From Fodinibius halophilus (GTDB lineage Bacteria; Bacteroidota; Rhodothermia; Balneolales; Balneolaceae), in the NCBI RefSeq assembly GCF_011059105.1, contig NZ_JAALLS010000002.1, positions 1 to 64,000 of the forward strand: a stretch of DNA of 64,000 nucleotides, given 5' to 3'. The position numbers were made by a program, and so were the translations under genes. Positions 1-64,000 of this stretch are shown here, piece after piece (the stretch's first letter is position 1; each line of letters starts with the position of its first letter). The notes beneath the pieces were generated by a model. The model was given only the letters and a program-made list of their open reading frames with translations. It did not search any database and was not told where the DNA came from.

Positions 1-37
1 CTTCTCAATTTTTACACAAGTATAGGGACATTACCAA

Positions 38-72
38 CCCGCCGGCAACTGCTTTGTCACCGACGGGCCTTT
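38..72 (+). terminator. Probable intrinsic terminator
   Basis: An inverted repeat (CCCGCCGG at 38-45 and CCGACGGG at 60-67) is followed on the + strand by CCTTTTGTT. It would end a + strand gene lying left of the window and may also sit at the 3' end of the leftward sigma/anti-sigma operon. The T tract is short, so strength is uncertain. Confidence 0.5.
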
Positions 73-78
73 TGTTGA

Positions 79-894
79 TCAAGTTTTTAGTTCTGCAATT
101 CCTGCCTGCAATCGTTTTCGGACAATTTCGCGCGTATCGGAATCCATAAGGAGCTTATTCATTTCATTAAGTGCTCCTTTGGCCTTCAGCTGTACCAACA
201 TATCGATAAGCGTAAGCTGCATCTGCGGATCCTCTTGGTGGGGCAACGCCTTCACCAATGCTTTTTGGATCGGTGATTCATCCCGAAAACGGAAGAGGGC
301 TTCGGCAGCCGCCATGCGTACATTTACGCTGTTGTCATTATTCATCGTGTAGATTAAAATATCTGTGATCTGCCGGTCCAGCTCGTTATTATCGGAAACA
401 AACCGCGTTGAGTTTTTGACAGCAGATAAACGCTCTCCCGCCGAGGCCTGCTGATAATTTCCTCCATACATCAGGGCCTCTTTCATCTGCTGCACCTCTT
501 GTTGCAGAGCCGCAACTTGTTCCGTCGAAGCCCCGCCATTATTATTTAGAAATTGTCCTGCCGAAAAACCGATGAGTAACAATATAAATCCTGCTGCGAT
601 ACGCAGAGACCAGACCACAGCTCGACTTCCAAGGCCACTCTCACTTTCGGTGCTCTTATCCAGCGGTGTAATGGGTACATCGGGTTCAGCCTCTACCTTT
701 CCAAGAGGATCAAAACCGGAATCAGTATTTTCTCGTCTCATAACAGTAGTATAACGGAAATAGTCGGCATGCGACTGTAACTCTTCAGGGATCTGCTCAT
801 TTTGGAAAAATGCCTGTAGTCGCTGCTCCTCTTCGAGAGAGGTCTGCCCCTCATAATACTTTTCAATCAGTTGTTTAGCTTGTTCCTTCTTCAT
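79..894 (-). CDS. Anti-sigma-factor-like membrane protein with HEAT-type repeats
   Basis: Predicted 271-residue single-pass membrane protein. Residues 1-50 are a charged helical segment (YYEG...LEEEQRLQ) like the short zinc-free N-termini of Bacteroidota anti-sigma factors. A hydrophobic helix lies near 93-115, a short coiled-coil (VAALQQEVQQMKEAL) at about 126-142, and two or three HEAT-like helical repeats at about 170-265. The start codon overlaps the last 20 bp of the upstream sigma factor gene, so the two are translationally coupled. I infer that the N-terminal part holds the sigma factor at the inner membrane and the periplasmic HEAT part senses a partner. No enzymatic motif is visible. 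Confidence 0.75.
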   Translation of the reverse strand: MKKEQAKQLIEKYYEGQTSLEEEQRLQAFFQNEQIPEELQSHADYFRYTTVMRRENTDSGFDPLGKVEAEPDVPITPLDKSTESESGLGSRAVVWSLRIAAGFILLLIGFSAGQFLNNNGGASTEQVAALQQEVQQMKEALMYGGNYQQASAGERLSAVKNSTRFVSDNNELDRQITDILIYTMNNDNSVNVRMAAAEALFRFRDESPIQKALVKALPHQEDPQMQLTLIDMLVQLKAKGALNEMNKLLMDSDTREIVRKRLQAGIAELKT

Positions 895-1402
895 AATTCT
901 GTTCTTTTAAATAAGCGGTTCGCACATTCTTGCGGGCTCGTGAAAGTGCTACCCGTATATTATTAACCTTCAATCCGGTTTGTTCAGCAATCTCCTCATA
1001 ACTCAGCTGTTCTATATCACGTAACTGAATAACCAGTCGCTGGCGGTCGGGCAGTTGCTGAATATATTTATGGATGCACTGCATACTTTCATCCATTTCA
1101 ATACTGGCAACCGGATCATAACGACCTCCGGTTGAGAGATTCATCAATTCCAGGGCTCCGTCATTTTTATTACGATTGCGATACGAGCGAAGCTTGTCAA
1201 TACACAAGTTTTTTGTGACCGTAACTGCAAGTGCCTCCAAACTATTATATTGCGATAATCCATCGCGCATATTCCACAGCTTCAGATACACATCCTGAAT
1301 GGTATCTTCCGCTTCCTGTCGACTGTTGAGCATCCTCAAGGCCAACCGAAAAAGCTTGCCCTTAAAGGGCAGTACATATGTTTTAAATTTTTGTTTTGTC
1401 AT
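875..1402 (-). CDS. RNA polymerase ECF-type sigma-70 factor
   Basis: A 175-residue ECF sigma factor. Region 2 spans about residues 10-80 (NSRQEAEDTIQDVYLKLW) and region 4 about 115-165 (LPDRQRLVIQLRDIEQ, then the helix-turn-helix YEEIAEQTGLKVNNIRVALS). There is no extra C-terminal domain. It is the first gene of a two-gene operon, overlapping the anti-sigma-like gene by 20 bp, the usual arrangement for a sigma factor held inactive by its membrane partner. The target promoter cannot be told from this window. Confidence 0.93.
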   Translation of the reverse strand: MTKQKFKTYVLPFKGKLFRLALRMLNSRQEAEDTIQDVYLKLWNMRDGLSQYNSLEALAVTVTKNLCIDKLRSYRNRNKNDGALELMNLSTGGRYDPVASIEMDESMQCIHKYIQQLPDRQRLVIQLRDIEQLSYEEIAEQTGLKVNNIRVALSRARKNVRTAYLKEQNYEEGTS

Positions 1403-1490
1403 CTCTGTTGGATAGACGAGCGATCATAGAAATCATTACACCAACATTACCATTTTTTTCGGAAAAGGATTTGAGGAATAGAACTTTAGA

Positions 1491-2516
1491 TTACTCTTTC
1501 CCAAATACACGGTCAAACAATTGACTCCAAACCTCTGATCGCATGTCAAAGGATGGCTCATATTGTTCAAAGCCCACTACTTGGGTTGAATCCTCATTAA
1601 AGATAAGTCTATAGTTCCAAACAAAAGGGGCAGTCTCATCCGTAAGCCACAGATCAGAACGGCCGAATCGGAGATCATGAACTAATAGGGTAGGCGTATT
1701 TTTACTTGCAGCATAATATCCCTGGGAAAACCACTTTAACCGCTCAACAGGAAGCTGACCTTCGTAGGGTTTTAAGAGCTCCGCATTTTGTTGTATTGAC
1801 TTGAAATCAATAGTTCGGTCATCATCAAATACGGAATAAAGACCGGCATATAACCTATCTCCTTCTTCAGCATAACCGGTCCACAAGAAAATGCTGAACG
1901 GAGCAGGAGTAGTCATATACTTTTGAGGATGGATATCCTGCTGTGTAAAGTTTTGCTCAAAAACGTCATTTACATGGGCTTTAACCCCAAAGCCGAGCAG
2001 CAAGTAAAGCGAACTTATTGCTAACCCTATAGTGTTGGCCCATTTCCTCTTGGCAGTATTTCGTTTTAAAAACAGGGCCGTGAGAATGCCCGCCATCAGC
2101 GGGAGAGTATAAAAGGGATCTATAATAAAAATAGAGTTAAAGCTCAGCGAATAGTTACTAAACGGCTGAAATACTTGTGTGCCATAGCTCGTACAAACAT
2201 CAATAAAAATATGCGTTATAATGGTCATAAATACCAACAACGACCAATCTCTCAAACTTGTCTCAGACTGCTTATAGTAACGATGCAGCAACCATCCAAA
2301 GAGGGGAGCAGCAATAGCGCAAAAAAATAATGAATGACTGAAACCCCGATGAATGGCTAGTGCCTGAACCTCGCTCACAAAAGGAGAAGCTAATACATCC
2401 AAATCTGGGACAACCCCAAAAATGGCGCCCCATAACGGGGCTTTATTGCCAATCTTTTTTCCTAATACCAACTCACCAACGGCAGCACCAAGCGTAATTT
2501 GGGTAACAGTATCCAT
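1491..2516 (-). CDS. YdjM-like (DUF457) membrane-bound metal-dependent hydrolase
   Basis: A 341-residue inner-membrane protein. The N-terminal half carries the family's putative metal-binding motifs: PDLD near residue 38, HRGFSHS near 56 and THIFIDVCTSYG in a later helix, followed by IIDPFYTLP. About five hydrophobic segments are visible before residue 190; the C-terminal 150 residues are soluble. The family (YdjM/YfhO type, PF04307) is annotated as membrane-bound metal-dependent hydrolase, but its substrate is not established. It is transcribed away from the sigma operon and stands alone. Confidence 0.85.
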   Translation of the reverse strand: MDTVTQITLGAAVGELVLGKKIGNKAPLWGAIFGVVPDLDVLASPFVSEVQALAIHRGFSHSLFFCAIAAPLFGWLLHRYYKQSETSLRDWSLLVFMTIITHIFIDVCTSYGTQVFQPFSNYSLSFNSIFIIDPFYTLPLMAGILTALFLKRNTAKRKWANTIGLAISSLYLLLGFGVKAHVNDVFEQNFTQQDIHPQKYMTTPAPFSIFLWTGYAEEGDRLYAGLYSVFDDDRTIDFKSIQQNAELLKPYEGQLPVERLKWFSQGYYAASKNTPTLLVHDLRFGRSDLWLTDETAPFVWNYRLIFNEDSTQVVGFEQYEPSFDMRSEVWSQLFDRVFGKE

Positions 2517-2551
2517 CTGTATTTTTCTAAAAAATTTTCAGTATCAACAAT

Positions 2552-5236
2552 TTAGTTAACGTTGAACCAATACGTGAATTTAACACTGAAAATATTATCT
2601 CCTGTCTCACCCAATGCATTTACGAGATCTCCGGGTTCCACAAACCGATTTCGTTCTTCTTGTACAAAACGGTTTTGCTGCCATACCAAAAAGAAAGTAC
2701 TACCCGGACGCCATTGGTAACGAAGCACTAAGCTACTGCGAAATGATTTTACCAAGAAATCGTTATCCGCAGGTACTTCAAATTCATCCCCTTTATGATT
2801 AACCTTATATTTTCCATCCTCTATGCTATAATCTTCATAGCGATCTATGTTATAAGATTCTGCAGCGGGCAATTCTCCCGGTTTATAATAATTACCACTG
2901 GCAACAAAAGGTTCGGCATAGAATTCAAGCGTCAAGTCTGGAGAAAAGGCATAGTTTACCCTTGTTTGGAGAGAAAGGGTAGAACGGTCGATACTGGAGA
3001 AAATATAACGCTTACCGAATGTTTCGGAAGGGCCTCCCTCCTTCGTAGTAATATATTGACGGGTATTCTTTTGTCGCGAAAAACGAGGCTCTATTTCAAA
3101 TTCCCATCGATCTCCCGTATTCACTCGCACCGAGGGCCTTACTGCTAGCTGCCAGCCCCCAAACTCATCTTCTTCATAGCGACCAAAGATCTCACCAAAT
3201 ACATTGTCACTTCTGTTGGTAAATAATCCTCCGAATATAGCATACTCCTCTGGTGATCCCATTAATGGCCCTCCTCTTGTTAAACGATCACTCATTGTGC
3301 GTGGACTGTATCTCACATTAAAAAATGTACGCCAGAAGTTATTCCATTCGATATTACTGTCGAAACCAAATCTATTTTCTCTCTGCGTACCACCATAGTT
3401 CCAGGAGCCATCCCAACTCAACTCTAAACGGTACGACTGGTACCACGAACCGGGGTCGTTTTCCCGAAACGTCAGTTCTGCTTTTGAAGAAATATCATCT
3501 GCTCTAAATAAGATCCCGGTATCATTAAGGTCGAAGCCCGGCGATTTAACCCGCGCTCCTGCTTCCCATAGCCAATGCTCCCCCGCGTTTTTAGATATTT
3601 GTAACCGTCCTCGATAACCACCGAGCTTAGTTTTTGTAGAATCGAGACTTAAATATGAAGCATCAGGACGCTGATAATATCGGGCACTCGATTGCTGAAC
3701 ATTCAAAATTGCATCCGGCGATCCTGAGACATAACTAAAGCCGGCATCACCCGACAACTGGTATTTACCATCTTCAAACCTGAGGTTCCAATCAGTTCCG
3801 CCTGTAAATGCCGTCTCGTTTAGCTGGCTATTCAACTCGGTGTTATCTTCTAAATTGCGATACACCCCGGTCATGATAAACCCAATAGTTGATGTATACT
3901 CCCCAAATTCCTGTTCCGATCTCAAAACCCCATAGGTTGTGGTTGGCTCAACAACTACCTCATCATAGGTATCAGTATCAGCATTATAGACCTCTGCTTT
4001 TTCTCGTGCCGTTACCGTACCCAGCCCTCCCACAGAGAGCCCAGAGGGGAAGCGGCCTGTTATTTTTGCAGCTCCGATAATGGAGGTGTTCGATATCTCC
4101 TCAGCATAGTCAATATCGTCATTTCCGGTAGGCCGTAAAGAGGGCGCGGCACCGATGCGTCGGGAGTAGAAGTAACGATCTGATCGCCCCCCACCACCGG
4201 ATAATGACCGAAACAGCTGCTGATTTTGTGTAAAGAATGGCCTTTTCTCTTCAAAGAAAGTCTCAAAAGCCGAAAGATTAACCTGGGCCGGATCGGCTTC
4301 GACCTGTCCGAAATCAGGATTAACAGTACCATCAATTTTTAAGTTTGGACCCAGCCCAATTTTAAAATCGCCACCAAAGCGTCCTTTCCAATTTACGTTT
4401 TCACTAAACGGATTATCTGAATCAGGATCCCCTTTTAGTAGCGCACTACCTGCTGCATAGGGGACAAATTCTATTTGGCGCTTTTGAGATATATCTTTAA
4501 TTCCGGTAAGTGTCCCGAAACGAGAGGCCCAACCATTTTCATCTTGAGGTACCATCACCCAAAAAGAATCTTCATTTCTCTGCGGGATATATCTATTAAT
4601 ATTTAGCCCCCATCGTTGTTTCTTGCTATCACTATATCGAAGCTGTGAAAATGGAATCCGTATTTCTGTAGTCCACCCCTTACTATCAATATTACTCTTT
4701 GTTTCCCATACAGGGTTGTAAGAGTAATCTCGATTTCGGTAGCCCATTTCATCTTCAGGCTGAAAATAATCGGCCCTTACACTGGATGCAGAAACGGCAA
4801 AACTTCTTGACGTACGACGGTCCAGATAAGTATCCAAAGAAATGATCAATCGTTCTGAATTACCCATATTGTCGCGTCGGCTCAACTGGGCTTTTATCTT
4901 TTCGGGGTTATCACTGTACATTCGGGCACCTATGTATAAAGCCTCATCGCTATAGACAAAAGCAACCTTTGTTGTTAAGGTGGCCTCGGCCCCCTCATTG
5001 GGTTCGCGCTGTGTAAAGCCCGAAGTGTAAGAAGCTTCCTGCCATACTTTTTCATCGAGCTTGCCATCTAAAACAATATCCTCCTCACCCTTGGCATGCG
5101 CTTTTGCGGTACGCACATCCCCAATACTACTCTCAGACTGTGATTCTTGTGATTTAGATACTGTAGGGGAAAAAAATAAAATCGATAAAACTAGTACTGA
5201 ATTTAATAACAACTTAAATATGGTATTCACCGGCAA
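2552..5236 (-). CDS. DUF5916 outer-membrane protein with N-terminal CBM9-like domain
   Basis: An 894-residue secreted protein. A signal peptide covers about residues 1-30 (LLLNSVLVLSILFFSPTVSKSQ). Residues 40-230 look like a family-9 carbohydrate-binding-like domain (DGKLDEKVWQEA...GFTQREPNEG). The rest matches the DUF5916 architecture: FVPYAAGS, then PDFGQVEADPAQVNLSAFE and FFEEKRPFFTQNQQLF, then many aromatic-alternating strands ending in FKFTYWFNVN-like residues, as in an outer-membrane barrel. DUF5916 proteins are common in Bacteroidota-related marine bacteria; their function is unknown. Antisense open frames within it are shadows. Confidence 0.88.
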   Translation of the reverse strand: MPVNTIFKLLLNSVLVLSILFFSPTVSKSQESQSESSIGDVRTAKAHAKGEEDIVLDGKLDEKVWQEASYTSGFTQREPNEGAEATLTTKVAFVYSDEALYIGARMYSDNPEKIKAQLSRRDNMGNSERLIISLDTYLDRRTSRSFAVSASSVRADYFQPEDEMGYRNRDYSYNPVWETKSNIDSKGWTTEIRIPFSQLRYSDSKKQRWGLNINRYIPQRNEDSFWVMVPQDENGWASRFGTLTGIKDISQKRQIEFVPYAAGSALLKGDPDSDNPFSENVNWKGRFGGDFKIGLGPNLKIDGTVNPDFGQVEADPAQVNLSAFETFFEEKRPFFTQNQQLFRSLSGGGGRSDRYFYSRRIGAAPSLRPTGNDDIDYAEEISNTSIIGAAKITGRFPSGLSVGGLGTVTAREKAEVYNADTDTYDEVVVEPTTTYGVLRSEQEFGEYTSTIGFIMTGVYRNLEDNTELNSQLNETAFTGGTDWNLRFEDGKYQLSGDAGFSYVSGSPDAILNVQQSSARYYQRPDASYLSLDSTKTKLGGYRGRLQISKNAGEHWLWEAGARVKSPGFDLNDTGILFRADDISSKAELTFRENDPGSWYQSYRLELSWDGSWNYGGTQRENRFGFDSNIEWNNFWRTFFNVRYSPRTMSDRLTRGGPLMGSPEEYAIFGGLFTNRSDNVFGEIFGRYEEDEFGGWQLAVRPSVRVNTGDRWEFEIEPRFSRQKNTRQYITTKEGGPSETFGKRYIFSSIDRSTLSLQTRVNYAFSPDLTLEFYAEPFVASGNYYKPGELPAAESYNIDRYEDYSIEDGKYKVNHKGDEFEVPADNDFLVKSFRSSLVLRYQWRPGSTFFLVWQQNRFVQEERNRFVEPGDLVNALGETGDNIFSVKFTYWFNVN

Positions 5237-5449
5237 CGTCTATTATTGTTTTTCTATTGTCTCTGTGGCGTTAAAAATAACGCTTTAACATCAACTGATT
5301 ATATGTTTTTTCTTGAAATCTGGTAAAACATCATTAAAGTTGTAAAATACTGCTAATATTTATCTAATAATCATGGTCTGGCAAAATTTGACTCTTAATA
5401 TTTGAGTATACTTATAAGATAAATTTAAATTCAATAACTAATTTATCTT
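5237..5449. other. AT-rich intergenic region
   Basis: This noncoding stretch separates the leftward DUF5916 gene from the rightward phoX relic. It is strongly AT-rich and probably held both promoters. I could not single out a convincing -35/-10 pair. Confidence 0.4.
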
Positions 5450-6078
5450 GTGTCAATATCTCGCAAACATTTTCTTAAACAAACCGGCGCTTTAGCATTA
5501 GGTTTTTCAGGAGTTCAAACATCCAATAGTAGCAGTTCTGGCAACCCTGTTGACGATTTTAATTACAGGGCCCATCTGGACTGTTCAAATGGAACCCCAA
5601 AAAGACTTTTGCCCGTGACAAAGGTATGTGGTATGGCAATACTACTACCGAAGGAAAATTGGAGCTATTTGTTAAATCAAAAAGCAGCAATATCATAAGA
5701 AATACCGATAATTTAACGGTAGCTCTCTGGAGCGATCTTATTATCTGTGAAAATACGGATGAAAAAATAGGCTTAAAGAGGGCTTTGCAAAACCTTTGAT
5801 TTCGTCATTCTGAGCTTGTCGAAGAATCTCCAGTATCCATCTGCTGCCGTTGAAAGGGAGATCCTTCATTACATTCAGGATGACTGCCTGGTTTTGCAAA
5901 GGTCCCTTAAATGGTATTATCCTGAAGGCAAAGCCTGCAAACTGGAGCATAATGCGAAACCCAGCTCCGAACTGGCAACACTGTGTTTTCACCTGCCGGC
6001 TCTTCGTTATTCATGAATATTCAACATTCGGGATTAACCATGGTAATTACAGGGCCGTGGTATAAAGCACAGAAATAA
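5450..6078 (+). pseudogene. Decayed PhoX-type (DUF839) phosphatase gene, split by a MITE-like element
   Basis: The reading frame opens (GTG, 5450) with a Tat-like N-terminus, ISRKHFLKQTGALALGFSG. It jumps in another frame to GKLELFVKSKSSN and NLTVALWSDLIICEN, which resemble the C-terminal half of PhoX (family consensus NLTVAPWGDLILCED). It resumes near 5915 as PEGKACKLEHNAKPSSELA, then one frame further as FSPAGSSLFMNIQ and MVITGPW before TAA at 6076-6078; PhoX proteins end with a similar FVNIQ...ITGPW motif. Most of the central sequence is missing, several frameshifts are present, and a 129-bp element sits at 5778-5906. Intact PhoX is a Ca-dependent secreted alkaline phosphatase; this copy cannot be functional. 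Confidence 0.8.
5773..5911 (-). mobile_element. 129-bp MITE-like element, copy 1, with 5-bp target duplication
   Basis: The element occupies 5778-5906 and is flanked by TTAAA on both sides (5773-5777 and 5907-5911). Its ends are imperfect inverted repeats: GAGGGCTTTGCAAAACC on the left and the complement of GGGACCTTTGCAAAACC on the right. A nearly identical copy lies in opposite orientation at 9291-9419. It encodes no protein, so it would need a transposase supplied in trans. It lies inside the phoX relic. Confidence 0.85.
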
Positions 6079-6085
6079 TAAGCAC

Positions 6086-6123
6086 ATAAAAAGGCCCCAT
6101 TCAATCTAGCTGATGGGGCCTAA
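6086..6123. terminator. Bidirectional terminator
   Basis: The hairpin AGGCCCCAT / ATGGGGCCT (about 6091-6121) has A residues on its left flank and TAATCATTTTGTT on its right. It lies between the end of the phoX relic and the end of the convergent DoxX gene and could serve both. Confidence 0.7.
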
Positions 6124-6138
6124 TCATTTTGTTGGATT

Positions 6139-6504
6139 TCATGCTTCGAATTCTATTTCACTTTCATAGCTACCTGCAATAAACCAAGCCCCGCCTGCAA
6201 GAGCTAAATCTTTAAGTAAATTGGTCATACTGGGCTGCATTTGTCCTCCAATAACAGCCGGCAAGTGAATACTTAAGACATATATAAGTAACAGTACACC
6301 TAACAGGATGCAAGCCAGGCGCGCTTTCTTCTCTATAATAATACTTACGCAAGCAGCCAACATAGCAACGCCCGTCAAGTATACCCAGAACTGCCCGCCT
6401 GGAATAGGTACCATCCCAGCCATCTGTCCAGCCTTCATAAAGTGAAATAGACCAAAAATACCAAATGGTAGTGCGTATAAATAACGTCCTATTTTAGAAA
6501 ACAT
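6139..6504 (-). CDS. DoxX-family membrane protein
   Basis: A 121-residue protein with four hydrophobic helices. The N-terminal pattern ALPFGIFGLFHFMKAGQMAG, followed by PGGQFWVYLTGVAMLAA, is characteristic of DoxX/SURF4-like small membrane proteins. The family is often linked to redox or sulfur metabolism, but no catalytic residue is known here. It is monocistronic and convergent with the phoX relic. Confidence 0.82.
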   Translation of the reverse strand: MFSKIGRYLYALPFGIFGLFHFMKAGQMAGMVPIPGGQFWVYLTGVAMLAACVSIIIEKKARLACILLGVLLLIYVLSIHLPAVIGGQMQPSMTNLLKDLALAGGAWFIAGSYESEIEFEA

Positions 6505-6651
6505 ACCTATATGGATTTAATTAATGGTTAAGAAGAGTAATATAGGCATATTTGGTTCAACGTTAAACTATTTAGCATTATCAATACCGCTCCGGTCTTT
6601 TCTTATCACATCCAACCTTATTCTAAGACTTATAATCAAAAGACAATAACA

Positions 6652-6688
6652 TTGCACTGTTGCAATAGGTTTCTTTGCAGTACTGCAA
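6652..6688 (+). promoter_or_regulatory. Pair of 14-bp palindromic upstream activator sites
   Basis: TTGCACTGTTGCAA (6652-6665) and TTGCAGTACTGCAA (6675-6688) are dyads of the form TTGCA-N4-TGCAA with centres 23 bp apart, about two helical turns. They lie about 150 bp upstream of a -24/-12 promoter. The same dyad occurs twice at 10463-10508, next to the NtrC-type regulator locus. I infer they are binding sites for that regulator. Confidence 0.75.
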
Positions 6689-6815
6689 AGAAACGATCTC
6701 TCCCCTTTTTACTCTGGCATTATCCCTCTCATTTCTTTCCAAAAATTATGCCGACCACACCTTCCTAAAGGGCTTTTTCCCTATTACTTAAAAATAATCA
6801 TGCCCCAACTGCATC

Positions 6816-6832
6816 TTGGAACAGATGTTGTA
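6816..6832 (+). promoter_or_regulatory. Sigma-54 (-24/-12) promoter of the porin-like gene
   Basis: TTGGAAC-AGATG-TTGTA fits the RpoN consensus TTGGCAC-N5-TTGCA, with the invariant GG at -24 and GT in place of GC at -12, separated by 10 nt. The expected transcription start is near 6844, leaving a leader of about 90 nt. The second YceI-locus promoter shares the same TTGGAACAG start. Confidence 0.7.
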
Positions 6833-6933
6833 ATAGTATAAACATGAAGACACACAAGACATCTGTTAACCAAAAACCACCACCTGTTTTAACACTAAAA
6901 AAAGTTAAATCCCAACACATATAGGTTACTATT

Positions 6934-8310
6934 ATGAAATTCACTAACAAACATATCACTTTATTCCTCCTATCATTCTTTTTGATGGCAGGATCAGTTT
7001 TTGCTCAAGAAACTACTGATCGGGACTTACAATACTTTACCAGTCCGGACCAACGAGGACTCAACCAATTTGAAGCACCGTTCACTACAGATATTGAATT
7101 TGACGGTGTACAAGTACGAATTGGAGGGTCAAACGCAATACAGTTCCAGGGAATCAGTCAAGAAAACACTGGCGACCCCTATTATGCAGGAAAAGATGAT
7201 CAGGGTAATCCGATTTTTAAGACTTTACCCAATCTTGAATCCAATTTTAACCTAGCCACCTCAAATCTGGATCTTGATGTAGGCTTGGCAAATGGCCTCC
7301 GAATGCACTTACGTACATACTTAACCTCACAACACCACACTGAGGCTTATGTGAAGAGTGGATATATGCAGGTAGATCGCCTTGACTTCATTAGTGAAGG
7401 ACTTGCTTCCGGCCTGATGGATAACGTACGCATAAAAGTAGGTCACATGGAGCTTAACTATGGTGACAACCACTTCCGAAGAAGCGATAACGGTTCTGCA
7501 ATCCATAATCCCTTTGTAGGTAACTATATAATGGACTCCTTTACTACAGAAGTAGCCGGTGAGATCTATTACTACTCTGGCAACATGTTTGGAATGATTG
7601 GTGTCAGCAATGGTAAGCTGAACCAACATGTTACTGATAAAGCAGCAAACGGTTTTAAAACACATGCTACTCTTTACGGTAAACTTGGGTTTGACAGCCA
7701 AATTAATGATGACATGCGGTTCCGCCTGACCGGTTCTATCCTTAATGTAGCTCAATCTGCATCTATCTACCTATACTCAGGTGACCGGGCAGGATCTCGC
7801 TACTACTCTGTTATGGATGACGGATTCCGTGCCGGACGATTCGCGCCTAGCTTCACTCCCGGATATGGACAAGCTCCTGCTCCCGGTGAAATGACAGCTT
7901 TCATGATTAACCCATTCATTAAGTACAATGGTCTTGAGTTCTACGGAGTATTTGAAAACACCAGCGGTAATATTTCAGGCAATGACAGCCGTACCTTTAA
8001 CCAGTATGGAGCTGAACTTCTTTATCGCTTCGGTGCAGATGAAGACTTCTATCTGGGCGGCCGCTATAACTTAGTAAGCGGTGAAACAACCGGTGGTGAT
8101 ATCGAAATCGACCGTATTAATATCGGCGGCGGATGGTTCCTCACTAAAAACGTGATGGCTAAGCTTGAATATGTAACACAATCCTATAGTGGCGAAGGCT
8201 TTACGGGTACAAGAGGATTTGCTCCGGGCGTAGCCCCATCAAACTTAACCAACAAATACAAAGATGGTAAATTCAATGGCGTCATGATGGAAGCCATAAT
8301 CAGTTTCTAA
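6934..8310 (+). CDS. Porin-like outer-membrane beta-barrel protein
   Basis: A 458-residue protein with a signal peptide (residues 1-24, ending VFAQE). The mature part alternates polar and aromatic residues in the manner of barrel strands (LRMHLRTYL, VRIKVGHMELNYG, FYLGGRYNLVSG, VMAKLEYVTQ) and ends in a phenylalanine (MEAIISF), as outer-membrane barrels do. It resembles the porins annotated in Balneolota and Bacteroidota; the substrate is unknown. It is transcribed alone, from a sigma-54-type promoter with two upstream dyads, and ends at a strong terminator. This ties it to the YceI and NtrC genes downstream. Confidence 0.78.
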   Translation: MKFTNKHITLFLLSFFLMAGSVFAQETTDRDLQYFTSPDQRGLNQFEAPFTTDIEFDGVQVRIGGSNAIQFQGISQENTGDPYYAGKDDQGNPIFKTLPNLESNFNLATSNLDLDVGLANGLRMHLRTYLTSQHHTEAYVKSGYMQVDRLDFISEGLASGLMDNVRIKVGHMELNYGDNHFRRSDNGSAIHNPFVGNYIMDSFTTEVAGEIYYYSGNMFGMIGVSNGKLNQHVTDKAANGFKTHATLYGKLGFDSQINDDMRFRLTGSILNVAQSASIYLYSGDRAGSRYYSVMDDGFRAGRFAPSFTPGYGQAPAPGEMTAFMINPFIKYNGLEFYGVFENTSGNISGNDSRTFNQYGAELLYRFGADEDFYLGGRYNLVSGETTGGDIEIDRINIGGGWFLTKNVMAKLEYVTQSYSGEGFTGTRGFAPGVAPSNLTNKYKDGKFNGVMMEAIISF

Positions 8311-8359
8311 GCATAGATAACCTGCCATAACCTCTAGGTTGGTTTATTTTATCCCTAAT

Positions 8360-8398
8360 GCGGTATCGTCATTGATCTGGCGATACCGCTTTTTATTT
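8360..8398 (+). terminator. Intrinsic terminator of the porin-like gene
   Basis: A perfect 9-bp stem, GCGGTATCG (8360-8368) with CGATACCGC (8381-8389), is followed by TTTTTATTT. This is a strong rho-independent terminator 50 bp after the stop codon. Confidence 0.9.
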
Positions 8399-9156
8399 GC
8401 CCTCCATCAAGGCCTTACTAAGCCCATCACCGACCTTAGGAGTGCATTTTCTTCCGAACTTCATACCTATCCTCGGGCGACTGGAGCTATCGCCCGGCGT
8501 GAGATGGGAGCTCATTCAAAATAACGGTATTGTCCAATTCTAGTGCCCCACCAGCTGATTAGTTGCTCAAAAAGGTGATCAATTTATTATTTGAAATAGG
8601 AAAAACCCGAGATCCTGACAGAGATGCTTCGGCAAGCTCAGTACATGGTTCAGGATGACATAGTTTTTTGATTTTTTTTAAACAACGTGCATCATTGCGA
8701 GGAGTACTGTGGTTTGACGGTACGACGTGGCAATCTCCCTGAAACGATTGGGTAATGTATGAGAGCTTCTTTTTTTACGCTAGACGAATCTCTTCTGGGA
8801 GATTCCTCGACTCTCTACGCTCCCTTCGGAATAACATGGTTTTTCAGTCGGGGGGGCTGGTCCCAACAGCTGTCGGGATACCATTCCCTCAACAGTTTTT
8901 TCGTCTATTTTTTTGCTGACAAAAATACCCCTCCAACTACTGGAGATTTATATCAACTATATCTCAATATAATTTCACAAGTCGCAGCCGTGCATCAATA
9001 TGAGAGGCGATCCTTGTTATCTTGGAATTGCAACAAAAAAGTAGACAGAGAGTTAAGGTAGATCATGCAGCTTGGTTGTGTGTTAGTTGTTGTTCGATTT
9101 GAACTGGCGTGCGGTAATCCAGGCCGAGTGCAGCCGTTTTTTGAAATAAACTTAAT

Positions 9157-9215
9157 GTTGGACGGGTTGCATCCCCGTCCAACAACTAGCTAAAGGACGG
9201 ATCAACAATCCGTCT
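9157..9215 (+). repeat. REP hairpin pair upstream of a RAYT relic
   Basis: Two palindromes, GTTGGACGGG...CCCCGTCCAAC (9157-9183) and GGACGGAT-caaca-ATCCGTC (9195-9214), directly precede the ATG of a decayed REP-associated transposase gene. A REP pair flanking its transposase is the known arrangement for this family. Confidence 0.75.
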
Positions 9216-9228
9216 AACTAAGAGAGAG

Positions 9229-9453
9229 ATGAGTTACTACAAGAGAAAATTACCACATTGGCAACAGGTGGAGCAGAATATTTTATGATAGGGACCTTTG
9301 CAAAACCAGGCAGTCATCCTGAATGTAATGAAGGATCTCCCTTTCAACGGCAGCAGATGGATACTGGAGATTCTTCGACAAGCTCAGAATGACGAAATAA
9401 AAGGTTTTGCAAAGCCCTCTGATAATCAATTTGAAAGGGTCATTGCCGCAGTC
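9229..9453 (+). pseudogene. RAYT (REP-associated tyrosine transposase) N-terminal relic, interrupted by the MITE-like element
   Basis: The frame starts MSYYKRKLPHWQQ, the signature N-terminus of Y1 (IS200-like) RAYT transposases. After one frameshift it continues GAEYFMI. Removing the 129-bp element at 9291-9419 and one TGATA duplication joins this to INLKGSLPQ, giving EYFMIINLKGSLP, close to the family pattern GAxYFxTFRLxGSLP. The sequence then ends at the next REP, so only about 30 residues remain. Catalytic HUH and Tyr residues are absent. Confidence 0.75.
9286..9424 (+). mobile_element. 129-bp MITE-like element, copy 2, with 5-bp target duplication
   Basis: The element occupies 9291-9419 in the orientation opposite to copy 1 and is flanked by TGATA at 9286-9290 and 9420-9424. 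Its ends read GGGACCTTTGCAAAACC and GGTTTTGCAAAGCCCTC. By eye it differs from copy 1 at only one to three positions, so both insertions are recent or maintained by conversion. It carries the common TCATTCTGAGCTTGTCGAAG motif. Confidence 0.85.
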
Positions 9454-9461
9454 AACAAGGT

Positions 9462-9533
9462 AGGTCGGACATCTTGTCCGACTTTGGATAAATTAATCTA
9501 CTTTAAGAAACAGACGGGCAAGGATGCCCGTCG
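9462..9533 (+). repeat. Second REP hairpin pair
   Basis: GGTCGGACA-tct-TGTCCGAC (9462-9481) and GACGGGCA-agga-TGCCCGTC (9513-9532) precede a second RAYT relic. The first palindrome is the same REP type found on both sides of the UvrA-like gene at 46.4 and 48.9 kb. Confidence 0.75.
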
Positions 9534-9540
9534 TACATCT

Positions 9541-9582
9541 ATGGATTTTTATCAGAGAAAATTACCACATTGGCAGCCCTAA
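9541..9582 (+). pseudogene. Second RAYT N-terminal relic
   Basis: An ATG directly after the REP pair opens MDFYQRKLPHWQP and then meets a stop codon; nothing recognisable follows. The N-terminus is homologous to the relic at 9229, so this is the 5' stub of another REP-associated transposase copy. Confidence 0.65.
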
Positions 9583-9912
9583 GGATGACACTGCTTTTAC
9601 TGGGAGAAAGGAGTTTCCCTCCCTAATCGCAGGGAGGGACCAAGCGAGCACACCGAAACTTTCTTGGTCTACGAAGCCATACCTATGCCTAACGGGGCTA
9701 CTGCGCCCAAGTAGCTTTCGGCTGCGTAGGCTGTACTTCGGCAAATTTCCCCTTAGCATAGTAGATAGTGCAGGTGTGGGTGGGCCATAAAAAGGAGTTT
9801 TACAAAACCTTGCTTTATATGATTTGCCGGAAAGTACCCCCCCAGCCGCCCGACGAAAGATGGGAGCTCATCCGAAATGACAAGAGGAAAAGGAAATAAT
9901 TTATAGCACTTT

Positions 9913-10281
9913 TTATTGAGAAAGGATAGAAAGCTGGAACTTTATCTTATCAATAAGTTCCTTAAAATTGAGAGGCTTAATAACAAAATCATGCGCTCCG
10001 GCAAGAAGTGCTTTTTGCGTTACATCAACTTCTGCATAGGTGCTCATGATAATAATTCGCACTTGAGGGGTATTCTCTTTTAGAAATTGCAAAAAAGATT
10101 TGGACCCCAGCAAATGACTGTCGATGACAACTACTGCAATGGGTTCTGACAATAAAATCTTTTTGGCATTAATATCACTTTCTGCTGCTAAGCACTGAAA
10201 ACCCTCCTCATTCAAAACCAGATGCAGAGACTCTCGTACAGCCTCTTCCTCATCTATAATAAGTATGGGTTGGGAATTCAT
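9913..10281 (-). CDS. Stand-alone receiver-domain response regulator
   Basis: A 122-residue protein consisting only of a CheY-like receiver. The acidic pocket is IIDEEE near residue 9, the phospho-acceptor Asp is in VVVIDSHLLG near 54, the conserved Ser/Thr is in IIIMSTYAEVD and the Lys is in DFVIKPLNFKEL. It is clearly related to the receiver of the NtrC-type protein encoded at 11971-13329 (shared EEAVRESL/TSIRESL and KPLNFKE/KPLDFDE patterns) but lacks output domains. It may compete for phosphoryl groups from the local histidine kinase. It has its own -24/-12 promoter divergent from the YceI genes. Confidence 0.9.
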   Translation of the reverse strand: MNSQPILIIDEEEAVRESLHLVLNEEGFQCLAAESDINAKKILLSEPIAVVVIDSHLLGSKSFLQFLKENTPQVRIIIMSTYAEVDVTQKALLAGAHDFVIKPLNFKELIDKIKFQLSILSQ

Positions 10282-10328
10282 TATTCTGTTATTAGCATTA
10301 GCAGTTAGTGCACTCTATGTATTACTAA

Positions 10329-10345
10329 TGCAATTTTGAGTCCAG
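10329..10345 (-). promoter_or_regulatory. Sigma-54-type promoter of the receiver gene
   Basis: Read on the - strand this is CTGGACT-CAAAA-TTGCA, with GG and GC separated by 10 nt as sigma-54 requires. The predicted start is near 10317, 36 nt before the ATG. The two palindromic sites at 10463-10508 lie 120-175 bp upstream, in range for DNA-loop activation. Confidence 0.6.
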
Positions 10346-10462
10346 CTTTTTATAAACCTTACAACTTTTTGAATTCCCTTTTTTAACACCTACTTATCTG
10401 CGTTAAAAGGCAATTAAACAATTCTAATAGTCCTATTATTTGTGATACCCTTACCGGTGTCA

Positions 10463-10508
10463 TTGCAGTAGTGCATGGATGCATTGCTGTCTATTTGCAA
10501 TAGTGCAA
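10463..10508. promoter_or_regulatory. Palindromic activator sites in the divergent YceI/receiver region
   Basis: TTGCAGTAGTGCAT (10463-10476) and TTGCAATAGTGCAA (10495-10508) are dyads of the same type as those at 6652-6688. Centres are 32 bp apart, three helical turns. A further half-site, ATGCATTGC, lies between them. They can serve the rightward promoter at 10615 and the leftward promoter at 10329. Confidence 0.75.
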
Positions 10509-10614
10509 GCAAGACACACTACCATTTTATTTTATAATTAGTTATTTCAAAAACCCCCTTTTGAGACTTATAAATAGGGTTTTATGAAATAAATACCTGG
10601 AAGAAATGAGCTCT

Positions 10615-10631
10615 TTGGAACAGGCTTTGCA
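10615..10631 (+). promoter_or_regulatory. Sigma-54 (-24/-12) promoter of the YceI genes
   Basis: TTGGAAC-AGGCT-TTGCA has GG and GC 10 nt apart and only one mismatch in the -24 block. It lies 52 bp before the preferred ATG at 10683. It shares TTGGAACAG with the porin promoter at 6816. Confidence 0.8.
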
Positions 10632-10682
10632 TTACTAATAGTAGGAAACAATCCAACACATATGATAAAAAAAGAGGCCATT

Positions 10683-11291
10683 ATGAAAACTCTACTCACC
10701 AACTTAATTCTGATATTATTTGTTGCCACAAGCTCACTTACTGCCCAAACAACAGATTATGTTCTGCTTGATAAAAGCACCATGCAAATTGATGGTACAT
10801 CGACCATCCATGACTGGACATCTGAGGTTGAAGAAATTAATACTACCATTAATATTGAGAAAGAAGCACTTAAGGAAGAAACAGTAAATACCCCTGTGAA
10901 AACTTTTACAATGAGTATTCCTGTTAAATCTATAGAAAGTGGCAAAGGAGGGATGAACAAAAAGACCTATAAAGCACTAAAAGAAGATGACCATCCCAAC
11001 ATCACTTTTAAAATAGACTCCACCGAGATGTTAAATTATAACTCCTCTTCATCAACAATGGACCTGAATGTAACCGGAGAACTAGCTATAGCCGGGGTAA
11101 ATCGTACCATATCCCTACCGGTAAAAGGAGCTATTCAAGATGAAGGAATCTATAAGTTTACTGGGAACTATGAGATCAATATGAAAGATTATGATATAGA
11201 TCCCCCTTCGGCCGTCTTTGGAACGATAAAAAGCGGAGAAAAGGTTACTGTATCTTTTGAGCTTTACTTTTCAGCCGATAACCCAATGTAA
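10683..11291 (+). CDS. YceI-like periplasmic protein
   Basis: About 202 residues from the preferred ATG at 10683, which has AAAGAGG just upstream and gives a clean signal peptide (MKTLLTNLILILFVATSSLTAQ). The ATG at 10662 would add MIKKEAI in front. The mature part is a YceI lipocalin-like domain: IDGTSTIHDWTSEV, IPVKSIESGKGGMNKKTYKALK, HPNITFKI, GELAIAGVNRTISLPV and MKDYDIDPPSAVFGTIKSG. YceI proteins bind long isoprenoids or similar lipids in the periplasm; the ligand here is not known. It is the first gene of a two-gene operon under a sigma-54-type promoter. Confidence 0.88.
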   Translation: MKTLLTNLILILFVATSSLTAQTTDYVLLDKSTMQIDGTSTIHDWTSEVEEINTTINIEKEALKEETVNTPVKTFTMSIPVKSIESGKGGMNKKTYKALKEDDHPNITFKIDSTEMLNYNSSSSTMDLNVTGELAIAGVNRTISLPVKGAIQDEGIYKFTGNYEINMKDYDIDPPSAVFGTIKSGEKVTVSFELYFSADNPM

Positions 11292-11339
11292 CTAACCCTC
11301 AAGTTGCGTCTCACTCCAATTAAAACACAGCTAATCACA

Positions 11340-11966
11340 ATGCTTCAAACAGCCGGTTTACTCACAATTATCTTATCGATGCTATTACCCTTATGGAGTG
11401 GGGCACAATCATTACCTGGCGAACTTACTATTGCAAATGGCGGTAGAATATGGATTGAAGGAACAGCAGGTCCCGTAGATTTTAGTTGTCACGCCCAAGA
11501 ACTTTCGGGCCAAGGCCAAATTAACAGCACTACCAATCCCCAATCTGCAGTAAAAGAAGATGGAGAAGTACAAATATCGGTTTCGCTGCCTGTTCATTCC
11601 CTTGATTGTGGTAAAAGAGCGATGAACAACGATATGTATAAAGCGCTCAAGGCAGAACAGCATCCTTCCATCACCTATCAACTGTTGGAAGCCACTCTTG
11701 ACAAGAAAGCAGCTACACCCAATAGCTGGATGCCTATTATAACACGTGGAATTATGAATATCGCCGGTGTCTCTGATACCACAGAGGTTGAAGTGAAAGG
11801 GAAAGTAATTGACAATAATCACTTTCAAGTGAAAGGAAGCAAAGCACTGAATATGGATACTTACGATATTAAGCCACCCAGCAAAATGTTTGGACTTATT
11901 CGGGCTGATAAAAAATTAGATTTACACTTTAACGTCACCGTATCACTTCAATCTCAAAACAAATAG
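11340..11966 (+). CDS. Second YceI-like secreted protein
   Basis: About 208 residues from ATG 11340 (signal peptide LQTAGLLTIILSMLLPLWSGAQ); an in-frame TTG at 11304 is the alternative start. It is a diverged paralogue of the preceding gene with the same landmarks (VHSLDCGKRAMNNDMYKALK, HPSITYQL, IMNIAGVSDTTEVEV, NMDTYDIKPPSKMFGLIRA). Unlike the first, it has two cysteines (FSCHAQ and LDCGKR) that could form a disulfide. It follows the first YceI gene closely and ends 4 bp from the convergent NtrC-type gene. Confidence 0.83.
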   Translation: MLQTAGLLTIILSMLLPLWSGAQSLPGELTIANGGRIWIEGTAGPVDFSCHAQELSGQGQINSTTNPQSAVKEDGEVQISVSLPVHSLDCGKRAMNNDMYKALKAEQHPSITYQLLEATLDKKAATPNSWMPIITRGIMNIAGVSDTTEVEVKGKVIDNNHFQVKGSKALNMDTYDIKPPSKMFGLIRADKKLDLHFNVTVSLQSQNK

Positions 11967-11970
11967 CTAT

Positions 11971-13329
11971 CTAATCTGAAAGCCCCAATCGCTCCATCTT
12001 CCGATAAAGTGTCGAGGGATCGATGCCCAGCAGACGGGCCGCTTCCGATTTATTCCCTTCGGTACGTTTCAACATACTTTTTATGTGATGTTTTTCAAAC
12101 ACACGCACGGCCTGGTCCAAGGATTCGCTATCCATATTAAACTCTTCGGATCCCGAAGCATCCCGGATGGCACTTGGCAGATCTTGCAGCTGCAAATAAT
12201 CACTGTCACTTAACAATACCGATCGTTCAATCACATTCTCCAGCTCCCGGACCTGACCTTTCCACTGGTAAGCCATCATGGCACTCATTGCCTCGCTTGA
12301 GATACCCTTTAAGTTTCTTTTCAGTTCCTTATTATATTTTTTTAGGAAATGATGGGCCAACAGAGGGATATCGTCTCGGCGTTGCTGCAGAGGAGGCAGA
12401 GAAAGCTCAACAACGTTAAGTCTGTAATAAAGATCATCTCGAAAGTTTCCTTTTTCAACTTCTGCTTCCAGATCTTGATTGGTGGCTGATATTATTCGGG
12501 TATCAAAATTAATTGTTTTATTTGATCCCACCGGTTTTACTTCCCGCTCTTGCAGTACACGTAATAAATTTACTTGCAAGTTCAGTGGAATCTCAGCTAT
12601 CTCATCTAAAAAGACCGTACCGCCATGGGCCGCTACAAAAACCCCATCCTTATCCGTCGTAGCCCCGGTAAACGCTCCTTTTGTGTGTCCAAAAAGTTCT
12701 GACTCAACAAGATCTTCTGGAATGGCACCACAATTAATTGCTAAAAATGGCTTATTAGAACGGTCACTATTTGAATGAATGGCACGGGCTACCAACTCCT
12801 TTCCGGTACCACTTTTGCCCGTCACCAACACATTACTATTAGCGCTACTTACTCGCTCTACCATTTTGTATACCTTTTTCATGGCATCGCTTTCGCCGAT
12901 GATATGATTGAAATTATATTCCTGGTCGATCTTCTCACGCAGATATTTATTCTCCTGTGCTACTTTTTTATGCTCCAATAGATTTTCTATGCGGATGAGC
13001 ACCTCATCAAAATCAAGTGGCTTTAAAATATAATCTGCAGCCCCTTTGCGCAGTGCACTAATGGCGGTCTCAATGGTAGCGTGGGCCGTAATAATAATTG
13101 TTAACGTATCTGAAGAGTGCTGCAGCGCATATTCCAATACACCAAGCCCATCCCTTTTGGGCATTTTTAAATCGGAGACAATAATATCGAAACTATTTTG
13201 ATCTATAACCTGTATAGCCTCCTCACCATTCTCAACAGCCGTACAGTTGTACCCTTCATCTTCAAGTACAATGGTTAAGGATTCTCGAATGCTTGTTTCA
13301 TCGTCTGCTACTAAAATTGATCCAGTCAT
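11971..13329 (-). CDS. NtrC-family sigma-54-dependent response regulator
   Basis: A 452-residue regulator with three parts. The receiver spans about 1-120 (ADDE, phospho-Asp in IIVSDLKMPKRDG, KPLDFDEV). The sigma-54 AAA+ domain spans about 140-370, with Walker A GKSGTGKELVARAIH, the sigma-54-contacting loop GAFTGA and Walker B VFLDEIAEIP. A Fis-type helix-turn-helix closes it (GNKSEAARLLGIDPSTLYRK). It is the second gene of an operon with the histidine kinase, 4 bp apart. Intact GAFTGA means it can activate RpoN promoters; those at 6816, 10329 and 10615 are the obvious candidates. Confidence 0.95.
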   Translation of the reverse strand: MTGSILVADDETSIRESLTIVLEDEGYNCTAVENGEEAIQVIDQNSFDIIVSDLKMPKRDGLGVLEYALQHSSDTLTIIITAHATIETAISALRKGAADYILKPLDFDEVLIRIENLLEHKKVAQENKYLREKIDQEYNFNHIIGESDAMKKVYKMVERVSSANSNVLVTGKSGTGKELVARAIHSNSDRSNKPFLAINCGAIPEDLVESELFGHTKGAFTGATTDKDGVFVAAHGGTVFLDEIAEIPLNLQVNLLRVLQEREVKPVGSNKTINFDTRIISATNQDLEAEVEKGNFRDDLYYRLNVVELSLPPLQQRRDDIPLLAHHFLKKYNKELKRNLKGISSEAMSAMMAYQWKGQVRELENVIERSVLLSDSDYLQLQDLPSAIRDASGSEEFNMDSESLDQAVRVFEKHHIKSMLKRTEGNKSEAARLLGIDPSTLYRKMERLGLSD

Positions 13330-13333
13330 ATTA

Positions 13334-14638
13334 TTAGTTTTTTATCGGTAATTCTATAATAAAAGTTGCTCCTTCTCCCGGCTCTGACTCCACCCAAATA
13401 GAACCATCCATTTTACTAATAATTCCATGACTCACCGAGAGGCCCAGCCCTGTTCCACTCCCCACTTCTTTGGTCGTAAAGAACGGTTCAAATATACGGG
13501 ATTGGTCTTCTTCTGTTATCCCTTTTCCAACATCTGCTACTTTTAATTTAATATGCTGTTCTTCTCGGATAGTAGTAATGGTAACTACGGGTTCTGAGAT
13601 CCCTTCCATCGCATCCACAGCATTTAAAAATAAATTTACCAACACCTGGTGTATTTGGTCGGGTACACAGGTAATGGGCGGGAGGTTATCCTCAAGATTC
13701 ATTTCAAAATTCACATTACGACAGCGTGCATCATGCTTCAATAACCCAACAGCAGATTGTATTTCTTCATTTATCTGTACATTTTCTGCCTGCATGCTCG
13801 AGGGCCGCGAAAAGTCTACCAAATCACGGACAATCTTATTAATTCGCTGTATATGCTCACGAACCTTCTTAAGCTGATCCTGCAAAAAGTCATCGTCTGT
13901 TTTACGCTGGCATACCTGGACCAATGAAGAAATAGCAGTCAGAGGGTTGCCAACCTCATGAGCTACCCCGGCTGCCATATGACCTACAGTAGCTAATCGC
14001 TCAGATTGCTGAATCTGCTCTTCTCGCATCTTAATATCCGTAAGATCACGTAATATCTGAGACCGCCCCACAATTTCGCCATCTTTATTTCTGATGAATG
14101 ATTCTGTTAAGTTAACCAGTTTTTTTTCACCATTTTGGGTCAATCGCTCAGTCTCATAATTTCGAACATGGCCCTTATATTTAAGGCCAAACTCGATACA
14201 TTCCAGCTCTTGCATGGCAATAAGCTCATCAGGTACTATATAGGATATCGGTTTACCAATAATCTCATCCCGCTCCCATCCCAACATCTCTTCCGCACCC
14301 TGATTCCAGGAAGTAATAACCCTTTCATTATCAATAGTAATAATGGCATCGGCCGAATGCTCAATAATATCGCTGTAGCGTAACTTTGTTGCTTCAAGGC
14401 GATCCTCATAATATTCTCTATAATTGTAGACCGTCCAGGCAGCCCATAGCATGAGTACAAGAGCAACGATAACTCCTCTGCTAAAATATAACCACTGCAT
14501 CGTTTCCGACGATGTTTCAGTCAACAACGTCTGATGAATAATTTCGAACGCACCAAAACCAATACCAATGATAATGAGTGAGGTAAAAAAGAGGTATCCC
14601 ACTCGAGCTTCTCGTAAAAAGCGAAGAATTTCTTTCAT
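13334..14638 (-). CDS. Membrane PAS-domain histidine kinase
   Basis: A 434-residue sensor kinase. Two transmembrane helices lie at about 15-35 and 52-70, with a short extracytoplasmic loop. A PAS domain follows at about 85-205 (HSADAIITIDNERVITSWNQ). The HisKA motif is GVAHEVGNPLTAISS, followed by the N box (LFLNAVDAM), G1 (DVGKGI) and G2 (GTGLGLS). This layout is typical of NtrB/AtoS-type kinases that pair with NtrC-type regulators, and the regulator gene follows directly. The periplasmic loop is too short to act as a ligand domain, so sensing is probably by PAS or membrane. Confidence 0.94.
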   Translation of the reverse strand: MKEILRFLREARVGYLFFTSLIIIGIGFGAFEIIHQTLLTETSSETMQWLYFSRGVIVALVLMLWAAWTVYNYREYYEDRLEATKLRYSDIIEHSADAIITIDNERVITSWNQGAEEMLGWERDEIIGKPISYIVPDELIAMQELECIEFGLKYKGHVRNYETERLTQNGEKKLVNLTESFIRNKDGEIVGRSQILRDLTDIKMREEQIQQSERLATVGHMAAGVAHEVGNPLTAISSLVQVCQRKTDDDFLQDQLKKVREHIQRINKIVRDLVDFSRPSSMQAENVQINEEIQSAVGLLKHDARCRNVNFEMNLEDNLPPITCVPDQIHQVLVNLFLNAVDAMEGISEPVVTITTIREEQHIKLKVADVGKGITEEDQSRIFEPFFTTKEVGSGTGLGLSVSHGIISKMDGSIWVESEPGEGATFIIELPIKN

Positions 14639-14680
14639 CTCCGAATTGCTAAATAATTATTGAATTCCCTAACACGCATA

Positions 14681-15154
14681 CTACCAACTGCCAAGCAACT
14701 TTCGCACCAATACAATTTGACCAATATGATAAGCATTATGATCGACAATTAGCATTGCTTCCCGAAATAAAGTTTGACCGTCTCCATGAGTAATTAGTTC
14801 CTGCAGCTCATGATCAGAATCTCGGACCAGAGACTTCATCTCTTCTATTCCCTCACGCACTTCCCGGATAGCATTTTGCAACTCGTCTTTACTGTTTGGG
14901 GAGTGGGAATCTGGCCAATATGCTTCTGGCCAGTCGATAGCCTCATATTCTGGGTTTTTACAAAATTCAAGAATATCGTTTTGGGCAATTCGGATATGTT
15001 CAATGAGCTCCCAAATGGTATGAGGAACACCTTCAACCTTGATGCCGGCTTGTTTATACGTAATACCCAGTACTGCCTGACTAAAGGTAACGTGGGCATT
15101 TTCACCTTCTAATTGTTCAAGCAGAAGTGTCCTGACCGACTTCTTTATAGCCAT
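14681..15154 (-). CDS. DinB-family (DUF664-like) putative metalloprotein
   Basis: A 157-residue four-helix protein. Histidines expected to bind a divalent metal are in TIWELIEHIRIAQND (about residue 50) and DHNAYHIGQIVLVR (about 135-142). DinB/YfiT-like proteins include thiol-dependent transferases; here the substrate is unknown. It lies 43 bp upstream of the histidine kinase in the same direction and may share its transcript. Confidence 0.85.
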   Translation of the reverse strand: MAIKKSVRTLLLEQLEGENAHVTFSQAVLGITYKQAGIKVEGVPHTIWELIEHIRIAQNDILEFCKNPEYEAIDWPEAYWPDSHSPNSKDELQNAIREVREGIEEMKSLVRDSDHELQELITHGDGQTLFREAMLIVDHNAYHIGQIVLVRKLLGSW

Positions 15155-15284
15155 AACTATGGTTTTACAATTGAATTACCTTTTATATCAATATCTGCGA
15201 TGCATAATAAAAGATGCCAAAAGAAAAGAAAGTTAAGAAAGGAAAAATACTACAATCAGAGGGGCTAAAAAAGGTAGTAAATGA

Positions 15285-15416
15285 CAAAAGCCCTGCAGGC
15301 GCAGAGCTTTTTTTCAAGTAACTGTTTATAATATACGCATAGAACCCCATACAGAACAACTATTTCTTTAATTCCCCACTTAATATATAAGTGATCTATA
15401 ACTAATGGCTATTAAT
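15285..15416 (+). repeat. Terminator-containing repeat, unit A
   Basis: The unit begins with the hairpin AAAGCCCTGC / GCAGAGCTTT plus a T run (15287-15315), followed by ACTGTTTATAATATA and an AT-rich segment containing ACAGAACAACTATTTCTTTA and TTAATATATAAGTGATCTATA. Units B and C repeat this order about 380 and 745 bp further on. No protein is encoded. Confidence 0.75.
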
Positions 15417-15663
15417 AGGTAATTAAAGTATAACTTACAGCAGCATTTCTAATTTAAAATAAAGTTAAATATTAAACTTTTAGATGCCTATATGTGCACT
15501 CTTATACATATTAAGTAACATTTAGGGGGGCTAAAGCAAGAATGGAAATTCCACCTATTACATACGACAGGTTTCTTTTTTAAAAGTTCAGAATCGTAAT
15601 AGTAGTGCCTACTGTAACTCAGTAAAGGAAAGTAAGTTATCCTAAAGGAGGAGGGAGAAATAG

Positions 15664-15773
15664 CAAAAGCCCTGCGAGCGCAAAGCTTTTTTGATCAACT
15701 GTTTACAATATACAAAGATTATAGTGTACAGATCAATAATATCTGTCACTACCCAACTAATCTATAAATAATA
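15664..15773 (+). repeat. Terminator-containing repeat, unit B
   Basis: The same hairpin (AAAGCCCTGCGAGCGCAAAGCTTTTTT) is followed by ACTGTTTACAATATA and a more diverged AT-rich tail. It is preceded by a purine-rich AAAGGAGGAGGGAGAAATAGC, comparable to the sequence before unit C. Confidence 0.7.
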
Positions 15774-16028
15774 TGTATGTAATATACTTTAAAACATATC
15801 TATTCATCTATTAATAATTAGCAGCGTGCTTATGGATATAATCTAATTATACATCTGAAATCATTGATTTGTGCTAATACTGAGCTATCCTTAAGACAAG
15901 CAAAATTATTTAACACAAAAAAGCAGTGATAATAAAAATCATATACCAAACCTGGCGGTTCTGATTGAATACATGAATGGGAGGGAATAAAACGACGCGG
16001 ATTGCAATAGTGGGGAAGGGAAAAATAG

Positions 16029-16157
16029 CAAAAGCCCTGCTGATGCAGAGCTTTTTTCGAAACACTGTTTACAATATAAGCATAGATCCCTATACAGAAC
16101 AACTATTTCTTTAGCTCACTATTTAATATATAAGTAATCTATAATTAATAGTTATTA
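16029..16157 (+). repeat. Terminator-containing repeat, unit C
   Basis: The hairpin AAAGCCCTGCTGATGCAGAGCTTTTTT is followed by ACTGTTTACAATATA and a tail very similar to unit A (ACAGAACAACTATTTCTTTA, TTAATATATAAGTAATCTATA). It ends about 85 bp before the HTH gene. Together the three units suggest tandem copies of a short transcribed locus, possibly small RNAs, each ending in a rho-independent terminator. Confidence 0.7.
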
Positions 16158-16243
16158 AACTTTATGTAATATTAGGTTATTGTTATTTTAGAAATCGAAA
16201 TACATTAATTTTTTTGAACACAAATAACTGGTATTTGTTCAGC

Positions 16244-16654
16244 ATGCCTAAACAAGTTGGCGACCTGGTACTTTATTCGGTTGATGATTTACATAAACAG
16301 CTAGGACTCAGCAAAATGACGATCCGGGCCTACCTGCGGGATGGAAAAATCCGTGCTCGCAAATTAGGAGTACAATGGTATGTTACTGAAGAAGCTCTGC
16401 GAGAATACTTCGGAGAATCCTCTAAATCCAAATCAACAACTGTTCCTAAAAAACCAAAGAATTATCGCTATGTTGTCAAAGGCATAAATGACCTGGTAAG
16501 TGAACAAGAAGAATGTGCCACTATACAGGAAACAATCAGCTGTATTGAAGATCAGGCTATTATTAGTTTATTCCAGGTAGCAATTATTGATCGCGACTCC
16601 GACGAAGTGGTAGAGCTGATAAAAGCGCGCGATTTCCTGGATCGCCACAAATAA
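16244..16654 (+). CDS. Helix-turn-helix (excisionase-type) DNA-binding protein
   Basis: About 136 residues from ATG 16244; an in-frame TTG at 16214 would add ten residues. Residues 8-55 form a winged-helix HTH_17/MerR-like domain: LYSVDDLHKQLGLSKMTIRAYLRDGKIRARKLGVQWYVTEEALREYF. A basic Lys/Ser linker follows, then an acidic helical C-terminal part. Excisionase-like HTH proteins regulate genes or assist recombination, but no integrase is near. The three repeat units directly upstream could be its targets, which is speculation. Confidence 0.75.
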   Translation: MPKQVGDLVLYSVDDLHKQLGLSKMTIRAYLRDGKIRARKLGVQWYVTEEALREYFGESSKSKSTTVPKKPKNYRYVVKGINDLVSEQEECATIQETISCIEDQAIISLFQVAIIDRDSDEVVELIKARDFLDRHK

Positions 16655-16690
16655 AAAAGCCCCCGGCATTTTACAGCCGGGAGCCTGTCT
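16655..16690 (+). terminator. Terminator after the HTH gene
   Basis: The stem CCCGGC / GCCGGG (16662-16667 and 16676-16681) lies just after the stop codon and is preceded by an A run. The T tract is weak on the + strand, so it works better on the opposite strand. Confidence 0.5.
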
Positions 16691-16783
16691 AGCCACTCAT
16701 TACAATCAAGGATCACAGCAGACTTAACTACTGCTTCATTAATAAATACGAGAATTTTACTAACACAGATTTAATTTTATCCT

Positions 16784-17077
16784 ATGCTCGAAAAAGAAGA
16801 CACCAAACTTGAAATATTTGGCTTTGGAGATGACGATGACAAAGAAGATACGTTCTACTGTCTTGTAAACACTGTTAAAAATCCGGATGGAATAGATCTT
16901 GATAAACTCTCCATGGCCGACCCCCGAAAGTTCGATGAAGTACTCAATGAAATGGGCTGCATCTTGCTACTGCGAGGCGACGAGGTCGAAGAGCTGATCA
17001 ACAGGGGCGATATCACTGACTCAGACCTTCATAAATCGATCTACGACTTAGCAGTAGAAGAAGAGATCATATCCTAA
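16784..17077 (+). CDS. Small acidic protein of unknown function
   Basis: A 97-residue, strongly acidic protein (LEIFGFGDDDDKEDTFYCLV; GDEVEELINRGDITDSDLH). It has no signal peptide or membrane helix and probably folds as a small alpha/beta domain. I do not recognise a family. It lies between the HTH gene and the convergent Nudix gene; its coding character (no internal stops, ATG start, tight spacing) supports it being real. Confidence 0.65.
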   Translation: MLEKEDTKLEIFGFGDDDDKEDTFYCLVNTVKNPDGIDLDKLSMADPRKFDEVLNEMGCILLLRGDEVEELINRGDITDSDLHKSIYDLAVEEEIIS

Positions 17078-17105
17078 CCTCCCTGGTGGCAGCACAGACA
17101 GCCTC

Positions 17106-17672
17106 TTACACTTCAAAGGGTTTATGATTCTGCCACCAATGCCAGGTCCGCAATAGGGCAATAACCGTTTTACCGTCGGTAATCTCACCTCGATGTACCA
17201 TATCTATGGCATTTCGAAACGGGATACGCTCTGTTATCAAAAACTCATCTTCATCCACCGCCTGCTCAAAAGAGCTAATATCCCAAGCTACATAGCAGTG
17301 GATTATCTCATCTGAATAGCCAATACCGGGATAGAAGTGGCCGACATAGTCAAACCTCTTACATTGTAGTCCCGCTTCTTCTTTTAGCTCACGTTCGGCC
17401 GTTGATCCGGCACTTTCATCCGGATCAATCTTCCCGGCCGGCACCTCATAAAATATTTGACCCACAGGGTATCGAAATTGACGTACCAGCATAATATCCC
17501 CATTTTCAAAAACCGGTACTACGGCTGAGGCCCCCGGATGCTTAATCCACTCTCGTGTTGCTGTGGTATCATCAGGAAGAAGCACTTCATCAAAATAAAC
17601 ATGGAGCAGTCGCCCGCTAAATATTTTGGTGGATGTACGTATTTGCTCTACAAGTTCATGGGAGTCGTTCAT
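17106..17672 (-). CDS. Nudix hydrolase, ADP-ribose pyrophosphatase-like
   Basis: A 188-residue Nudix enzyme with the complete Nudix box GKIDPDESAGSTAERELKEE-AG (G-x5-E-x7-REL-x-EE-x-G). The preceding FRYPVGQIFYEVPAGKID is typical of the ADP-ribose/NudF subgroup. Expected reaction: cleavage of ADP-ribose or related nucleoside diphosphate sugars with Mg2+. It is monocistronic and divergent from the phosphatidyltransferase gene. Confidence 0.9.
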   Translation of the reverse strand: MNDSHELVEQIRTSTKIFSGRLLHVYFDEVLLPDDTTATREWIKHPGASAVVPVFENGDIMLVRQFRYPVGQIFYEVPAGKIDPDESAGSTAERELKEEAGLQCKRFDYVGHFYPGIGYSDEIIHCYVAWDISSFEQAVDEDEFLITERIPFRNAIDMVHRGEITDGKTVIALLRTWHWWQNHKPFEV

Positions 17673-17754
17673 AGCAAGATTTTTATGTATCTTTAGCCGT
17701 AGTTGGATTTATCCAATTTTCACAATTAAATGATAACAAAGATATAAGTTTTCG

Positions 17755-18345
17755 TTGTCCGAAACATTTAACATTGACCAACAAGATTTTGAGGTAAAGC
17801 AAGACCTTTTTACGTGGTCGAATGCGATCTCTTTTTCGCGCATTCTCATTGCCTTACCCATTGTATATTTGCACTATACCAATGGACAGCAAATTACGTG
17901 GGTAATTACTGCACTTGTGTTATACGGTATCTTTTCAGATTACCTGGATGGCTATATTGCACGCTTTACAAACAATGTTACCGAATGGGGCAAAATACTG
18001 GACCCGCTGGCAGATAAATTCTGCGCATTCATCTTATTTTTGTATGCTACCTATATCGGCATTATTCCCCTTTGGTTTTTTATTATTGAAATTGCCCGGG
18101 ATGCTTTTATTATGGCTGGGTCGCTGTATATTCGAAATTTGCGCGGCAAAGTAGCTATGGCAGTAATGTCCGGTAAAATAAGTGTTAATGTATTGGGATT
18201 ATACTGGCTTGCTGCCTTTTTCTATCCCGGGGCCACGGCAGTTCACCAGATGCTGATGGGCGCATCGCTGGCGCTTATGTTTTTCTCCTTCTTTGATTAT
18301 CTTCATCGATTCAACCAAATACGAAAGGGCGTCGCATTTAACTAA
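17755..18345 (+). CDS. CDP-alcohol phosphatidyltransferase (PgsA-like)
   Basis: A 196-residue membrane enzyme with the family signature D-x2-DG-x2-AR-x8-G-x3-D-x3-D, seen as DYLDGYIARFTNNVTEWG followed by KILDPLADK. About five transmembrane helices follow. It transfers a phosphatidyl group from CDP-diacylglycerol to an alcohol, most likely glycerol 3-phosphate, but other acceptors cannot be excluded. The start is a TTG; no in-frame ATG precedes the conserved region. Confidence 0.9.
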   Translation: MSETFNIDQQDFEVKQDLFTWSNAISFSRILIALPIVYLHYTNGQQITWVITALVLYGIFSDYLDGYIARFTNNVTEWGKILDPLADKFCAFILFLYATYIGIIPLWFFIIEIARDAFIMAGSLYIRNLRGKVAMAVMSGKISVNVLGLYWLAAFFYPGATAVHQMLMGASLALMFFSFFDYLHRFNQIRKGVAFN

Positions 18346-18474
18346 GCCTTTTTTAAGTACGTTTTTAATTTTAGCACATAATAGCCTCTCCCTTGCAGAG
18401 AGCATCCTGGATCTCACGGGAACTACTCAGAGAAACAGGCTGACATTTTATTTTTTAAATACGAAGCACGACAT

Positions 18475-19428
18475 ATGGGTTTTTTAGAAAAAATTGGTCT
18501 CAAGAAAAAAGAGAAAGTAGAAAAGGGCGTCGAAAAAAGCCGCTCCGGTATCATGAAAAAAATTGGCAAGGCTATTGCCGGTAAAGATACCGTTGACGCT
18601 GCCGTACTCGATGAGCTGGAAGAAATCCTCATCACTTCGGATGTGGGCGTCAAAACAACGCTCGAGATTATCGACCGTATCGAAAACCGTGTTGCCAAAG
18701 ACAAATACCTCAACAGTGATGAGCTGCAGCGAATTTTACGCGAGGAGATTATTGGCCTGCTCAAAGATCATTCCGCTGACAAACCGGCCGAGTTTGATGC
18801 TGAATTCCCTCAGAAACCCCATATTGTGATGGTAGTAGGGGTCAACGGAGTGGGCAAAACAACCTCGATCGGCAAGCTGGCCCATCTCTACAAAAAGGCA
18901 GGTAAAACCGTTATGCTCGGCGCCGCTGATACCTTTAGGGCTGCTGCAGTAGATCAACTTAAGATCTGGAGCGAACGCGCGGATGTACCTATCATCCAAC
19001 AGGGACAAAATGCCGATCCCGCAGCTGTTGCTTACGATACCGTGGAATCTACCAAAGCCAAAGGGGCAGATATCGCCCTTGTTGATACGGCCGGACGCCT
19101 TCACAACAAGAAGTCGTTAATGGAAGAGCTTGCGAAAATAAAACGTGTTATGGGGAAAGTGGTGGATGGCGCCCCTCACGAAGTATTACTAGTGCTTGAT
19201 GCTTCCACCGGACAAAATGCGATGCAACAAGCAAAGGCTTTTACCGATTTTGTAGATATCACCGGCTTGGTGCTCACAAAGCTTGACGGTACCGCCAAAG
19301 GAGGCATTGTTATAGGAGTCTCAAATGAATTGGACGTGCCCGTTAAATATATTGGAGTTGGGGAAGAGATCGAAGATCTACAAGTCTTTGATCGCGAACT
19401 CTTTGTTAATTCTATGTTTAAAGACTAA
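18475..19428 (+). CDS. ftsY: Signal recognition particle receptor FtsY
   Basis: A 317-residue SRP receptor GTPase. It has a short basic N-terminus (GFLEKIGLKKKEKVEKG) that can bind membranes directly, the N domain, then the NG domain with G1 GVNGVGKTTSIGKLA, DTAGR and TKLDGTAKGG. It delivers ribosome-nascent chains from Ffh to SecYEG. The long acidic A domain of E. coli FtsY is absent, as in many bacteria. Confidence 0.97.
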   Translation: MGFLEKIGLKKKEKVEKGVEKSRSGIMKKIGKAIAGKDTVDAAVLDELEEILITSDVGVKTTLEIIDRIENRVAKDKYLNSDELQRILREEIIGLLKDHSADKPAEFDAEFPQKPHIVMVVGVNGVGKTTSIGKLAHLYKKAGKTVMLGAADTFRAAAVDQLKIWSERADVPIIQQGQNADPAAVAYDTVESTKAKGADIALVDTAGRLHNKKSLMEELAKIKRVMGKVVDGAPHEVLLVLDASTGQNAMQQAKAFTDFVDITGLVLTKLDGTAKGGIVIGVSNELDVPVKYIGVGEEIEDLQVFDRELFVNSMFKD

Positions 19429-19540
19429 ATATCGAGAGCGTAGAAAGAGCCACCGGAAATTTCCATTTTTATTTTTCAACTTTTTTAGTGACCATTAACC
19501 TTATAATGGCTTAAGGACATTTCCCAAAAAAGGTATCGGT

Positions 19541-22500
19541 TTGGCTTACAGGGCTCTCAACAAGCTATTGCAATCAGCAATAGCAATTGTATTACTCTTT
19601 CTTTTGACTCCAATCTTAGGATGGGGACAAAAAAGTGGGACTCTAGCACTTCAGAAAGGAGATTCGCTGGCTTATGCTGCACAATACGATTCAGCAAACT
19701 TCTTTTACAAACAAGCAACCCGCCTTTTTAATCAAGAAAAGAACTGGGACAAAAAAGTTACGGCCCTCTATGCTATTAGTAGTAACAAAACTTCACAAGG
19801 TAACATAGATGAAGCTGAACAGTATCTTGACAAGGCCAGAACTATTGCTCAGCACTACCTTACCAAGAGCCATATCTTCCATACAAAGTACTTATATCAA
19901 AAAGGGCGTATTGCAGAAACCAAGGCAAAGTATGATTCGGCACTAACCTACTATCACAAAGCCTCTGATCTTGCAAACTCCTCCAGTTCCGATAAAAGCC
20001 TGGAATGGCAAATTAAGGTACTGGCTGGTACAGGTGAAGTATATATTGCAAAAGGAAAATATGATCTGGCTTCACAAAAACTGGACAGAGCCGAAGCTCT
20101 ATATCATCAATTCCAACTATACAAACCGAGAATATTAAGTCGTATCTATAATAGTCACGGCACGGCTTTTAAAAACTTGGGACAGTATAAAAAGTCCCTG
20201 GAGTACTATATAGAGTCACTGGAGATAGATCGTCAAACTCTGCCCCGCCACCACCCGGAATTGGCAAAGTCGAACAACAATATTGCCATTATTTATTTCT
20301 ACCAGAGTGATTACCAGCGGGCACTCGACCATATGAAAAATGCGGTTAAGGTATTAACCAACTTCCATGGTGAAAACCACCGACTGGTCGCCCGCGGATA
20401 TAATAATATTGGTATTGTCTATTCTGAAATAGGAGAACTTGAAAAAGCAACCGAATACCTTAAAAAAACGCTCCGAGTCCGAAAAAATATTTTAGGGAAA
20501 GAACATCCTGAAATTGCCATAGGTCACCAAAACCTGGGGGCGATCTATTATGATCGGGGAAAATATGAACAAGCAATTAATCATTATAAAAAAGCCCAAG
20601 CCATACACCTTAAGCATTTCCCAGAAGGACACCCCGAATTAGGCAACGTATACGCCAACTTGGGGCAGGCATATAATGCAAAGGGAGATTACAAAAAAGC
20701 TCTGGATTTCTATCATAAAGATCTGGATATAAACCTAGATCTTTTAGGGGCTGAGCATCCTTTTATTGGTGACACCTATGCTAAAATTGGAGAAACATAC
20801 GCTCATAATAATAATTATACCAAGGCCTTAAGCTACTACGAGCGTGCTGTCTCTATTTTTGTTTCCAATTACAGCCAAGAGATTAGCCTCGGTGAAATTG
20901 CACTGGAAGAGGTTTTATATCCTGCTAAACTTCTGGAAACACTGCGTTTAAAAAGCCAAGCGATTAAACAGCATGCTGATAAATCAGATGAACCTCTATC
21001 GCTGCTGGATCAATCATTGCAAACCTACTTACAGGCTGTTCAGCTAATTAACAAGCTGCAGAAATCTTATAAAAGAGAAGGGTCCAAGTTTTTATTGCGC
21101 AATCGAACCTCTGAGCTATACCACCAAGGCTTTCAAACAGCATTTCGCCTATACCAAAGAACGGGAAATACCGACTACAAAGAGTACGCCTTCTACTTTG
21201 TGGGCCAGAGCCAAAGCCAAATTCTTCTGGAAGAGATGCAAAAAGATGTTGCGCAATCATTTGCCAATATTCCCGACTCACTTATTGCCCGAGAGGCCGC
21301 CCTTCGTACCAAGCTAACAACTTTGCAGCAACAACTTTCCAGCTCAGCCCAAAATCCTCAACAAACGGACTCTACCAAACGTTTTGCCCTGGAAGACTCT
21401 CTCTTCCACCTCCAAAAAGCATTGAGTAATCACACCAAAACCCTGGAATCATCCTATCCCAAATATTACCGGCATAAATATCAGCCCCTTATTACTCGAG
21501 CTTCAGAAATACAAGAAAAGTTTCTGGCGCCACAAAAGACTGCTATTCAATACTTTTTCAGCGAAGAGGCTTTATATGCATTTATAATAACAAGTAACGA
21601 CTTTCAACTTCGTAAACTTAGTACCGACTCTCTTCTATCTCAAAAAGTTAAAGCATATCGTAACGTAATCACTGAAACCTCTTCAGCATCAGATTTCAGC
21701 TCCAAAAGTCACGCTCTTTATAAACAGCTTATAGAACCTATTGAAGACGCTATTGAGGGAACCAAGCTTCTTATTATTCCTGATGGGAATTTACACTACC
21801 TACCTTTTGAAAGCTTGGTAAGCAAAAATAAAAAAAACAACCCTTCCAAACGCTTCCATGATCTACCTTATCTTGTTAATGATTATACCATCAGTTACGC
21901 TCCCTCAGCCAACTATATAGAGCTATATCACCAGGAACGCCCCCACGAAACCTCTAAAAAGCTTGTCGCTTTTGCCCCGGTCTTCTCTGAAATTTCAACA
22001 GATGAAAAAAGAGAACTATACCCAGCTTATAAGCGGCCATTACCTTCTTTGCCTCTCAGCAAACAGGAAGTGCAAAGAATTGAAGAACTTATGAACTCTT
22101 CTCAAGGCTTTTGGCCTTTTCAAAAAGAAGAGGAAACGACAGTCCTCATTGAAGATGAAGCCACAGAACGAAATTTTAAAAACCTGCCTCTGGAAGATTA
22201 TCGCTATATACACCTGGCAACGCATGCTTATGTCTCCGAAGAAAATCCCCACCAGTCGGGTATACTGTTCAGTGTTAATCCAGAACACCCAAAGGATGGT
22301 ATTTTACATGCTTCCGAAATTTATAACCTCTCGTTGAATGCTGAACTTGTTACGTTGAGTGCCTGTAAAACAGGAGTGGGACAAATGGTAAACGGAGAAG
22401 GAATAATAAGTTTGAGCAGGGCCTTCCAATACGCCGGGGCACGCAACCTTCTGGTCTCGCTCTGGAATGTCAATGACCGGGCCACCTCCTATCTTATGGT

Positions 22501-22633
22501 CGCTTTTTATGAACAACACCAAGATGAACAATCCATCTCTTTAGCTTTACAACAAGCAAAAGAAAAAAATATAGCAGAAAAACGATATGCACATCCGAAA
22601 TATTGGGCCCCCTTTATTTTTATTGGCCAATAA
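19541..22633 (+). CDS. Secreted TPR-CHAT protein 1 (caspase-like protease domain)
   Basis: A 1030-residue protein. A TTG start gives a hydrophobic signal segment (SAIAIVLLFLLTPILGWGQ). Residues 35-430 hold about nine tetratricopeptide repeats, the later ones kinesin-light-chain-like, about 42 residues each with HPE/HPx turns. A helical linker follows, then a CHAT domain at about 690-1030 with the catalytic dyad His895 (HLATHA) and Cys942 (LSACKTG) and the usual end YWAPFIFIGQ. The CHAT fold is a clan CD cysteine protease; the dyad is intact. It lies head-to-tail with a second TPR-CHAT gene. Confidence 0.9.
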   Translation: MAYRALNKLLQSAIAIVLLFLLTPILGWGQKSGTLALQKGDSLAYAAQYDSANFFYKQATRLFNQEKNWDKKVTALYAISSNKTSQGNIDEAEQYLDKARTIAQHYLTKSHIFHTKYLYQKGRIAETKAKYDSALTYYHKASDLANSSSSDKSLEWQIKVLAGTGEVYIAKGKYDLASQKLDRAEALYHQFQLYKPRILSRIYNSHGTAFKNLGQYKKSLEYYIESLEIDRQTLPRHHPELAKSNNNIAIIYFYQSDYQRALDHMKNAVKVLTNFHGENHRLVARGYNNIGIVYSEIGELEKATEYLKKTLRVRKNILGKEHPEIAIGHQNLGAIYYDRGKYEQAINHYKKAQAIHLKHFPEGHPELGNVYANLGQAYNAKGDYKKALDFYHKDLDINLDLLGAEHPFIGDTYAKIGETYAHNNNYTKALSYYERAVSIFVSNYSQEISLGEIALEEVLYPAKLLETLRLKSQAIKQHADKSDEPLSLLDQSLQTYLQAVQLINKLQKSYKREGSKFLLRNRTSELYHQGFQTAFRLYQRTGNTDYKEYAFYFVGQSQSQILLEEMQKDVAQSFANIPDSLIAREAALRTKLTTLQQQLSSSAQNPQQTDSTKRFALEDSLFHLQKALSNHTKTLESSYPKYYRHKYQPLITRASEIQEKFLAPQKTAIQYFFSEEALYAFIITSNDFQLRKLSTDSLLSQKVKAYRNVITETSSASDFSSKSHALYKQLIEPIEDAIEGTKLLIIPDGNLHYLPFESLVSKNKKNNPSKRFHDLPYLVNDYTISYAPSANYIELYHQERPHETSKKLVAFAPVFSEISTDEKRELYPAYKRPLPSLPLSKQEVQRIEELMNSSQGFWPFQKEEETTVLIEDEATERNFKNLPLEDYRYIHLATHAYVSEENPHQSGILFSVNPEHPKDGILHASEIYNLSLNAELVTLSACKTGVGQMVNGEGIISLSRAFQYAGARNLLVSLWNVNDRATSYLMVAFYEQHQDEQSISLALQQAKEKNIAEKRYAHPKYWAPFIFIGQ

Positions 22634-22670
22634 AAAAAGCCCCATGCACAAACATGGGGCCCTTTATAAC
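22632..22670 (-). terminator. Terminator between the CHAT gene and the small peptide gene
   Basis: A perfect stem GCCCCATG / CATGGGGC (22639-22646 and 22653-22660). The T run is on the - strand (AAAAAAA on the + strand at 22632-22638), so it primarily terminates a leftward transcript. That matches the short leftward ORF at 22687-22791. It may also end CHAT 1 transcription. Confidence 0.85.
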
Positions 22671-22686
22671 TTTAAATTGATACTAC

Positions 22687-22791
22687 CTATTCAGTTGTAG
22701 TCGTACTAGTATCTTCGTCCTCTGTTGTATCGGAAGTATCTTGATCTGGCATAGCTAGTGCTAACGATTGCTCTTCTGAAAATAAAAACAT
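22687..22791 (-). CDS. 34-residue acidic peptide gene between the two CHAT genes
   Basis: On the - strand an ATG at 22791 opens MFLFSEEQSLALAMPDQD followed by an Asp/Glu/Thr-rich tail (DTSDTTEDEDTSTTTTE) and TAG. An unusually good Shine-Dalgarno, AGGAGA, lies 7 nt before the ATG, and a perfect terminator follows 20 bp after the stop. These two signals are the main support; length alone would not be convincing. The short hydrophobic start plus an acidic Thr-rich tail is unlike any family I know. Position suggests a substrate, inhibitor or secreted product of the TPR-CHAT proteins, which is inference. Confidence 0.6.
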   Translation of the reverse strand: MFLFSEEQSLALAMPDQDTSDTTEDEDTSTTTTE

Positions 22792-22947
22792 GATGGTCTC
22801 CTGATTTTTTTATTTATAATTAACGTACAACGCACTCTTTTTATAGAATGCTTAAAAAATATGACATAATTTGGCACCAAAGGCAAACTTGTTAACTTAT
22901 ACAAGAATTTAGATAAAAAGCATAGATATCGCTCATACAAATTCAGG

Positions 22948-25881
22948 ATGAATATAAAACGGCTACTTATTATCGGGATCACCCTGCTGGCGGGGGTTCC
23001 CTGGGCAGTTTGTGGGCAAAGCCTGCAGCTGGCCGACTCGCTCTATCAAAAAGGGAAACAGTACGATAACAGCGGCCACAAAAAAAAGTCTGAATTCTAT
23101 TACCGGGAAGCCTATAATATCTATAGCGACTACCAAGACACCGCTTCCTTATTAAAAGCCGGAAAGGAATATGCGAGTGCAATGATGTGGCTTTCAAAAA
23201 ATGAGAAAGCCATGGCCCTTTATAAGAAGCTGCTCAAAATAGACCACCCTGCCAGTGATGCCTATTACCGGGGCGACCTCTACAATAGTATGGGATTGTC
23301 TTCGCGAAAAACCGGTAAATTAGATCAGGCCCTTACGTATTATGAGAAATCCCTTGAGTTAGCTAAACAGTCAAAAAACAGCCTGCTTATTGGGGTGGTG
23401 TTCAGCAATTTCGGAACCGTATATGAAACAAAAGGGAATTATACCAAGGCTATGGATTTCTATGAGAAATCATTGCCTTATTTTAAAGGAATAAATCGTA
23501 AAAAAAATATTGCCATCACCTTTTCTAATATAGGAAGTATCTATTCAGGCTTGGCCCTCTATGACCAGGCCCTTGTATATTTTAATCGAAGCCTGGAAAT
23601 AAAGAAAAAAGATGGAGATGTCCGACAACTAGCTGAAACATACCAGCAAATTGGTAGCGTCCAACGGAAACGCGGAAACTACGATCAAGCGTTGGTTTCG
23701 TACCAAAAAAGCCTTGAATTCAGCCGAAAGGCCGGAACCCCTAAAGAAACGGCCAGTGCTTTAAATAGCATTGGGTTACTCTACAAACAGCTAGGAGAAT
23801 TAGATAAAGCGCTCAGCTATTACCAACAGAGCCTTGCCATTGCCGAAAAAACGGCCGGCCCCTTATTTATGGCAACCAAGTTGAATAATATTGGGCAGCT
23901 GCTCTGGGAACAAGACAAAATTGAACAGGCAAGTGGCTATTTTATTAAAGCCTATAAGCTTCGGAAAAAAGCGGGGAACCCCCATGAAATTTATGGCTCT
24001 CTTATTAGGATGTTCAGGGTGAACCTCGAAAAAGAGAAGTTCCAGGAAGCAAAGAACTATGCCACCCAACTTAAAACGATAGGAGATTCGACCGACAGCT
24101 ACAAAATGTTACGTACTGCTGCTGAGTTTTTTGGAGAAATAGAACAAGAAAAAGGAAATCTGGAATCTGCTCTCACCCAGTATAAAAAAGCGTATGCCTA
24201 TAGTGAGTTTTTACCCCCAACCTATAAACTACAATCTGCTAAAAATATGGGGAGTCTCTATCACAAACTAAATTCTGACAGTGCTGTCACCTATGGAAAA
24301 AAAGCCATTCGGCTCATTGAAAAACACCGCTCCAATGCAGGTGCTGTTTCAGAGCTTAAATCGGGATATTTTGGCCAACACTCCGATTTCTATACCGAAG
24401 TTGCTTCCTGGATTCTAACATATTCGCAAGCCCCAGCACAAGCGTATAAACTGGTAGAGCAAGCCAAGGCACGCTCGTTGAGTGATCAGCTGGCCCGGGC
24501 CTCCCAAAACATCGACCAGATACTGCCCAAAGAGGTGCGTATTGAACGCCGGAAAAAACATAGCCAGATTGAAGAGCTATATACCCGGCTGGAACAAACG
24601 ACAGACAAAGACGAGCGAGCTGATATTGAGCAAAAAATCCGATCAGTCGAGCTTAACTATGCCGCCTATGAAAATAATTTGCATAATGAATATCCAGAAC
24701 TAAAATCGCTGAAATCCCCCGAACCAATATCTCTGGAACGGGCCCAAGCACTTACTGACGAACAAACAGCCGTACTTGAATATGCACTTGCGGGTAATCA
24801 GCTGATCATCTTTTTGATAAGCTCAAGTAATGTTCATGTAGAGCAAATATCGTTATCTGACAGCCAGCCATTGGACGAACAGCTCACTGACTTAGTGGCT
24901 AATTTCAAAGGAGCTATTTTATCCAATGCCCCACGCGCTCAACTGCGGTCTCAATCCACCGAGCTGTACAATACTTTGTTAAAACCTTTTGAGGACGAAC
25001 TTGAATCATTTTCTAACTTAATTATAGTCCCGGACGGTGCTTTGGCTTACCTTCCCTTTGAAGCCCTGTCTCGAGGCGATCAGTACCTGATTGAACGTTT
25101 CAATATTAAGTATGAGCCTTCGCTTACGAGTTTGGCTCTGCTTAAAGAATCAGAAAGTCCCAGCCAGCAGGATTTACTGGCCGTTGCAGGGTCAAATTTT
25201 TCGGGAGAGAATAACAATAATCCCAGGTTCCGGCAGAGTAACCTTTCTGCCCTGCCTTCTACCCTGATGGAGGTTGACTCTATTGCATCCCAGTTCCCTC
25301 GGTCTGCTATCCTTAAAGAGGATGAAGTATCAGAAGAACGCTTTAAAGAGATGCTTCAACAGAACCAATATCGATATGTCCATATGGCTACACATGGTAT
25401 TATTGATGAAGACCGTCCCAGCAGAAGCGGGCTGGCCCTATCCTCTGAGGGGGAGCTCACAGCATCCTCAAAAGAAGACGGCATGCTGCGCAGTTCCGAA
25501 ATTTTTGGGCTCGATATAAATTCTGACATGGTGGTGCTAAGCGCCTGTAACACCGGCCTGGGCAAGGTGGTAAAAGGGGAGGGCATTCTGGGGATGCAGC
25601 GCTCCTTTTTCTATGCCGGGGCTTCTACCGTAGTTGTAAGTCTGTGGAATGTTTATGACCGTTCGACGGCTTCGTTTATGACGGAATTTTATAAAGCTCT
25701 CAAAAACACCCCCTCTGAAGAAGGGTGGACCGACAGCATGCTCCGATGGGTAGGGTGGGACGAGTCTATCCCCTTTGGGCCCAAAGCCAAAGCTATGCGA
25801 AAAGCAAAACTAAAGATGATTAAACACCCACTGTTTAATCATCCGGTATATTGGGCTCCATTTATAGTTGTCGGCCGGTAA
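22948..25881 (+). CDS. Secreted TPR-CHAT protein 2 (caspase-like protease domain)
   Basis: A 977-residue relative of the preceding CHAT protein with the same plan. A signal peptide (LLIIGITLLAGVPWAVCGQ) is followed by about nine 40-residue TPRs at 30-440 (LDQALTYYEKSLELAKQSKN type), a coiled helical linker (VRIERRKKHSQIEELYTRLEQ) and a CHAT domain at about 630-977. The dyad is His816 (HMATHG) and Cys867 (LSACNTG), ending YWAPFIVVGR. A 60-residue insertion before the final strand (about 900-955, Trp-rich) distinguishes it from CHAT 1. Sequence divergence suggests different TPR partners. Confidence 0.9.
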   Translation: MNIKRLLIIGITLLAGVPWAVCGQSLQLADSLYQKGKQYDNSGHKKKSEFYYREAYNIYSDYQDTASLLKAGKEYASAMMWLSKNEKAMALYKKLLKIDHPASDAYYRGDLYNSMGLSSRKTGKLDQALTYYEKSLELAKQSKNSLLIGVVFSNFGTVYETKGNYTKAMDFYEKSLPYFKGINRKKNIAITFSNIGSIYSGLALYDQALVYFNRSLEIKKKDGDVRQLAETYQQIGSVQRKRGNYDQALVSYQKSLEFSRKAGTPKETASALNSIGLLYKQLGELDKALSYYQQSLAIAEKTAGPLFMATKLNNIGQLLWEQDKIEQASGYFIKAYKLRKKAGNPHEIYGSLIRMFRVNLEKEKFQEAKNYATQLKTIGDSTDSYKMLRTAAEFFGEIEQEKGNLESALTQYKKAYAYSEFLPPTYKLQSAKNMGSLYHKLNSDSAVTYGKKAIRLIEKHRSNAGAVSELKSGYFGQHSDFYTEVASWILTYSQAPAQAYKLVEQAKARSLSDQLARASQNIDQILPKEVRIERRKKHSQIEELYTRLEQTTDKDERADIEQKIRSVELNYAAYENNLHNEYPELKSLKSPEPISLERAQALTDEQTAVLEYALAGNQLIIFLISSSNVHVEQISLSDSQPLDEQLTDLVANFKGAILSNAPRAQLRSQSTELYNTLLKPFEDELESFSNLIIVPDGALAYLPFEALSRGDQYLIERFNIKYEPSLTSLALLKESESPSQQDLLAVAGSNFSGENNNNPRFRQSNLSALPSTLMEVDSIASQFPRSAILKEDEVSEERFKEMLQQNQYRYVHMATHGIIDEDRPSRSGLALSSEGELTASSKEDGMLRSSEIFGLDINSDMVVLSACNTGLGKVVKGEGILGMQRSFFYAGASTVVVSLWNVYDRSTASFMTEFYKALKNTPSEEGWTDSMLRWVGWDESIPFGPKAKAMRKAKLKMIKHPLFNHPVYWAPFIVVGR

Positions 25882-26579
25882 TATTTCAGAAATGAACAGT
25901 CTTTGGGTTGCTCAGATTATTATTAAGCAATTTTAATAAATATCAGTCATCCTATTATCCCTCTCACCATAGTTCTCATTCCTTCATAAGTTCAAATAGT
26001 ACGTGCAACAACATGAAGTAAGCCCAGATAGGTGGTGGTCCTAGTACTTTAGGAATAACTCTTAAATCGTCATCGAAATTTCTCCTTCTTATGGAAGAGG
26101 AGTGGTTTGGCAACCACCCCTGTCCACTCTACTGCTGTCCAGACGGACTTGCGATATATCGACTTTTCCCCTCTAGAGCTGTGGAAAAAGTAACCAGCCT
26201 GGAGTCAAAAATACTGCCAGTTTATTAATCCAGTGCATGGACCATAACCTGGCCTTTGATAATGATCAAGCACTTTCCCACCATCAAAATATTGCTGAGG
26301 GGGACTTACTTGAATAAGATCTGCAAGAAGCACATTGGAACCGTCGATCAATACCTGAAGGTGATTCCTGTTCACCTATCCGGCAAACCTTAAAAGCTCC
26401 CTTTGTTGCATTAGTTAGTTGAATACGGCCTTTTATAAATTTACTTTTCCCTTTACAACTGGGTCTATAACACCCCGCTTAGCGATTGGAGGCCATGGCC
26501 CATAACGCAATATATCCCTCTTGTCATCCCGGACTTGATCCGGGATCTCTTGGTCGTATTTATAGGGCTTTCTATTTAT
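25882..26579. repeat. Intergenic region with a decayed segment shared with 36.7-37.4 kb
   Basis: No intact gene. Segments at 25987-26140 and about 26380-26430 match 36680-36900 and 37305-37355 in the same order (for example TCTTAAATC, GGTTTGGCAACCACCCCTG, CAAACCTTAAAA and GCATTAGTTA-TTGAAT). Near 26524-26552 is the dispersed dyad TCATCCCGGACTTGATCCGGGATCTC. Both copies look like remains of one duplicated, decayed sequence. Confidence 0.6.
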
Positions 26580-28295
26580 TCAAAAATTCTGATCCTTCGT
26601 GATCTCAATAAATTTTTGGTTATCTACTTCAGGTGCTCTCTCAGCATTTGTTATTGCTACCGTTGATCCATAGATCGTACGAACGATCTTAGTTAATTTA
26701 TCAAAACGTATTTTATGCACCTCGTCAGAAGGACGGTGGTAATCTTCGTGAACGCCAGTAAAGAAGAACACAAAGGGCACGCCCTTACGGCCAAAGTGCC
26801 AATGGTCGCTGCGTCGATAAAACTGGTTGGGATCTTGCAGATCGTTATATCGATCACTTAGCTTTATCTGTCCGCTGCGTTCGTTGCCGGCCTTTACAAG
26901 GCTATCGAGCTGAGAAGAGATAATATCACCGCCTATGATGTAGCTATAGTTCTCAATCCCCTCTTCTTCATGCTTTCTATCAATACGGCCAATCATATCA
27001 ATATTAATATTAGCTACCGTTTGCTCCATGGAAAAAACCGGGTGATCGGAATAATATCGTGACCCCAGCAGCCCTTTTTCTTCTGCTGATACATTTAGAA
27101 AAAGGATACTCCGTTTGGGCTTTACGTTATTTTCACCGGCTTTAGCAAAGGCCCGTGCCACATTAAGTAACCCTATGGTGCCACTCCCATCGTCATCAGC
27201 CCCGTTATAGATACGATCGCCTGTAGAGTCAGGGGCCCCAACTCCTACATGGTCGTAATGAGAGGTGAGCACCACTACCTCATCTTTGAGTTCGGGATCA
27301 GCTCCTTCGTAAAAGGCCAATACATTTCTTGAATCAACTTCTTTCTGCGTTGAGTAAGGAATATGACTTAGCTGATATGGCAGCTCCTTGGGCTTGAACG
27401 CTGAAACATCTTCAATCAGACCTTGTTTATGTACAGCCAAGGCCGTTTCTGATTCGAGCCCCAGTATACGTGCCGCAAGTGACGGGTTTATAATGTTATA
27501 TCCTTTGCTAAACCCACCGGCAGACTCCTTATCACGATAGGCAAGCCCTAGCCGACCAACCTTTCCGTAGTTGGTTTGTGCTTTTTGCGCACGCTCCTCA
27601 AACTCTGCTGTAGTTGCAGCGGGGATAATAAGCATCCCTTTAGCACCCCGGCTCATGATTGTTTGAAAACGTGCCCGAGTGTTAATTGCAGGATTTATCA
27701 GTGTGTCCTCATCTACTGTATGGGGTATCTTTTCAAATACCATTACCCATTTGCCTTTCAGCTCAACGTCGTTGAGATGTTGAACTCCGCGAGAACTATC
27801 GGCAACTCCAAATCCCGCAAAAACGATCTCAGCCTGCAGGCTGTCTGTACCCCCATAACGGCGAATAAAATTAGCAGATGAGTTTTTGCTGGCGGTAGAA
27901 TGGTCAATGAGTTTCTTTTGGTCACTTTCAGTGTTATAGACACTAAAAACAACACTGTCACTTTTAGCTCCTGCTAATTTAAAGCTCTGAAAATAGGTAT
28001 TGTTATCGCCTACCGGCTTCAGCCCTATCTCCCGGTACTCGGCAGCAAGATAATCAGCTGCCTTTTTTTCTGACGCTGTGCCAGCCTCACGCCCTTTCAT
28101 AGAATCGGCAGAAAAGGCTGCTAAATGTTTCTTCAAATACGCAGAAGAGATTTCATTCTGGTATTCCAGCAGAGCACTACTGTTGGTACTGGGGGTGGGG
28201 GATGATTGCTCTTCTTGCACGGATGATTCTGAGCCGGCACAACCAATAAATAAAATTGCCAGGATCAGGGATAAAACAACGGTTCTTGTGTTCAT
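26580..28295 (-). CDS. M28-family zinc metallopeptidase lipoprotein with PA domain
   Basis: A 571-residue lipoprotein. The signal ends in the lipobox LFIGC at about residue 19, followed by a Ser-rich linker. A protease-associated domain is inserted at about 170-290. The M28 core carries the metal ligands in LTSHYDHVG, YNGADDDGSG, NVSAEEKGLLGS and NINIDMIG, and a final His in HEDYHRPSDE. The enzyme releases N-terminal amino acids or small peptides outside the cytoplasm. It is the last gene of a leftward pair with scpA, 20 bp apart. Confidence 0.92.
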   Translation of the reverse strand: MNTRTVVLSLILAILFIGCAGSESSVQEEQSSPTPSTNSSALLEYQNEISSAYLKKHLAAFSADSMKGREAGTASEKKAADYLAAEYREIGLKPVGDNNTYFQSFKLAGAKSDSVVFSVYNTESDQKKLIDHSTASKNSSANFIRRYGGTDSLQAEIVFAGFGVADSSRGVQHLNDVELKGKWVMVFEKIPHTVDEDTLINPAINTRARFQTIMSRGAKGMLIIPAATTAEFEERAQKAQTNYGKVGRLGLAYRDKESAGGFSKGYNIINPSLAARILGLESETALAVHKQGLIEDVSAFKPKELPYQLSHIPYSTQKEVDSRNVLAFYEGADPELKDEVVVLTSHYDHVGVGAPDSTGDRIYNGADDDGSGTIGLLNVARAFAKAGENNVKPKRSILFLNVSAEEKGLLGSRYYSDHPVFSMEQTVANINIDMIGRIDRKHEEEGIENYSYIIGGDIISSQLDSLVKAGNERSGQIKLSDRYNDLQDPNQFYRRSDHWHFGRKGVPFVFFFTGVHEDYHRPSDEVHKIRFDKLTKIVRTIYGSTVAITNAERAPEVDNQKFIEITKDQNF

Positions 28296-28314
28296 AGGTC
28301 AATAATAAATTAGA

Positions 28315-29058
28315 TTAATTGGTTCCAATAATTTCGTCAACGGGTTTTAAATCAAGATAAAAAGAGGTAGGATCGTCATCATCAACATAGAGATTAATCT
28401 GTCGTTCTTTTAACATCTCCAGGACTGCCAAAAAAGTGACCACAATTTTCGCTCTGGTTTCCAGTTCCATACAAAAATCATAAAAAGAGGTGCGCCCCTC
28501 TTGTTGCAATCGCTCTAACACGTATTCTGTTTGGTCTTCAATGGAGTGTTCAATTTTTTCGACGTGATGGACCGCCTCCTGCCTTTTAATATCTGTAAGT
28601 ACCTTTTTAAAAGCGGTCATTAAATCAAACATAGTTACATCCTGCAGGGCCTCACCGCTTGCTTGCTTCTCCACCTGATCAGCCTGATGATAACCTCGGA
28701 AGCGCTTTTTCTGTGCCTCTTCTTCAATGTCTTCCATTTTAGCGGCCATCTCTTTATAGCGCTTATATTCCAGCAGCTGTTGTACGAGCTCATAACGAGG
28801 GTCGTGCTCATCCAGCTTATCATCACTTTCTTCTTGGGGCAGCATCATCTTTGCCTTTATCGACATAAGCATGCTGGCCATTAAAATAAACTCGCTGGCT
28901 ACATCCAGGTCCAGCTCTTCCATTAATCCAATATATTCCAGAAACTGGTTGGTAATATATGAGATGGGAATATCATAGATATCGAGTTCGTCTCTTTTAA
29001 TAAAGAACAGCAGCAGGTCCAGCGGACCTTCAAAATTTTTGAGTTGAACGCGATACAT
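28315..29058 (-). CDS. scpA: Segregation and condensation protein A
   Basis: A 247-residue ScpA. The family N-terminus (VQLKNFEGPLDLLLFFIKRDELDIYDIPISYIT) and a central EFILMASMLMSIKAKMMLP are clear, with a C-terminal winged helix. ScpA is the kleisin of the SMC-ScpAB condensin. No scpB is adjacent; the downstream gene is an unrelated M28 peptidase. Confidence 0.95.
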   Translation of the reverse strand: MYRVQLKNFEGPLDLLLFFIKRDELDIYDIPISYITNQFLEYIGLMEELDLDVASEFILMASMLMSIKAKMMLPQEESDDKLDEHDPRYELVQQLLEYKRYKEMAAKMEDIEEEAQKKRFRGYHQADQVEKQASGEALQDVTMFDLMTAFKKVLTDIKRQEAVHHVEKIEHSIEDQTEYVLERLQQEGRTSFYDFCMELETRAKIVVTFLAVLEMLKERQINLYVDDDDPTSFYLDLKPVDEIIGTN

Positions 29059-29213
29059 GTAATTGTCTAACTATATTGAGTTGTGCCAAATATAAGCTGA
29101 TCTGCCCCAAAAAAGGAAATATTTCCCGCTTTTACTATTAAAGTTTAATACTGATGAATCTTATTGCTTAAATCTTTATACTCATTGATTAAACTGGTAT
29201 AGACTTTTTTCCT

Positions 29214-29759
29214 ATGGACTATTCTAACTTAGTAACAGCTCTACAAGAGAACGACACAAAAAAAGTGAATGAGTTGATTTCAGCGCTTCGCCCTCGTCTC
29301 ATCGCTTTTTTGCGCATACATATGAATGCGACCCAAGAAGATGCCGAAGATTGTGCCCAAGACTCCCTTTTAACTTCTATTGAAATTATCAATGAAGATC
29401 GTATTCAAAATCCCGAGCAGGTAGTTTCTTATATCCTTTCTACCTGTCGAAATACGTACTTGAAGATGCAGAAAAAGAAGCGACCGGAAGCAACAGACGA
29501 TATTTCTGACAAACATCAACAAGCTCCACGTCAACTTCAGTCACTACTGGACAAAGAGCAGAAGCGATTACTCAATATTTGTATGGACCAACTAAAAGAA
29601 AAACACCAGTCATTTATGCAGTATTGGTTTGATCATCCCGATGCCCAGGCAAAAAAGGTGGCAGACCATTTTAACATCAGCCTGAGTAATACCTGGACTC
29701 GCAAGCATCGCATCATAAAGAAGCTAAATGAGTGCTATACAAAAAAAAGTAAATTATAA
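29214..29759 (+). CDS. ECF-type sigma factor
   Basis: A 181-residue sigma factor. Region 2 is at about 15-85 (NATQEDAEDCAQDSLLTSIEI) and region 4 at about 125-175, where the helix-turn-helix is AKKVADHFNISLSNTWTRKHRIIKKL. Region 4 is unusual (FMQYWFDHPDAQAKKVADHF), indicating a diverged ECF subgroup. It precedes a gene for a membrane TPR protein and probably forms a sigma/anti-sigma pair with it. In Bacteroidota-like genomes such pairs often sit near TPR-CHAT genes, as here. Confidence 0.88.
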   Translation: MDYSNLVTALQENDTKKVNELISALRPRLIAFLRIHMNATQEDAEDCAQDSLLTSIEIINEDRIQNPEQVVSYILSTCRNTYLKMQKKKRPEATDDISDKHQQAPRQLQSLLDKEQKRLLNICMDQLKEKHQSFMQYWFDHPDAQAKKVADHFNISLSNTWTRKHRIIKKLNECYTKKSKL

Positions 29760-29853
29760 TGTAAGGATTCGGCTTTTCGAGGGTCTTACTTAACAGACCC
29801 TCGAAGTTAAATTGCTTATAAAGCAATTCAAGCGTGAAATAAACTTTTTTGTT

Positions 29854-30687
29854 ATGAACAAGATATCAAGAGACTTAGAGCTCGAACAACAAATAGATGC
29901 CTACATCAAAGGCAAGCTTACCGAAGAGCAGGCCGAAGCATTGTGGGAGAAGCTTCTATTACACCCCCAGTATATTGAACTACTGGAAACTGAATTAGGT
30001 GTCCAATCAATTCTGGATGAGTCCGCTTCTACTGATACGAGTGAGAACTCTTCCGAAGTAAATGATGAAACCATCATCTATTCTATGCAGCGATCCTGGA
30101 AGTGGATTGCCGCTGCAGCTTCAGTTGCTATTTTAGTTGTTGCCATTAACTTTCTGCAACAGGATACTAATCAATCAATACAGGAACTGGCACTTAATAA
30201 TATTAATATTTCTACCAATCTTTCCTCTGCTCCTGTCATGCGGTCACAGAAAGCAACCATTGCCCCGGCCGACTCGCTTCTAAATCGAGGGTTCCAGGCG
30301 TCACTTTCCGGAGATGTAAAGAAGGCACTGCAGTTCTACAATAAAATTATCACCCAGTATCCTAATAAGTCAGCTGCTGTAAAAGCCTATTTAAATAAGG
30401 GTATTATTCAGTATAACGCCGGCGAGTTCAAGTCTTCGATTACTGCTTTTAAAGAAGTTATTAATAACGTAAAAAAGAATCCGGTTACCGAAGAAAAAGC
30501 ATACTGGTATATGGGGAACGCCTATATCAATATTGAACAACTTTCTAAAGCGCGAGAAGCGATTCATACTGCCTACTCTATGGATGGCATTTATCGACAA
30601 CCGGCCTATCGCATCCTTCGAAAGCTGGACCACGAGCTTGGTAATGTTGATTTTGATGATTTTGAACAGCAAATGAAAGAAGGATAA
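29854..30687 (+). CDS. Membrane TPR protein, probable anti-sigma partner
   Basis: About 277 residues from ATG 29854 (a TTG at 29812 would add a basic stretch without homology-like features). Residues 1-60 form an anti-sigma-like acidic helical segment (LELEQQIDAYIKGKLTEEQAEALWEKL). A transmembrane helix lies near 82-105 (WKWIAAAASVAILVVAINFL). The C-terminal 130 residues contain about three TPRs (LLNRGFQASLSGDVKKALQF; KAYLNKGIIQYNAGEFKSSI). The TPR part would be periplasmic and could sense secreted TPR-CHAT proteins; that is inference. Confidence 0.75.
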   Translation: MNKISRDLELEQQIDAYIKGKLTEEQAEALWEKLLLHPQYIELLETELGVQSILDESASTDTSENSSEVNDETIIYSMQRSWKWIAAAASVAILVVAINFLQQDTNQSIQELALNNINISTNLSSAPVMRSQKATIAPADSLLNRGFQASLSGDVKKALQFYNKIITQYPNKSAAVKAYLNKGIIQYNAGEFKSSITAFKEVINNVKKNPVTEEKAYWYMGNAYINIEQLSKAREAIHTAYSMDGIYRQPAYRILRKLDHELGNVDFDDFEQQMKEG

Positions 30688-30764
30688 ACTCGCTTCGATA
30701 CTTTGCAAATAATGAGTTAATTTTGCCTGTTGGAAAACGTACTTAACTCATTAGGTTTCCTATT

Positions 30765-31766
30765 TTGCAAAACCCTCTATTAGATGCTTCCGATAGCGAC
30801 AGAGATTTTGAGCAACCCCTACGCCCATCTCGCATAAGTGAGTTCATAGGGCAAAAAAAGGTAATTCAAAATCTTTCTGTATTTATAAAAGCAGCTCAAA
30901 AACGAGAAGAAGCTTTAGACCACGTCATACTTTCGGGACCGCCGGGACTCGGAAAAACCACCCTGGCCCACATCATTGCGAATGAAATGGGGGTCCAGAT
31001 TAAACCCACTACCGGCCCCGTACTTGAAAAACCGGGGGACCTGGCCGGCATGCTTACCAATCTGGAAGAGGGAGATGTACTCTTTATAGATGAGATACAC
31101 CGGCTTAACCCCGTTATTGAAGAGTACCTCTACTCTGCAATGGAAGATTACAAGCTCGATATTGTTATCGATTCAGGACCTAATGCTCGAAGCATACAAA
31201 TTGAACTCAACCGCTTTACCCTGGTAGGAGCTACGACCCGTAAAGGACTGCTTACCGCTCCTCTTAGGGCTCGCTTTGGTATCGATATGCGCCTGGATTA
31301 CTATGATGTTGAACTACTACAGCGTATTGCTCTTCGCACAGCAGCAATCCTAAATATGGGCATTACCGATACCGGAGCCCACGAAATTGCACGCCGCAGC
31401 CGGGGCACCCCCCGTATTGTCAATAAACTGTTGCGGCGCACGCGTGACTTTGCCCAGGTTGAAAATATGGACACTATTAATGATGCTATTGCCGATAAAG
31501 CACTGAATGCACTGGATGTAGATCAGAACGGCCTCGATGAAATGGATATTCGAATCCTCAAAGCTATCATTGAAAATTATGAGGGTGGACCTGTAGGGCT
31601 TGGCACCCTTGGTGTGGCTGTAGGCGAAGATAAGGGCACAATAGAGGAAGTTTATGAACCCTATCTTATCAAAGAAGGCTTTTTGCAACGAACCTCAAAG
31701 GGACGTATTACTACACGTAAGGCTTTTAAATACCTTGGTGTTTCTCCTCCTGAAAGTGAGGACTAA
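30765..31766 (+). CDS. ruvB: Holliday junction branch-migration ATPase RuvB
   Basis: A 333-residue AAA+ ATPase of full family length. Key motifs are LRPSRISEFIGQ, Walker A GPPGLGKTTLAH, Walker B VLFIDEIHRLNP, sensor 1 VGATTRKGLLTAPLR-ARFG and the C-terminal winged helix ending QRTSKGRITT. With RuvA and RuvC it drives Holliday junction migration. The start is TTG. ruvA and ruvC are not in the window. Confidence 0.97.
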   Translation: MQNPLLDASDSDRDFEQPLRPSRISEFIGQKKVIQNLSVFIKAAQKREEALDHVILSGPPGLGKTTLAHIIANEMGVQIKPTTGPVLEKPGDLAGMLTNLEEGDVLFIDEIHRLNPVIEEYLYSAMEDYKLDIVIDSGPNARSIQIELNRFTLVGATTRKGLLTAPLRARFGIDMRLDYYDVELLQRIALRTAAILNMGITDTGAHEIARRSRGTPRIVNKLLRRTRDFAQVENMDTINDAIADKALNALDVDQNGLDEMDIRILKAIIENYEGGPVGLGTLGVAVGEDKGTIEEVYEPYLIKEGFLQRTSKGRITTRKAFKYLGVSPPESED

Positions 31767-31947
31767 TAGCTCTTTTGCTGATCCCTCGCTGTTAAAGAAG
31801 AGGCTACAAACCCTATTATCCGGAGCTTAGCTATTTACTAATAGAGCTCTATTAATTCTAATAGCAATTTATCTGCAACATTAAAGAGTTTTTTGTAGCT
31901 TCAAGGGCTTTATAACTGACAACTTTTTCACGAATTTCGTATTAATA

Positions 31948-33096
31948 ATGAAGAACCTCTTTACCTCCGAATCTGTCTCTGAGGGACATCCTGATAAAGT
32001 AGCTGATCAAATTTCTGACTCTATCCTTGATGCTATGCTCAAGCAGGATCCCCAATCAAGAGTAGCAGTAGAAACCATGGTAACCACTGGGTTGGCCGTT
32101 ATATCCGGTGAAGTTACCACTGATGCTTATGTTGATGTACAGGAGATAGCTCGAAAAGTTATACGTGACATTGGATATACTAAAAACTCATATCGTTTTG
32201 ATTCGGAGTCTTGTGGTGTTTTAACCACTATCCACCAGCAAAGTCCCGATATTGCTCAAGGCGTTGATGAAGGGGATGACAAAAAAATGGGTGCCGGCGA
32301 TCAAGGAATGATGTTCGGGTATGCCACCAAAGAAACCGACACCTACATGCCCATGAGCCTGCAGTATTCGCACGACCTGCTTCGAAAACTGGCTCATATC
32401 CGAAAAAACACTACCCTGCTTCCATACCTGGCACCTGATAGTAAAAGCCAAGTTACCGTTGAGTATGATGAAGATGGAGCACCCAAGCGTGTTGATACTA
32501 TCGTTATTTCTACACAGCACGATGAGGATGTGGATCAACCTCAAATCAAACAGGATTTAAAGAAGCACCTGATCCCGGAAGTTATTCCTGAAGAACTAAT
32601 GGATCCGGAAACAATTCTGCACGTTAACCCTACGGGCAAATTTGTAATTGGTGGTCCACACGGCGATACCGGACTTACCGGACGTAAAATAATTGTCGAT
32701 ACCTACGGAGGCCGCGGAGCTCACGGTGGTGGTGCTTTCTCCGGTAAAGATCCTTCTAAGGTAGATCGAAGCGCTGCTTATGCTTCTCGCCATATTGCTA
32801 AGAATATTGTGGGTGCCGACCTCGCTGATGAGTGTCTGGTACAGCTTGCTTATGCTATCGGAATTCCAGAGCCGGTTTCCGTTAATGTGGATACTTATGG
32901 AACCGGAACCGTAAGTGACATCGAATTGGCAGAGGCTATACAGAAAACCTTTGACTTAACGCCAAGTGGCATTATTAGTCGATTTAATCTGCTGCGCCCT
33001 ATTTATTCCCAAACAGCCGCTTATGGTCACTTCGGGCGCAAAGAATTCCCATGGGAAAAGCTGGATTATACTGATAAAATCAAGAATGCCCTGTAA
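31948..33096 (+). CDS. metK: S-adenosylmethionine synthase
   Basis: A 382-residue enzyme of normal length. Signature stretches include [53 protein letters not shown] and [19 protein letters not shown]. It makes SAM from methionine and ATP as a homotetramer. The 180-bp leader shows no SAM riboswitch that I can recognise. A strong terminator follows. Confidence 0.98.
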
Positions 33097-33113
33097 TTAT
33101 TTCTAAGACAATA

Positions 33114-33148
33114 AAAAAGAGTCATCTCGTAATTGAGATGACTCTTTT
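33114..33148. terminator. Bidirectional terminator between metK and the AsmA-like gene
   Basis: AAAAGAGTCATCTC and GAGATGACTCTTTTT form a stem of more than ten pairs with A and T runs on the two flanks. It can end both convergent transcripts. Confidence 0.9.
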
Positions 33149-33172
33149 TCTTTTGGGAAAATAAATAAGTTC

Positions 33173-33835
33173 TCAGCTATCTAATAAATCCTCGACAGCA
33201 TCTCTGGCTTTGTCCTTAACACCTTGCCTGATTGCTTCTTGAGCAGCTTCTTCAAGAATAGGCTTCAATATCTGACTTAACACCTGTTCCATGGTATTGT
33301 TTCCGTCTCTGCCAATTCCCTCAATCTCAATTTTGGAAAAAGTGCCCTCAACTGACTTTTCTCCCCCGATCTCCGTAGTTAATGTGACCCGGCCATCTTC
33401 TACCAGGAGATAGTCAATAACCGCCCTTGTTCCGGAAGAGGAACCTTCTTTTAATTTGCTACTGAGGGTATTAAGATTACTGCCTTTCACTTTTTGCTCA
33501 AAGTAAAGTTCCGGTTCCTTAATACGAACTTCCTTAACAATTACCGTATCAGAAAGCAGGGAATAGGGATCCACTGTTAATGATATTTGCTGTAATTTAA
33601 CAGCAGGGTTTTCACTAAATCCCTCAGGATTGTATATCGTAATACCTTCAATCGATCCTTCTCCATTTAGTATTGAAATAGCCACATCATCTACCTTTAC
33701 CGTAGTTTCTAACATTTCGGAGGTAGTACTTTCAATATTTGACCTCACTATGCTGTCAACACTGAGAGAAAGAATAACGGCCCCAATAGTGACAACAATA
33801 ATTAAGCCAAAAAGGACTTGGAAAACTGGTTTCAT
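33173..33835 (-). CDS. AsmA/DUF748-like membrane-anchored protein
   Basis: A 220-residue protein with an N-terminal membrane helix (FQVLFGLIIVVTIGAVILSLS). The pattern IVRSNIESTTSEMLETTVKVDDVAISILNGEGSIEGITIYNPEGF and VDPYSLLSDTVIVKEVRIKEPEL is typical of AsmA-type repeats. Larger family members are periplasm-spanning lipid-transfer bridges; this one is far too short for that and its role is unknown. It is monocistronic. Confidence 0.72.
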   Translation of the reverse strand: MKPVFQVLFGLIIVVTIGAVILSLSVDSIVRSNIESTTSEMLETTVKVDDVAISILNGEGSIEGITIYNPEGFSENPAVKLQQISLTVDPYSLLSDTVIVKEVRIKEPELYFEQKVKGSNLNTLSSKLKEGSSSGTRAVIDYLLVEDGRVTLTTEIGGEKSVEGTFSKIEIEGIGRDGNNTMEQVLSQILKPILEEAAQEAIRQGVKDKARDAVEDLLDS

Positions 33836-33918
33836 AAGAACGTATATTGAAAAAATTAAAAAAGTGTTAGTTTTTCGTCTCCTAAATATAAGGCGGCTAG
33901 ATCAAAGTATTGGAAATA

Positions 33919-33958
33919 AAAAAGGCATAGAATTAAGAATATAATTCTATGCCTTTGG
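33919..33958. terminator. Terminator 3' of the M14 carboxypeptidase gene
   Basis: AAAGGCATAGAATT (33921-33934) pairs with AATTCTATGCCTTT (33943-33956) around a short loop. On the - strand it terminates the M14 peptidase gene ending at 33988. Confidence 0.8.
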
Positions 33959-33987
33959 TGTTATTTATGTGACTAAAAAGCTATAGC

Positions 33988-36603
33988 CTAATTTCCTGAT
34001 CCGCCATCGATCGTTTGACCAAAGAATATAGCATTCATAAACAGCTTGTTGGTTCCATACCAAAAAGCCCTGAAATTGGGGTTATCGGTCATCGAAATAA
34101 CACGCCCGCGCCCGGTATCACTAACAATGATCGAAGCTGTTCCGGCTAGCTCTTCCAGATTCTCTTCCGAAATGTAGCCACTTGCCAGCGGTTCTTCGGT
34201 ATAATAGAGGGGAGTAGCATATGGATTCTCTGCTTTTTGCAGAAACAGAGTACTATTACGGAAAACCGTCATCTCATCATCATTATATCCATATCCCAGA
34301 GGATGGGTTAAATCTAACTTAGCATTAAAGATAGCCCCGCCAATATACTGTGCCCCGCGTGCTTTGTCTCTCTCAGCATATGGTTTGGGATTAACCTCTT
34401 TCTCATCCTCTTTTGAATTATCTTCTTTAACAAATTCAATATTTGCCAAATCATTTCTCTCGGCCCACCTGTTAGCGTATTTCGTGGTGATAAGAGTCCC
34501 GCCAGATTGTACCCAATCTTTGATATTACTTACAGCTCCATTCGACAAGCTATTATAACCACCATTAACCATAACGATGACATTATACCGACTGAGATCT
34601 GCAAAGCTAAGACGATCCGGGGGAAAGAGTGTGAGAGTCATGTCATAGCGCTGATCCAACAGGTGCCAGACTTCACCCACTTCGTAGGAACTTGCCCCCT
34701 CACCAGCAAGAACAGCTACATTGGGCTGCTCAAGGTCTTCAAACGAACCACTACCGAGATCAATTCCGCGCGGAGTCATCCCCGTTCCTACAGCATATAC
34801 CGTCAATCCATCTTCATTTGCTGCTTTTTTCATGAGCGAATAAATATCCGACTCATCAACAGATTGGGGCCCCACCGGAACCAGCACCGTCCCGTAATCA
34901 AACCTATGCGTTCCGTTAGCAGTTACACCGGTAAACGGTTTAGAGGCTACTTTTGTGCGAACATCCGCATCTTGCAAACGATTCAGGGCTCTGGGCGCAT
35001 AGTATTCATCCCATTCAAAAACATAGGCATAATCACTTTTACCGCCTACAATTTCTCCCTGTGGCAGCTCTGGTACTCCATCAACCTTACTGCCCAATAA
35101 GTCATCACTGTAATCGCGCCCTTCAAGTTCGGCAAACGGCAGGTTAAATGCGTAAGGCATGGTCCATGCAGAAACATCGTAAAACAGGCTATCCGTAAAC
35201 GAGGTCCGTCGCTCAAACAGGGCCTTCACAAACTTATATTGTTTCTGATCAGAAGGAATCACAAAAGAGGAGTTGGCCTGAAATGATTCTCCATCAGCAT
35301 TAATATTCTTTGCCAGTTCATACAACTTTACCTTGTGCCGCTTCAGCATCTCCACAAAGTGATGGGTACGTGCCTTATCATGAGATGTGCCGAATACATA
35401 CCCCTCAATATCAGCTTGTTCTCCCTTTCGCTTAGATTCCTGAAAGAAACTTCGCTGATAGTTCAGAATCTCTTGGCGTAAATTTTGAGAAGCCTCCCAT
35501 GTAGAAAGCGAGGTTAAAAATTGATTCTTGATCGTGAAGGGATACTTCAACACACCATGCACACTTTCCTGGGCATGTCCCCGCGAGCTGGCCTGCTCAA
35601 ACAGTATCCCAATCCCACCATTAACATCAGGGTAGGTAGATCCTTTGCCGTAATAGAAATCATCAAAACTTTCTTGAGAGTAGTATAGCCGCTTCTGATT
35701 GTCCAGCTTTTCAGCATGATAATCGGCAATTGCTTTAGTCAGACTCTGATTTTGCTCAGGAGTGATGGGATGAGTTCGCGACTGTATTCCCGGCTGGAAG
35801 AAAAAGGTAGAATTGGTGCCCATCTCATGGTGGTCGGTCAAAATATTAGGCTTCCACTTATGGAAGTTATCAATACGCCCCTGGCTTTCGGGATGTTGAA
35901 CCAACATCCAATCTCGGTTCAAGTCAAACCAGTAATGGTTAGTACGCCCGCTCGGCCACCGCTGATTCAGTTCCAGACTATTGGGGTCGCTAACTAAATT
36001 TTCGCTTTTATGTGTATTTGCCCAGCTTGCAAACCGGTTTAGGCCATCGGGGTTTAGGCTGGGATCCAATAAGATTACGCTGTTATTCAACTTCTGTTCA
36101 ATTTCTTTGCCCTGAGCTGCAGCCAAATAGTAGGCCACCAGCAAGGATGCATTAGAACCGCTCGATTCATCCCCGTGAATACTGTATCCCCAATACATTA
36201 CGATAGGCATATTCTCAGTATCCAATTGCTCTGAGCGTTCGGGATTGGTAAGCGCTACATGGTTTTTACGAATCTGCTCAATATTCTGCTGGTTTGAAGC
36301 AGAAGTAACAGTCAAATAAAGCAGAGGGCGGTCTTCATAGGTCTCTGCAAATTTGTGCAAGGTAATTCGGTCCGAAGCCTCTGCAACAGCTTCCATATAT
36401 TTTACAAGCTGATCGTGGCGAACATGCCATTCGCCAGGTACCATTCCCAACACCTCTTCGGGAGTAGGTATTTCGGAGTTGTAGGTTACATCTTGTGGCA
36501 GATAGTAATCCATGGAGGCCTCAGCCTCGGCAGGATTTTGCCCATACACACTTGTTGAAAGCAGTAAAGTAAAAAAACCAAATAAAAGCGTAGATAATCT
36601 CAT
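33988..36603 (-). CDS. M14-family zinc carboxypeptidase, secreted
   Basis: An 871-residue secreted peptidase. A signal peptide (STLLFGFFTLLLSTSVYG) is followed by the M14 domain at about 50-370: the zinc motif YSIHGDESSG (HxxE), LDPSLNPDGLNRF, FDLNRDWM and DHHEMGTN, where the third zinc ligand is expected. The C-terminal 450 residues include a flavodoxin-like or glutamine-amidotransferase-like segment (NVAVLAGEGASS, VMVNGGYNSLSNGAVSNIKD). It is expected to cleave C-terminal residues from peptides in the periplasm or outside the cell. Confidence 0.9.
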   Translation of the reverse strand: MRLSTLLFGFFTLLLSTSVYGQNPAEAEASMDYYLPQDVTYNSEIPTPEEVLGMVPGEWHVRHDQLVKYMEAVAEASDRITLHKFAETYEDRPLLYLTVTSASNQQNIEQIRKNHVALTNPERSEQLDTENMPIVMYWGYSIHGDESSGSNASLLVAYYLAAAQGKEIEQKLNNSVILLDPSLNPDGLNRFASWANTHKSENLVSDPNSLELNQRWPSGRTNHYWFDLNRDWMLVQHPESQGRIDNFHKWKPNILTDHHEMGTNSTFFFQPGIQSRTHPITPEQNQSLTKAIADYHAEKLDNQKRLYYSQESFDDFYYGKGSTYPDVNGGIGILFEQASSRGHAQESVHGVLKYPFTIKNQFLTSLSTWEASQNLRQEILNYQRSFFQESKRKGEQADIEGYVFGTSHDKARTHHFVEMLKRHKVKLYELAKNINADGESFQANSSFVIPSDQKQYKFVKALFERRTSFTDSLFYDVSAWTMPYAFNLPFAELEGRDYSDDLLGSKVDGVPELPQGEIVGGKSDYAYVFEWDEYYAPRALNRLQDADVRTKVASKPFTGVTANGTHRFDYGTVLVPVGPQSVDESDIYSLMKKAANEDGLTVYAVGTGMTPRGIDLGSGSFEDLEQPNVAVLAGEGASSYEVGEVWHLLDQRYDMTLTLFPPDRLSFADLSRYNVIVMVNGGYNSLSNGAVSNIKDWVQSGGTLITTKYANRWAERNDLANIEFVKEDNSKEDEKEVNPKPYAERDKARGAQYIGGAIFNAKLDLTHPLGYGYNDDEMTVFRNSTLFLQKAENPYATPLYYTEEPLASGYISEENLEELAGTASIIVSDTGRGRVISMTDNPNFRAFWYGTNKLFMNAIFFGQTIDGGSGN

Positions 36604-37418
36604 AGGTCTGCTGATTTAAAAATTTTGAGCGAAAATTACTATTACCCTCTAGTGTAAAGGTTATGAATGAAAAATGTTTTAAAAAAATTGAGTTCAAGCA
36701 GTAAGTGCAACATGAAATAAGCCCTTCCAGCGAACCCTCCCTGGGGACTTCCGCCAAGCGGCTATATTATTTTCGTACGGCCTAAAAACGAAGAGCAGGT
36801 AGCTGGTGCCCCAGTGCTTTAGTGATGACTCTTAAATCACCATCGAACATTTATAGAAGGTTGAAAGAGCAATGGTTTGGCAACCACCCCTGACCCACCT
36901 TGATAAGGAGGGGAACTTTAATATTACCTCATTGCTATATTTATAGTCTTTTACCTCTCTAAACCGGCATCCATTTTTTGATTATTAAATAGAATTGGGA
37001 ACGCGGATGAGAAGAGACTAGCGGAGTTTCACCGTTTATAGTTCGGTGAGTATTTCTTTACCCAAAATAACTAGCAAAATCATTAAGGCACTCAAACTGT
37101 TACGGTGGTATGTATTTTTTCTGTGCCCATCCATATGATCCGTAGCATCTGCATACTATATCCTGTGGTCGAATTGAAATACGAAGTCAACATGTCTTGG
37201 CTCGTCCGTTTCTCCTCCTTATGAAGGAGGAGATTAAGAGGAGGTTGAAAGAGCAAGACCTAACGTTCGACCGGTACAAAAATCTGATTACCTTTCCCCA
37301 CCCCGACAAACCTTAAAACACCGCTGTATGGCATTAGTTACTTGAATGCAACAAATAAGAAAGGCATCGCCCATTAAGACGATGCCTTTCCCGATATCCA
37401 AATTTGTGTTAAGCGCTG
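36604..37418. repeat. Intergenic region with decayed repeat, second copy
   Basis: More than 800 bp without a gene. Segments at 36680-36900 and 37305-37355 parallel those in 25987-26430. Additional CTCCTCCTTATGAAGGAGGAG palindromic sequence occurs near 37211-37231. A leftward terminator lies at 37359-37390. No ORF here looks coding. Confidence 0.6.
37357..37392 (-). terminator. Terminator of the baeRF-like gene
   Basis: GAAAGGCATCG (37359-37369) and CGATGCCTTTC (37380-37390) form an 11-bp stem; on the - strand it is followed by TTATTTGTT. It lies just after the stop codon of the leftward gene. Confidence 0.85.
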
Positions 37419-38549
37419 CTATGCATACCTGAATATAGCTGCTATTGAAGAGCCATTAGGCATATCTTCTTTATCCAGCGCGTACACATTACCACTTTGG
37501 GTAAGTGTTTTAATAGCTGCCATATTGATAAGGTCATGTTCGCCGTTCTTTGGCTCAGAGCTGTGATGTACTACATCGCGTTCGGTATCGAACCAGCCCC
37601 AGCTATGCTCGCCAATAGGTACAAAAAGTGATTCGACCTTTCCATAGTAGGCAGCTTCCACAATTTTAGTAAGGTTATCCGACTGTTTTTCAGATCCGGA
37701 TAAATCACCAAAACGTTCGATATCATCATACATATCCTTCAGGAAATATGACTTTATAACTTGCCAGCCTTCATCCTTGATCTCTTCATTACTCTTTGGA
37801 TCGGGATTGCCTGAAATAGCCTCGTCCATCGTACGGCTGTAATGACTTACCTTTCGATATATTGCTACGGCTTCATCAATACCTGCCAACACCAACGGAT
37901 CGTTACGCTGGCGCAATATAGAGGTAACTTCATTTTCGATAGTCTTTAAGTAATTTTCGACATAGTCTGTCTCTACCGAACCGTCGCCCCATCCATGGAA
38001 CATCGATGAGGAACCGCCACTGCCGGCTGAGGTAATCGTTTTTTCATATACCTCATACTTCTTGAACTCTTCCATATTATCAGGAGAGTCTTCAAGCTCA
38101 ATCTCTGTTACCCCGGCCCGGGTGCATCGTAGCAGCCGTACTTTCTTTTGACTGAGAGCCAGTATGCAGAATGTCCCTTCCAGTGATATCATTGGGACCA
38201 GGGGAGTAATTAGAAAATGGTCATTCACCAGTACCCGTTCTTTGAAGCTGTGGGGTACACGGTAGTACTCAAAATCATCCTCAGTGATAAAGAGAGCTAA
38301 TCCCTTATCATTATGTTGCCAAAACCTAGGCTTGTCCAGCAGATCTCGTGGTTCTTTGAGTATGTTTTCTATACGCTGTTCTTTTACCTTATGCTCTTTG
38401 AGTTGTTCTTTTGCATCACTTAATAAATTTTTAAGTCGTATAGGATCTTGTTGCACTTCTTCACCCATCTCATGAGTAGGTAAATAAATTGAAATGCATA
38501 TATCTTGTTCTTTCTCTGCAAGATTGAGGATGTCTTCACGCGTAATCAT
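37419..38549 (-). CDS. baeRF-like (archaeo-eukaryotic release factor-type) protein
   Basis: About 376 residues from ATG 38549, chosen because GGAGGT lies 5 nt upstream; an in-frame TTG at 38564 is less likely. The N-terminus (ISIYLPTHEMGEEVQQDPIRLKNLL...AKEQL) and the order of later segments (GLALFITEDDFEYYRVP; EGTFCILALSQKKVRLLRCTR; PLVLAGIDEAVAIYRKVSHY) match the bacterial release-factor-like family described by comparative genomics as baeRF. The family is proposed to act on stalled ribosomes, but no biochemical role is settled. There is no GGQ motif. Confidence 0.7.
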   Translation of the reverse strand: MITREDILNLAEKEQDICISIYLPTHEMGEEVQQDPIRLKNLLSDAKEQLKEHKVKEQRIENILKEPRDLLDKPRFWQHNDKGLALFITEDDFEYYRVPHSFKERVLVNDHFLITPLVPMISLEGTFCILALSQKKVRLLRCTRAGVTEIELEDSPDNMEEFKKYEVYEKTITSAGSGGSSSMFHGWGDGSVETDYVENYLKTIENEVTSILRQRNDPLVLAGIDEAVAIYRKVSHYSRTMDEAISGNPDPKSNEEIKDEGWQVIKSYFLKDMYDDIERFGDLSGSEKQSDNLTKIVEAAYYGKVESLFVPIGEHSWGWFDTERDVVHHSSEPKNGEHDLINMAAIKTLTQSGNVYALDKEDMPNGSSIAAIFRYA

Positions 38550-38821
38550 AGATACCTCCAACAATAATTAAATATTAACACCTTGCTGATTTGTTAAAAA
38601 CAGTTCTTCAGAAGTAAAGATTCATATTAATCTCAACGAAAACTGAACTCTATTATTTACAACAACCACTAGTATTATAACGAATTAAGTTATACATATT
38701 ACAATGTATTTAATGGGAAATAGGAGAAATTGTTCAACCATTAATAGATCTAAATTTAATTTCGCCTCCAATTTTATTATCGTTGTTTTCAACGTCGGGC
38801 AATACTAAATAAACATTCACT

Positions 38822-40123
38822 ATGGAGGAGTTAGAAAAGGATACTACTGAAGAAACAAACCAAGAGGTCAGTTCATGGGATGGATTAAAACAAAGCTTAG
38901 GGCCGGGGCTGTTGATGGCTGCTGCCGCTATTGGGGTGTCGCATTTGGTACAATCTACCCGGGCCGGTGCTTCATACGGCTTTGCACTTATTTGGGCATT
39001 GGTTCTGGCTAATATTTTCAAATATCCCTTCCTCGAATATGGCCCGCGATATGCCATTGCTACCGGCGAAAGTATGATCGAAGGGTACAAGCGTTTGGGC
39101 AACTGGGCAATTGGTGTTTTTGCTGTTTTTACAATCGGTACAATGTTTATCATTCAAGCGGCCGTAACTATTGTAAGCGCTCATCTGGCGGCCGAACTTA
39201 CCGGCATTGCCCTAACTCCCGTTCTTTGGAGTGCTATCTTGCTGACTATCTGTATTCTGCTGCTCATGTCGGGGCAATATTCTGCGCTCGACGGTGCCAT
39301 CAAGCTTATTATGGTTGTTCTTGCCATTTCCACAGTAGTAGCAGTGGTGGCTGCTCTCTTTCAGGGAGGACAACATCAAGTCATCGATTACTTCCCAAGT
39401 ATCTGGGATGTTGCCGGCGTCTCTTTCCTTATTGCTTTAATGGGGTGGATGCCTATCCCTATTGATGCCTCGGCCTGGCATTCGTTATGGACCCTGGAGC
39501 GCGAAAAACAGACACAGTACCGGCCTAAACTCAAAGAATCGCTACTCGATTTTAATATCGGGTATATTGGGGCTGCAGTGCTGGCACTGGGGTTCTTGCT
39601 GCTCGGTGCCCTCGTGATGTATGGCAGTGGAGAGGAGTATGCCAGCAGCGGTACCGTTTTTGCCGATCAACTTATTGGCCTGTATACCGAAAGCTTGGGC
39701 AGTTGGGCCTATACCGTCATTATCATTGCAGCTTTTACAACGATGTTCAGCACTACACTCACCGTTACGGATGCCTATCCCCGTGTCAACCGACAGATGA
39801 TGAAGGTTATTACTCCCAGTATGTTAGAGAATAAAAGTGATATCCTGATTTACCAAGTGCTTCTGGTAGCTATTTCGGTGCTGTCTTTGGGTGTGCTTTA
39901 CTTTTTGGGAAACTATTTTACCCTGCTTATTGACCTGGCCACCACACTTTCTTTTCTGATGGCCCCGGTACTTGCTTATATTAACTACCGGTTGGTTACG
40001 GCCGACCACGTCCCTGACAACTGCCAACCCAAGCCGTGGCTTCGCTCGCTAAGCTGGGGCGGAATACTTTTCCTAACAGCTTTTGCATTATTATACCTAT
40101 ACTGGCAAATGAGTTTTGGATGA
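38822..40123 (+). CDS. Nramp-related transporter lacking the canonical metal ligands
   Basis: A 433-residue protein with about eleven transmembrane helices. The N-terminus GPGLLMAAAAIGVSHLVQS aligns with the first Nramp helix, but the DPGN metal motif reads GVSH, so the invariant Asp and Asn are missing. In helix 6 the MPHN motif reads MPIPID. The RAGASYGF stretch that follows is typical of the superfamily. Such relatives are common in Bacteroidota; the substrate may be another cation or not a metal at all. It is monocistronic. Confidence 0.85.
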   Translation: MEELEKDTTEETNQEVSSWDGLKQSLGPGLLMAAAAIGVSHLVQSTRAGASYGFALIWALVLANIFKYPFLEYGPRYAIATGESMIEGYKRLGNWAIGVFAVFTIGTMFIIQAAVTIVSAHLAAELTGIALTPVLWSAILLTICILLLMSGQYSALDGAIKLIMVVLAISTVVAVVAALFQGGQHQVIDYFPSIWDVAGVSFLIALMGWMPIPIDASAWHSLWTLEREKQTQYRPKLKESLLDFNIGYIGAAVLALGFLLLGALVMYGSGEEYASSGTVFADQLIGLYTESLGSWAYTVIIIAAFTTMFSTTLTVTDAYPRVNRQMMKVITPSMLENKSDILIYQVLLVAISVLSLGVLYFLGNYFTLLIDLATTLSFLMAPVLAYINYRLVTADHVPDNCQPKPWLRSLSWGGILFLTAFALLYLYWQMSFG

Positions 40124-40180
40124 TTATAGAAGATCTATTATATACAGACATCATTAATTTATTAACTAATAGGTCCATTT

Positions 40181-41065
40181 GTGAGTTCTCTAGCAGACGA
40201 TTTAAAAACACAGAAAAATGATCTCAATGAATTTTATTCTCTCTGTGTTAGAGTATTAAACTATTTACCAGCAGTTATTTCTTCTGAGGTAGAAATTCGT
40301 GGTTATAAAATAAAAACACATATTTCTGGCGGCACAAAAAAATTCTTGAGGCCAATTAATGAAGAGCTTTTTATTTATGACCCTGACATTTTTGAAAAAA
40401 AATATGACCTTTTTCTTCAAATTTTAGATCGAGTTAAATCTAACGAAAAGATTAAGGAAGATAACTACAAAATAGTTGATACTGTTCTTTATACAATACA
40501 ACAATCTCTTGGAGCTGGATTCGACTTATTAGTTAATCCCAATAGTGCTAGAAAGCACGTTGGAAATAGATTTGAAGAACTCCTAAAAGCAGTTATAAAT
40601 TATCTTGAGATTACAAACAAAGATCTTGTTTTCAAAATCCCCTATGAAACCGATGGTGGTAAAAAAACATATCGGTGCCAAACTGATTTAATAATTTCAC
40701 CCTACGAACAAGTCCATTCAACTGCAAAAAATTTAGATGAAAATGAAGTTATTCTTTCTTTTAAAACTTCATCTAAAGATCGAATGGGTAAAATATTTTT
40801 AGATAAACTTTTGATGGAGAGCTTTTCTAATCAGACAGTTAAAGTTGTTGGCATTTTCTTAAATGATGTTCAACGTAAAAAAGAAGATAATATAAGTTAT
40901 ACTTTCGTTTCAGGACTATTTATGGTGTACACAAATTTTCTAATTAAACTCGATGGTGTATATTTTATTGACAAGCCACCCACTGCACAAAATTATCCCT
41001 ACGATGAACATATATTTCAGTTTTCAAAATTCTTGATCGAGGACATTTGGAAATTACTCAAATAA
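40181..41065 (+). CDS. Putative type II restriction endonuclease
   Basis: A 294-residue AT-rich gene with a GTG start. It contains a PD-(D/E)XK-like arrangement: QTDLIIS near residue 171 followed by EVILSFKTSSKDRMGKIFLDK near 200, which resembles the K-T-S-x-x-R-R/D catalytic strand of several restriction enzymes. ARKHVGNRFEELLKAVI upstream also fits a nuclease core helix. It converges on the methyltransferase gene with a 12-bp tail overlap, which strongly suggests an R-M pair. Family and target site are not recognised. Confidence 0.7.
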   Translation: MSSLADDLKTQKNDLNEFYSLCVRVLNYLPAVISSEVEIRGYKIKTHISGGTKKFLRPINEELFIYDPDIFEKKYDLFLQILDRVKSNEKIKEDNYKIVDTVLYTIQQSLGAGFDLLVNPNSARKHVGNRFEELLKAVINYLEITNKDLVFKIPYETDGGKKTYRCQTDLIISPYEQVHSTAKNLDENEVILSFKTSSKDRMGKIFLDKLLMESFSNQTVKVVGIFLNDVQRKKEDNISYTFVSGLFMVYTNFLIKLDGVYFIDKPPTAQNYPYDEHIFQFSKFLIEDIWKLLK

Positions 41066-42130
41066 GTCTCTTATTTTTTTTCTCCTTTCCCGACTTTCCT
41101 TCTCATCTTTTTCTGAAGCTATTCGATCTATGTGATTTTTATCCGTAACCCTATTTTTAATCAGATCACAAAAATCTTTATTTATCTCAGTACCAACCCA
41201 TCTTCTTTCAAAAGCTTCTGCTACAGCGTATGTAGTCCCAGTTCCTCCAAATGGGTCATAAATCAAGTCTCCTTCATTTGCCGATCCCAAAACAAACTTC
41301 TTCACTAATTCTACCGGTTTTTGCGTTGGATGCTTATCAACACGCTCCCAAGACCCATTTGATAATGTTGGTATTTCAAAAACATCTTTGGGCTTTGCAC
41401 CAAGGGGATGGGGTTCCCACTGATATTTTTTTCCGTCGCCATTATCGTATTGTGAGGATTTTGATTGTGTCCTTTTAGGATATTTTAGTGTATGTGCGTT
41501 ATAAGGAATCCTCACATTATCAATGTTAAATGTAAATTTTTTGCTCTTTCTAAAATGAATTATGCTTTCGTGAGCACGCCCCCAATCCTTTCCTAAATTT
41601 GCCTTGTTTCGATAGTACCAGACTAACCATTTACATCCTTTAAACATATCACTAGCAGCCCATTTTATATCTGCAATAATTTCAGAAAACCCACATACGT
41701 ATAAACTGCCATTATCCTTCAGTACTCTCTTAGCTTCTTTTATCCATTCAATACTCCACTCGACATATTCTTTTTGTGATTCAAAAGTGTCCCATTCAGC
41801 TTTTTTAATATTATAAGGCGGATCAGCAAAAATAAGATCTACGGACTCTGATTCCATAGATTTCAAAAAATCAATAGCATCTAAATTAAAAAGCTTTCCA
41901 AATTCTGTTTTAAAAAATGGATCTTCATCAATTTCTTTTGTTTTTTCTTTCTTAAATTCCACTTGTGCGTCTGACATAAAGTTATCAATCTTTTTTTCCT
42001 TATATACGCGGTAATTATTTATGGGGTGTCTTTCTGAAGGAAATTTTCCTGACTTATCCCATCGCCTCAACGTTTCCGTACTTACTCCCAATTTTTCAGC
42101 AGCTTCACCTATTTTTAAATAATTATCCAT
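41054..42130 (-). CDS. MerR-HTH/N4- or N6-type DNA methyltransferase fusion
   Basis: A 358-residue protein. Residues 1-50 form a MerR-type HTH (LKIGEAAEKLGVSTETLRRWDKSGKF). The methyltransferase domain at about 78-335 has motif IV DPPYNI early and the SAM-binding motif DPFGGTGTT late, with HPTQKPVELVKKF before it, the order of beta-class DNA aminomethyltransferases. It would protect the site cut by the convergent endonuclease. The HTH probably represses its own promoter, where four 10-bp repeats lie at 42151-42190. AT-rich composition suggests lateral transfer of the pair. Confidence 0.9.
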   Translation of the reverse strand: MDNYLKIGEAAEKLGVSTETLRRWDKSGKFPSERHPINNYRVYKEKKIDNFMSDAQVEFKKEKTKEIDEDPFFKTEFGKLFNLDAIDFLKSMESESVDLIFADPPYNIKKAEWDTFESQKEYVEWSIEWIKEAKRVLKDNGSLYVCGFSEIIADIKWAASDMFKGCKWLVWYYRNKANLGKDWGRAHESIIHFRKSKKFTFNIDNVRIPYNAHTLKYPKRTQSKSSQYDNGDGKKYQWEPHPLGAKPKDVFEIPTLSNGSWERVDKHPTQKPVELVKKFVLGSANEGDLIYDPFGGTGTTYAVAEAFERRWVGTEINKDFCDLIKNRVTDKNHIDRIASEKDEKESRERRKKIRDLFE

Positions 42131-42150
42131 AAATCCAGAGGGTTAATTAA

Positions 42151-42190
42151 AGTAGTACAACATTATACAACCTTACACAATATTATACAA
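42151..42190. promoter_or_regulatory. Four 10-bp direct repeats at the methyltransferase promoter
   Basis: Four consecutive decamers end in TACAA or CACAA: agtagTACAA, cattaTACAA, ccttaCACAA, tattaTACAA. Their spacing is exactly one helical turn. They fill the short gap between the methyltransferase start (42130) and the DUF1697 start (42198), so they are candidate operators for the methyltransferase's own HTH domain. Confidence 0.7.
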
Positions 42191-42197
42191 ATTTATT

Positions 42198-42740
42198 ATG
42201 ATATCATATATTGCCCTCCTCCGCGGCATCAACGTAGGCGGGCACCGTCCCTTAAAAATGGAAGACCTCCGCAAGATGTTTTTACAATTGGGTTTTAAAA
42301 AGGTTGAGACCTATATACAAAGTGGCAATGTGGTTTTTGAGGTCCCTGAATCAAGACAGACCGACCAGCTAGTCCCTCTCATAAAAGAACAGATTGAAGA
42401 ATCATTTGGATATGATGTGCCGGTTGTTGTCCGTTCTGCCTACAGGCTAGGAGCAATTCTCAACAACTTTCCCTTTGATATTAAGGAAGGATGGAAAGGG
42501 TATATCACATTTCTTGCTGAAGAACCTGATAGTGAGGCCAAAGAGCAGTTGGAAAGTCAATCCAATAATATCGAAACTTTCAAAGTAGCAGGAACCCAGG
42601 TCTATAGTGTTGTTAATAAAAAAGCTGATCAAAAACCTCAGTTTTCAAATCGATTTATAGAAAAACAACTTCGTGTTGCCGGTACTAACAGAAACCTGCG
42701 CACCATTAATAAGGTTTTGAACTTGGCTTCAGCTGAATAA
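42198..42740 (+). CDS. DUF1697 family protein
   Basis: A 180-residue cytoplasmic protein with the family N-terminus YIALLRGINVGGHRPLKMEDLRKMFLQLG and YIQSGNVVFEV. DUF1697 proteins have no known function. It precedes the WYL regulator gene by 12 bp, so the two are probably cotranscribed. Confidence 0.92.
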   Translation: MISYIALLRGINVGGHRPLKMEDLRKMFLQLGFKKVETYIQSGNVVFEVPESRQTDQLVPLIKEQIEESFGYDVPVVVRSAYRLGAILNNFPFDIKEGWKGYITFLAEEPDSEAKEQLESQSNNIETFKVAGTQVYSVVNKKADQKPQFSNRFIEKQLRVAGTNRNLRTINKVLNLASAE

Positions 42741-42752
42741 CGGTAGTTTGCT

Positions 42753-43712
42753 ATGAATAGAATTGACCGGCTCACTGCAATTATCATCTACCTGCAGGGA
42801 CGAAAGCGTGTAACAGTAGAAGAATTAGCAGAACGATATAACATTAGCAATCGTACGGTGTACCGTGATCTCCGTGCCCTTCAAGAAGCCGGAGTCCCCA
42901 TAGGTTCAGAGCAGGGGGAGGGATACTTCATCGTCAGAGGTTATCACCTGCCGCCCGTCATGTTTGACAAACAAGAGGCTGCGGCCCTGCTAGCCGGCGA
43001 ACGATTGATGCAAAAATGGAGTGAAACCCAGCTGGGCGAATCTTATATCTCTGCTTTGGACAAAATACGGTCGGTGTTGCGAAACCGGGAGAAGGAGTAC
43101 CTGGAAACCCTGGATCAACATATCAAGACCCTTCCGTATCATGATGAAAAACCGGCAGAAACCAAACATCGTGTGTTCGGATTTCTACAAGATACTATTG
43201 TAAAAGGGGAAGTTGTTGCCATCAGTTACTATTCTCCTTATAAGGATCAAAATACACAGCGTGAGGTCGAACCCTTAGGCCTGCTACTGCGGGGAAATCA
43301 CTGGTACTTGGCTGGATGGTGTCGCCTGCGCACCGATTACCGGATGTTTCGTGTTGATCGCATAAAGGAGTATAAAAGTACGATCAAACAACTTCCGGAT
43401 CCTCCCGAACATACCCTGAAAGAATTTTCGGAACAGAGCCTGCGCAAAGAGCAGGATCTGCATGAGGTGATTGTACGGTTTAATGATGATATGATACGCT
43501 ATATGGGCGATCAAAAATATTACCGCGGGTGGACATCAGAGGAAAAAGTGGAGGGAGGCGTTGAGATGACCTTTCTCACTTCTTCAACGGAATACTTTGC
43601 CCGCTGGCTGTTGCTTTGGGGAGCGGGAGTGACAGTGATAAAACCCAAGAAGGTCAAGCAAAGAATGCAGGAGCTTTCCGAAGAGTTATACCAGCACCAT
43701 AAATCTACATAA
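42753..43712 (+). CDS. YafY-type HTH/WYL-domain transcriptional regulator
   Basis: A 319-residue regulator. An N-terminal DeoR-like winged helix (LAERYNISNRTVYRDLRALQEAGVP) is followed by a WYL domain at about 145-225, in which the name-giving motif appears as NHWYLAGWCRLRTDYRMFR, and a C-terminal WCX extension. WYL domains bind ligands or nucleic acids. It may regulate its own small operon with DUF1697. Confidence 0.93.
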   Translation: MNRIDRLTAIIIYLQGRKRVTVEELAERYNISNRTVYRDLRALQEAGVPIGSEQGEGYFIVRGYHLPPVMFDKQEAAALLAGERLMQKWSETQLGESYISALDKIRSVLRNREKEYLETLDQHIKTLPYHDEKPAETKHRVFGFLQDTIVKGEVVAISYYSPYKDQNTQREVEPLGLLLRGNHWYLAGWCRLRTDYRMFRVDRIKEYKSTIKQLPDPPEHTLKEFSEQSLRKEQDLHEVIVRFNDDMIRYMGDQKYYRGWTSEEKVEGGVEMTFLTSSTEYFARWLLLWGAGVTVIKPKKVKQRMQELSEELYQHHKST

Positions 43713-43964
43713 CCGCTACTATATCATCCTCTCCGCCGGACGGTGGACCAGGATATCGAAAAGCCCAGTAACGTTGATACAGGCTGGCCGCAAATCAACG
43801 TAGAATACCACTACGAGATCCCGGATCAAGTCCGGGATGACAAGGCGGTATATTTTGTTATGAGGCATTATGTCCAACCCCTAAAAAGCTGCCGCTATAG
43901 GGTTTTTAGAGGGTTTCCTGCTTTAACTATACCCGTGGTTATTATACTGGAGCGACTCTATATA
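43713..43964. repeat. Intergenic region with dispersed dyad
   Basis: The dyad GAGATCCCGGATCAAGTCCGGGATGACA at 43815-43842 is the same repeat, in opposite orientation, as at 26524-26552. The rest shows no gene. Confidence 0.6.
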
Positions 43965-44435
43965 CTACGGTAGCGGGTTGGCTTCTTCTCCATCACCACC
44001 CTCGGCGGTAATTGTTAACTGACTGGGCTCAGATAAAAAATTGTCGTAGTCGCAGGGCATTTCTGCCTGTTCATCTTCCTGCACATCGAATGTACCGCAA
44101 TAACCATCGGTATTATTAATATGAATATCAAAAGGTGGATTAAAGTTTGAGGTAGTAAGATTGATGGTAACAAAGAACCCTTCGTCAATATAAGCATCGT
44201 CATCTTCGGTTATAACCGATGTGGATACTGTTCCTATCTTGCTTCCATCACCGGATAGCGCAAGGTCATAAGTTTTAACTTCTTTTTTCGATCCATCATC
44301 GCCGGTAGCAGAATCTTTACACCCTACTATCATTATAGCTGCAAACAACAGCACAAGGGTACTATGAATCCATTTATAGTTCCTGGACTTTCGGTTTTTA
44401 TGATTTCTAAACTGATTATTTCTGTATCCTGCCAT
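43965..44435 (-). CDS. Small lipoprotein of unknown function
   Basis: A 156-residue protein. After a basic Asn/Arg-rich N-terminus a hydrophobic segment ends in a lipobox (IMIVGC, near residue 39). The mature part is acidic with beta-strand character (YDLALSGDGSKIGTVSTSV) and two cysteines (DGYCGTFDV and MPCDYDNF) that may form a disulfide. The true start may be later than the first ATG because the basic leader is long. I do not recognise a family. Confidence 0.6.
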   Translation of the reverse strand: MAGYRNNQFRNHKNRKSRNYKWIHSTLVLLFAAIMIVGCKDSATGDDGSKKEVKTYDLALSGDGSKIGTVSTSVITEDDDAYIDEGFFVTINLTTSNFNPPFDIHINNTDGYCGTFDVQEDEQAEMPCDYDNFLSEPSQLTITAEGGDGEEANPLP

Positions 44436-44564
44436 GGCTTGTATTTTGTTAAACTGATGAACTGTTTTACTGTACTGTAGTATGCGTGCTACATACCTTA
44501 ACTAGTTCAAAGCATTTTTTCTCATAGATATAGGATTATCAGTATCAAACAGCTGATCAAAACT

Positions 44565-44591
44565 TGTCACAATCCGGGATCCTGTCTCGTC
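44565..44591 (+). promoter_or_regulatory. ECF41-type promoter
   Basis: TGTCACA (44565-44571) and CGTC (44588-44591) are separated by exactly 16 nt. This matches the published ECF41 consensus (TGTCACA-N16-CGTC). It lies 46 bp before the carboxymuconolactone decarboxylase-like gene, which is followed by an ECF41 sigma factor: the known arrangement of autoregulated ECF41 modules. Confidence 0.88.
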
Positions 44592-44636
44592 TTAGCAATA
44601 GAAGACGAAATATCAATGTGAAAAAACTGACTCAAT

Positions 44637-45206
44637 ATGAAAGCGCAAGTTCAAAACACAGAAAAACCCCGACTAACACCTATTGAAAATCCCAGCTCCA
44701 TAAAGGCGAAACTCGCATACTGGTTTACAAAAAGGAAAACAGGCAAAGTGATCACTCCTCTTAAGGTTCACTATTCACGATTTCCAGAGGGGTTATCTCT
44801 GGCCAAAGAGCTTATGAATATTCAGGAAAAATGCACTCTTGATAACCGACTCAAACATCTTATAAAAGTATATGTGGCTACTCTTAACGGCTGTTCATTT
44901 TGTGTGGATATTGGCAAAGCCACAGCTCAACAAGACGATATAGAAACCGAAGTCTTTGAAGATCTCCTTAACTTCAAAGAAAGTAACCGATTCACAAAAT
45001 CAGAAAAAGCGGCCCTCACCTATATTGATGAAACCACAAGGGAATTGGAGGTTACGGACCAGACATTTGAGAACTTACAACGATATTTCAACGAAAGAGA
45101 AATTGTACAGATCACGCTACTCAACGCCGTGGAAAATTTCTATAATTTGATGAACAAACCCCTAAACATTGGTTCAGATGAGTTATGCAAAACCTTAAAT
45201 GTATAA
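44637..45206 (+). CDS. Carboxymuconolactone decarboxylase-family protein (ECF41 target)
   Basis: A 189-residue AhpD-like protein with the CxxC motif in ATLNGCSFCVDIGKATA and a conserved helical surround (LKHLIKVYVATLNGC). AhpD-like CxxC proteins act as thiol-disulfide peroxidase partners; the true substrate here is unknown. It is 23 bp upstream of the ECF41 sigma gene and transcribed from the ECF41 promoter, so it is the usual companion of that sigma factor. Confidence 0.9.
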   Translation: MKAQVQNTEKPRLTPIENPSSIKAKLAYWFTKRKTGKVITPLKVHYSRFPEGLSLAKELMNIQEKCTLDNRLKHLIKVYVATLNGCSFCVDIGKATAQQDDIETEVFEDLLNFKESNRFTKSEKAALTYIDETTRELEVTDQTFENLQRYFNEREIVQITLLNAVENFYNLMNKPLNIGSDELCKTLNV

Positions 45207-45229
45207 CTATTTGTTAATCCACCCCTGTT

Positions 45230-46105
45230 ATGAACAGCACCACAGAACTTTTTGAACAACATCGACCACAGCTGTTTAGGATCGCCTATGGGATGCTTGA
45301 ACGGGTAGCACCGGCAAAAGATATCGTACAAGAGGCCTATCTCCGCTGGCAAGACCAAGATATCGATAATATAAAATCGCCACATGCCTATTTATCTAAA
45401 ATTGTAAGCAGACTCTGTTTGGACGAACTGAAATCAGCCAAAAGCCGAAGGGAGCAGTATATTGGACCCGATCTGCCCGAACCGGTATTAACTTCCGAAA
45501 GTGGTAACCCGACAGAACATGTCGAGTTGACCGAAACGCTATCAATGGCCCTGCTGGTTGTTCTGGAACAGCTGACCCCGGTACAGCGCGCTGTCTTCCT
45601 GTTGCGCGAAGTTTTTGACTACGATTATGCCTCTATTGCATCTGTCGTTGACAAGTCTGAGGCCCACTGTCGAAAAATTGCGCAACGGGCTCGTGACCAA
45701 GTTCATGAACAGCGTCCCTATTTTGAAAAAGATATCCCCAAACAAAATGAACTAATCACTTCTTTCTTTGAAGCCGTACAGACAGGCGATATTTCGGAAG
45801 TAAAAGATTTACTGAAAAAGGAAGCTACACTCTATTCCGATGGCGGAGGCAAGGTAACTGCGGCCAGGAAACCGATCTACGGAGACGATAAGATCGCTCG
45901 GTTTATGCTGGGCATTCAAAAGAAGGCCCCCGAAGACCTTCATATTGAATTTCAAGATGTAAATGGAGAACCGGGCGCTGTAGTCTACATTGGTGATGAA
46001 TTATACAACGTTTGGTCGTTCCACACAGAGGGAGAGGTAATAAGCAATATATTTGTGGTTTTAAATCCCGAAAAACTCGAGCATATCGAGCATGAATCCC
46101 TCTAA
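45230..46105 (+). CDS. ECF41-type sigma factor with SnoaL-like C-terminal domain
   Basis: A 291-residue SigJ-like sigma factor. Region 2 (YGMLERVAPAKDIVQEAYLRW) and region 4 (YDYASIASVVDKSEAHCRKI) are followed from about residue 170 by a SnoaL/NTF2-like domain carrying the ECF41 markers: LPEP in the sigma linker, DGGGK near 204 and NPEKL near 283. In ECF41 factors this domain replaces an anti-sigma factor and controls activity in cis. It is cotranscribed with the decarboxylase-like gene. Confidence 0.93.
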   Translation: MNSTTELFEQHRPQLFRIAYGMLERVAPAKDIVQEAYLRWQDQDIDNIKSPHAYLSKIVSRLCLDELKSAKSRREQYIGPDLPEPVLTSESGNPTEHVELTETLSMALLVVLEQLTPVQRAVFLLREVFDYDYASIASVVDKSEAHCRKIAQRARDQVHEQRPYFEKDIPKQNELITSFFEAVQTGDISEVKDLLKKEATLYSDGGGKVTAARKPIYGDDKIARFMLGIQKKAPEDLHIEFQDVNGEPGAVVYIGDELYNVWSFHTEGEVISNIFVVLNPEKLEHIEHESL

Positions 46106-46355
46106 ATAAAATTAAGCTCTATTGAACGGGAGCAATATTACTTATTCTTAGACCTGTTATATTTGAGTAGACACTCGGTTAAGATATTTTGGGATAACCT
46201 AATAATAGAATAATGGAACTTCGTCATCAGATAAAGATCAAATCCCCCATAGTCCCTTTTGCTCACATTGATTGCCATTATGCAGATACTGCCCAAAGGA
46301 GGACTTCTAAAAGAAGAGACCTACCATAGTCCGAGCAGACGCTCGAAGCATTTTG

Positions 46356-46502
46356 GTGTAGGTCGGACATCCTGTCCGACTTTTTAAAGATTACAATTAA
46401 ATAAAGCTAGCCGGACAGGATGTCCGGCCTACAAGGCTATATGATAGCTCAAACGCCTGTCAATTAATTCCATATCTATTGACACAGGGTTGTCATAACC
46501 AC
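46356..46502 (+). repeat. REP pair plus promoter-like repeat, copy 1 (upstream of uvrA-like gene)
   Basis: Two REP palindromes, GTCGGACA-tcc-TGTCCGAC and GCCGGACA-gga-TGTCCGGC, face each other across a short spacer. A unique tail follows that ends in TTGACA-CAGGGTTGTCATAACCAC. The whole block recurs at 48842-48969 directly after the gene. TTGACA (46479) with TTTATA (46503) could be the promoter of the uvrA-like gene; the dyad GGTTGTCATAACC lies between them. Confidence 0.75.
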
Positions 46503-46555
46503 TTTATAGTTTCCGGGGTATTCAAGTGTATTAATTAGAATAGTATCCCCCATGT

Positions 46556-48832
46556 ATGCAGCAACATTATATAGAAGTTACCGGCGCACGAAAAAACAAC
46601 TTGAAGAATATTTCCCTCAAAATTCCCAAACAGAAGATTACCGTCTTTACCGGGGTTTCGGGCGCAGGCAAATCGTCTATCGTCTTTGATACCATTGCTG
46701 CAGAGTCGCAACGACAACTGAATGAAATGTTTGGCTCTTTTATTCGAAATCGCCTGCCGAAATACGGCCAGCCCAATGTGGATTCAATAAATAATTTATC
46801 CACGGCTGTTATTATCGATCAAAAAGCGATCAGGGGCAACTCTCGGTCAACCGTAGGTACCATTACAGATATTTATTCGCTGTTTCGGTTGTTATACTCA
46901 CGCATCGGTGAGCCCTCAGCCGGCTATTCCAATGCCTACTCATTTAATGATCCCGAAGGGATGTGTCCGAGATGCGACGGACTTGGTGAGGTGAAAAAGC
47001 TCGATCTGGATAAACTGCTTGATACCTCCAAATCACTCAATGAGGGGCCGATCAACTTTCCGGGCTTTAGTGTGGGCGGTTACTGGTGGGAAATCTATGC
47101 CAATTCAAATCTCTTTGATAATGACAAAAAACTTGCGAATTACACCAAAGAAGAGTGGCAAGGATTGCTCCATGAGCCCGACAATGTTGAAAACATAACT
47201 ACACATGCCAAAGGGCATAAACGGGATTATGAAGGGTTAGTAGATCGGTTCAACCGTCTCTACATCAACAGGGACACCAGCTCGCTGAGCGAAAAAAAAC
47301 GCAAACAAATTAAGCAGGTATTGTCCAGCGGCAGCTGTCCGCTTTGTGAAGGCTCAAGGCTCAGTCAAGCAGCGCTCGAGAGTACCATCAATAGCCATAA
47401 CATTGCTCAACTTGCAGCAATGGAAGTTCGTGAACTCATCGAAGTGGTGCGAAAGTTGCAAAATACTGACGATACGATTGCCCTCCCAATCATATCAGAA
47501 ATAACAAAAAGCCTGCAGTACCTTATCACCGTCGGACTTGGATATCTTACCCTCGACCGGCCAACGCCAACACTTTCAGGGGGAGAATCCCAGCGTATCA
47601 AAATTGTGAAACGACTGGGCAGCAGCTTGTCTGACATGCTTTATATTTTTGACGAGCCTACGGTTGGGCTCCATCCACGAGATGTACAGGGACTCATTGA
47701 TCTGCTCCAGGAACTAAGAGATAAAGGCAATACCGTGCTTGTTGTGGAACATGACCACGATGTAATAAAGATAGCAGATCATGTGGTGGATGTTGGGCCC
47801 CGAGCGGGTAAGCAGGGTGGAGAAATCGTTTATCAAGGTAGCATTGATGGTTTATATCAGGCCGAATCACCTACCGGACGGCAGCTGCGACAGGAAAAGC
47901 CGATCAAATCGGAATCCCGTCAACCTACGGGACAGATGAAGATCTCGAACGCCACTTTGCACAACCTGAAGAATATTACGGTAAGTATTCCGAAAGGAGT
48001 ATTAACGGCTGTATCGGGTGTCGCGGGAGCAGGTAAGAGTACGCTCATGAAAGTGTTTCTCCAAGAGTATCCCGAAGCGATAATTGTGGACCAATCTGCT
48101 GTTGGGCGATCCAGTCGCTCCATCCTTGCTACCTATTCCGGACTTATGGATGAAATCCGTAAACTTTTTTCCAAGTCCAATGATGTAAGCAAATCCCTAT
48201 TTAGTTTTAATTCAGATGGATCCTGTCCCAAATGTGGGGGACGCGGTGTTATATACACTGATTTGGCGTTTATGGAATCCGTAGAATCAACTTGTGAAGC
48301 CTGTAACGGAAAACGGTATAGCAAGAAAGTGCTCCAACATAAATTCCGAGGCCAATCTATAAGCGATGTCTTAAAAATGACAGCAAGTGAGGCAGCAAAC
48401 TTTTTTGAAGATGCACAAACTCGGAATACACTTCGGGCTATCAATGCCGTGGGGCTGGGATATCTTCGACTTGGCCAGACAACATCCAGCCTGTCGGGTG
48501 GCGAATGCCAACGCCTAAAACTAGCAAGTGAACTACATAAGTCTGGTGAAGTTTACGTATTGGATGAGCCAACTACCGGACTTCACAGAGCGGACTTAGA
48601 ACGACTGTTATCCATTATTAATCGTTTGGTGGATGAGGGGAATTCGGTCATTGTTATTGAACACAATCTGGATATCGTAAAAAACGCCGACTGGGTTATT
48701 GACCTGGGGCCGGAAGGAGGAGCGGCCGGCGGACAGATTTTGTTTGAAGGTACTCCAGCACAACTGCTTGATTCCCAAGAATCAATTACAGCGACCTTCC
48801 TGAGAAAATCGCTCGCATCTGTTCCTTGTTAA
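46556..48832 (+). CDS. UvrA-like ABC ATPase (short, UvrB-independent type)
   Basis: A 758-residue protein with two ABC ATPase halves. The first has Walker A GVSGAGKSSIVFD and signature TLSGGESQRIKI; the second has GVAGAGKSTLM and SSLSGGECQRLKL. Zinc CxxC pairs are at CPRCDGLG and CPKCGGRG/CEACNGKR. At about 200 residues shorter than housekeeping UvrA it lacks the UvrB-binding and part of the insertion domains. Such class II UvrA proteins (DrrC-like) are linked to resistance to DNA-binding drugs. It is alone between two copies of a REP block. Confidence 0.88.
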   Translation: MQQHYIEVTGARKNNLKNISLKIPKQKITVFTGVSGAGKSSIVFDTIAAESQRQLNEMFGSFIRNRLPKYGQPNVDSINNLSTAVIIDQKAIRGNSRSTVGTITDIYSLFRLLYSRIGEPSAGYSNAYSFNDPEGMCPRCDGLGEVKKLDLDKLLDTSKSLNEGPINFPGFSVGGYWWEIYANSNLFDNDKKLANYTKEEWQGLLHEPDNVENITTHAKGHKRDYEGLVDRFNRLYINRDTSSLSEKKRKQIKQVLSSGSCPLCEGSRLSQAALESTINSHNIAQLAAMEVRELIEVVRKLQNTDDTIALPIISEITKSLQYLITVGLGYLTLDRPTPTLSGGESQRIKIVKRLGSSLSDMLYIFDEPTVGLHPRDVQGLIDLLQELRDKGNTVLVVEHDHDVIKIADHVVDVGPRAGKQGGEIVYQGSIDGLYQAESPTGRQLRQEKPIKSESRQPTGQMKISNATLHNLKNITVSIPKGVLTAVSGVAGAGKSTLMKVFLQEYPEAIIVDQSAVGRSSRSILATYSGLMDEIRKLFSKSNDVSKSLFSFNSDGSCPKCGGRGVIYTDLAFMESVESTCEACNGKRYSKKVLQHKFRGQSISDVLKMTASEAANFFEDAQTRNTLRAINAVGLGYLRLGQTTSSLSGGECQRLKLASELHKSGEVYVLDEPTTGLHRADLERLLSIINRLVDEGNSVIVIEHNLDIVKNADWVIDLGPEGGAAGGQILFEGTPAQLLDSQESITATFLRKSLASVPC

Positions 48833-48841
48833 ATATTATAA

Positions 48842-48969
48842 GTGTAGGTCGGACATCCTGTCCGACTTTTTAAAGATAAAGCTAGCCGGACAGGATGTCC
48901 GGCCTACATGGCAGCTCAAATACCTGTTAATTAATTCCACACCTATTGACATAGGGTTGTCATAACCAC
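48842..48969 (+). repeat. REP pair plus promoter-like repeat, copy 2 (downstream of uvrA-like gene)
   Basis: Same order as 46356-46502, with a shorter spacer between the two palindromes. Its tail, TTGACA-TAGGGTTGTCATAACCAC, ends 55 bp before the DinB-family gene at 49024, so the same promoter-like block now stands upstream of a second gene. TTGACA is at 48946 and a candidate TGTTAT -10 at 48971. Confidence 0.75.
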
Positions 48970-49023
48970 CTGTTATGTTCAAAGCAGAAACTATTTATTT
49001 AACTAAAAGACAATCCTATAACT

Positions 49024-49521
49024 ATGGAATTGATCCCGTTATTTACCAAAGAGCTGGAACAGGAAGCACAGACAACCCATGATTTTTTAGGGCTCGTGCC
49101 TACCGATAAATTTGATTGGAAACCGCATGATAAAAGTATGCCTATGCAGCGACTGGCTGTTCATATAGCAGAAATCCCGGGCTGGATAGAGACCGCATTA
49201 ACTACAGAGGTCCTTGATTTTGCAGAAGACGACTATGAGCCAACTCCTGTTGAGGATACTCAAGGATTAATTGACCTTCTCGAGGGGTCGGTAGAGAGGG
49301 CAAAAAAAGCGCTAAAACAGGCTACTGAAGATGATCTACTACCCACATGGACCATGCGCGATGGTGACCAAGTACTCATAGAAATGCCCAAACATGGCGT
49401 TATTCGTCATTCTTTTGACCAGATAACCCACCACCGGGCCCAGCTAGGAGTTTATTTCCGATTATTGGATATCCCCGTACCAAATAGTTATGGCCCCACA
49501 GCGGATAACCAGCAGTTTTAG
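49024..49521 (+). CDS. DinB-family protein
   Basis: A 165-residue four-helix bundle protein. Candidate metal-binding histidines are in RLAVHIAEIPGW (about 47) and the C-terminal SFDQITHHRAQLGVYFRLL (about 135-140). DinB-superfamily proteins include putative glutathione- or bacillithiol-type transferases; no specific function is known for this one. It follows the second copy of the REP/promoter block. Confidence 0.9.
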   Translation: MELIPLFTKELEQEAQTTHDFLGLVPTDKFDWKPHDKSMPMQRLAVHIAEIPGWIETALTTEVLDFAEDDYEPTPVEDTQGLIDLLEGSVERAKKALKQATEDDLLPTWTMRDGDQVLIEMPKHGVIRHSFDQITHHRAQLGVYFRLLDIPVPNSYGPTADNQQF

Positions 49522-49542
49522 TATTATTTTCTACAGATCTCA

Positions 49543-49750
49543 CTGGTTCAAGGTTGTTCCTTGGACCAGTATTTTATGTAGCTGGCACAAGTTGCAAACT
49601 TGCGCCAGGCAACGGATGTAACTAAACACAAGTTAAAAGTTGTGCCAGAAAAGATTCACCGCTGGTTCAAGTCTGTGACTTGGACCAGCTTTTTTACAGT
49701 CGGCACAAGTTAAAAATTTTTACCACACAACGGATATAACTAAACTCAGT
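49543..49750 (+). repeat. Two tandem hairpin-bearing repeat units
   Basis: Unit 1 starts at 49543 and unit 2 at 49662, a period of 119 bp. Each has CTGGTTCAAG...CTTGGACCAG (strong hairpin), then GGCACAAGTT, then CAACGGATRTAACTAAAC. Unit 1 also contains CTGGCACAAGTT-gca-AACTTGCGCCAG. They look like REP-type palindromes and could act as terminators for the DinB gene. Confidence 0.7.
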
Positions 49751-49773
49751 ATTTGAATCAATCAACAACTGAT

Positions 49774-50280
49774 ATGAATAACTCTACCATACAGCAATAC
49801 AACTATCACCAGTGGGCCAATGACCGGACTTTTAACCACCTAAGCGAACTCCCGGATGAAATTTATGACAATGAAATCGAAAGCGTGTTTTCATCCATTT
49901 CGGAGGTGATTACTCATCTGTATCAAGTGGATGCTATGTGGCTAAGTGTGATGTCGGGTGACGCTTTTGAGGAAACCATGGCCAAACTAAAAGAGATAAA
50001 GAGACGGTCAGCCAATAAAGGATTGGAGCAAATACAGAAGTTATATGCTGAGCTTTCTGAACGGTACCAACCCTTTTTAAATGATGTCGCTGATCTTGAT
50101 GCCGATATTTCGGTAAATCATCCCCAATATGGTACTCTTGAAACTACGGTATCAGAATTAGTACAGCATGTAGTCAATCACGGCACCTACCATCGTGGAA
50201 ACATAACGGCTATGCTTCGTCAACAGGGACATTCCGGCGTACAAACCGACTTTGTTTTCTATCTCTATGAGATTGCCTAA
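49774..50280 (+). CDS. DinB-family protein, second copy
   Basis: About 168 residues from ATG 49774; a TTG at 49753 is an alternative. The family pattern is clear: YNYHQWANDRTFNHL at the start, EVITHLYQVDAMW (about 48) and HVVNHGTYHRGNITAML (about 133-140), where the three histidines form the metal site. This is the more canonical DinB form in the window, closest to the YfiT/DinB subgroup. Function unknown. Confidence 0.9.
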   Translation: MNNSTIQQYNYHQWANDRTFNHLSELPDEIYDNEIESVFSSISEVITHLYQVDAMWLSVMSGDAFEETMAKLKEIKRRSANKGLEQIQKLYAELSERYQPFLNDVADLDADISVNHPQYGTLETTVSELVQHVVNHGTYHRGNITAMLRQQGHSGVQTDFVFYLYEIA

Positions 50281-50422
50281 ACTAAAAACTGTGGTAATCC
50301 TACAGACCTCCGGGGTTTTCGACTTGAATGCCTTAGACTCCCAACTCCGCAAAAAATGGGTGTCTAGGGTACCGGCCATCGGGCATATTAAGGCACACCT
50401 TTAACATCCTAAAGAACCTATT

Positions 50423-50899
50423 ATGCCTGATTTTAAAATTATACCTATTCCCGCTTCAGTGGCCCATCACATTCGCACTACGATGCAAGATCGGTATGGC
50501 CACTCACTGGAAGTCACCCAATCAGAAGAAGATCATAACAATCCCTGCCGGCTGTGCCTCGAAGATACCCACAAAGGCGATGAGCAGATCCTGTTTTCGT
50601 ATTCCCCCTTTGCAGAAAACGATGATCCCTATGCCGAGGTGGGACCGATTTACATCCATAAAGAGTGCGCCGGACCATATCAAGAGGTACACACTTTTCC
50701 GCCGGATATTCGAGCTCGTCCCTGGCTTACGGTGCGTGGCTATAACGCGGATCATGCCATTCACACCGCCCAGCTAACAAAGGGCGAAGAGATAGAATTG
50801 GCGATTGGCGACGTTTTTTCTGATCCTGAAGTTTCTTACATACATGTTCGCCATGGCACCTACGGCTGCTATCTAATGCGCATTGAACGAGTTAATTGA
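50423..50899 (+). CDS. DUF1203 family protein
   Basis: A 158-residue cytoplasmic protein. The motif NPCRLCLEDTHKGDEQILFSYSPF and the closing YIHVRHGTYGCYLMRI are diagnostic of DUF1203. No function is known. It begins a rightward cluster with the PaiB-like and Ada-like genes, 16 bp before the next start. Confidence 0.92.
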   Translation: MPDFKIIPIPASVAHHIRTTMQDRYGHSLEVTQSEEDHNNPCRLCLEDTHKGDEQILFSYSPFAENDDPYAEVGPIYIHKECAGPYQEVHTFPPDIRARPWLTVRGYNADHAIHTAQLTKGEEIELAIGDVFSDPEVSYIHVRHGTYGCYLMRIERVN

Positions 50900-50914
50900 T
50901 AAGAAGATTCTTCT

Positions 50915-51541
50915 ATGTACACCCCCAAACATTACAAACAAGACGACTGGGATGAAATCCAGCAGTTTATCAAAACCTATTCTTTTGCCACCTTGGTGAG
51001 TATCGGTGATGAATATCCGGTGGCTTCCCATATCCCCATTGAGCTGGAGACAAATTTTGATGACGAAACCGTGCTCTGGGGACATATTGCCCGCGGTAAC
51101 CGACAGTGGAGAGGATTCCGGGATCAGCCGAATGTGTTGGCTATTTTTCAGTCATACAATAGCTATATCTCCTCTTCATGGTATCAAGAACCGGAGGTCC
51201 CGACCTGGAACTACCAGGCTGTCCATATCTATGGAAAACTATCTGAACTTTCTGAGGAGGCGTTGCGGGAATCTCTGCGACGGCTGGTCGATAAATATGA
51301 GCAGGAATCGGAGTGCCCGGTTTCTATGGACTCACTGCCCGATGCGGTGGTCGAACCTCAGCTTAAAGGGGTATTTGGTTTCGAGATATCCATTGACAAG
51401 GTGGAGGCTTCGTATAAGCTGAGTCAAAATAAGAGTGAAGAAGATCACGCCAACGTTATTGAGAAATTGATGGGAAGAGGAGATACACAGAGTCGTGGAG
51501 TGGCAGAAGCGATGAAGAGATCACAGAATGATGAATCCTAA
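50915..51541 (+). CDS. PaiB-like FMN-binding negative transcriptional regulator
   Basis: A 208-residue protein. The N-terminus YTPKHYKQDDWDEIQQFIKTY, then YPVASHIPIELE, GHIARGNRQWR and SSWYQEPEVPTWNYQAVHIYG match the PaiB family (split-barrel FMN-binding fold). PaiB was described as a repressor in Bacillus; oxidoreductase activity is also possible. It is tightly linked to DUF1203. Confidence 0.93.
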   Translation: MYTPKHYKQDDWDEIQQFIKTYSFATLVSIGDEYPVASHIPIELETNFDDETVLWGHIARGNRQWRGFRDQPNVLAIFQSYNSYISSSWYQEPEVPTWNYQAVHIYGKLSELSEEALRESLRRLVDKYEQESECPVSMDSLPDAVVEPQLKGVFGFEISIDKVEASYKLSQNKSEEDHANVIEKLMGRGDTQSRGVAEAMKRSQNDES

Positions 51542-51617
51542 TAAAAGCGCAAGAATCGGGTTTTTAAGTTATCCAGCATGCTTAAATTGATGGAAAACGG
51601 TAACAGAATTTCCAAAT

Positions 51618-52457
51618 ATGATCGATTATAACCGCGTGGCCAAAGCCATCAGATACATCAACGAGCACGCTACCGAACAACCGAAGCTGGATAAGATTGC
51701 AGAAGCGATCCATCTTAGTCCCTACCACTTTCACCGGATGTTTAAGCAATGGGCGGGGGTAACCCCCAAAGAATTCCTGCAGTATGTCAGCCTGAACCAT
51801 GCCAAGAAGCTCTTACAAAAGGATCAAACAATTGCAGAAGCTACCTATCAGACGGGACTTTCCAGCACCAGCAGGCTGCATGATCTGTTTGTAAAGATTG
51901 AGGGAATGACGCCCGGGGAGTATAAAAAGAAGGGGAAAGCACTCGACCTCCGCTACCAGTTTGGAGAAAGCTTGTTTGGGCCTACCCTGATAGCTTCAAC
52001 CGGTAAAGGCATTTGCCATCTTAGTTTTGTTGATGATAAAGATAATGCCTTGCAACAACTTAGAAAGCGATGGACCAATGCCCGCTTTGGAGAGGAAAAG
52101 GATGGACATATTGAAAAACTGCAGCAACAACTAATCAATAAGCAGGAAGACCTTGATGAAGTAAAGCTGCATATTCGCGGTACCGATTTTCAATTGAAGG
52201 TGTGGGAGGCGCTGCTGAAAATTCCAGCGGGACAACTGGCTTGTTACTCTAATATCGCCCGTGCCATTGACAATCCCAAGGCCTCGCGCGCCGTTGGTAC
52301 TGCCCTGGCCAACAACCCCGTGGCTTATCTGATTCCCTGCCACCGGGTCATCCGAAAGGTGGGAGGAATCGGGGAGTACCGATGGGGCAGCACTCGCAAG
52401 CAGGCCATTATTGGGTGGGAGTCGGCTAACGCAGAGAATAATGATGCAAATATATAG
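51618..52457 (+). CDS. AraC-HTH/O6-methylguanine-DNA methyltransferase (Ada C-terminal parts)
   Basis: A 279-residue protein. An AraC-type HTH domain spans about 1-105 (DKIAEAIHLSPYHFHRMFKQWAGVTPKEFLQYV). The methyltransferase domain follows at about 115-275 with the active-site motif NPVAYLIPCHRVI, Cys in PCHRV, and GGIGEYRWG. It resembles E. coli Ada without its N-terminal zinc domain, which is encoded separately at 52821. The enzyme transfers methyl groups from O6-methylguanine and probably regulates alkylation genes. Confidence 0.93.
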   Translation: MIDYNRVAKAIRYINEHATEQPKLDKIAEAIHLSPYHFHRMFKQWAGVTPKEFLQYVSLNHAKKLLQKDQTIAEATYQTGLSSTSRLHDLFVKIEGMTPGEYKKKGKALDLRYQFGESLFGPTLIASTGKGICHLSFVDDKDNALQQLRKRWTNARFGEEKDGHIEKLQQQLINKQEDLDEVKLHIRGTDFQLKVWEALLKIPAGQLACYSNIARAIDNPKASRAVGTALANNPVAYLIPCHRVIRKVGGIGEYRWGSTRKQAIIGWESANAENNDANI

Positions 52458-52458
52458 A

Positions 52459-52480
52459 GCACGAGCGGGACGCTCGCGCC
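52459..52480 (+). repeat. REP-like hairpin
   Basis: GCACGAGC-ggga-CGCTCGCGC forms a compact hairpin just after the Ada-like gene. It is related in form to the one at 58869-58897. Confidence 0.6.
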
Positions 52481-52487
52481 AGTTTAG

Positions 52488-52638
52488 TTATAGAGGGCTC
52501 CGCAAAACCTAGCTTGTCATCCTGAATTCAGTTCAGAATCTTGAGTCAAGATCGCACTTTATGTTAGATGCTGAAACAAGTTCAGCATGACAAGATAATA
52601 TTTATTCAATATCCCACTACTACGCACAAGGCTTTATA
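52488..52638 (+). mobile_element. Diverged MITE-like element, third copy
   Basis: About 141 bp (52493-52633) flanked by TTATA on both sides (52488-52492 and 52634-52638). The left end GAGGGCTCCGCAAAACC matches the 129-bp element's left end at 15 of 17 positions; the right end (CGCACAAGGCT) is more degraded. The interior differs (an internal TGTCATCCTGAA / TTCAGCATGACA dyad) but the size and duplication length agree. Confidence 0.6.
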
Positions 52639-52820
52639 GAGCAAGCTAAATCCCACTTACCGCAGGTAGTCGGTCACGGCTCCAAGAGGGTGGTTCTTGC
52701 CTCTGAGTCAGTAAAAGAGTTCCTCCTTGGAGAAGAGCCTGTCCGCCCACCGGCGGAAGGACAGGAGGATTGAACTATTTTATAGCTTAAGACTTATTCA
52801 CAGTATATGGAACAACCTTC

Positions 52821-53084
52821 ATGATTAGACAAGTAGTACTCGGAATAACTGAAAAAGAACAGAAACAAAAAATAAGATCACTTATCCGAAATGGAACAAT
52901 CAGCCTAGCCGGCAACCGGGACCTTAAGATATACGGGCGACTCAACTGTGGTTCTGGAAAACAAATGAATGCTGAAAACAGGGTCTTTTTCTGCAACGAG
53001 AAGGAGGCCCTGCAAAAAGGGTATCGCCCCTGCGGAACTTGTATGCATAAACGGTATCTTCAATGGAAAGAAAAACAGGCGTAA
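52821..53084 (+). CDS. Stand-alone Ada-type metal-binding domain protein
   Basis: An 87-residue protein equivalent to the N-terminal zinc domain of Ada. The family pattern is LNCGSGKQMNAENRVFF followed by KGYRPCGTCM. Four cysteines lie at about 43, 58, 71 and 74; the usual Cys at position 4 after the first is replaced by Lys (CGSGK), so zinc binding may use Cys58 instead. It is 364 bp downstream of the AraC-methyltransferase gene, suggesting Ada is split into two genes here. It could take methyl groups from phosphotriesters. Confidence 0.82.
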   Translation: MIRQVVLGITEKEQKQKIRSLIRNGTISLAGNRDLKIYGRLNCGSGKQMNAENRVFFCNEKEALQKGYRPCGTCMHKRYLQWKEKQA

Positions 53085-53105
53085 ACTTCTCTTTTTTATT
53101 AATCA

Positions 53106-53702
53106 ATGCTTAGCGAATTTAACTTTACAAAATGGTTTCTACTTATGCTGCCGATGACGTTGAGTGCCGGACCGGCTAATATCATGGGCGCATCTCTAGG
53201 GGCCACCCAGGGCTATCGGAAATCCCTGCCCTTCATCATAGGCTTAGCCCTTCCTGCGATAATTTATTCTCTGCTTATTGGCTATGGAGCAAATACCCTT
53301 ATCTCATCGTATCCATTTATCGTTGATGGCCTCCAATACGCCGGGGCAGCTTACATACTATTTCTGGCTGTAAAGTTTTTACTTCCACAAAAAAAGAGTG
53401 CTGATAAAGTAACTCCTCCAAAGCTGGGCTTTCGATCCGGGTTTATCTTATCCGCCTTAAACGGCAAACTGCTTACTATGCTTATCCTGATGTACTCCGT
53501 GATGCTTGGCAGCCAAAGCACTTCTGGGGAGATCTGGCTGATGACTTTCCTCCTTTTAATTACCGGTACCACCAGTAACAGTTTATGGATACTTGGAGGA
53601 GACCTGCTGTCACGTTTCTTTGTGTCTGAGAAAGCCATCCGATCCCAGAATATCGTCTTCGGGATTATGCTTTTGATTGTAGCAGTATGGCTGGTTCTGT
53701 GA
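53106..53702 (+). CDS. LysE-family exporter
   Basis: A 198-residue membrane protein with about six hydrophobic segments. The pattern PMTLSAGPANIMGASLGATQGYRKSLPFIIGLALPA is typical of LysE/RhtB exporters. Substrates of the family are amino acids or related compounds. It starts 21 bp after the Ada-domain gene, so cotranscription is likely; the reason for the link is not clear. Confidence 0.88.
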   Translation: MLSEFNFTKWFLLMLPMTLSAGPANIMGASLGATQGYRKSLPFIIGLALPAIIYSLLIGYGANTLISSYPFIVDGLQYAGAAYILFLAVKFLLPQKKSADKVTPPKLGFRSGFILSALNGKLLTMLILMYSVMLGSQSTSGEIWLMTFLLLITGTTSNSLWILGGDLLSRFFVSEKAIRSQNIVFGIMLLIVAVWLVL

Positions 53703-53800
53703 GGCAGGGGTTTGGTTGTTGGTTATTAGTTATTGGTTATCAGGTGTCAGTTCCTGAATAAGGTTGCTTGGCGTACCCATTTGTCACACTCATATACCGA

Positions 53801-54208
53801 TCATTCTTCTAAGAACTTAGCCTTCAGCTCGGGCGTTGGCACCATGCAGCTGTCTCTTTTCCCAAACCATTGATAGCGGTTGTTGGCAATCACATCATAC
53901 ACCCAATCACGAATAACGGTGGGCAAAATTATAAACCCATACAGCATTGGGTACAGGCCCGAAAGATTGCGGGCTATTCTCAGCGCTGCTGATGATTTTA
54001 TATAATAGCTTTCCCCCTCAATCAAAATGATGCTGTCAACCTTTTGTGTATCGATACCAAACTTATCGGTTAGCTCCTGACCTATATCCGACTGGAGAGC
54101 GGCAAAGCGGAACAGGTCATCTTTATCTCTTTTAATAATAAATACTACAGAGCCGGTGCAAAGATTACAGACTCCATCGAACAGTACTATTTTTTTGCTG
54201 TCTCCCAT
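53801..54208 (-). CDS. DCC-family thiol-disulfide oxidoreductase-like protein
   Basis: A 135-residue protein with the DCC signature DGVCNLCTGSVVFIIKRD (DxxCxxC) near residue 10 and the typical RFAALQSDIGQEL and ALRIARNLSGLYP. The family resembles thioredoxin-fold oxidoreductases; substrates are unknown. It follows the AlkA-like gene's 3' end at a distance and runs in the same direction. Confidence 0.92.
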   Translation of the reverse strand: MGDSKKIVLFDGVCNLCTGSVVFIIKRDKDDLFRFAALQSDIGQELTDKFGIDTQKVDSIILIEGESYYIKSSAALRIARNLSGLYPMLYGFIILPTVIRDWVYDVIANNRYQWFGKRDSCMVPTPELKAKFLEE

Positions 54209-54268
54209 AAGGTTTAGAAGATAACGGTTTTTTGCCTCCTTTTAACAGCAAACTTCCCAGTCTGAAAT

Positions 54269-55177
54269 TTACCGATATGAACTCAGTGTTCGCCAGAGGT
54301 ATATATTCAAATAAGACTCCCAGCCGGCAAAAGGGGTGAATAGCTCTTCCACTTCTTCCCGGTTGGGTTTTCGATTCAGCCCAAGCAGCTCCGATACAGC
54401 ACTTTGCAGTCCCGTATCCCCATAAGTAATGCAGTTGGGTTGCTGGAGCGACTTCATCAGCACATAATTAGCTGTCCATTCGCCCACGCCCCTGATTTTG
54501 GTCAGCCGATCGAGCATCTGTTGACGGTCGGGGAGGCTCGTGAGTGAGGATTTCTCCAATGCTCCTTCGGCAAACTGTTGCGCTATACCGATAATATATT
54601 CCCCTTTCCTGCGTGAAAACTGCATCTCCCTGAGTTCATCAGCTGTTAATTGTGCCAACACCTCCGGCTCCGGGAAAAAGTAGTGTCGTTGAGAATCGTA
54701 GGTGATGAAAGTGCCAAATTTCTCAACCAGTCGGCGCTTGAGTTTATATGCAAAGGTTAAGTTTATCTGCTGCCCAATTACGCACCAGCAGAGAGCTTCA
54801 AACAGATCAGGTATGCCAATCAACCGAAGTCCGTGATAACGATCAGGCATCCACGCGAGTTCGTCATGTTGTTCAAGTAATTCGTAAAACGGCTGCAGGT
54901 CACGCTCAAGGCCAAGCCAATCAACAATATATTGCTTTGCCTCGCTGAAATGATTTTTCGGAATAGCACCCGTGCACTCTTCTACTTTTAGATGCGTTTC
55001 TTGCTGACTGATTGCAAACAATCCCTTCTCCCCGTTAATACGCAACGGTTTTCGGATCGTCGCATCTTCAATTGAAAATAGGCAATCATCATAGCCGCGG
55101 TCCAAAAAGTTACGGCATTCGGCAAACGAAAATATCTTAGGTGTGGAAATGTAGATGGTATCATTTTCTGTACTCAT
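54269..55177 (-). CDS. DNA-3-methyladenine glycosylase II (AlkA-type)
   Basis: About 302 residues from ATG 55177; a TTG at 55213 would add a hydrophobic leader that AlkA does not need. A C-terminal HhH-GPD domain carries the hairpin TKIRGVGEWTANYVLMKSL and the catalytic Asp in CITYGDTGLQ. The N-terminal domain (ECRNFLDRGYDDCLF) is the AlkA beta domain. It removes alkylated bases, starting base-excision repair, which fits the neighbouring Ada parts. Confidence 0.9.
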   Translation of the reverse strand: MSTENDTIYISTPKIFSFAECRNFLDRGYDDCLFSIEDATIRKPLRINGEKGLFAISQQETHLKVEECTGAIPKNHFSEAKQYIVDWLGLERDLQPFYELLEQHDELAWMPDRYHGLRLIGIPDLFEALCWCVIGQQINLTFAYKLKRRLVEKFGTFITYDSQRHYFFPEPEVLAQLTADELREMQFSRRKGEYIIGIAQQFAEGALEKSSLTSLPDRQQMLDRLTKIRGVGEWTANYVLMKSLQQPNCITYGDTGLQSAVSELLGLNRKPNREEVEELFTPFAGWESYLNIYLWRTLSSYR

Positions 55178-55292
55178 AGAATCAATAATAAGCAACAGTG
55201 AAAGAAATCCCACCCATTACTTGCGTAACTCTTCAGTTACATATATATTAGTAACCAAACAGTTACGCATAATGTTATAATCTAATGAACCT

Positions 55293-55613
55293 ATGCAACG
55301 AGATGTATTTCAGGCAATCGCCGATCCTACGCGCAGAGCAATTATCGACCTTTTGGCCAACAAGTCTCTCCCGGTTAATGGGGTGGCTAAAAACTTCGAT
55401 ATCAGTCGCCCGGCTGTTTCCAAGCATATCAAAATATTGAATGAGTGCGGCCTGGTGGTGATCCGAAAAAAAGGGCGGAAACGATTCTGCCGGGCCGATC
55501 CGCGTAAGCTGCAAGAAGTGGCCGAATGGACGGCAAAATACCAGAAGTTTTGGTCCAAAAAACTGGACGCGCTGGAAGCGTTGCTTGTTGAAGAGGATGA
55601 CAATCAAGAATAA
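55293..55613 (+). CDS. ArsR-family transcriptional regulator
   Basis: A 106-residue winged-helix repressor: QAIADPTRRAIIDLLANK, then NFDISRPAVSKHIKIL and GLVVIRKKGRKRFCRAD. It has the HTH of ArsR but no metal-binding cysteine pair in the recognition helix, as in the ArsR subgroup paired with SRPBCC proteins. It heads a five-gene operon and probably regulates it. Confidence 0.94.
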   Translation: MQRDVFQAIADPTRRAIIDLLANKSLPVNGVAKNFDISRPAVSKHIKILNECGLVVIRKKGRKRFCRADPRKLQEVAEWTAKYQKFWSKKLDALEALLVEEDDNQE

Positions 55614-55627
55614 ATAACCATCAAAAT

Positions 55628-56095
55628 ATGGACACTTTCAAAGCAGTAGCGAAATCCGAAATGCTGATCCGCACGCCGGTCAGCGAAGTTTTTGAATCTT
55701 TTATTGACCCTAAAATTACTTCCGAATTTTGGTTCACCCAAGGAAGTGATCGATTGGAAACAGGTAAAAAGATAGAGTGGAAATGGGAACAGTTTGGAAT
55801 TTCAGCGACTATCAGCGTAACTGAAATAAAACAAAACGAACTTATCCGGTATCAGTGGCACTCCGGTGAAGGCGACACTGATTACAGGAATGTTGAAATA
55901 TCTTTCGAGTCCAAATCGGATGAAACCACTTTTGTGCAGGTCGTTGAAAGCGGCTTTGATAAAAATGACGATCACTTAATTGAACAGGTTGCCGGCCAAA
56001 CCGAAGGCTGGGCGCTGGTGTTGTCGGCATCAAAAGCTTGGTTAGAACATGGCATCAATTTGAACCTGATCAGTGATCATAAACCTGAGATTTAA
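55628..56095 (+). CDS. SRPBCC (AHSA1-type) domain protein
   Basis: A 155-residue helix-grip protein: IRTPVSEVFESFIDPKITSEFWFTQGSDRLETG and GWALVLSASKAWLEHGI are typical of Aha1-type SRPBCC proteins. They bind hydrophobic ligands; catalytic activity is not established. It lies 14 bp after the ArsR gene. Confidence 0.92.
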   Translation: MDTFKAVAKSEMLIRTPVSEVFESFIDPKITSEFWFTQGSDRLETGKKIEWKWEQFGISATISVTEIKQNELIRYQWHSGEGDTDYRNVEISFESKSDETTFVQVVESGFDKNDDHLIEQVAGQTEGWALVLSASKAWLEHGINLNLISDHKPEI

Positions 56096-56113
56096 CCATC
56101 ATCTGAAATAAAT

Positions 56114-56335
56114 ATGGGATCCATCGAAGTATATAAAACAGATGTAGAAGACCGGGTAACAGCAAAATCTATTGTGGATACCATCCGCCAAAGTCTGCCA
56201 AATTGTAATCCCAGCTTTGATCTCGAAGACTGTGATAAAGTGCTAAGAGTTGAGAGTTTGAACGATGAAATCAATGAGTCGAAGATCAGAAACATCCTGC
56301 AAGACTACGGTTACCACATGGAAAATCTACCTTAG
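56114..56335 (+). CDS. Small HMA-fold-like protein
   Basis: A 73-residue protein with the beta-alpha-beta layout of heavy-metal-associated domains (SIEVYKTDVEDRVTAKSIVDTIRQ...KVLRVES...ILQDYGYHMENL). The CxxC metal motif is absent, and there are only two unpaired-looking cysteines. A similar protein is encoded at 62543. It is embedded in the ArsR operon, so it may act with the SRPBCC proteins. Confidence 0.7.
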   Translation: MGSIEVYKTDVEDRVTAKSIVDTIRQSLPNCNPSFDLEDCDKVLRVESLNDEINESKIRNILQDYGYHMENLP

Positions 56336-56367
56336 TAGCGAAAACACAATAAAAAATCAGCCATCCT

Positions 56368-56817
56368 ATGGAAAAAGAAGAGACCAAAAACCACCCGCAG
56401 CTAACAGTAACCAAACGTTTTAATGTCCCGGCCGAAAACGTATTCGACGCCTGGCTGGATCCGGAAATAATCAGCCAATGGATGTTTGGGCCAGAGCTGA
56501 GAGATGAAGAAATCATCAAGCTGGAAACAGATCCCCGGGAAGGGGGCCCATTTTCTTTTGTGGTCCGCCGGGGAGACGATGTGCTCAATCATTTGGGAAA
56601 ATATTTGGAAATCGATCGCCCACACAGGCTGGTATTTACCTGGGGAGTAGAATCCGAATCGGCAGAAGAAAGCGAGGTAACTATTGATATTGAATCCACA
56701 GAAACCAGTTGCCAACTGACACTGGTGCACGAACTGGATCCAAAATGGGAAGAGTATGCATGCCGGACCAAAGAAGGCTGGAGCACCATGCTTGAAAAGC
56801 TGAAAGAAATCGTTTAA
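56368..56817 (+). CDS. SRPBCC (AHSA1-type) domain protein
   Basis: A 149-residue protein: TVTKRFNVPAENVFDAWLDPEIISQWMFG, then DPREGGPFSFVVRRGDDVLNHLGKYLEIDRPHRLVFTWG and EGWSTMLEKL. This is the form normally cotranscribed with an ArsR regulator. Ligand unknown. Confidence 0.93.
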   Translation: MEKEETKNHPQLTVTKRFNVPAENVFDAWLDPEIISQWMFGPELRDEEIIKLETDPREGGPFSFVVRRGDDVLNHLGKYLEIDRPHRLVFTWGVESESAEESEVTIDIESTETSCQLTLVHELDPKWEEYACRTKEGWSTMLEKLKEIV

Positions 56818-56832
56818 CTCAAAACAACTATT

Positions 56833-57210
56833 ATGAAAATTTCAATGACAAGCGTTCATGTCGATGATCCTCTGAAAGCATTTGAATTTTATACCGAAAC
56901 GCTTGATTTCAAAGAGCAAATGTATATGCCTGAGGCAAAGGTGGCTATTGTGGTTTCGCCAGAAGAGCCAGAAGGAACAGCACTGCTTTTGGAGCCCAGT
57001 GATAACCCCGTAGCTCAACACTACAAGCAAGGGCTTTATGAAGAGGGGTTACCGGCCATAGTACTTGAGGTAGATGATATCTGGCAAGAATACGACCGCC
57101 TCACTAAGGCAGGGGTGGAGTTTAAAAAGGAACCCACCCAAACAGACTGGGGCTACGAGGCAATCTTTGACGATACCTGCGGCAACTACATCCAGATGAC
57201 ACAAGTGTAA
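56833..57210 (+). CDS. VOC-family (glyoxalase-like) protein
   Basis: A 125-residue vicinal-oxygen-chelate domain: ISMTSVHVDDPLKAFEFYTETLDF and FKKEPTQTDWGYEAIFDDTCGNYIQMTQ, with the potential metal ligands His9 and the late Glu/Asp region. Members include glyoxalases and resistance proteins. It belongs to the ArsR-SRPBCC operon, 15 bp after the previous gene. Confidence 0.92.
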   Translation: MKISMTSVHVDDPLKAFEFYTETLDFKEQMYMPEAKVAIVVSPEEPEGTALLLEPSDNPVAQHYKQGLYEEGLPAIVLEVDDIWQEYDRLTKAGVEFKKEPTQTDWGYEAIFDDTCGNYIQMTQV

Positions 57211-57435
57211 ATGATATATGTTCGATATAAAGAAGTAGGAGCACGAAAGTCTTCCCTTGAAGGGAGCTAATCAATTTCAGCAGTTTTGAAGTCGATCCGA
57301 GGGTGTTCTTCTCTCATAACGGAACACCTCCCGTCCAAATACCACAAAATAATGTGGGATTTGGACACCCTCTTCAAGGAGGGATGACAGATACCTATTT
57401 CGCCTTAAATACAAAAAAAATAAATGGAATATGCT

Positions 57436-57981
57436 ATGAATGATAATTACGGAACCTTTACAGAACCGGGAACGGTTCGGTTTGAACGGCTGCTGCCGGG
57501 ACCGATAGAGCGAGTATGGGCGTACCTGACCGATTCGGAAAAACGCGGAAAGTGGCTGGCCTCCGGGGAGATGGAGCTCCGCGTGGGCGGCAAAGTGGAG
57601 TTGAATTTCTATCATGCTGACCTTTCCCCGCATGATGATCCCATCCCGGAGAAGTACCAACAGATGAAAAATGGACACACGATGTACGGTCGCATCACCC
57701 GCCTAGATCCACCGCGCCTGCTGAGCTACACCTGGGGTGAGAAGTCAGGCGATGAGTCGGAGGTAACCTTTGAGTTGGAAGAAAAAGGAGAGCATGTTCG
57801 ACTTACGCTAACACACCGGCGACTCGGCGACAATCTCGACACGCTAGCAAGTGTGGGCAGCGGCTGGCATACGCACCTGGGCATCCTTGTTGATCACCTC
57901 AACGGGCGTACACCAAAGGGATTTTGGAGGATACATACTAAACTGGAACCCCAATATAGGAAGAGAATTAATGAGCAATAG
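57436..57981 (+). CDS. SRPBCC (AHSA1-type) domain protein, third in cluster
   Basis: About 181 residues from ATG 57436 (an ATG at 57424 is possible). RFERLLPGPIERVWAYLTDSEKRGKWLASGEMELRVGG, LLSYTWG and SGWHTHLGILVDHLNG are clear family features. The 210-bp gap before it contains a degenerate GGAGGG/CTCCCT-like repeat, so it may have its own promoter. Confidence 0.9.
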   Translation: MNDNYGTFTEPGTVRFERLLPGPIERVWAYLTDSEKRGKWLASGEMELRVGGKVELNFYHADLSPHDDPIPEKYQQMKNGHTMYGRITRLDPPRLLSYTWGEKSGDESEVTFELEEKGEHVRLTLTHRRLGDNLDTLASVGSGWHTHLGILVDHLNGRTPKGFWRIHTKLEPQYRKRINEQ

Positions 57982-58019
57982 GTGGAAGCTAATCATGTAA
58001 ATGCACCACATTAAAAGCA

Positions 58020-58203
58020 ATGTCACTGCGAGGGATTCCGATGACTTTTCGGAAGACCGCGGCAGTCTCCTTTTCTTAACTCGCGAAGTGCGCCGAAGCC
58101 TTATGGTGTAGGTGTGCGTAGTATCTAAAGGATCTCCTTTAACACATCAAGTAACTATGTCAGGGAGATCGTTGCGTTTCGTTTCACTCCTCTCGCGATG
58201 ACA
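58020..58203. mobile_element. MITE-like inverted-repeat segment (TGTCACTGCGAG ends)
   Basis: The ends TGTCACTGCGAGGG (58020-) and CTCTCGCGATGACA (-58203) are imperfect inverted repeats around about 180 bp containing GGCAGTCTCC and GGGAGATCGTTGCG. A fragment of the same family is at 8693-8733. It encodes nothing. Target duplication is not evident. Confidence 0.5.
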
Positions 58204-58868
58204 GACGTTGATAGACCAGGCAATGGAAACCGAAGGAGATGCAGCTATGTGCCTCGAAGTTTTAACGTAGTGGCGGAAGATGGCCAGCAGGTTCTCAACA
58301 TAACCTATACTGCAAGCCTCTCACTCGTGCTATGCTGACCCACCCTTGTTCCATCCCTACAAGTATGGAGGGAAGTTTCGGCCAATGAATAAGCCACAAG
58401 TCATTTCGTACCGCCGTACAGGTGGTGAGAAATACCATCCGTTTGCATGGGCATCACCGAGAGAATTGAGTTATTTTGTTCTGATGTTTTATCAATAACG
58501 ATATTTGTATAGTGGAGTCACTTCTGAGTTGGAATGGGGTTACTGGAGAGTGTATGTTCATTTTTTCAGTGACGATCCGCCGGTGGGCGGACCAGCGAAG
58601 CTGGAACCACCAAAAAATTGACCGGCTGAGAATTCTGAAACCAGCTCCGAACATTCGGTGGGAGTATTTCAATGGTCCTTTGCAACAATTGCTTAAGATC
58701 TATGATATCACCGGTACTACTATGCCAAGGTGTAATCTGCCGAAACCTTTAGGTGTAGGTATGGCTTTGTAGCACAGGTATGACATACTCCTGATCGCCT
58801 GCTATTCTCTGCTCAGAATTCGTTATGCCGGAATGTTTTTTCTCCCATCTACTAAAAACTTTCTCACA

Positions 58869-58897
58869 AATAGCGCGAGCGTCTGGCTCGTGCTATT
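58869..58897. repeat. REP-type hairpin
   Basis: AATAGCGCGAGC-gtctg-GCTCGTGCTATT is an imperfect palindrome of the REP type, with A.C mismatches at matching positions in both arms. Confidence 0.6.
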
Positions 58898-58997
58898 TGA
58901 CCACCCTTAACCCGAGACTGTCCAGAAAGCCTCAGAGACTCCTTGTTTTAATATTATCTTGTACCAAGATAAGTGTGCGCACAATATCTAAAGCAAA

Positions 58998-59032
58998 TAA
59001 AAACAGGGACACGGTAAGCCATGTCCCTGCTG
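58998..59032 (-). terminator. Terminator of the SulP gene
   Basis: CAGGGACA (59004-59011) pairs with TGTCCCTG (59022-59029); on the - strand the stem is followed by TTTTTATTTGC. It lies 30 bp after the SulP stop codon. Confidence 0.85.
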
Positions 59033-59060
59033 TTATATTCACAAAATCTCTATACCGATA

Positions 59061-60599
59061 TTACGCCAGCTCGTCGGATACCAGCTTGTATTTGGGATCC
59101 TCCCAATAGTTGACATCAATAATGGCAGAAGCGTTATCGAGCATATCCCGACAGTCGGAACTGAGATGCTTCAAATGAACTTTCTTGCCTACCTTGGCAT
59201 AACGTTCAGTAACCTTATTCAATGCCTCAATAGCAGAATGATCTACCACGCGCGACTCTTCAAAATCGATAATCACCTCATCGGGATCTTCCTCTATTTT
59301 AAATTTCTCCTGGAACAGTCCTACTGATCCGAAGAAAAGCGGTCCATAAATCTCGTAGTGCTTAACGCCGTCTTCATCTATTCGCTTTCGGGCTCGAATA
59401 CGCAGTGCATTTTCCCAAGCAAACTTCAAAGCCGAAATAACGACTCCAATCAACACAGCTACAGCAAGATTATGAAAGATAATGGTAACTAATGCCACAG
59501 TAATCATCACAATAAAATCAGTATGAGGCACATTTTTAAACATCCGCAAGCTGGCCCATTCAAAGGTGCCTATCGCCACCATAAACATCAGCCCCACCAG
59601 CGCTGCCATCGGTACCTGCTCAATCAGCGAGGCGCCCACCAGTACAAACAATAGCAGGGCGACGGCGGCCACGATGCCCGATATTCGGTTCCTTCCACCT
59701 GAACTTACATTAATAATACTTTGGCCGATCATAGCACAGCCGCCCATCCCGCCAAAGAAACCACATACAGTATTGGCGATGCCTTGGGCAACACTCTCTT
59801 TGTTACCACGACCACGGGTTTCGGTCATCTCATCGACAACAGTCAGGGTTAGCAAGCTCTCAATAAGCCCAACCAGTGCCATAATCAGGGAGTAGGGAAA
59901 GACGATCATCAGGGTCTCCAGATTAAAAGGAATATCGGGGATATGGAAAGAGGGAAGTCCACCTGAAATAGAAGCAATATCGCCCACCGTTTTAGTGGGG
60001 ATACCCAAAGAAATAATAATTCCGGAGACAACCAGGATCGCCGCCAAAGATGCCGGAATGGCTTTGGTGAGCTTGGGAAGAAAGTGAATAATTGCCATGG
60101 TGAGCAGTACAAAGCCCAACATAATCAACAAGGGCGTGCCGGTAAGCCAGTGCATAGCTCCATCGGCGGCTTCGTATTGGAACTGTTTGAACTGTGACAT
60201 AAAGATGACCGCTGCCAGACCATTGACAAACCCATACATTACAGCCTGGGGAACCAGACGAATAAATTTACCCAACCGTAATACGCCAATGAGTATTTGA
60301 ATGGCCCCCATGAGCACAACTGCTGCAAACAGGTATTCGATACCATGCTGAACCACCAGGCTGACAATCACAACTGCAATTGCTCCGGTAGCTCCTGATA
60401 TCATACCGGGCCGCCCACCTAAAACGGCAGTAATCAATCCAATTATAAATGCGGAGTACAAACCTACCAGGGGACTGACCTCGGCCATCAACGAAAAGGC
60501 TACCGCTTCGGGAACCAACGCCAGGGAAACGGTCAATCCGGAAAGTACTTCATTCTTGAGGTTAAATTCTTTGTTTTTAAGTTGATCAATAAATACCAT
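59061..60599 (-). CDS. SulP-family anion transporter with STAS domain
   Basis: A 512-residue SulP permease. The transmembrane domain covers about 1-400 (SGLTVSLALVPEAVAFSLMAEVSPLVGLYSAFI; SGATGAIAVV; GFFGGMGGCAMIGQSIINVSSGGRNRISGI). A short STAS domain ends it (EVIIDFEESRVVDHSAIEALNKV). Substrates of the family are sulfate, bicarbonate or other anions; the substrate here is not known. It is monocistronic with its own terminator. Confidence 0.94.
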   Translation of the reverse strand: MVFIDQLKNKEFNLKNEVLSGLTVSLALVPEAVAFSLMAEVSPLVGLYSAFIIGLITAVLGGRPGMISGATGAIAVVIVSLVVQHGIEYLFAAVVLMGAIQILIGVLRLGKFIRLVPQAVMYGFVNGLAAVIFMSQFKQFQYEAADGAMHWLTGTPLLIMLGFVLLTMAIIHFLPKLTKAIPASLAAILVVSGIIISLGIPTKTVGDIASISGGLPSFHIPDIPFNLETLMIVFPYSLIMALVGLIESLLTLTVVDEMTETRGRGNKESVAQGIANTVCGFFGGMGGCAMIGQSIINVSSGGRNRISGIVAAVALLLFVLVGASLIEQVPMAALVGLMFMVAIGTFEWASLRMFKNVPHTDFIVMITVALVTIIFHNLAVAVLIGVVISALKFAWENALRIRARKRIDEDGVKHYEIYGPLFFGSVGLFQEKFKIEEDPDEVIIDFEESRVVDHSAIEALNKVTERYAKVGKKVHLKHLSSDCRDMLDNASAIIDVNYWEDPKYKLVSDELA

Positions 60600-61106
60600 T
60601 TGCTGTGCTAAAAGAAATAAAAATTGAAATTACCTATTCTGATGTAAACCCTCCTGATCTTATAGAAAGGACACAGTTTTAACGAACTTTTTTATCGCTA
60701 AGAAGTCTTAATAGGAGGTGGGCTAAGAAGCGAGCAAAGATACGGATTCTTCTAAGCAATAACTACTTAGAATTACACAAAATTTGGGGATGGGAATAGG
60801 TATAAAAATATTTCCATTAATATATGAGCCATCTTGCAAAGACTTTCATGAAAGATGGAAGCAATAACAGGAGTGTATTATTTACTTAGGGCTTTCAAGC
60901 ACTATTGTCGCGACCTCTCCAAAATGAAACTCTATCACACCAATCATATTGTTACTTGCAGGTTCTGACTGGAATGTTGGAGCTAAATTACATTCTAATG
61001 AAAAATATTGTAGGCCTTATTATCCACAAAAAATGAACTAAGAACTCAAAACCTACTCGTCAGAAGCAGGGACACAATGCATAGTGTCCCTGCTAATACT
61101 TACCAA
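60600..61106. other. Intergenic region without recognisable features
   Basis: It is AT-rich and contains the upstream region of the SulP gene. Apart from the terminator at 61064-61095 I see nothing in it. Confidence 0.4.
61064..61095 (-). terminator. Hairpin 3' of the DUF72 gene
   Basis: GCAGGGACAC (61066-61075) pairs with GTGTCCCTGC (61084-61093), a perfect 10-bp stem. It resembles the SulP terminator (both use GGGACA), but the following T tract is weak. Confidence 0.7.
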
Positions 61107-62003
61107 CTAAAACAGATCTGCCTGACCACCGCTCCCATCAACATTAGGTACAAATAATTCGGTATCAAAAACCTTGTTCATTTCGTTAATAAAATGTGCA
61201 GCCAGTTGCGGTGATTTCTTCTCTTTATTTTGGTGGACAAAGAAGTGAATATTTTCCAGTCCCTGCTCATGCCATATTTGCAAGCGTTGTGTCCATTCAT
61301 CCAGTCGCGATACATCGGTCGGGTGGTTAGCACCCACATACCGGATAAAGGCTTCGTTGTTCGTCAGACGCATATGTAGCAGATCGCGACGCCCGGCGGT
61401 ATCGGTAATAATATTAGCTACATCATTTTCCTCAAATAAAGCATACAGCTCATCCGCCACGCTTTCCTCATCAAACCAGTCGGGATGACGAAATTCAACG
61501 GCCAGCGGAATGCCTTCGGGCCAGTATTCCACAAAGTTTTGTACGCGGTCAAAGAACTTCGGCTTAAAATTGCCACGCAGCTGCAGAAAAACGGTTCCCA
61601 GCTTCTCTTTGAAATGCACAATGCTGTCGATAAAATCATCGGTACGCTCTTCAATGCCATTCAACCACTTAAGGTGACTAATATAGCGGTTTACCTTAGG
61701 AAAGAATTTGAAGTCGGCCGGGACCTTATCGTGCCATTTTTTAACCTGATCCTCATCAAAGATGTTATAAAAAGTGGCGTTAAGCTCCACACAGTTGAAC
61801 TGCCTGCTATAATAGGTCAGTTCATCACCGGTTCCTTTGGGATAGAAACCCTTTAAATCATTCCGATTCCACTTCGCACATCCCACAAAGAGATTGGGTT
61901 TTCCGGGATCCCCATTCTGCCCTAACATGGATTGGGTGCCGGGATGATCTTCCGGAAGGGCATATTCAACTTTTTCAGGATTATCGACGCTACCAAATTT
62001 CAT
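61107..62003 (-). CDS. DUF72 family protein
   Basis: A 298-residue TIM-barrel-like protein. LFVGCAKWNRNDLKGFYPKG, the YYSRQFNCVELNATFYN motif, FKFFPKVNRYISHL and GTVFLQLRGNFKPK are family hallmarks, followed by LHMRLTNNEAFIRYVG. Function is unknown. It is monocistronic. Confidence 0.94.
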   Translation of the reverse strand: MKFGSVDNPEKVEYALPEDHPGTQSMLGQNGDPGKPNLFVGCAKWNRNDLKGFYPKGTGDELTYYSRQFNCVELNATFYNIFDEDQVKKWHDKVPADFKFFPKVNRYISHLKWLNGIEERTDDFIDSIVHFKEKLGTVFLQLRGNFKPKFFDRVQNFVEYWPEGIPLAVEFRHPDWFDEESVADELYALFEENDVANIITDTAGRRDLLHMRLTNNEAFIRYVGANHPTDVSRLDEWTQRLQIWHEQGLENIHFFVHQNKEKKSPQLAAHFINEMNKVFDTELFVPNVDGSGGQADLF

Positions 62004-62542
62004 AATGCTATTCGTTCTTTAAATTTTTCTGACTCTAACGCTTCAAAAAGACTGGCTAATTATTTTATTGGACTAGGCACTGGAAATTACTGTTCTTATC
62101 CGCCATATTCATTATAAAAACAATCGTTTAATCCATGGCCAGTTGCACCTACATACCGCAGGGAAAGTTATCCCTATATGTAAAGAAGTTTTACTATGTG
62201 GATGGCCATAGCCTACCGTCAATCCATAATTTTTAGCAACTTTATTTTGCAACATCTATTCTGATATTTTGTTGCATATCCGCAGGACGGCAAAACCAGC
62301 CGCCCGACGAAACTGTCACTACCTACAAAAAATACACAGGAAGCCCTAGAACTTGAGATTGTCATTAAAAGTTTCAGCATTTCTCCTAATGTCGCTCGTC
62401 CTGTGGGGTAGATACTGCCTCGCCACAAAATTATTATTTCCCCTTTGACATAACGTTGTCAGTAGTTCCTATTAACTTATTACAAAGTAAATAAGACTAT
62501 ATTAATTCTGTAGGCTAAAAAATTTAGAACTGTTTTATCAAA
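62004..62542. other. Intergenic region
   Basis: It has a degenerate repeat (CAGCCGCCCGACGAAA, shared with 9840-9856) near 62299 and a TTGACATAACGTTGTCA motif near 62454 that may be part of the promoter of the small HMA-like gene. No coding frame is convincing. Confidence 0.45.
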
Positions 62543-62782
62543 ATGAATAATATTATTTCACCAAAGCTGAAGATACTTGTCTTCCGATCAAATATTGATA
62601 CTTCCGAAAAAGTGATGCAAGTGAGAAATGAGCTGACAAGACTGGATCATATCTACCGGGTTGACGTTGATCTGAATAATTCAGAAAACGTTCTGCGCCT
62701 GGAATGTCATCCCAGCTTTTCATCTGAGCAACTTGAACAACAAGTGGATAAAATGGGCTTCCACTGCTCTAAACTCAAATGA
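62543..62782 (+). CDS. Small HMA-fold-like protein, second copy
   Basis: A 79-residue protein with the layout LKILVFRSNIDTSEKVMQVRNELTRL...YRVDVDLNNSENVLRLEC...EQQVDKMGFHCSKL, like an HMA domain without CxxC. It is related in plan to the one at 56114. Its terminator follows directly, so it is a single-gene unit. Confidence 0.7.
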   Translation: MNNIISPKLKILVFRSNIDTSEKVMQVRNELTRLDHIYRVDVDLNNSENVLRLECHPSFSSEQLEQQVDKMGFHCSKLK

Positions 62783-62814
62783 GGACAGATCGCAATTTAA
62801 ATAAACATTAATAA

Positions 62815-62845
62815 GACCCCCGGCATTTTTAAAATGCGGGGGATT
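62815..62845 (+). terminator. Terminator of the HMA-like gene
   Basis: CCCCCGGCATTTT pairs with AAAATGCGGGGG (62817-62842) with one bulge; ATTTACTT follows. It lies 35 bp after the stop codon. Confidence 0.8.
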
Positions 62846-62932
62846 TACTTCACGGCTATATTTTTTTGCTTATCTAAACTGATAAGCTATCTTCGTTTAT
62901 CCCGTTAGGCTAAGCGATTAACAATACCTATT

Positions 62933-63745
62933 ATGAAATACCGAGAGTTTGCCCCACCTGCCGACTTGCAGCACATCGTTCACTTTTATTGGACTCTGTC
63001 CACGGATAACACCGCCCCGGCTTTTTCTCCCTTTCAAACGATTGCCAATGGTTGTACGGGACTCATCTATCATCATACAAATAACAAGCTGGCTTTTGCT
63101 GAAGACGGTACTAACAAGCTTCCCCGCCTATTTTTGTATGGGCAATTTACCAGTCATGGAGCGCTTTATATGTCTCCCGGCGCCCAGATCATAGGCATCA
63201 CCTTTCATCCCCATATTCTTAAAATGCTTTTCGGATTGGATGCAAATGAGGTCACCGACCAAGCCATTGACGCAGATCTTATCACTCCGGGCTTAGTCAA
63301 TAAACTACAACAAGCGGAAACCGCTGAACAATGCTTTCAGCTTTTTTCAACCTTTCTCCGACAGCACATCCGGCAGAAAGAAAGCAGTAATTTTGCCATT
63401 GCCCACAGCATCGACCGGATCATTCAGTCCGGGGGCAATATCCCAACTCACAAATTGTATAAGTCCCTTAATATTTCAGAGCGTCAGTTTGAACGTCGCT
63501 TTAAACAGAATGTTGGGCTCACACCTAAGTTTTTCTCCCGGGTTATTCGTTTTAAATACGCCCTGAACCAGGTTCGTAACAACAACTACCAGCTGCTTTC
63601 CGATATCGCCTTTGATAATGGCTACGCCGATCAATCTCATTTTACAAGAGAATTCAAAGAGTTTGCCGGGTTGAAGCCCAGTGGATACCGCTCCAGAGAA
63701 GCCACCTTCCTCTGCCAAAAGCTAGAGCAAGCAGTTGCCGTATAG
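62933..63745 (+). CDS. AraC-family transcriptional regulator
   Basis: A 270-residue regulator. The N-terminal domain (HIVHFYWTLSTDN; LFLYGQFTSHGALYMSPGAQIIGITFHP) is of the DUF6597 type found in Bacteroidota AraC proteins. The C-terminal double HTH is clear: LNISERQFERRFKQNVGLTPKFFSRVIRF and IAFDNGYADQSHFTREFKEFAGLKPSGYR. The target and ligand are unknown. Confidence 0.94.
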   Translation: MKYREFAPPADLQHIVHFYWTLSTDNTAPAFSPFQTIANGCTGLIYHHTNNKLAFAEDGTNKLPRLFLYGQFTSHGALYMSPGAQIIGITFHPHILKMLFGLDANEVTDQAIDADLITPGLVNKLQQAETAEQCFQLFSTFLRQHIRQKESSNFAIAHSIDRIIQSGGNIPTHKLYKSLNISERQFERRFKQNVGLTPKFFSRVIRFKYALNQVRNNNYQLLSDIAFDNGYADQSHFTREFKEFAGLKPSGYRSREATFLCQKLEQAVAV

Positions 63746-63940
63746 AGGACTCCATCCATAATACATTAACCTAACTACCCAGAGAGACACCTCTAAAAAG
63801 AGATGTCGGTTTTATTCTATTGAGCCGATTGTCCATTCCCTATCCTACTCTCACAAGAAAAACAGGCAACACTTCGGCGACAAAGTGTATTGCTGATAAC
63901 AGAGAACATTTCCAAAGAGTAACCTAACCAGATATTAATT

Positions 63941-64000
63941 ATGGATGTATTTATCACCGGGGCAACCGGATATATAGGCTTTAATATAGCTACAACTTTT
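63941..64000 (+). CDS. SDR/NAD-dependent epimerase-like gene, 5' part
   Basis: The first 20 codons are visible and the gene runs off the window. They read MDVFITGATGYIGFNIATTF, the Rossmann dinucleotide-binding start TGATGYIG of extended short-chain dehydrogenases/epimerases. The substrate cannot be predicted from so little. Confidence 0.85.
   Translation, partial: MDVFITGATGYIGFNIATTF

Follow-up and report, generated by a model that had tools for sequence, protein, structure and literature searches.

To our knowledge, neither a partner nor a substrate nor a trigger has been described for most bacterial TPR-CHAT proteins, and the one case that has been worked out needs a CRISPR complex. Separase, a CHAT-clan protease with a helical-repeat arm, has a disordered binding partner, securin, and in the RRNPP systems (Rap-Phr, NprR-NprX) the gene of a TPR receptor adjoins a short peptide gene that evolves fast. 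The RRNPP receptors are cytoplasmic, and most of the pro-peptides bear a signal sequence. Staphopain and SpeB are exported cysteine proteases of a clan different from that of CHAT. Secreted cysteine proteases can be encoded next to dedicated inhibitors, as in the staphostatin-staphopain and Spi-SpeB pairs (PMC2873492). In Craspase, or CASP, of the type III-E CRISPR systems, a TPR-CHAT protease occurs with an ECF factor and a partner gene dedicated to it, and Csx30 inhibits CASP-sigma until it is cleaved, which provides a precedent for CHAT-ECF coupling (PMC10028731).

We analysed a window of 64,000 nucleotides from Fodinibius halophilus, in which the gene of a TPR-CHAT protein predicted to be exported (CHAT2) lies beside a divergent gene of 34 codons. 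As in Craspase, the gene of a TPR-CHAT protease shares its locus with that of a dedicated partner and with an ECF factor, and the predicted structure of CHAT2 matches Csx29 (8eey_B, E 5.5e-15; Foldseek). However, CHAT2 would be exported, its partner is a peptide of 27-49 aa in contrast to the 565 aa of Csx30, and gRAMP/Cas7-11, Csx30 and Csx31 were absent among the neighbours examined across the family (FtsY, PgsA, M28, ScpA, ECF and TPR-anti-sigma). The short, fast-evolving peptide gene beside a TPR protein also recalls the RRNPP systems, and the TPR profile of CHAT2 has matches to RapF/H/J and NprR as well as to the peptide-binding TPR proteins LGN and kinesin light chain, as would be expected of any TPR array; the topology is reversed, however, with a putatively exported receptor and a leaderless peptide, and a CHAT protease serves as output domain. 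Compared to the staphostatin and Spi pairs, which CHAT2 and its peptide resemble in that a dedicated small partner is encoded beside an exported cysteine protease, the peptide gene is divergent and not co-transcribed, and the partner is much smaller. The CHAT2 model matches separase structurally, but separase is eukaryotic and not exported, and securin is much larger than the CHAT2 peptide. Lastly, the match of lowest E-value that Foldseek gave for the CHAT2 model (2.9e-16, about 1000 columns) is DdvA, a transmembrane anti-sigma factor (PDB 8rot, 8rw5), but with low TM-scores (0.23-0.36), 12% identity and DdvA itself being the anti-sigma factor, this match is a lead and not a membership. In the open full-text literature, we found no published description of a peptide-CHAT2 pair.

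The CHAT proteins and their neighbourhood

The features of the window that are referred to in the following are:

19541..22633, plus strand: CHAT1, tandem paralogue of CHAT2 (26% identity), 1030 aa, TTG start, dyad H895/C942
22632..22662, minus strand: intrinsic terminator after the peptide gene, a GC-rich stem followed by a T-run, in the gap to the convergent CHAT1
22687..22791, minus strand: peptide gene of 34 codons, starting with the ATG at 22791 and running divergently from CHAT2
22797..22802, minus strand: ribosome site AGGAGA of the peptide gene, five bases from the ATG
22858..22888, minus strand: promoter-like block GTTTG-N3-TTGG-N2-CCAAATTATR-N2-ATATT upstream of the peptide gene
22948..25881, plus strand: CHAT2, TPR-CHAT protein predicted to be exported, 977 aa, dyad H816/C867, obligately linked to the peptide gene across genomes
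26580..28295, minus strand: M28-family peptidase, exported and lipoprotein-like, a conserved neighbour
28315..29058, minus strand: ScpA-like gene, a conserved neighbour named by eye from sequence and synteny
29214..29759, plus strand: ECF sigma factor, TIGR02937 above cut-off
29812..30687, plus strand: probable anti-sigma factor, with a cytoplasmic N-terminus, one transmembrane segment and extracytoplasmic TPRs, its role being suggested by this layout

The original prediction described CHAT1 and CHAT2 as proteins with signal segments, intact His/Cys dyads and about nine TPRs each. With 227 and 231 bits, respectively, against a cut-off of 24 (E about 1e-67), CHAT1 and CHAT2 belong to the CHAT peptidase family PF12770 of Pfam, and both are predicted to have protease activity. 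The two dyads align with the catalytic motifs HxATH and SAC of CHAT proteins and are intact as described, H816 and C867 being invariant in 33 CHAT2 sequences. Signal-like N-termini were likewise found on both proteins, and since a hydrophobic one is present in 33/33 CHAT2 sequences, CHAT2 is predicted to be Sec-exported. Both proteins contain many TPRs, but the predicted helices of CHAT2 bring the number nearer to ten or eleven than to nine.

An AlphaFold2 model of CHAT2, built from 33 sequences (mean pLDDT 82), consists of a TPR superhelix followed by the CHAT domain, and its best Foldseek matches are DdvA, Csx29/TPR-CHAT and separase. Sequence variability is higher in the TPR arm, with a mean column entropy of 2.32, than in the CHAT part, with 1.48. 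A sequence search of the PDB with the CHAT domain alone gave no match, and the PADLOC defence models returned generic TPR matches only.

Within the family, probably Balneolaceae, the order at this locus is NUDIX, PgsA, FtsY, CHAT1 (where present), peptide, CHAT2, M28, ScpA, ECF and TPR-anti-sigma. Over much of the family the gene order of window positions 17106-30687 is retained, the CHAT slot being occupied by CHAT1, CHAT2, both or neither. The pair of ECF and TPR-anti-sigma genes that had been noted nearby is a usually conserved neighbour, the ECF gene starting 3.3 kb past CHAT2. In two genomes (G005/G006), the anti-sigma gene is more than 20 kb away and the peptide-CHAT2 pair is intact; in G099, ECF and anti-sigma genes lie directly 3' of CHAT1; and in G036 and G039, ECF/TPR-anti-sigma pairs are found at the locus without any CHAT gene.

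Coding evidence for the peptide gene

The reverse-strand ORF (22791..22687) translates to MFLFSEEQSLALAMPDQDTSDTTEDEDTSTTTTE, and it was found together with its AGGAGA site and its own terminator as originally described. The ribosome site is mostly kept within the genus as TCAGGAGAnCATNATG, which has a single occurrence in the own genome, and terminator-like hairpins are present 3' of the ORF in most orthologues. The promoter-like block is partially conserved among genus members, and its pattern, which was derived from these same sequences, has one occurrence in the window and none in shuffles. A plain text search of the window for the genus-level core AAAAGTTTG, from which the copy in the window deviates at one position, did not find it in the gaps before ECF and CHAT1; a shared ECF promoter was rejected on this basis, and since the core is absent from both gaps, control of the peptide by the ECF factor is unsupported. 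No Pfam or NCBIfam model matched the peptide, and the idea of a paralogue family within the own genome was rejected as the only match was the peptide itself.

A tblastn search with the peptide retrieved clear orthologues in the same genus only, each of them divergent from a CHAT2 orthologue. When the gaps preceding all CHAT2 genes of the family were inspected, a divergent ORF of 27-49 codons was seen immediately upstream of CHAT2 in 41 of 41 CHAT2-bearing genomes, which represent 10 genera. The start codons of distant members were picked by eye, and some may be misplaced by a few residues. The spread beyond the genus is missed by sequence search because the divergence is too fast. Common to the peptides is a layout in which a short aromatic/hydrophobic N-terminal stretch, often with P-D-x-[DE] or P-G-G, is followed by an acidic, Gly- or Pro-rich tail. 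The peptide had initially been characterised as acidic and Thr-rich; its acidity holds, but the Thr-rich tail is limited to F. halophilus and is replaced by Asp/Gly- or Pro-rich tails in its relatives.

With a length of only 34 codons, the ORF might have arisen by chance in AT-rich intergenic DNA. When the tail acidity of the best minus-strand ORF was compared with 200 dinucleotide shuffles of each locus's own intergenic region, however, p was <=0.02 in 22 of 23 loci and 0.07 in the remaining one, and the mean acidity score of the plus-strand control was negative. As the score was picked after the peptides had been seen, this result supports rather than proves coding. A codon test, which is independent of the acidity score, gave pN/pS below 1 in all listed peptide-gene pairs, within the genus as well as in other clades, and in nearly all of these pairs the third codon position is the one that changes most. 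A chance origin, contradicted by the shuffles, the conservation and the codon statistics, is refuted by these data and has a negligible probability. The codon pattern shows the signature of purifying selection on the peptide despite very fast sequence divergence, and the comparative genomics supports a real, translated gene of a small protein that forms a two-gene module with CHAT2.

One could also imagine that the transcript matters and not the peptide, namely as a small regulatory RNA or as a divergent promoter transcript that controls CHAT2. The promoter-like block and terminator delimiting a short transcript, as well as the position next to the CHAT2 promoter, would fit this idea, and the absence of an Rfam family for the peptide-gene region is compatible with it. 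Against it stand the third-position changes and pN/pS values below 1 in several separate clades, which are a coding signature, the length changes in whole codons and the ribosome site kept by most genus members. The fold is also unexceptional (z -1.5), and a regulatory RNA was rejected as a candidate given the missing Rfam match and the ordinary fold. From our point of view, an effect through the transcript is hence improbable.

Genomic link between the peptide gene and CHAT2

In the original prediction, the peptide was enclosed by, and thereby assigned to, a pair of CHAT proteases. The proposed tie to a CHAT protease is borne out by a real, conserved gene beside CHAT2, the conservation extending to all 41 CHAT2 loci, but the partner is CHAT2 alone. 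CHAT1 is missing from many loci that retain the peptide (e.g. G006, G005, G011 and G014), and no acidic mini-ORF was found at nine CHAT1-only loci of the family (G012, G018, G019, G022, G026, G029, G030, G078 and G099). As the peptide is present without CHAT1 and absent where only CHAT1 occurs, it is a partner of CHAT2 and not of the CHAT pair. An acidic mini-ORF was equally not found at five CHAT-free loci of the family (G015, G017, G025, G031 and G033). These absence calls use an acidity threshold and a few true members are near neutral, so that a neutral peptide could escape them.

Inside the CHAT2 clade, CHAT2 and the peptide were lost jointly at least twice (G017 and G015/G033), and on a tree of FtsY and PgsA the presence label switches four times, with at least three switches forced by the starred branches. 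Since the peptide gene accompanies CHAT2 in 41 of 41 genomes and was not found at the 14 family loci that lack CHAT2, the peptide and CHAT2 very probably work as a pair. Charge complementarity between the peptide and the CHAT2 TPRs was tried as a further link and rejected, as a raw rho of -0.50 gave way to an r of -0.02 after independent contrasts; the peptide charge follows the TPR charge through phylogeny only.

The synteny of the NUDIX-PgsA-FtsY-CHAT-M28-ScpA-ECF locus across most of the family raises the question whether the peptide might instead serve another neighbour (FtsY, M28 or ScpA) or an unrelated process, its adjacency to CHAT2 being merely inherited. However, FtsY and ScpA, and usually M28, persist in genomes that contain neither CHAT2 nor the peptide. 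Moreover, in one genome (G028, L035:6438-9736) a C39-ABC transporter and an HlyD-like gene, both named by eye from sequence with the C39 domain being assigned by a Peptidase_C39 match, adjoin the peptide gene in the usual place of FtsY, which is thus non-adjacent, yet the peptide gene and CHAT2 still adjoin. We consider a role for another neighbour very improbable.

Compartment, possible mechanism and a second CHAT locus

Among 40 peptides, no signal-like segment was found, save for two with weak hydrophobicity. Since a leaderless peptide is paired with a putatively exported CHAT2, two leading readings can be imagined, namely that (i) the peptide is a ligand or substrate of CHAT2; or (ii) it guards the cytoplasm.

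For the first, in which binding of the peptide as ligand or substrate would switch the CHAT2 protease, we see about an even chance. Its short hydrophobic/aromatic N-terminus, together with the acidic segment behind it, could fill the groove of the TPRs or the active site of the CHAT domain. The peptide would have to meet the exported CHAT2 via some exporter, through release upon lysis or by a contact that precedes CHAT2 export. More speculatively, the output of CHAT2 might act on the anti-sigma factor, whose extracytoplasmic part also consists of TPRs, and through it on the nearby ECF sigma factor. With regard to an exporter, the C39-ABC transporter of G028, a genome with seven Peptidase_C39 matches, is adjacent to the peptide gene only there among the loci inspected. 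Peptidase_C39 was not found in the peptide-bearing genomes G004, G008, G013, G014, G016, G020, G023, G024, G027, G032 and G034, and C39-ABC as a general export route was rejected because the transporter is missing from many peptide-bearing genomes.

Alternatively, and with a tentative standing, the leaderless peptide could inhibit CHAT2 or keep it unfolded prior to export and in this way shield the cytoplasm, a role proposed for staphostatins and Spi towards their secreted cysteine proteases; the conserved P-D-x-[DE] stretch might then, just as tentatively, represent an inhibitory loop. Because the peptides carry no signal segment while CHAT2 always does, the cytoplasm would be the simplest meeting place. 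It also fits that there is a single peptide gene per CHAT2, which is lost along with CHAT2, and that secreted cysteine proteases with dedicated inhibitors encoded alongside are known (PMC2873492). However, such inhibitors are co-transcribed with their protease whereas the peptide and CHAT2 genes diverge, the peptides are far below staphostatin size and mostly of low complexity, and the exported paralogues CHAT1 and CHAT3 do without a leaderless peptide.

One could lastly speculate that the ligand or substrate reading extends to a complete circuit, in which exported CHAT2 is the receptor for a lineage-specific, fast-diverging peptide whose binding gates cleavage of the anti-sigma factor and frees the ECF sigma factor. 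We regard this full version as doubtful; if true, the peptide would exit the cell by some export route or by lysis, and the family would contain two circuits of this kind, CHAT2 working with a leaderless peptide and CHAT3 with small lipoproteins encoded in tandem.

In the own genome, CHAT3 is flanked by a further ECF gene on one side and a further TPR-anti-sigma gene on the other, the latter convergent with CHAT3. The coordinates of this locus are L044:3258-9122 (own genome C89), and further CHAT3 loci are L101-L108 and L110. In most relatives examined, one to six tandem genes lie ahead of CHAT3 and encode small acidic lipoproteins, mostly of 59-86 aa, with a ..CAS(V)TD.. motif and in many cases a DKPE end; the copies are near-identical within a genome and diverged between genomes. 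Such tandem lipoproteins were not found in G016 and G024 or at the contig-end loci of G009 and G017. The CHAT2 and CHAT3 loci thus both combine a CHAT gene with small acidic peptides and ECF/anti-sigma genes.

With an obligately linked, fast-diverging peptide, one can directly address how a free-standing CHAT protease is activated or held back. Ordinary annotation misses a gene of this small size and high variability, and other unannotated mini-genes beside CHAT proteases are worth looking for. Outside the family, no peptides beside CHAT proteins were found in the orders and families sampled; one possible case (G054) coincides with an assembly gap at that spot. In four loci from other classes or families (L087, L088, L092 and L094), the CHAT genes are directly preceded by the gene of a different exported protein (..AQDRVAVLTEVAGTVE.. 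in L087; ..QGCSDAGFCTMGAMKPDQP.. in L092 and L094), which is possibly a different CHAT partner.
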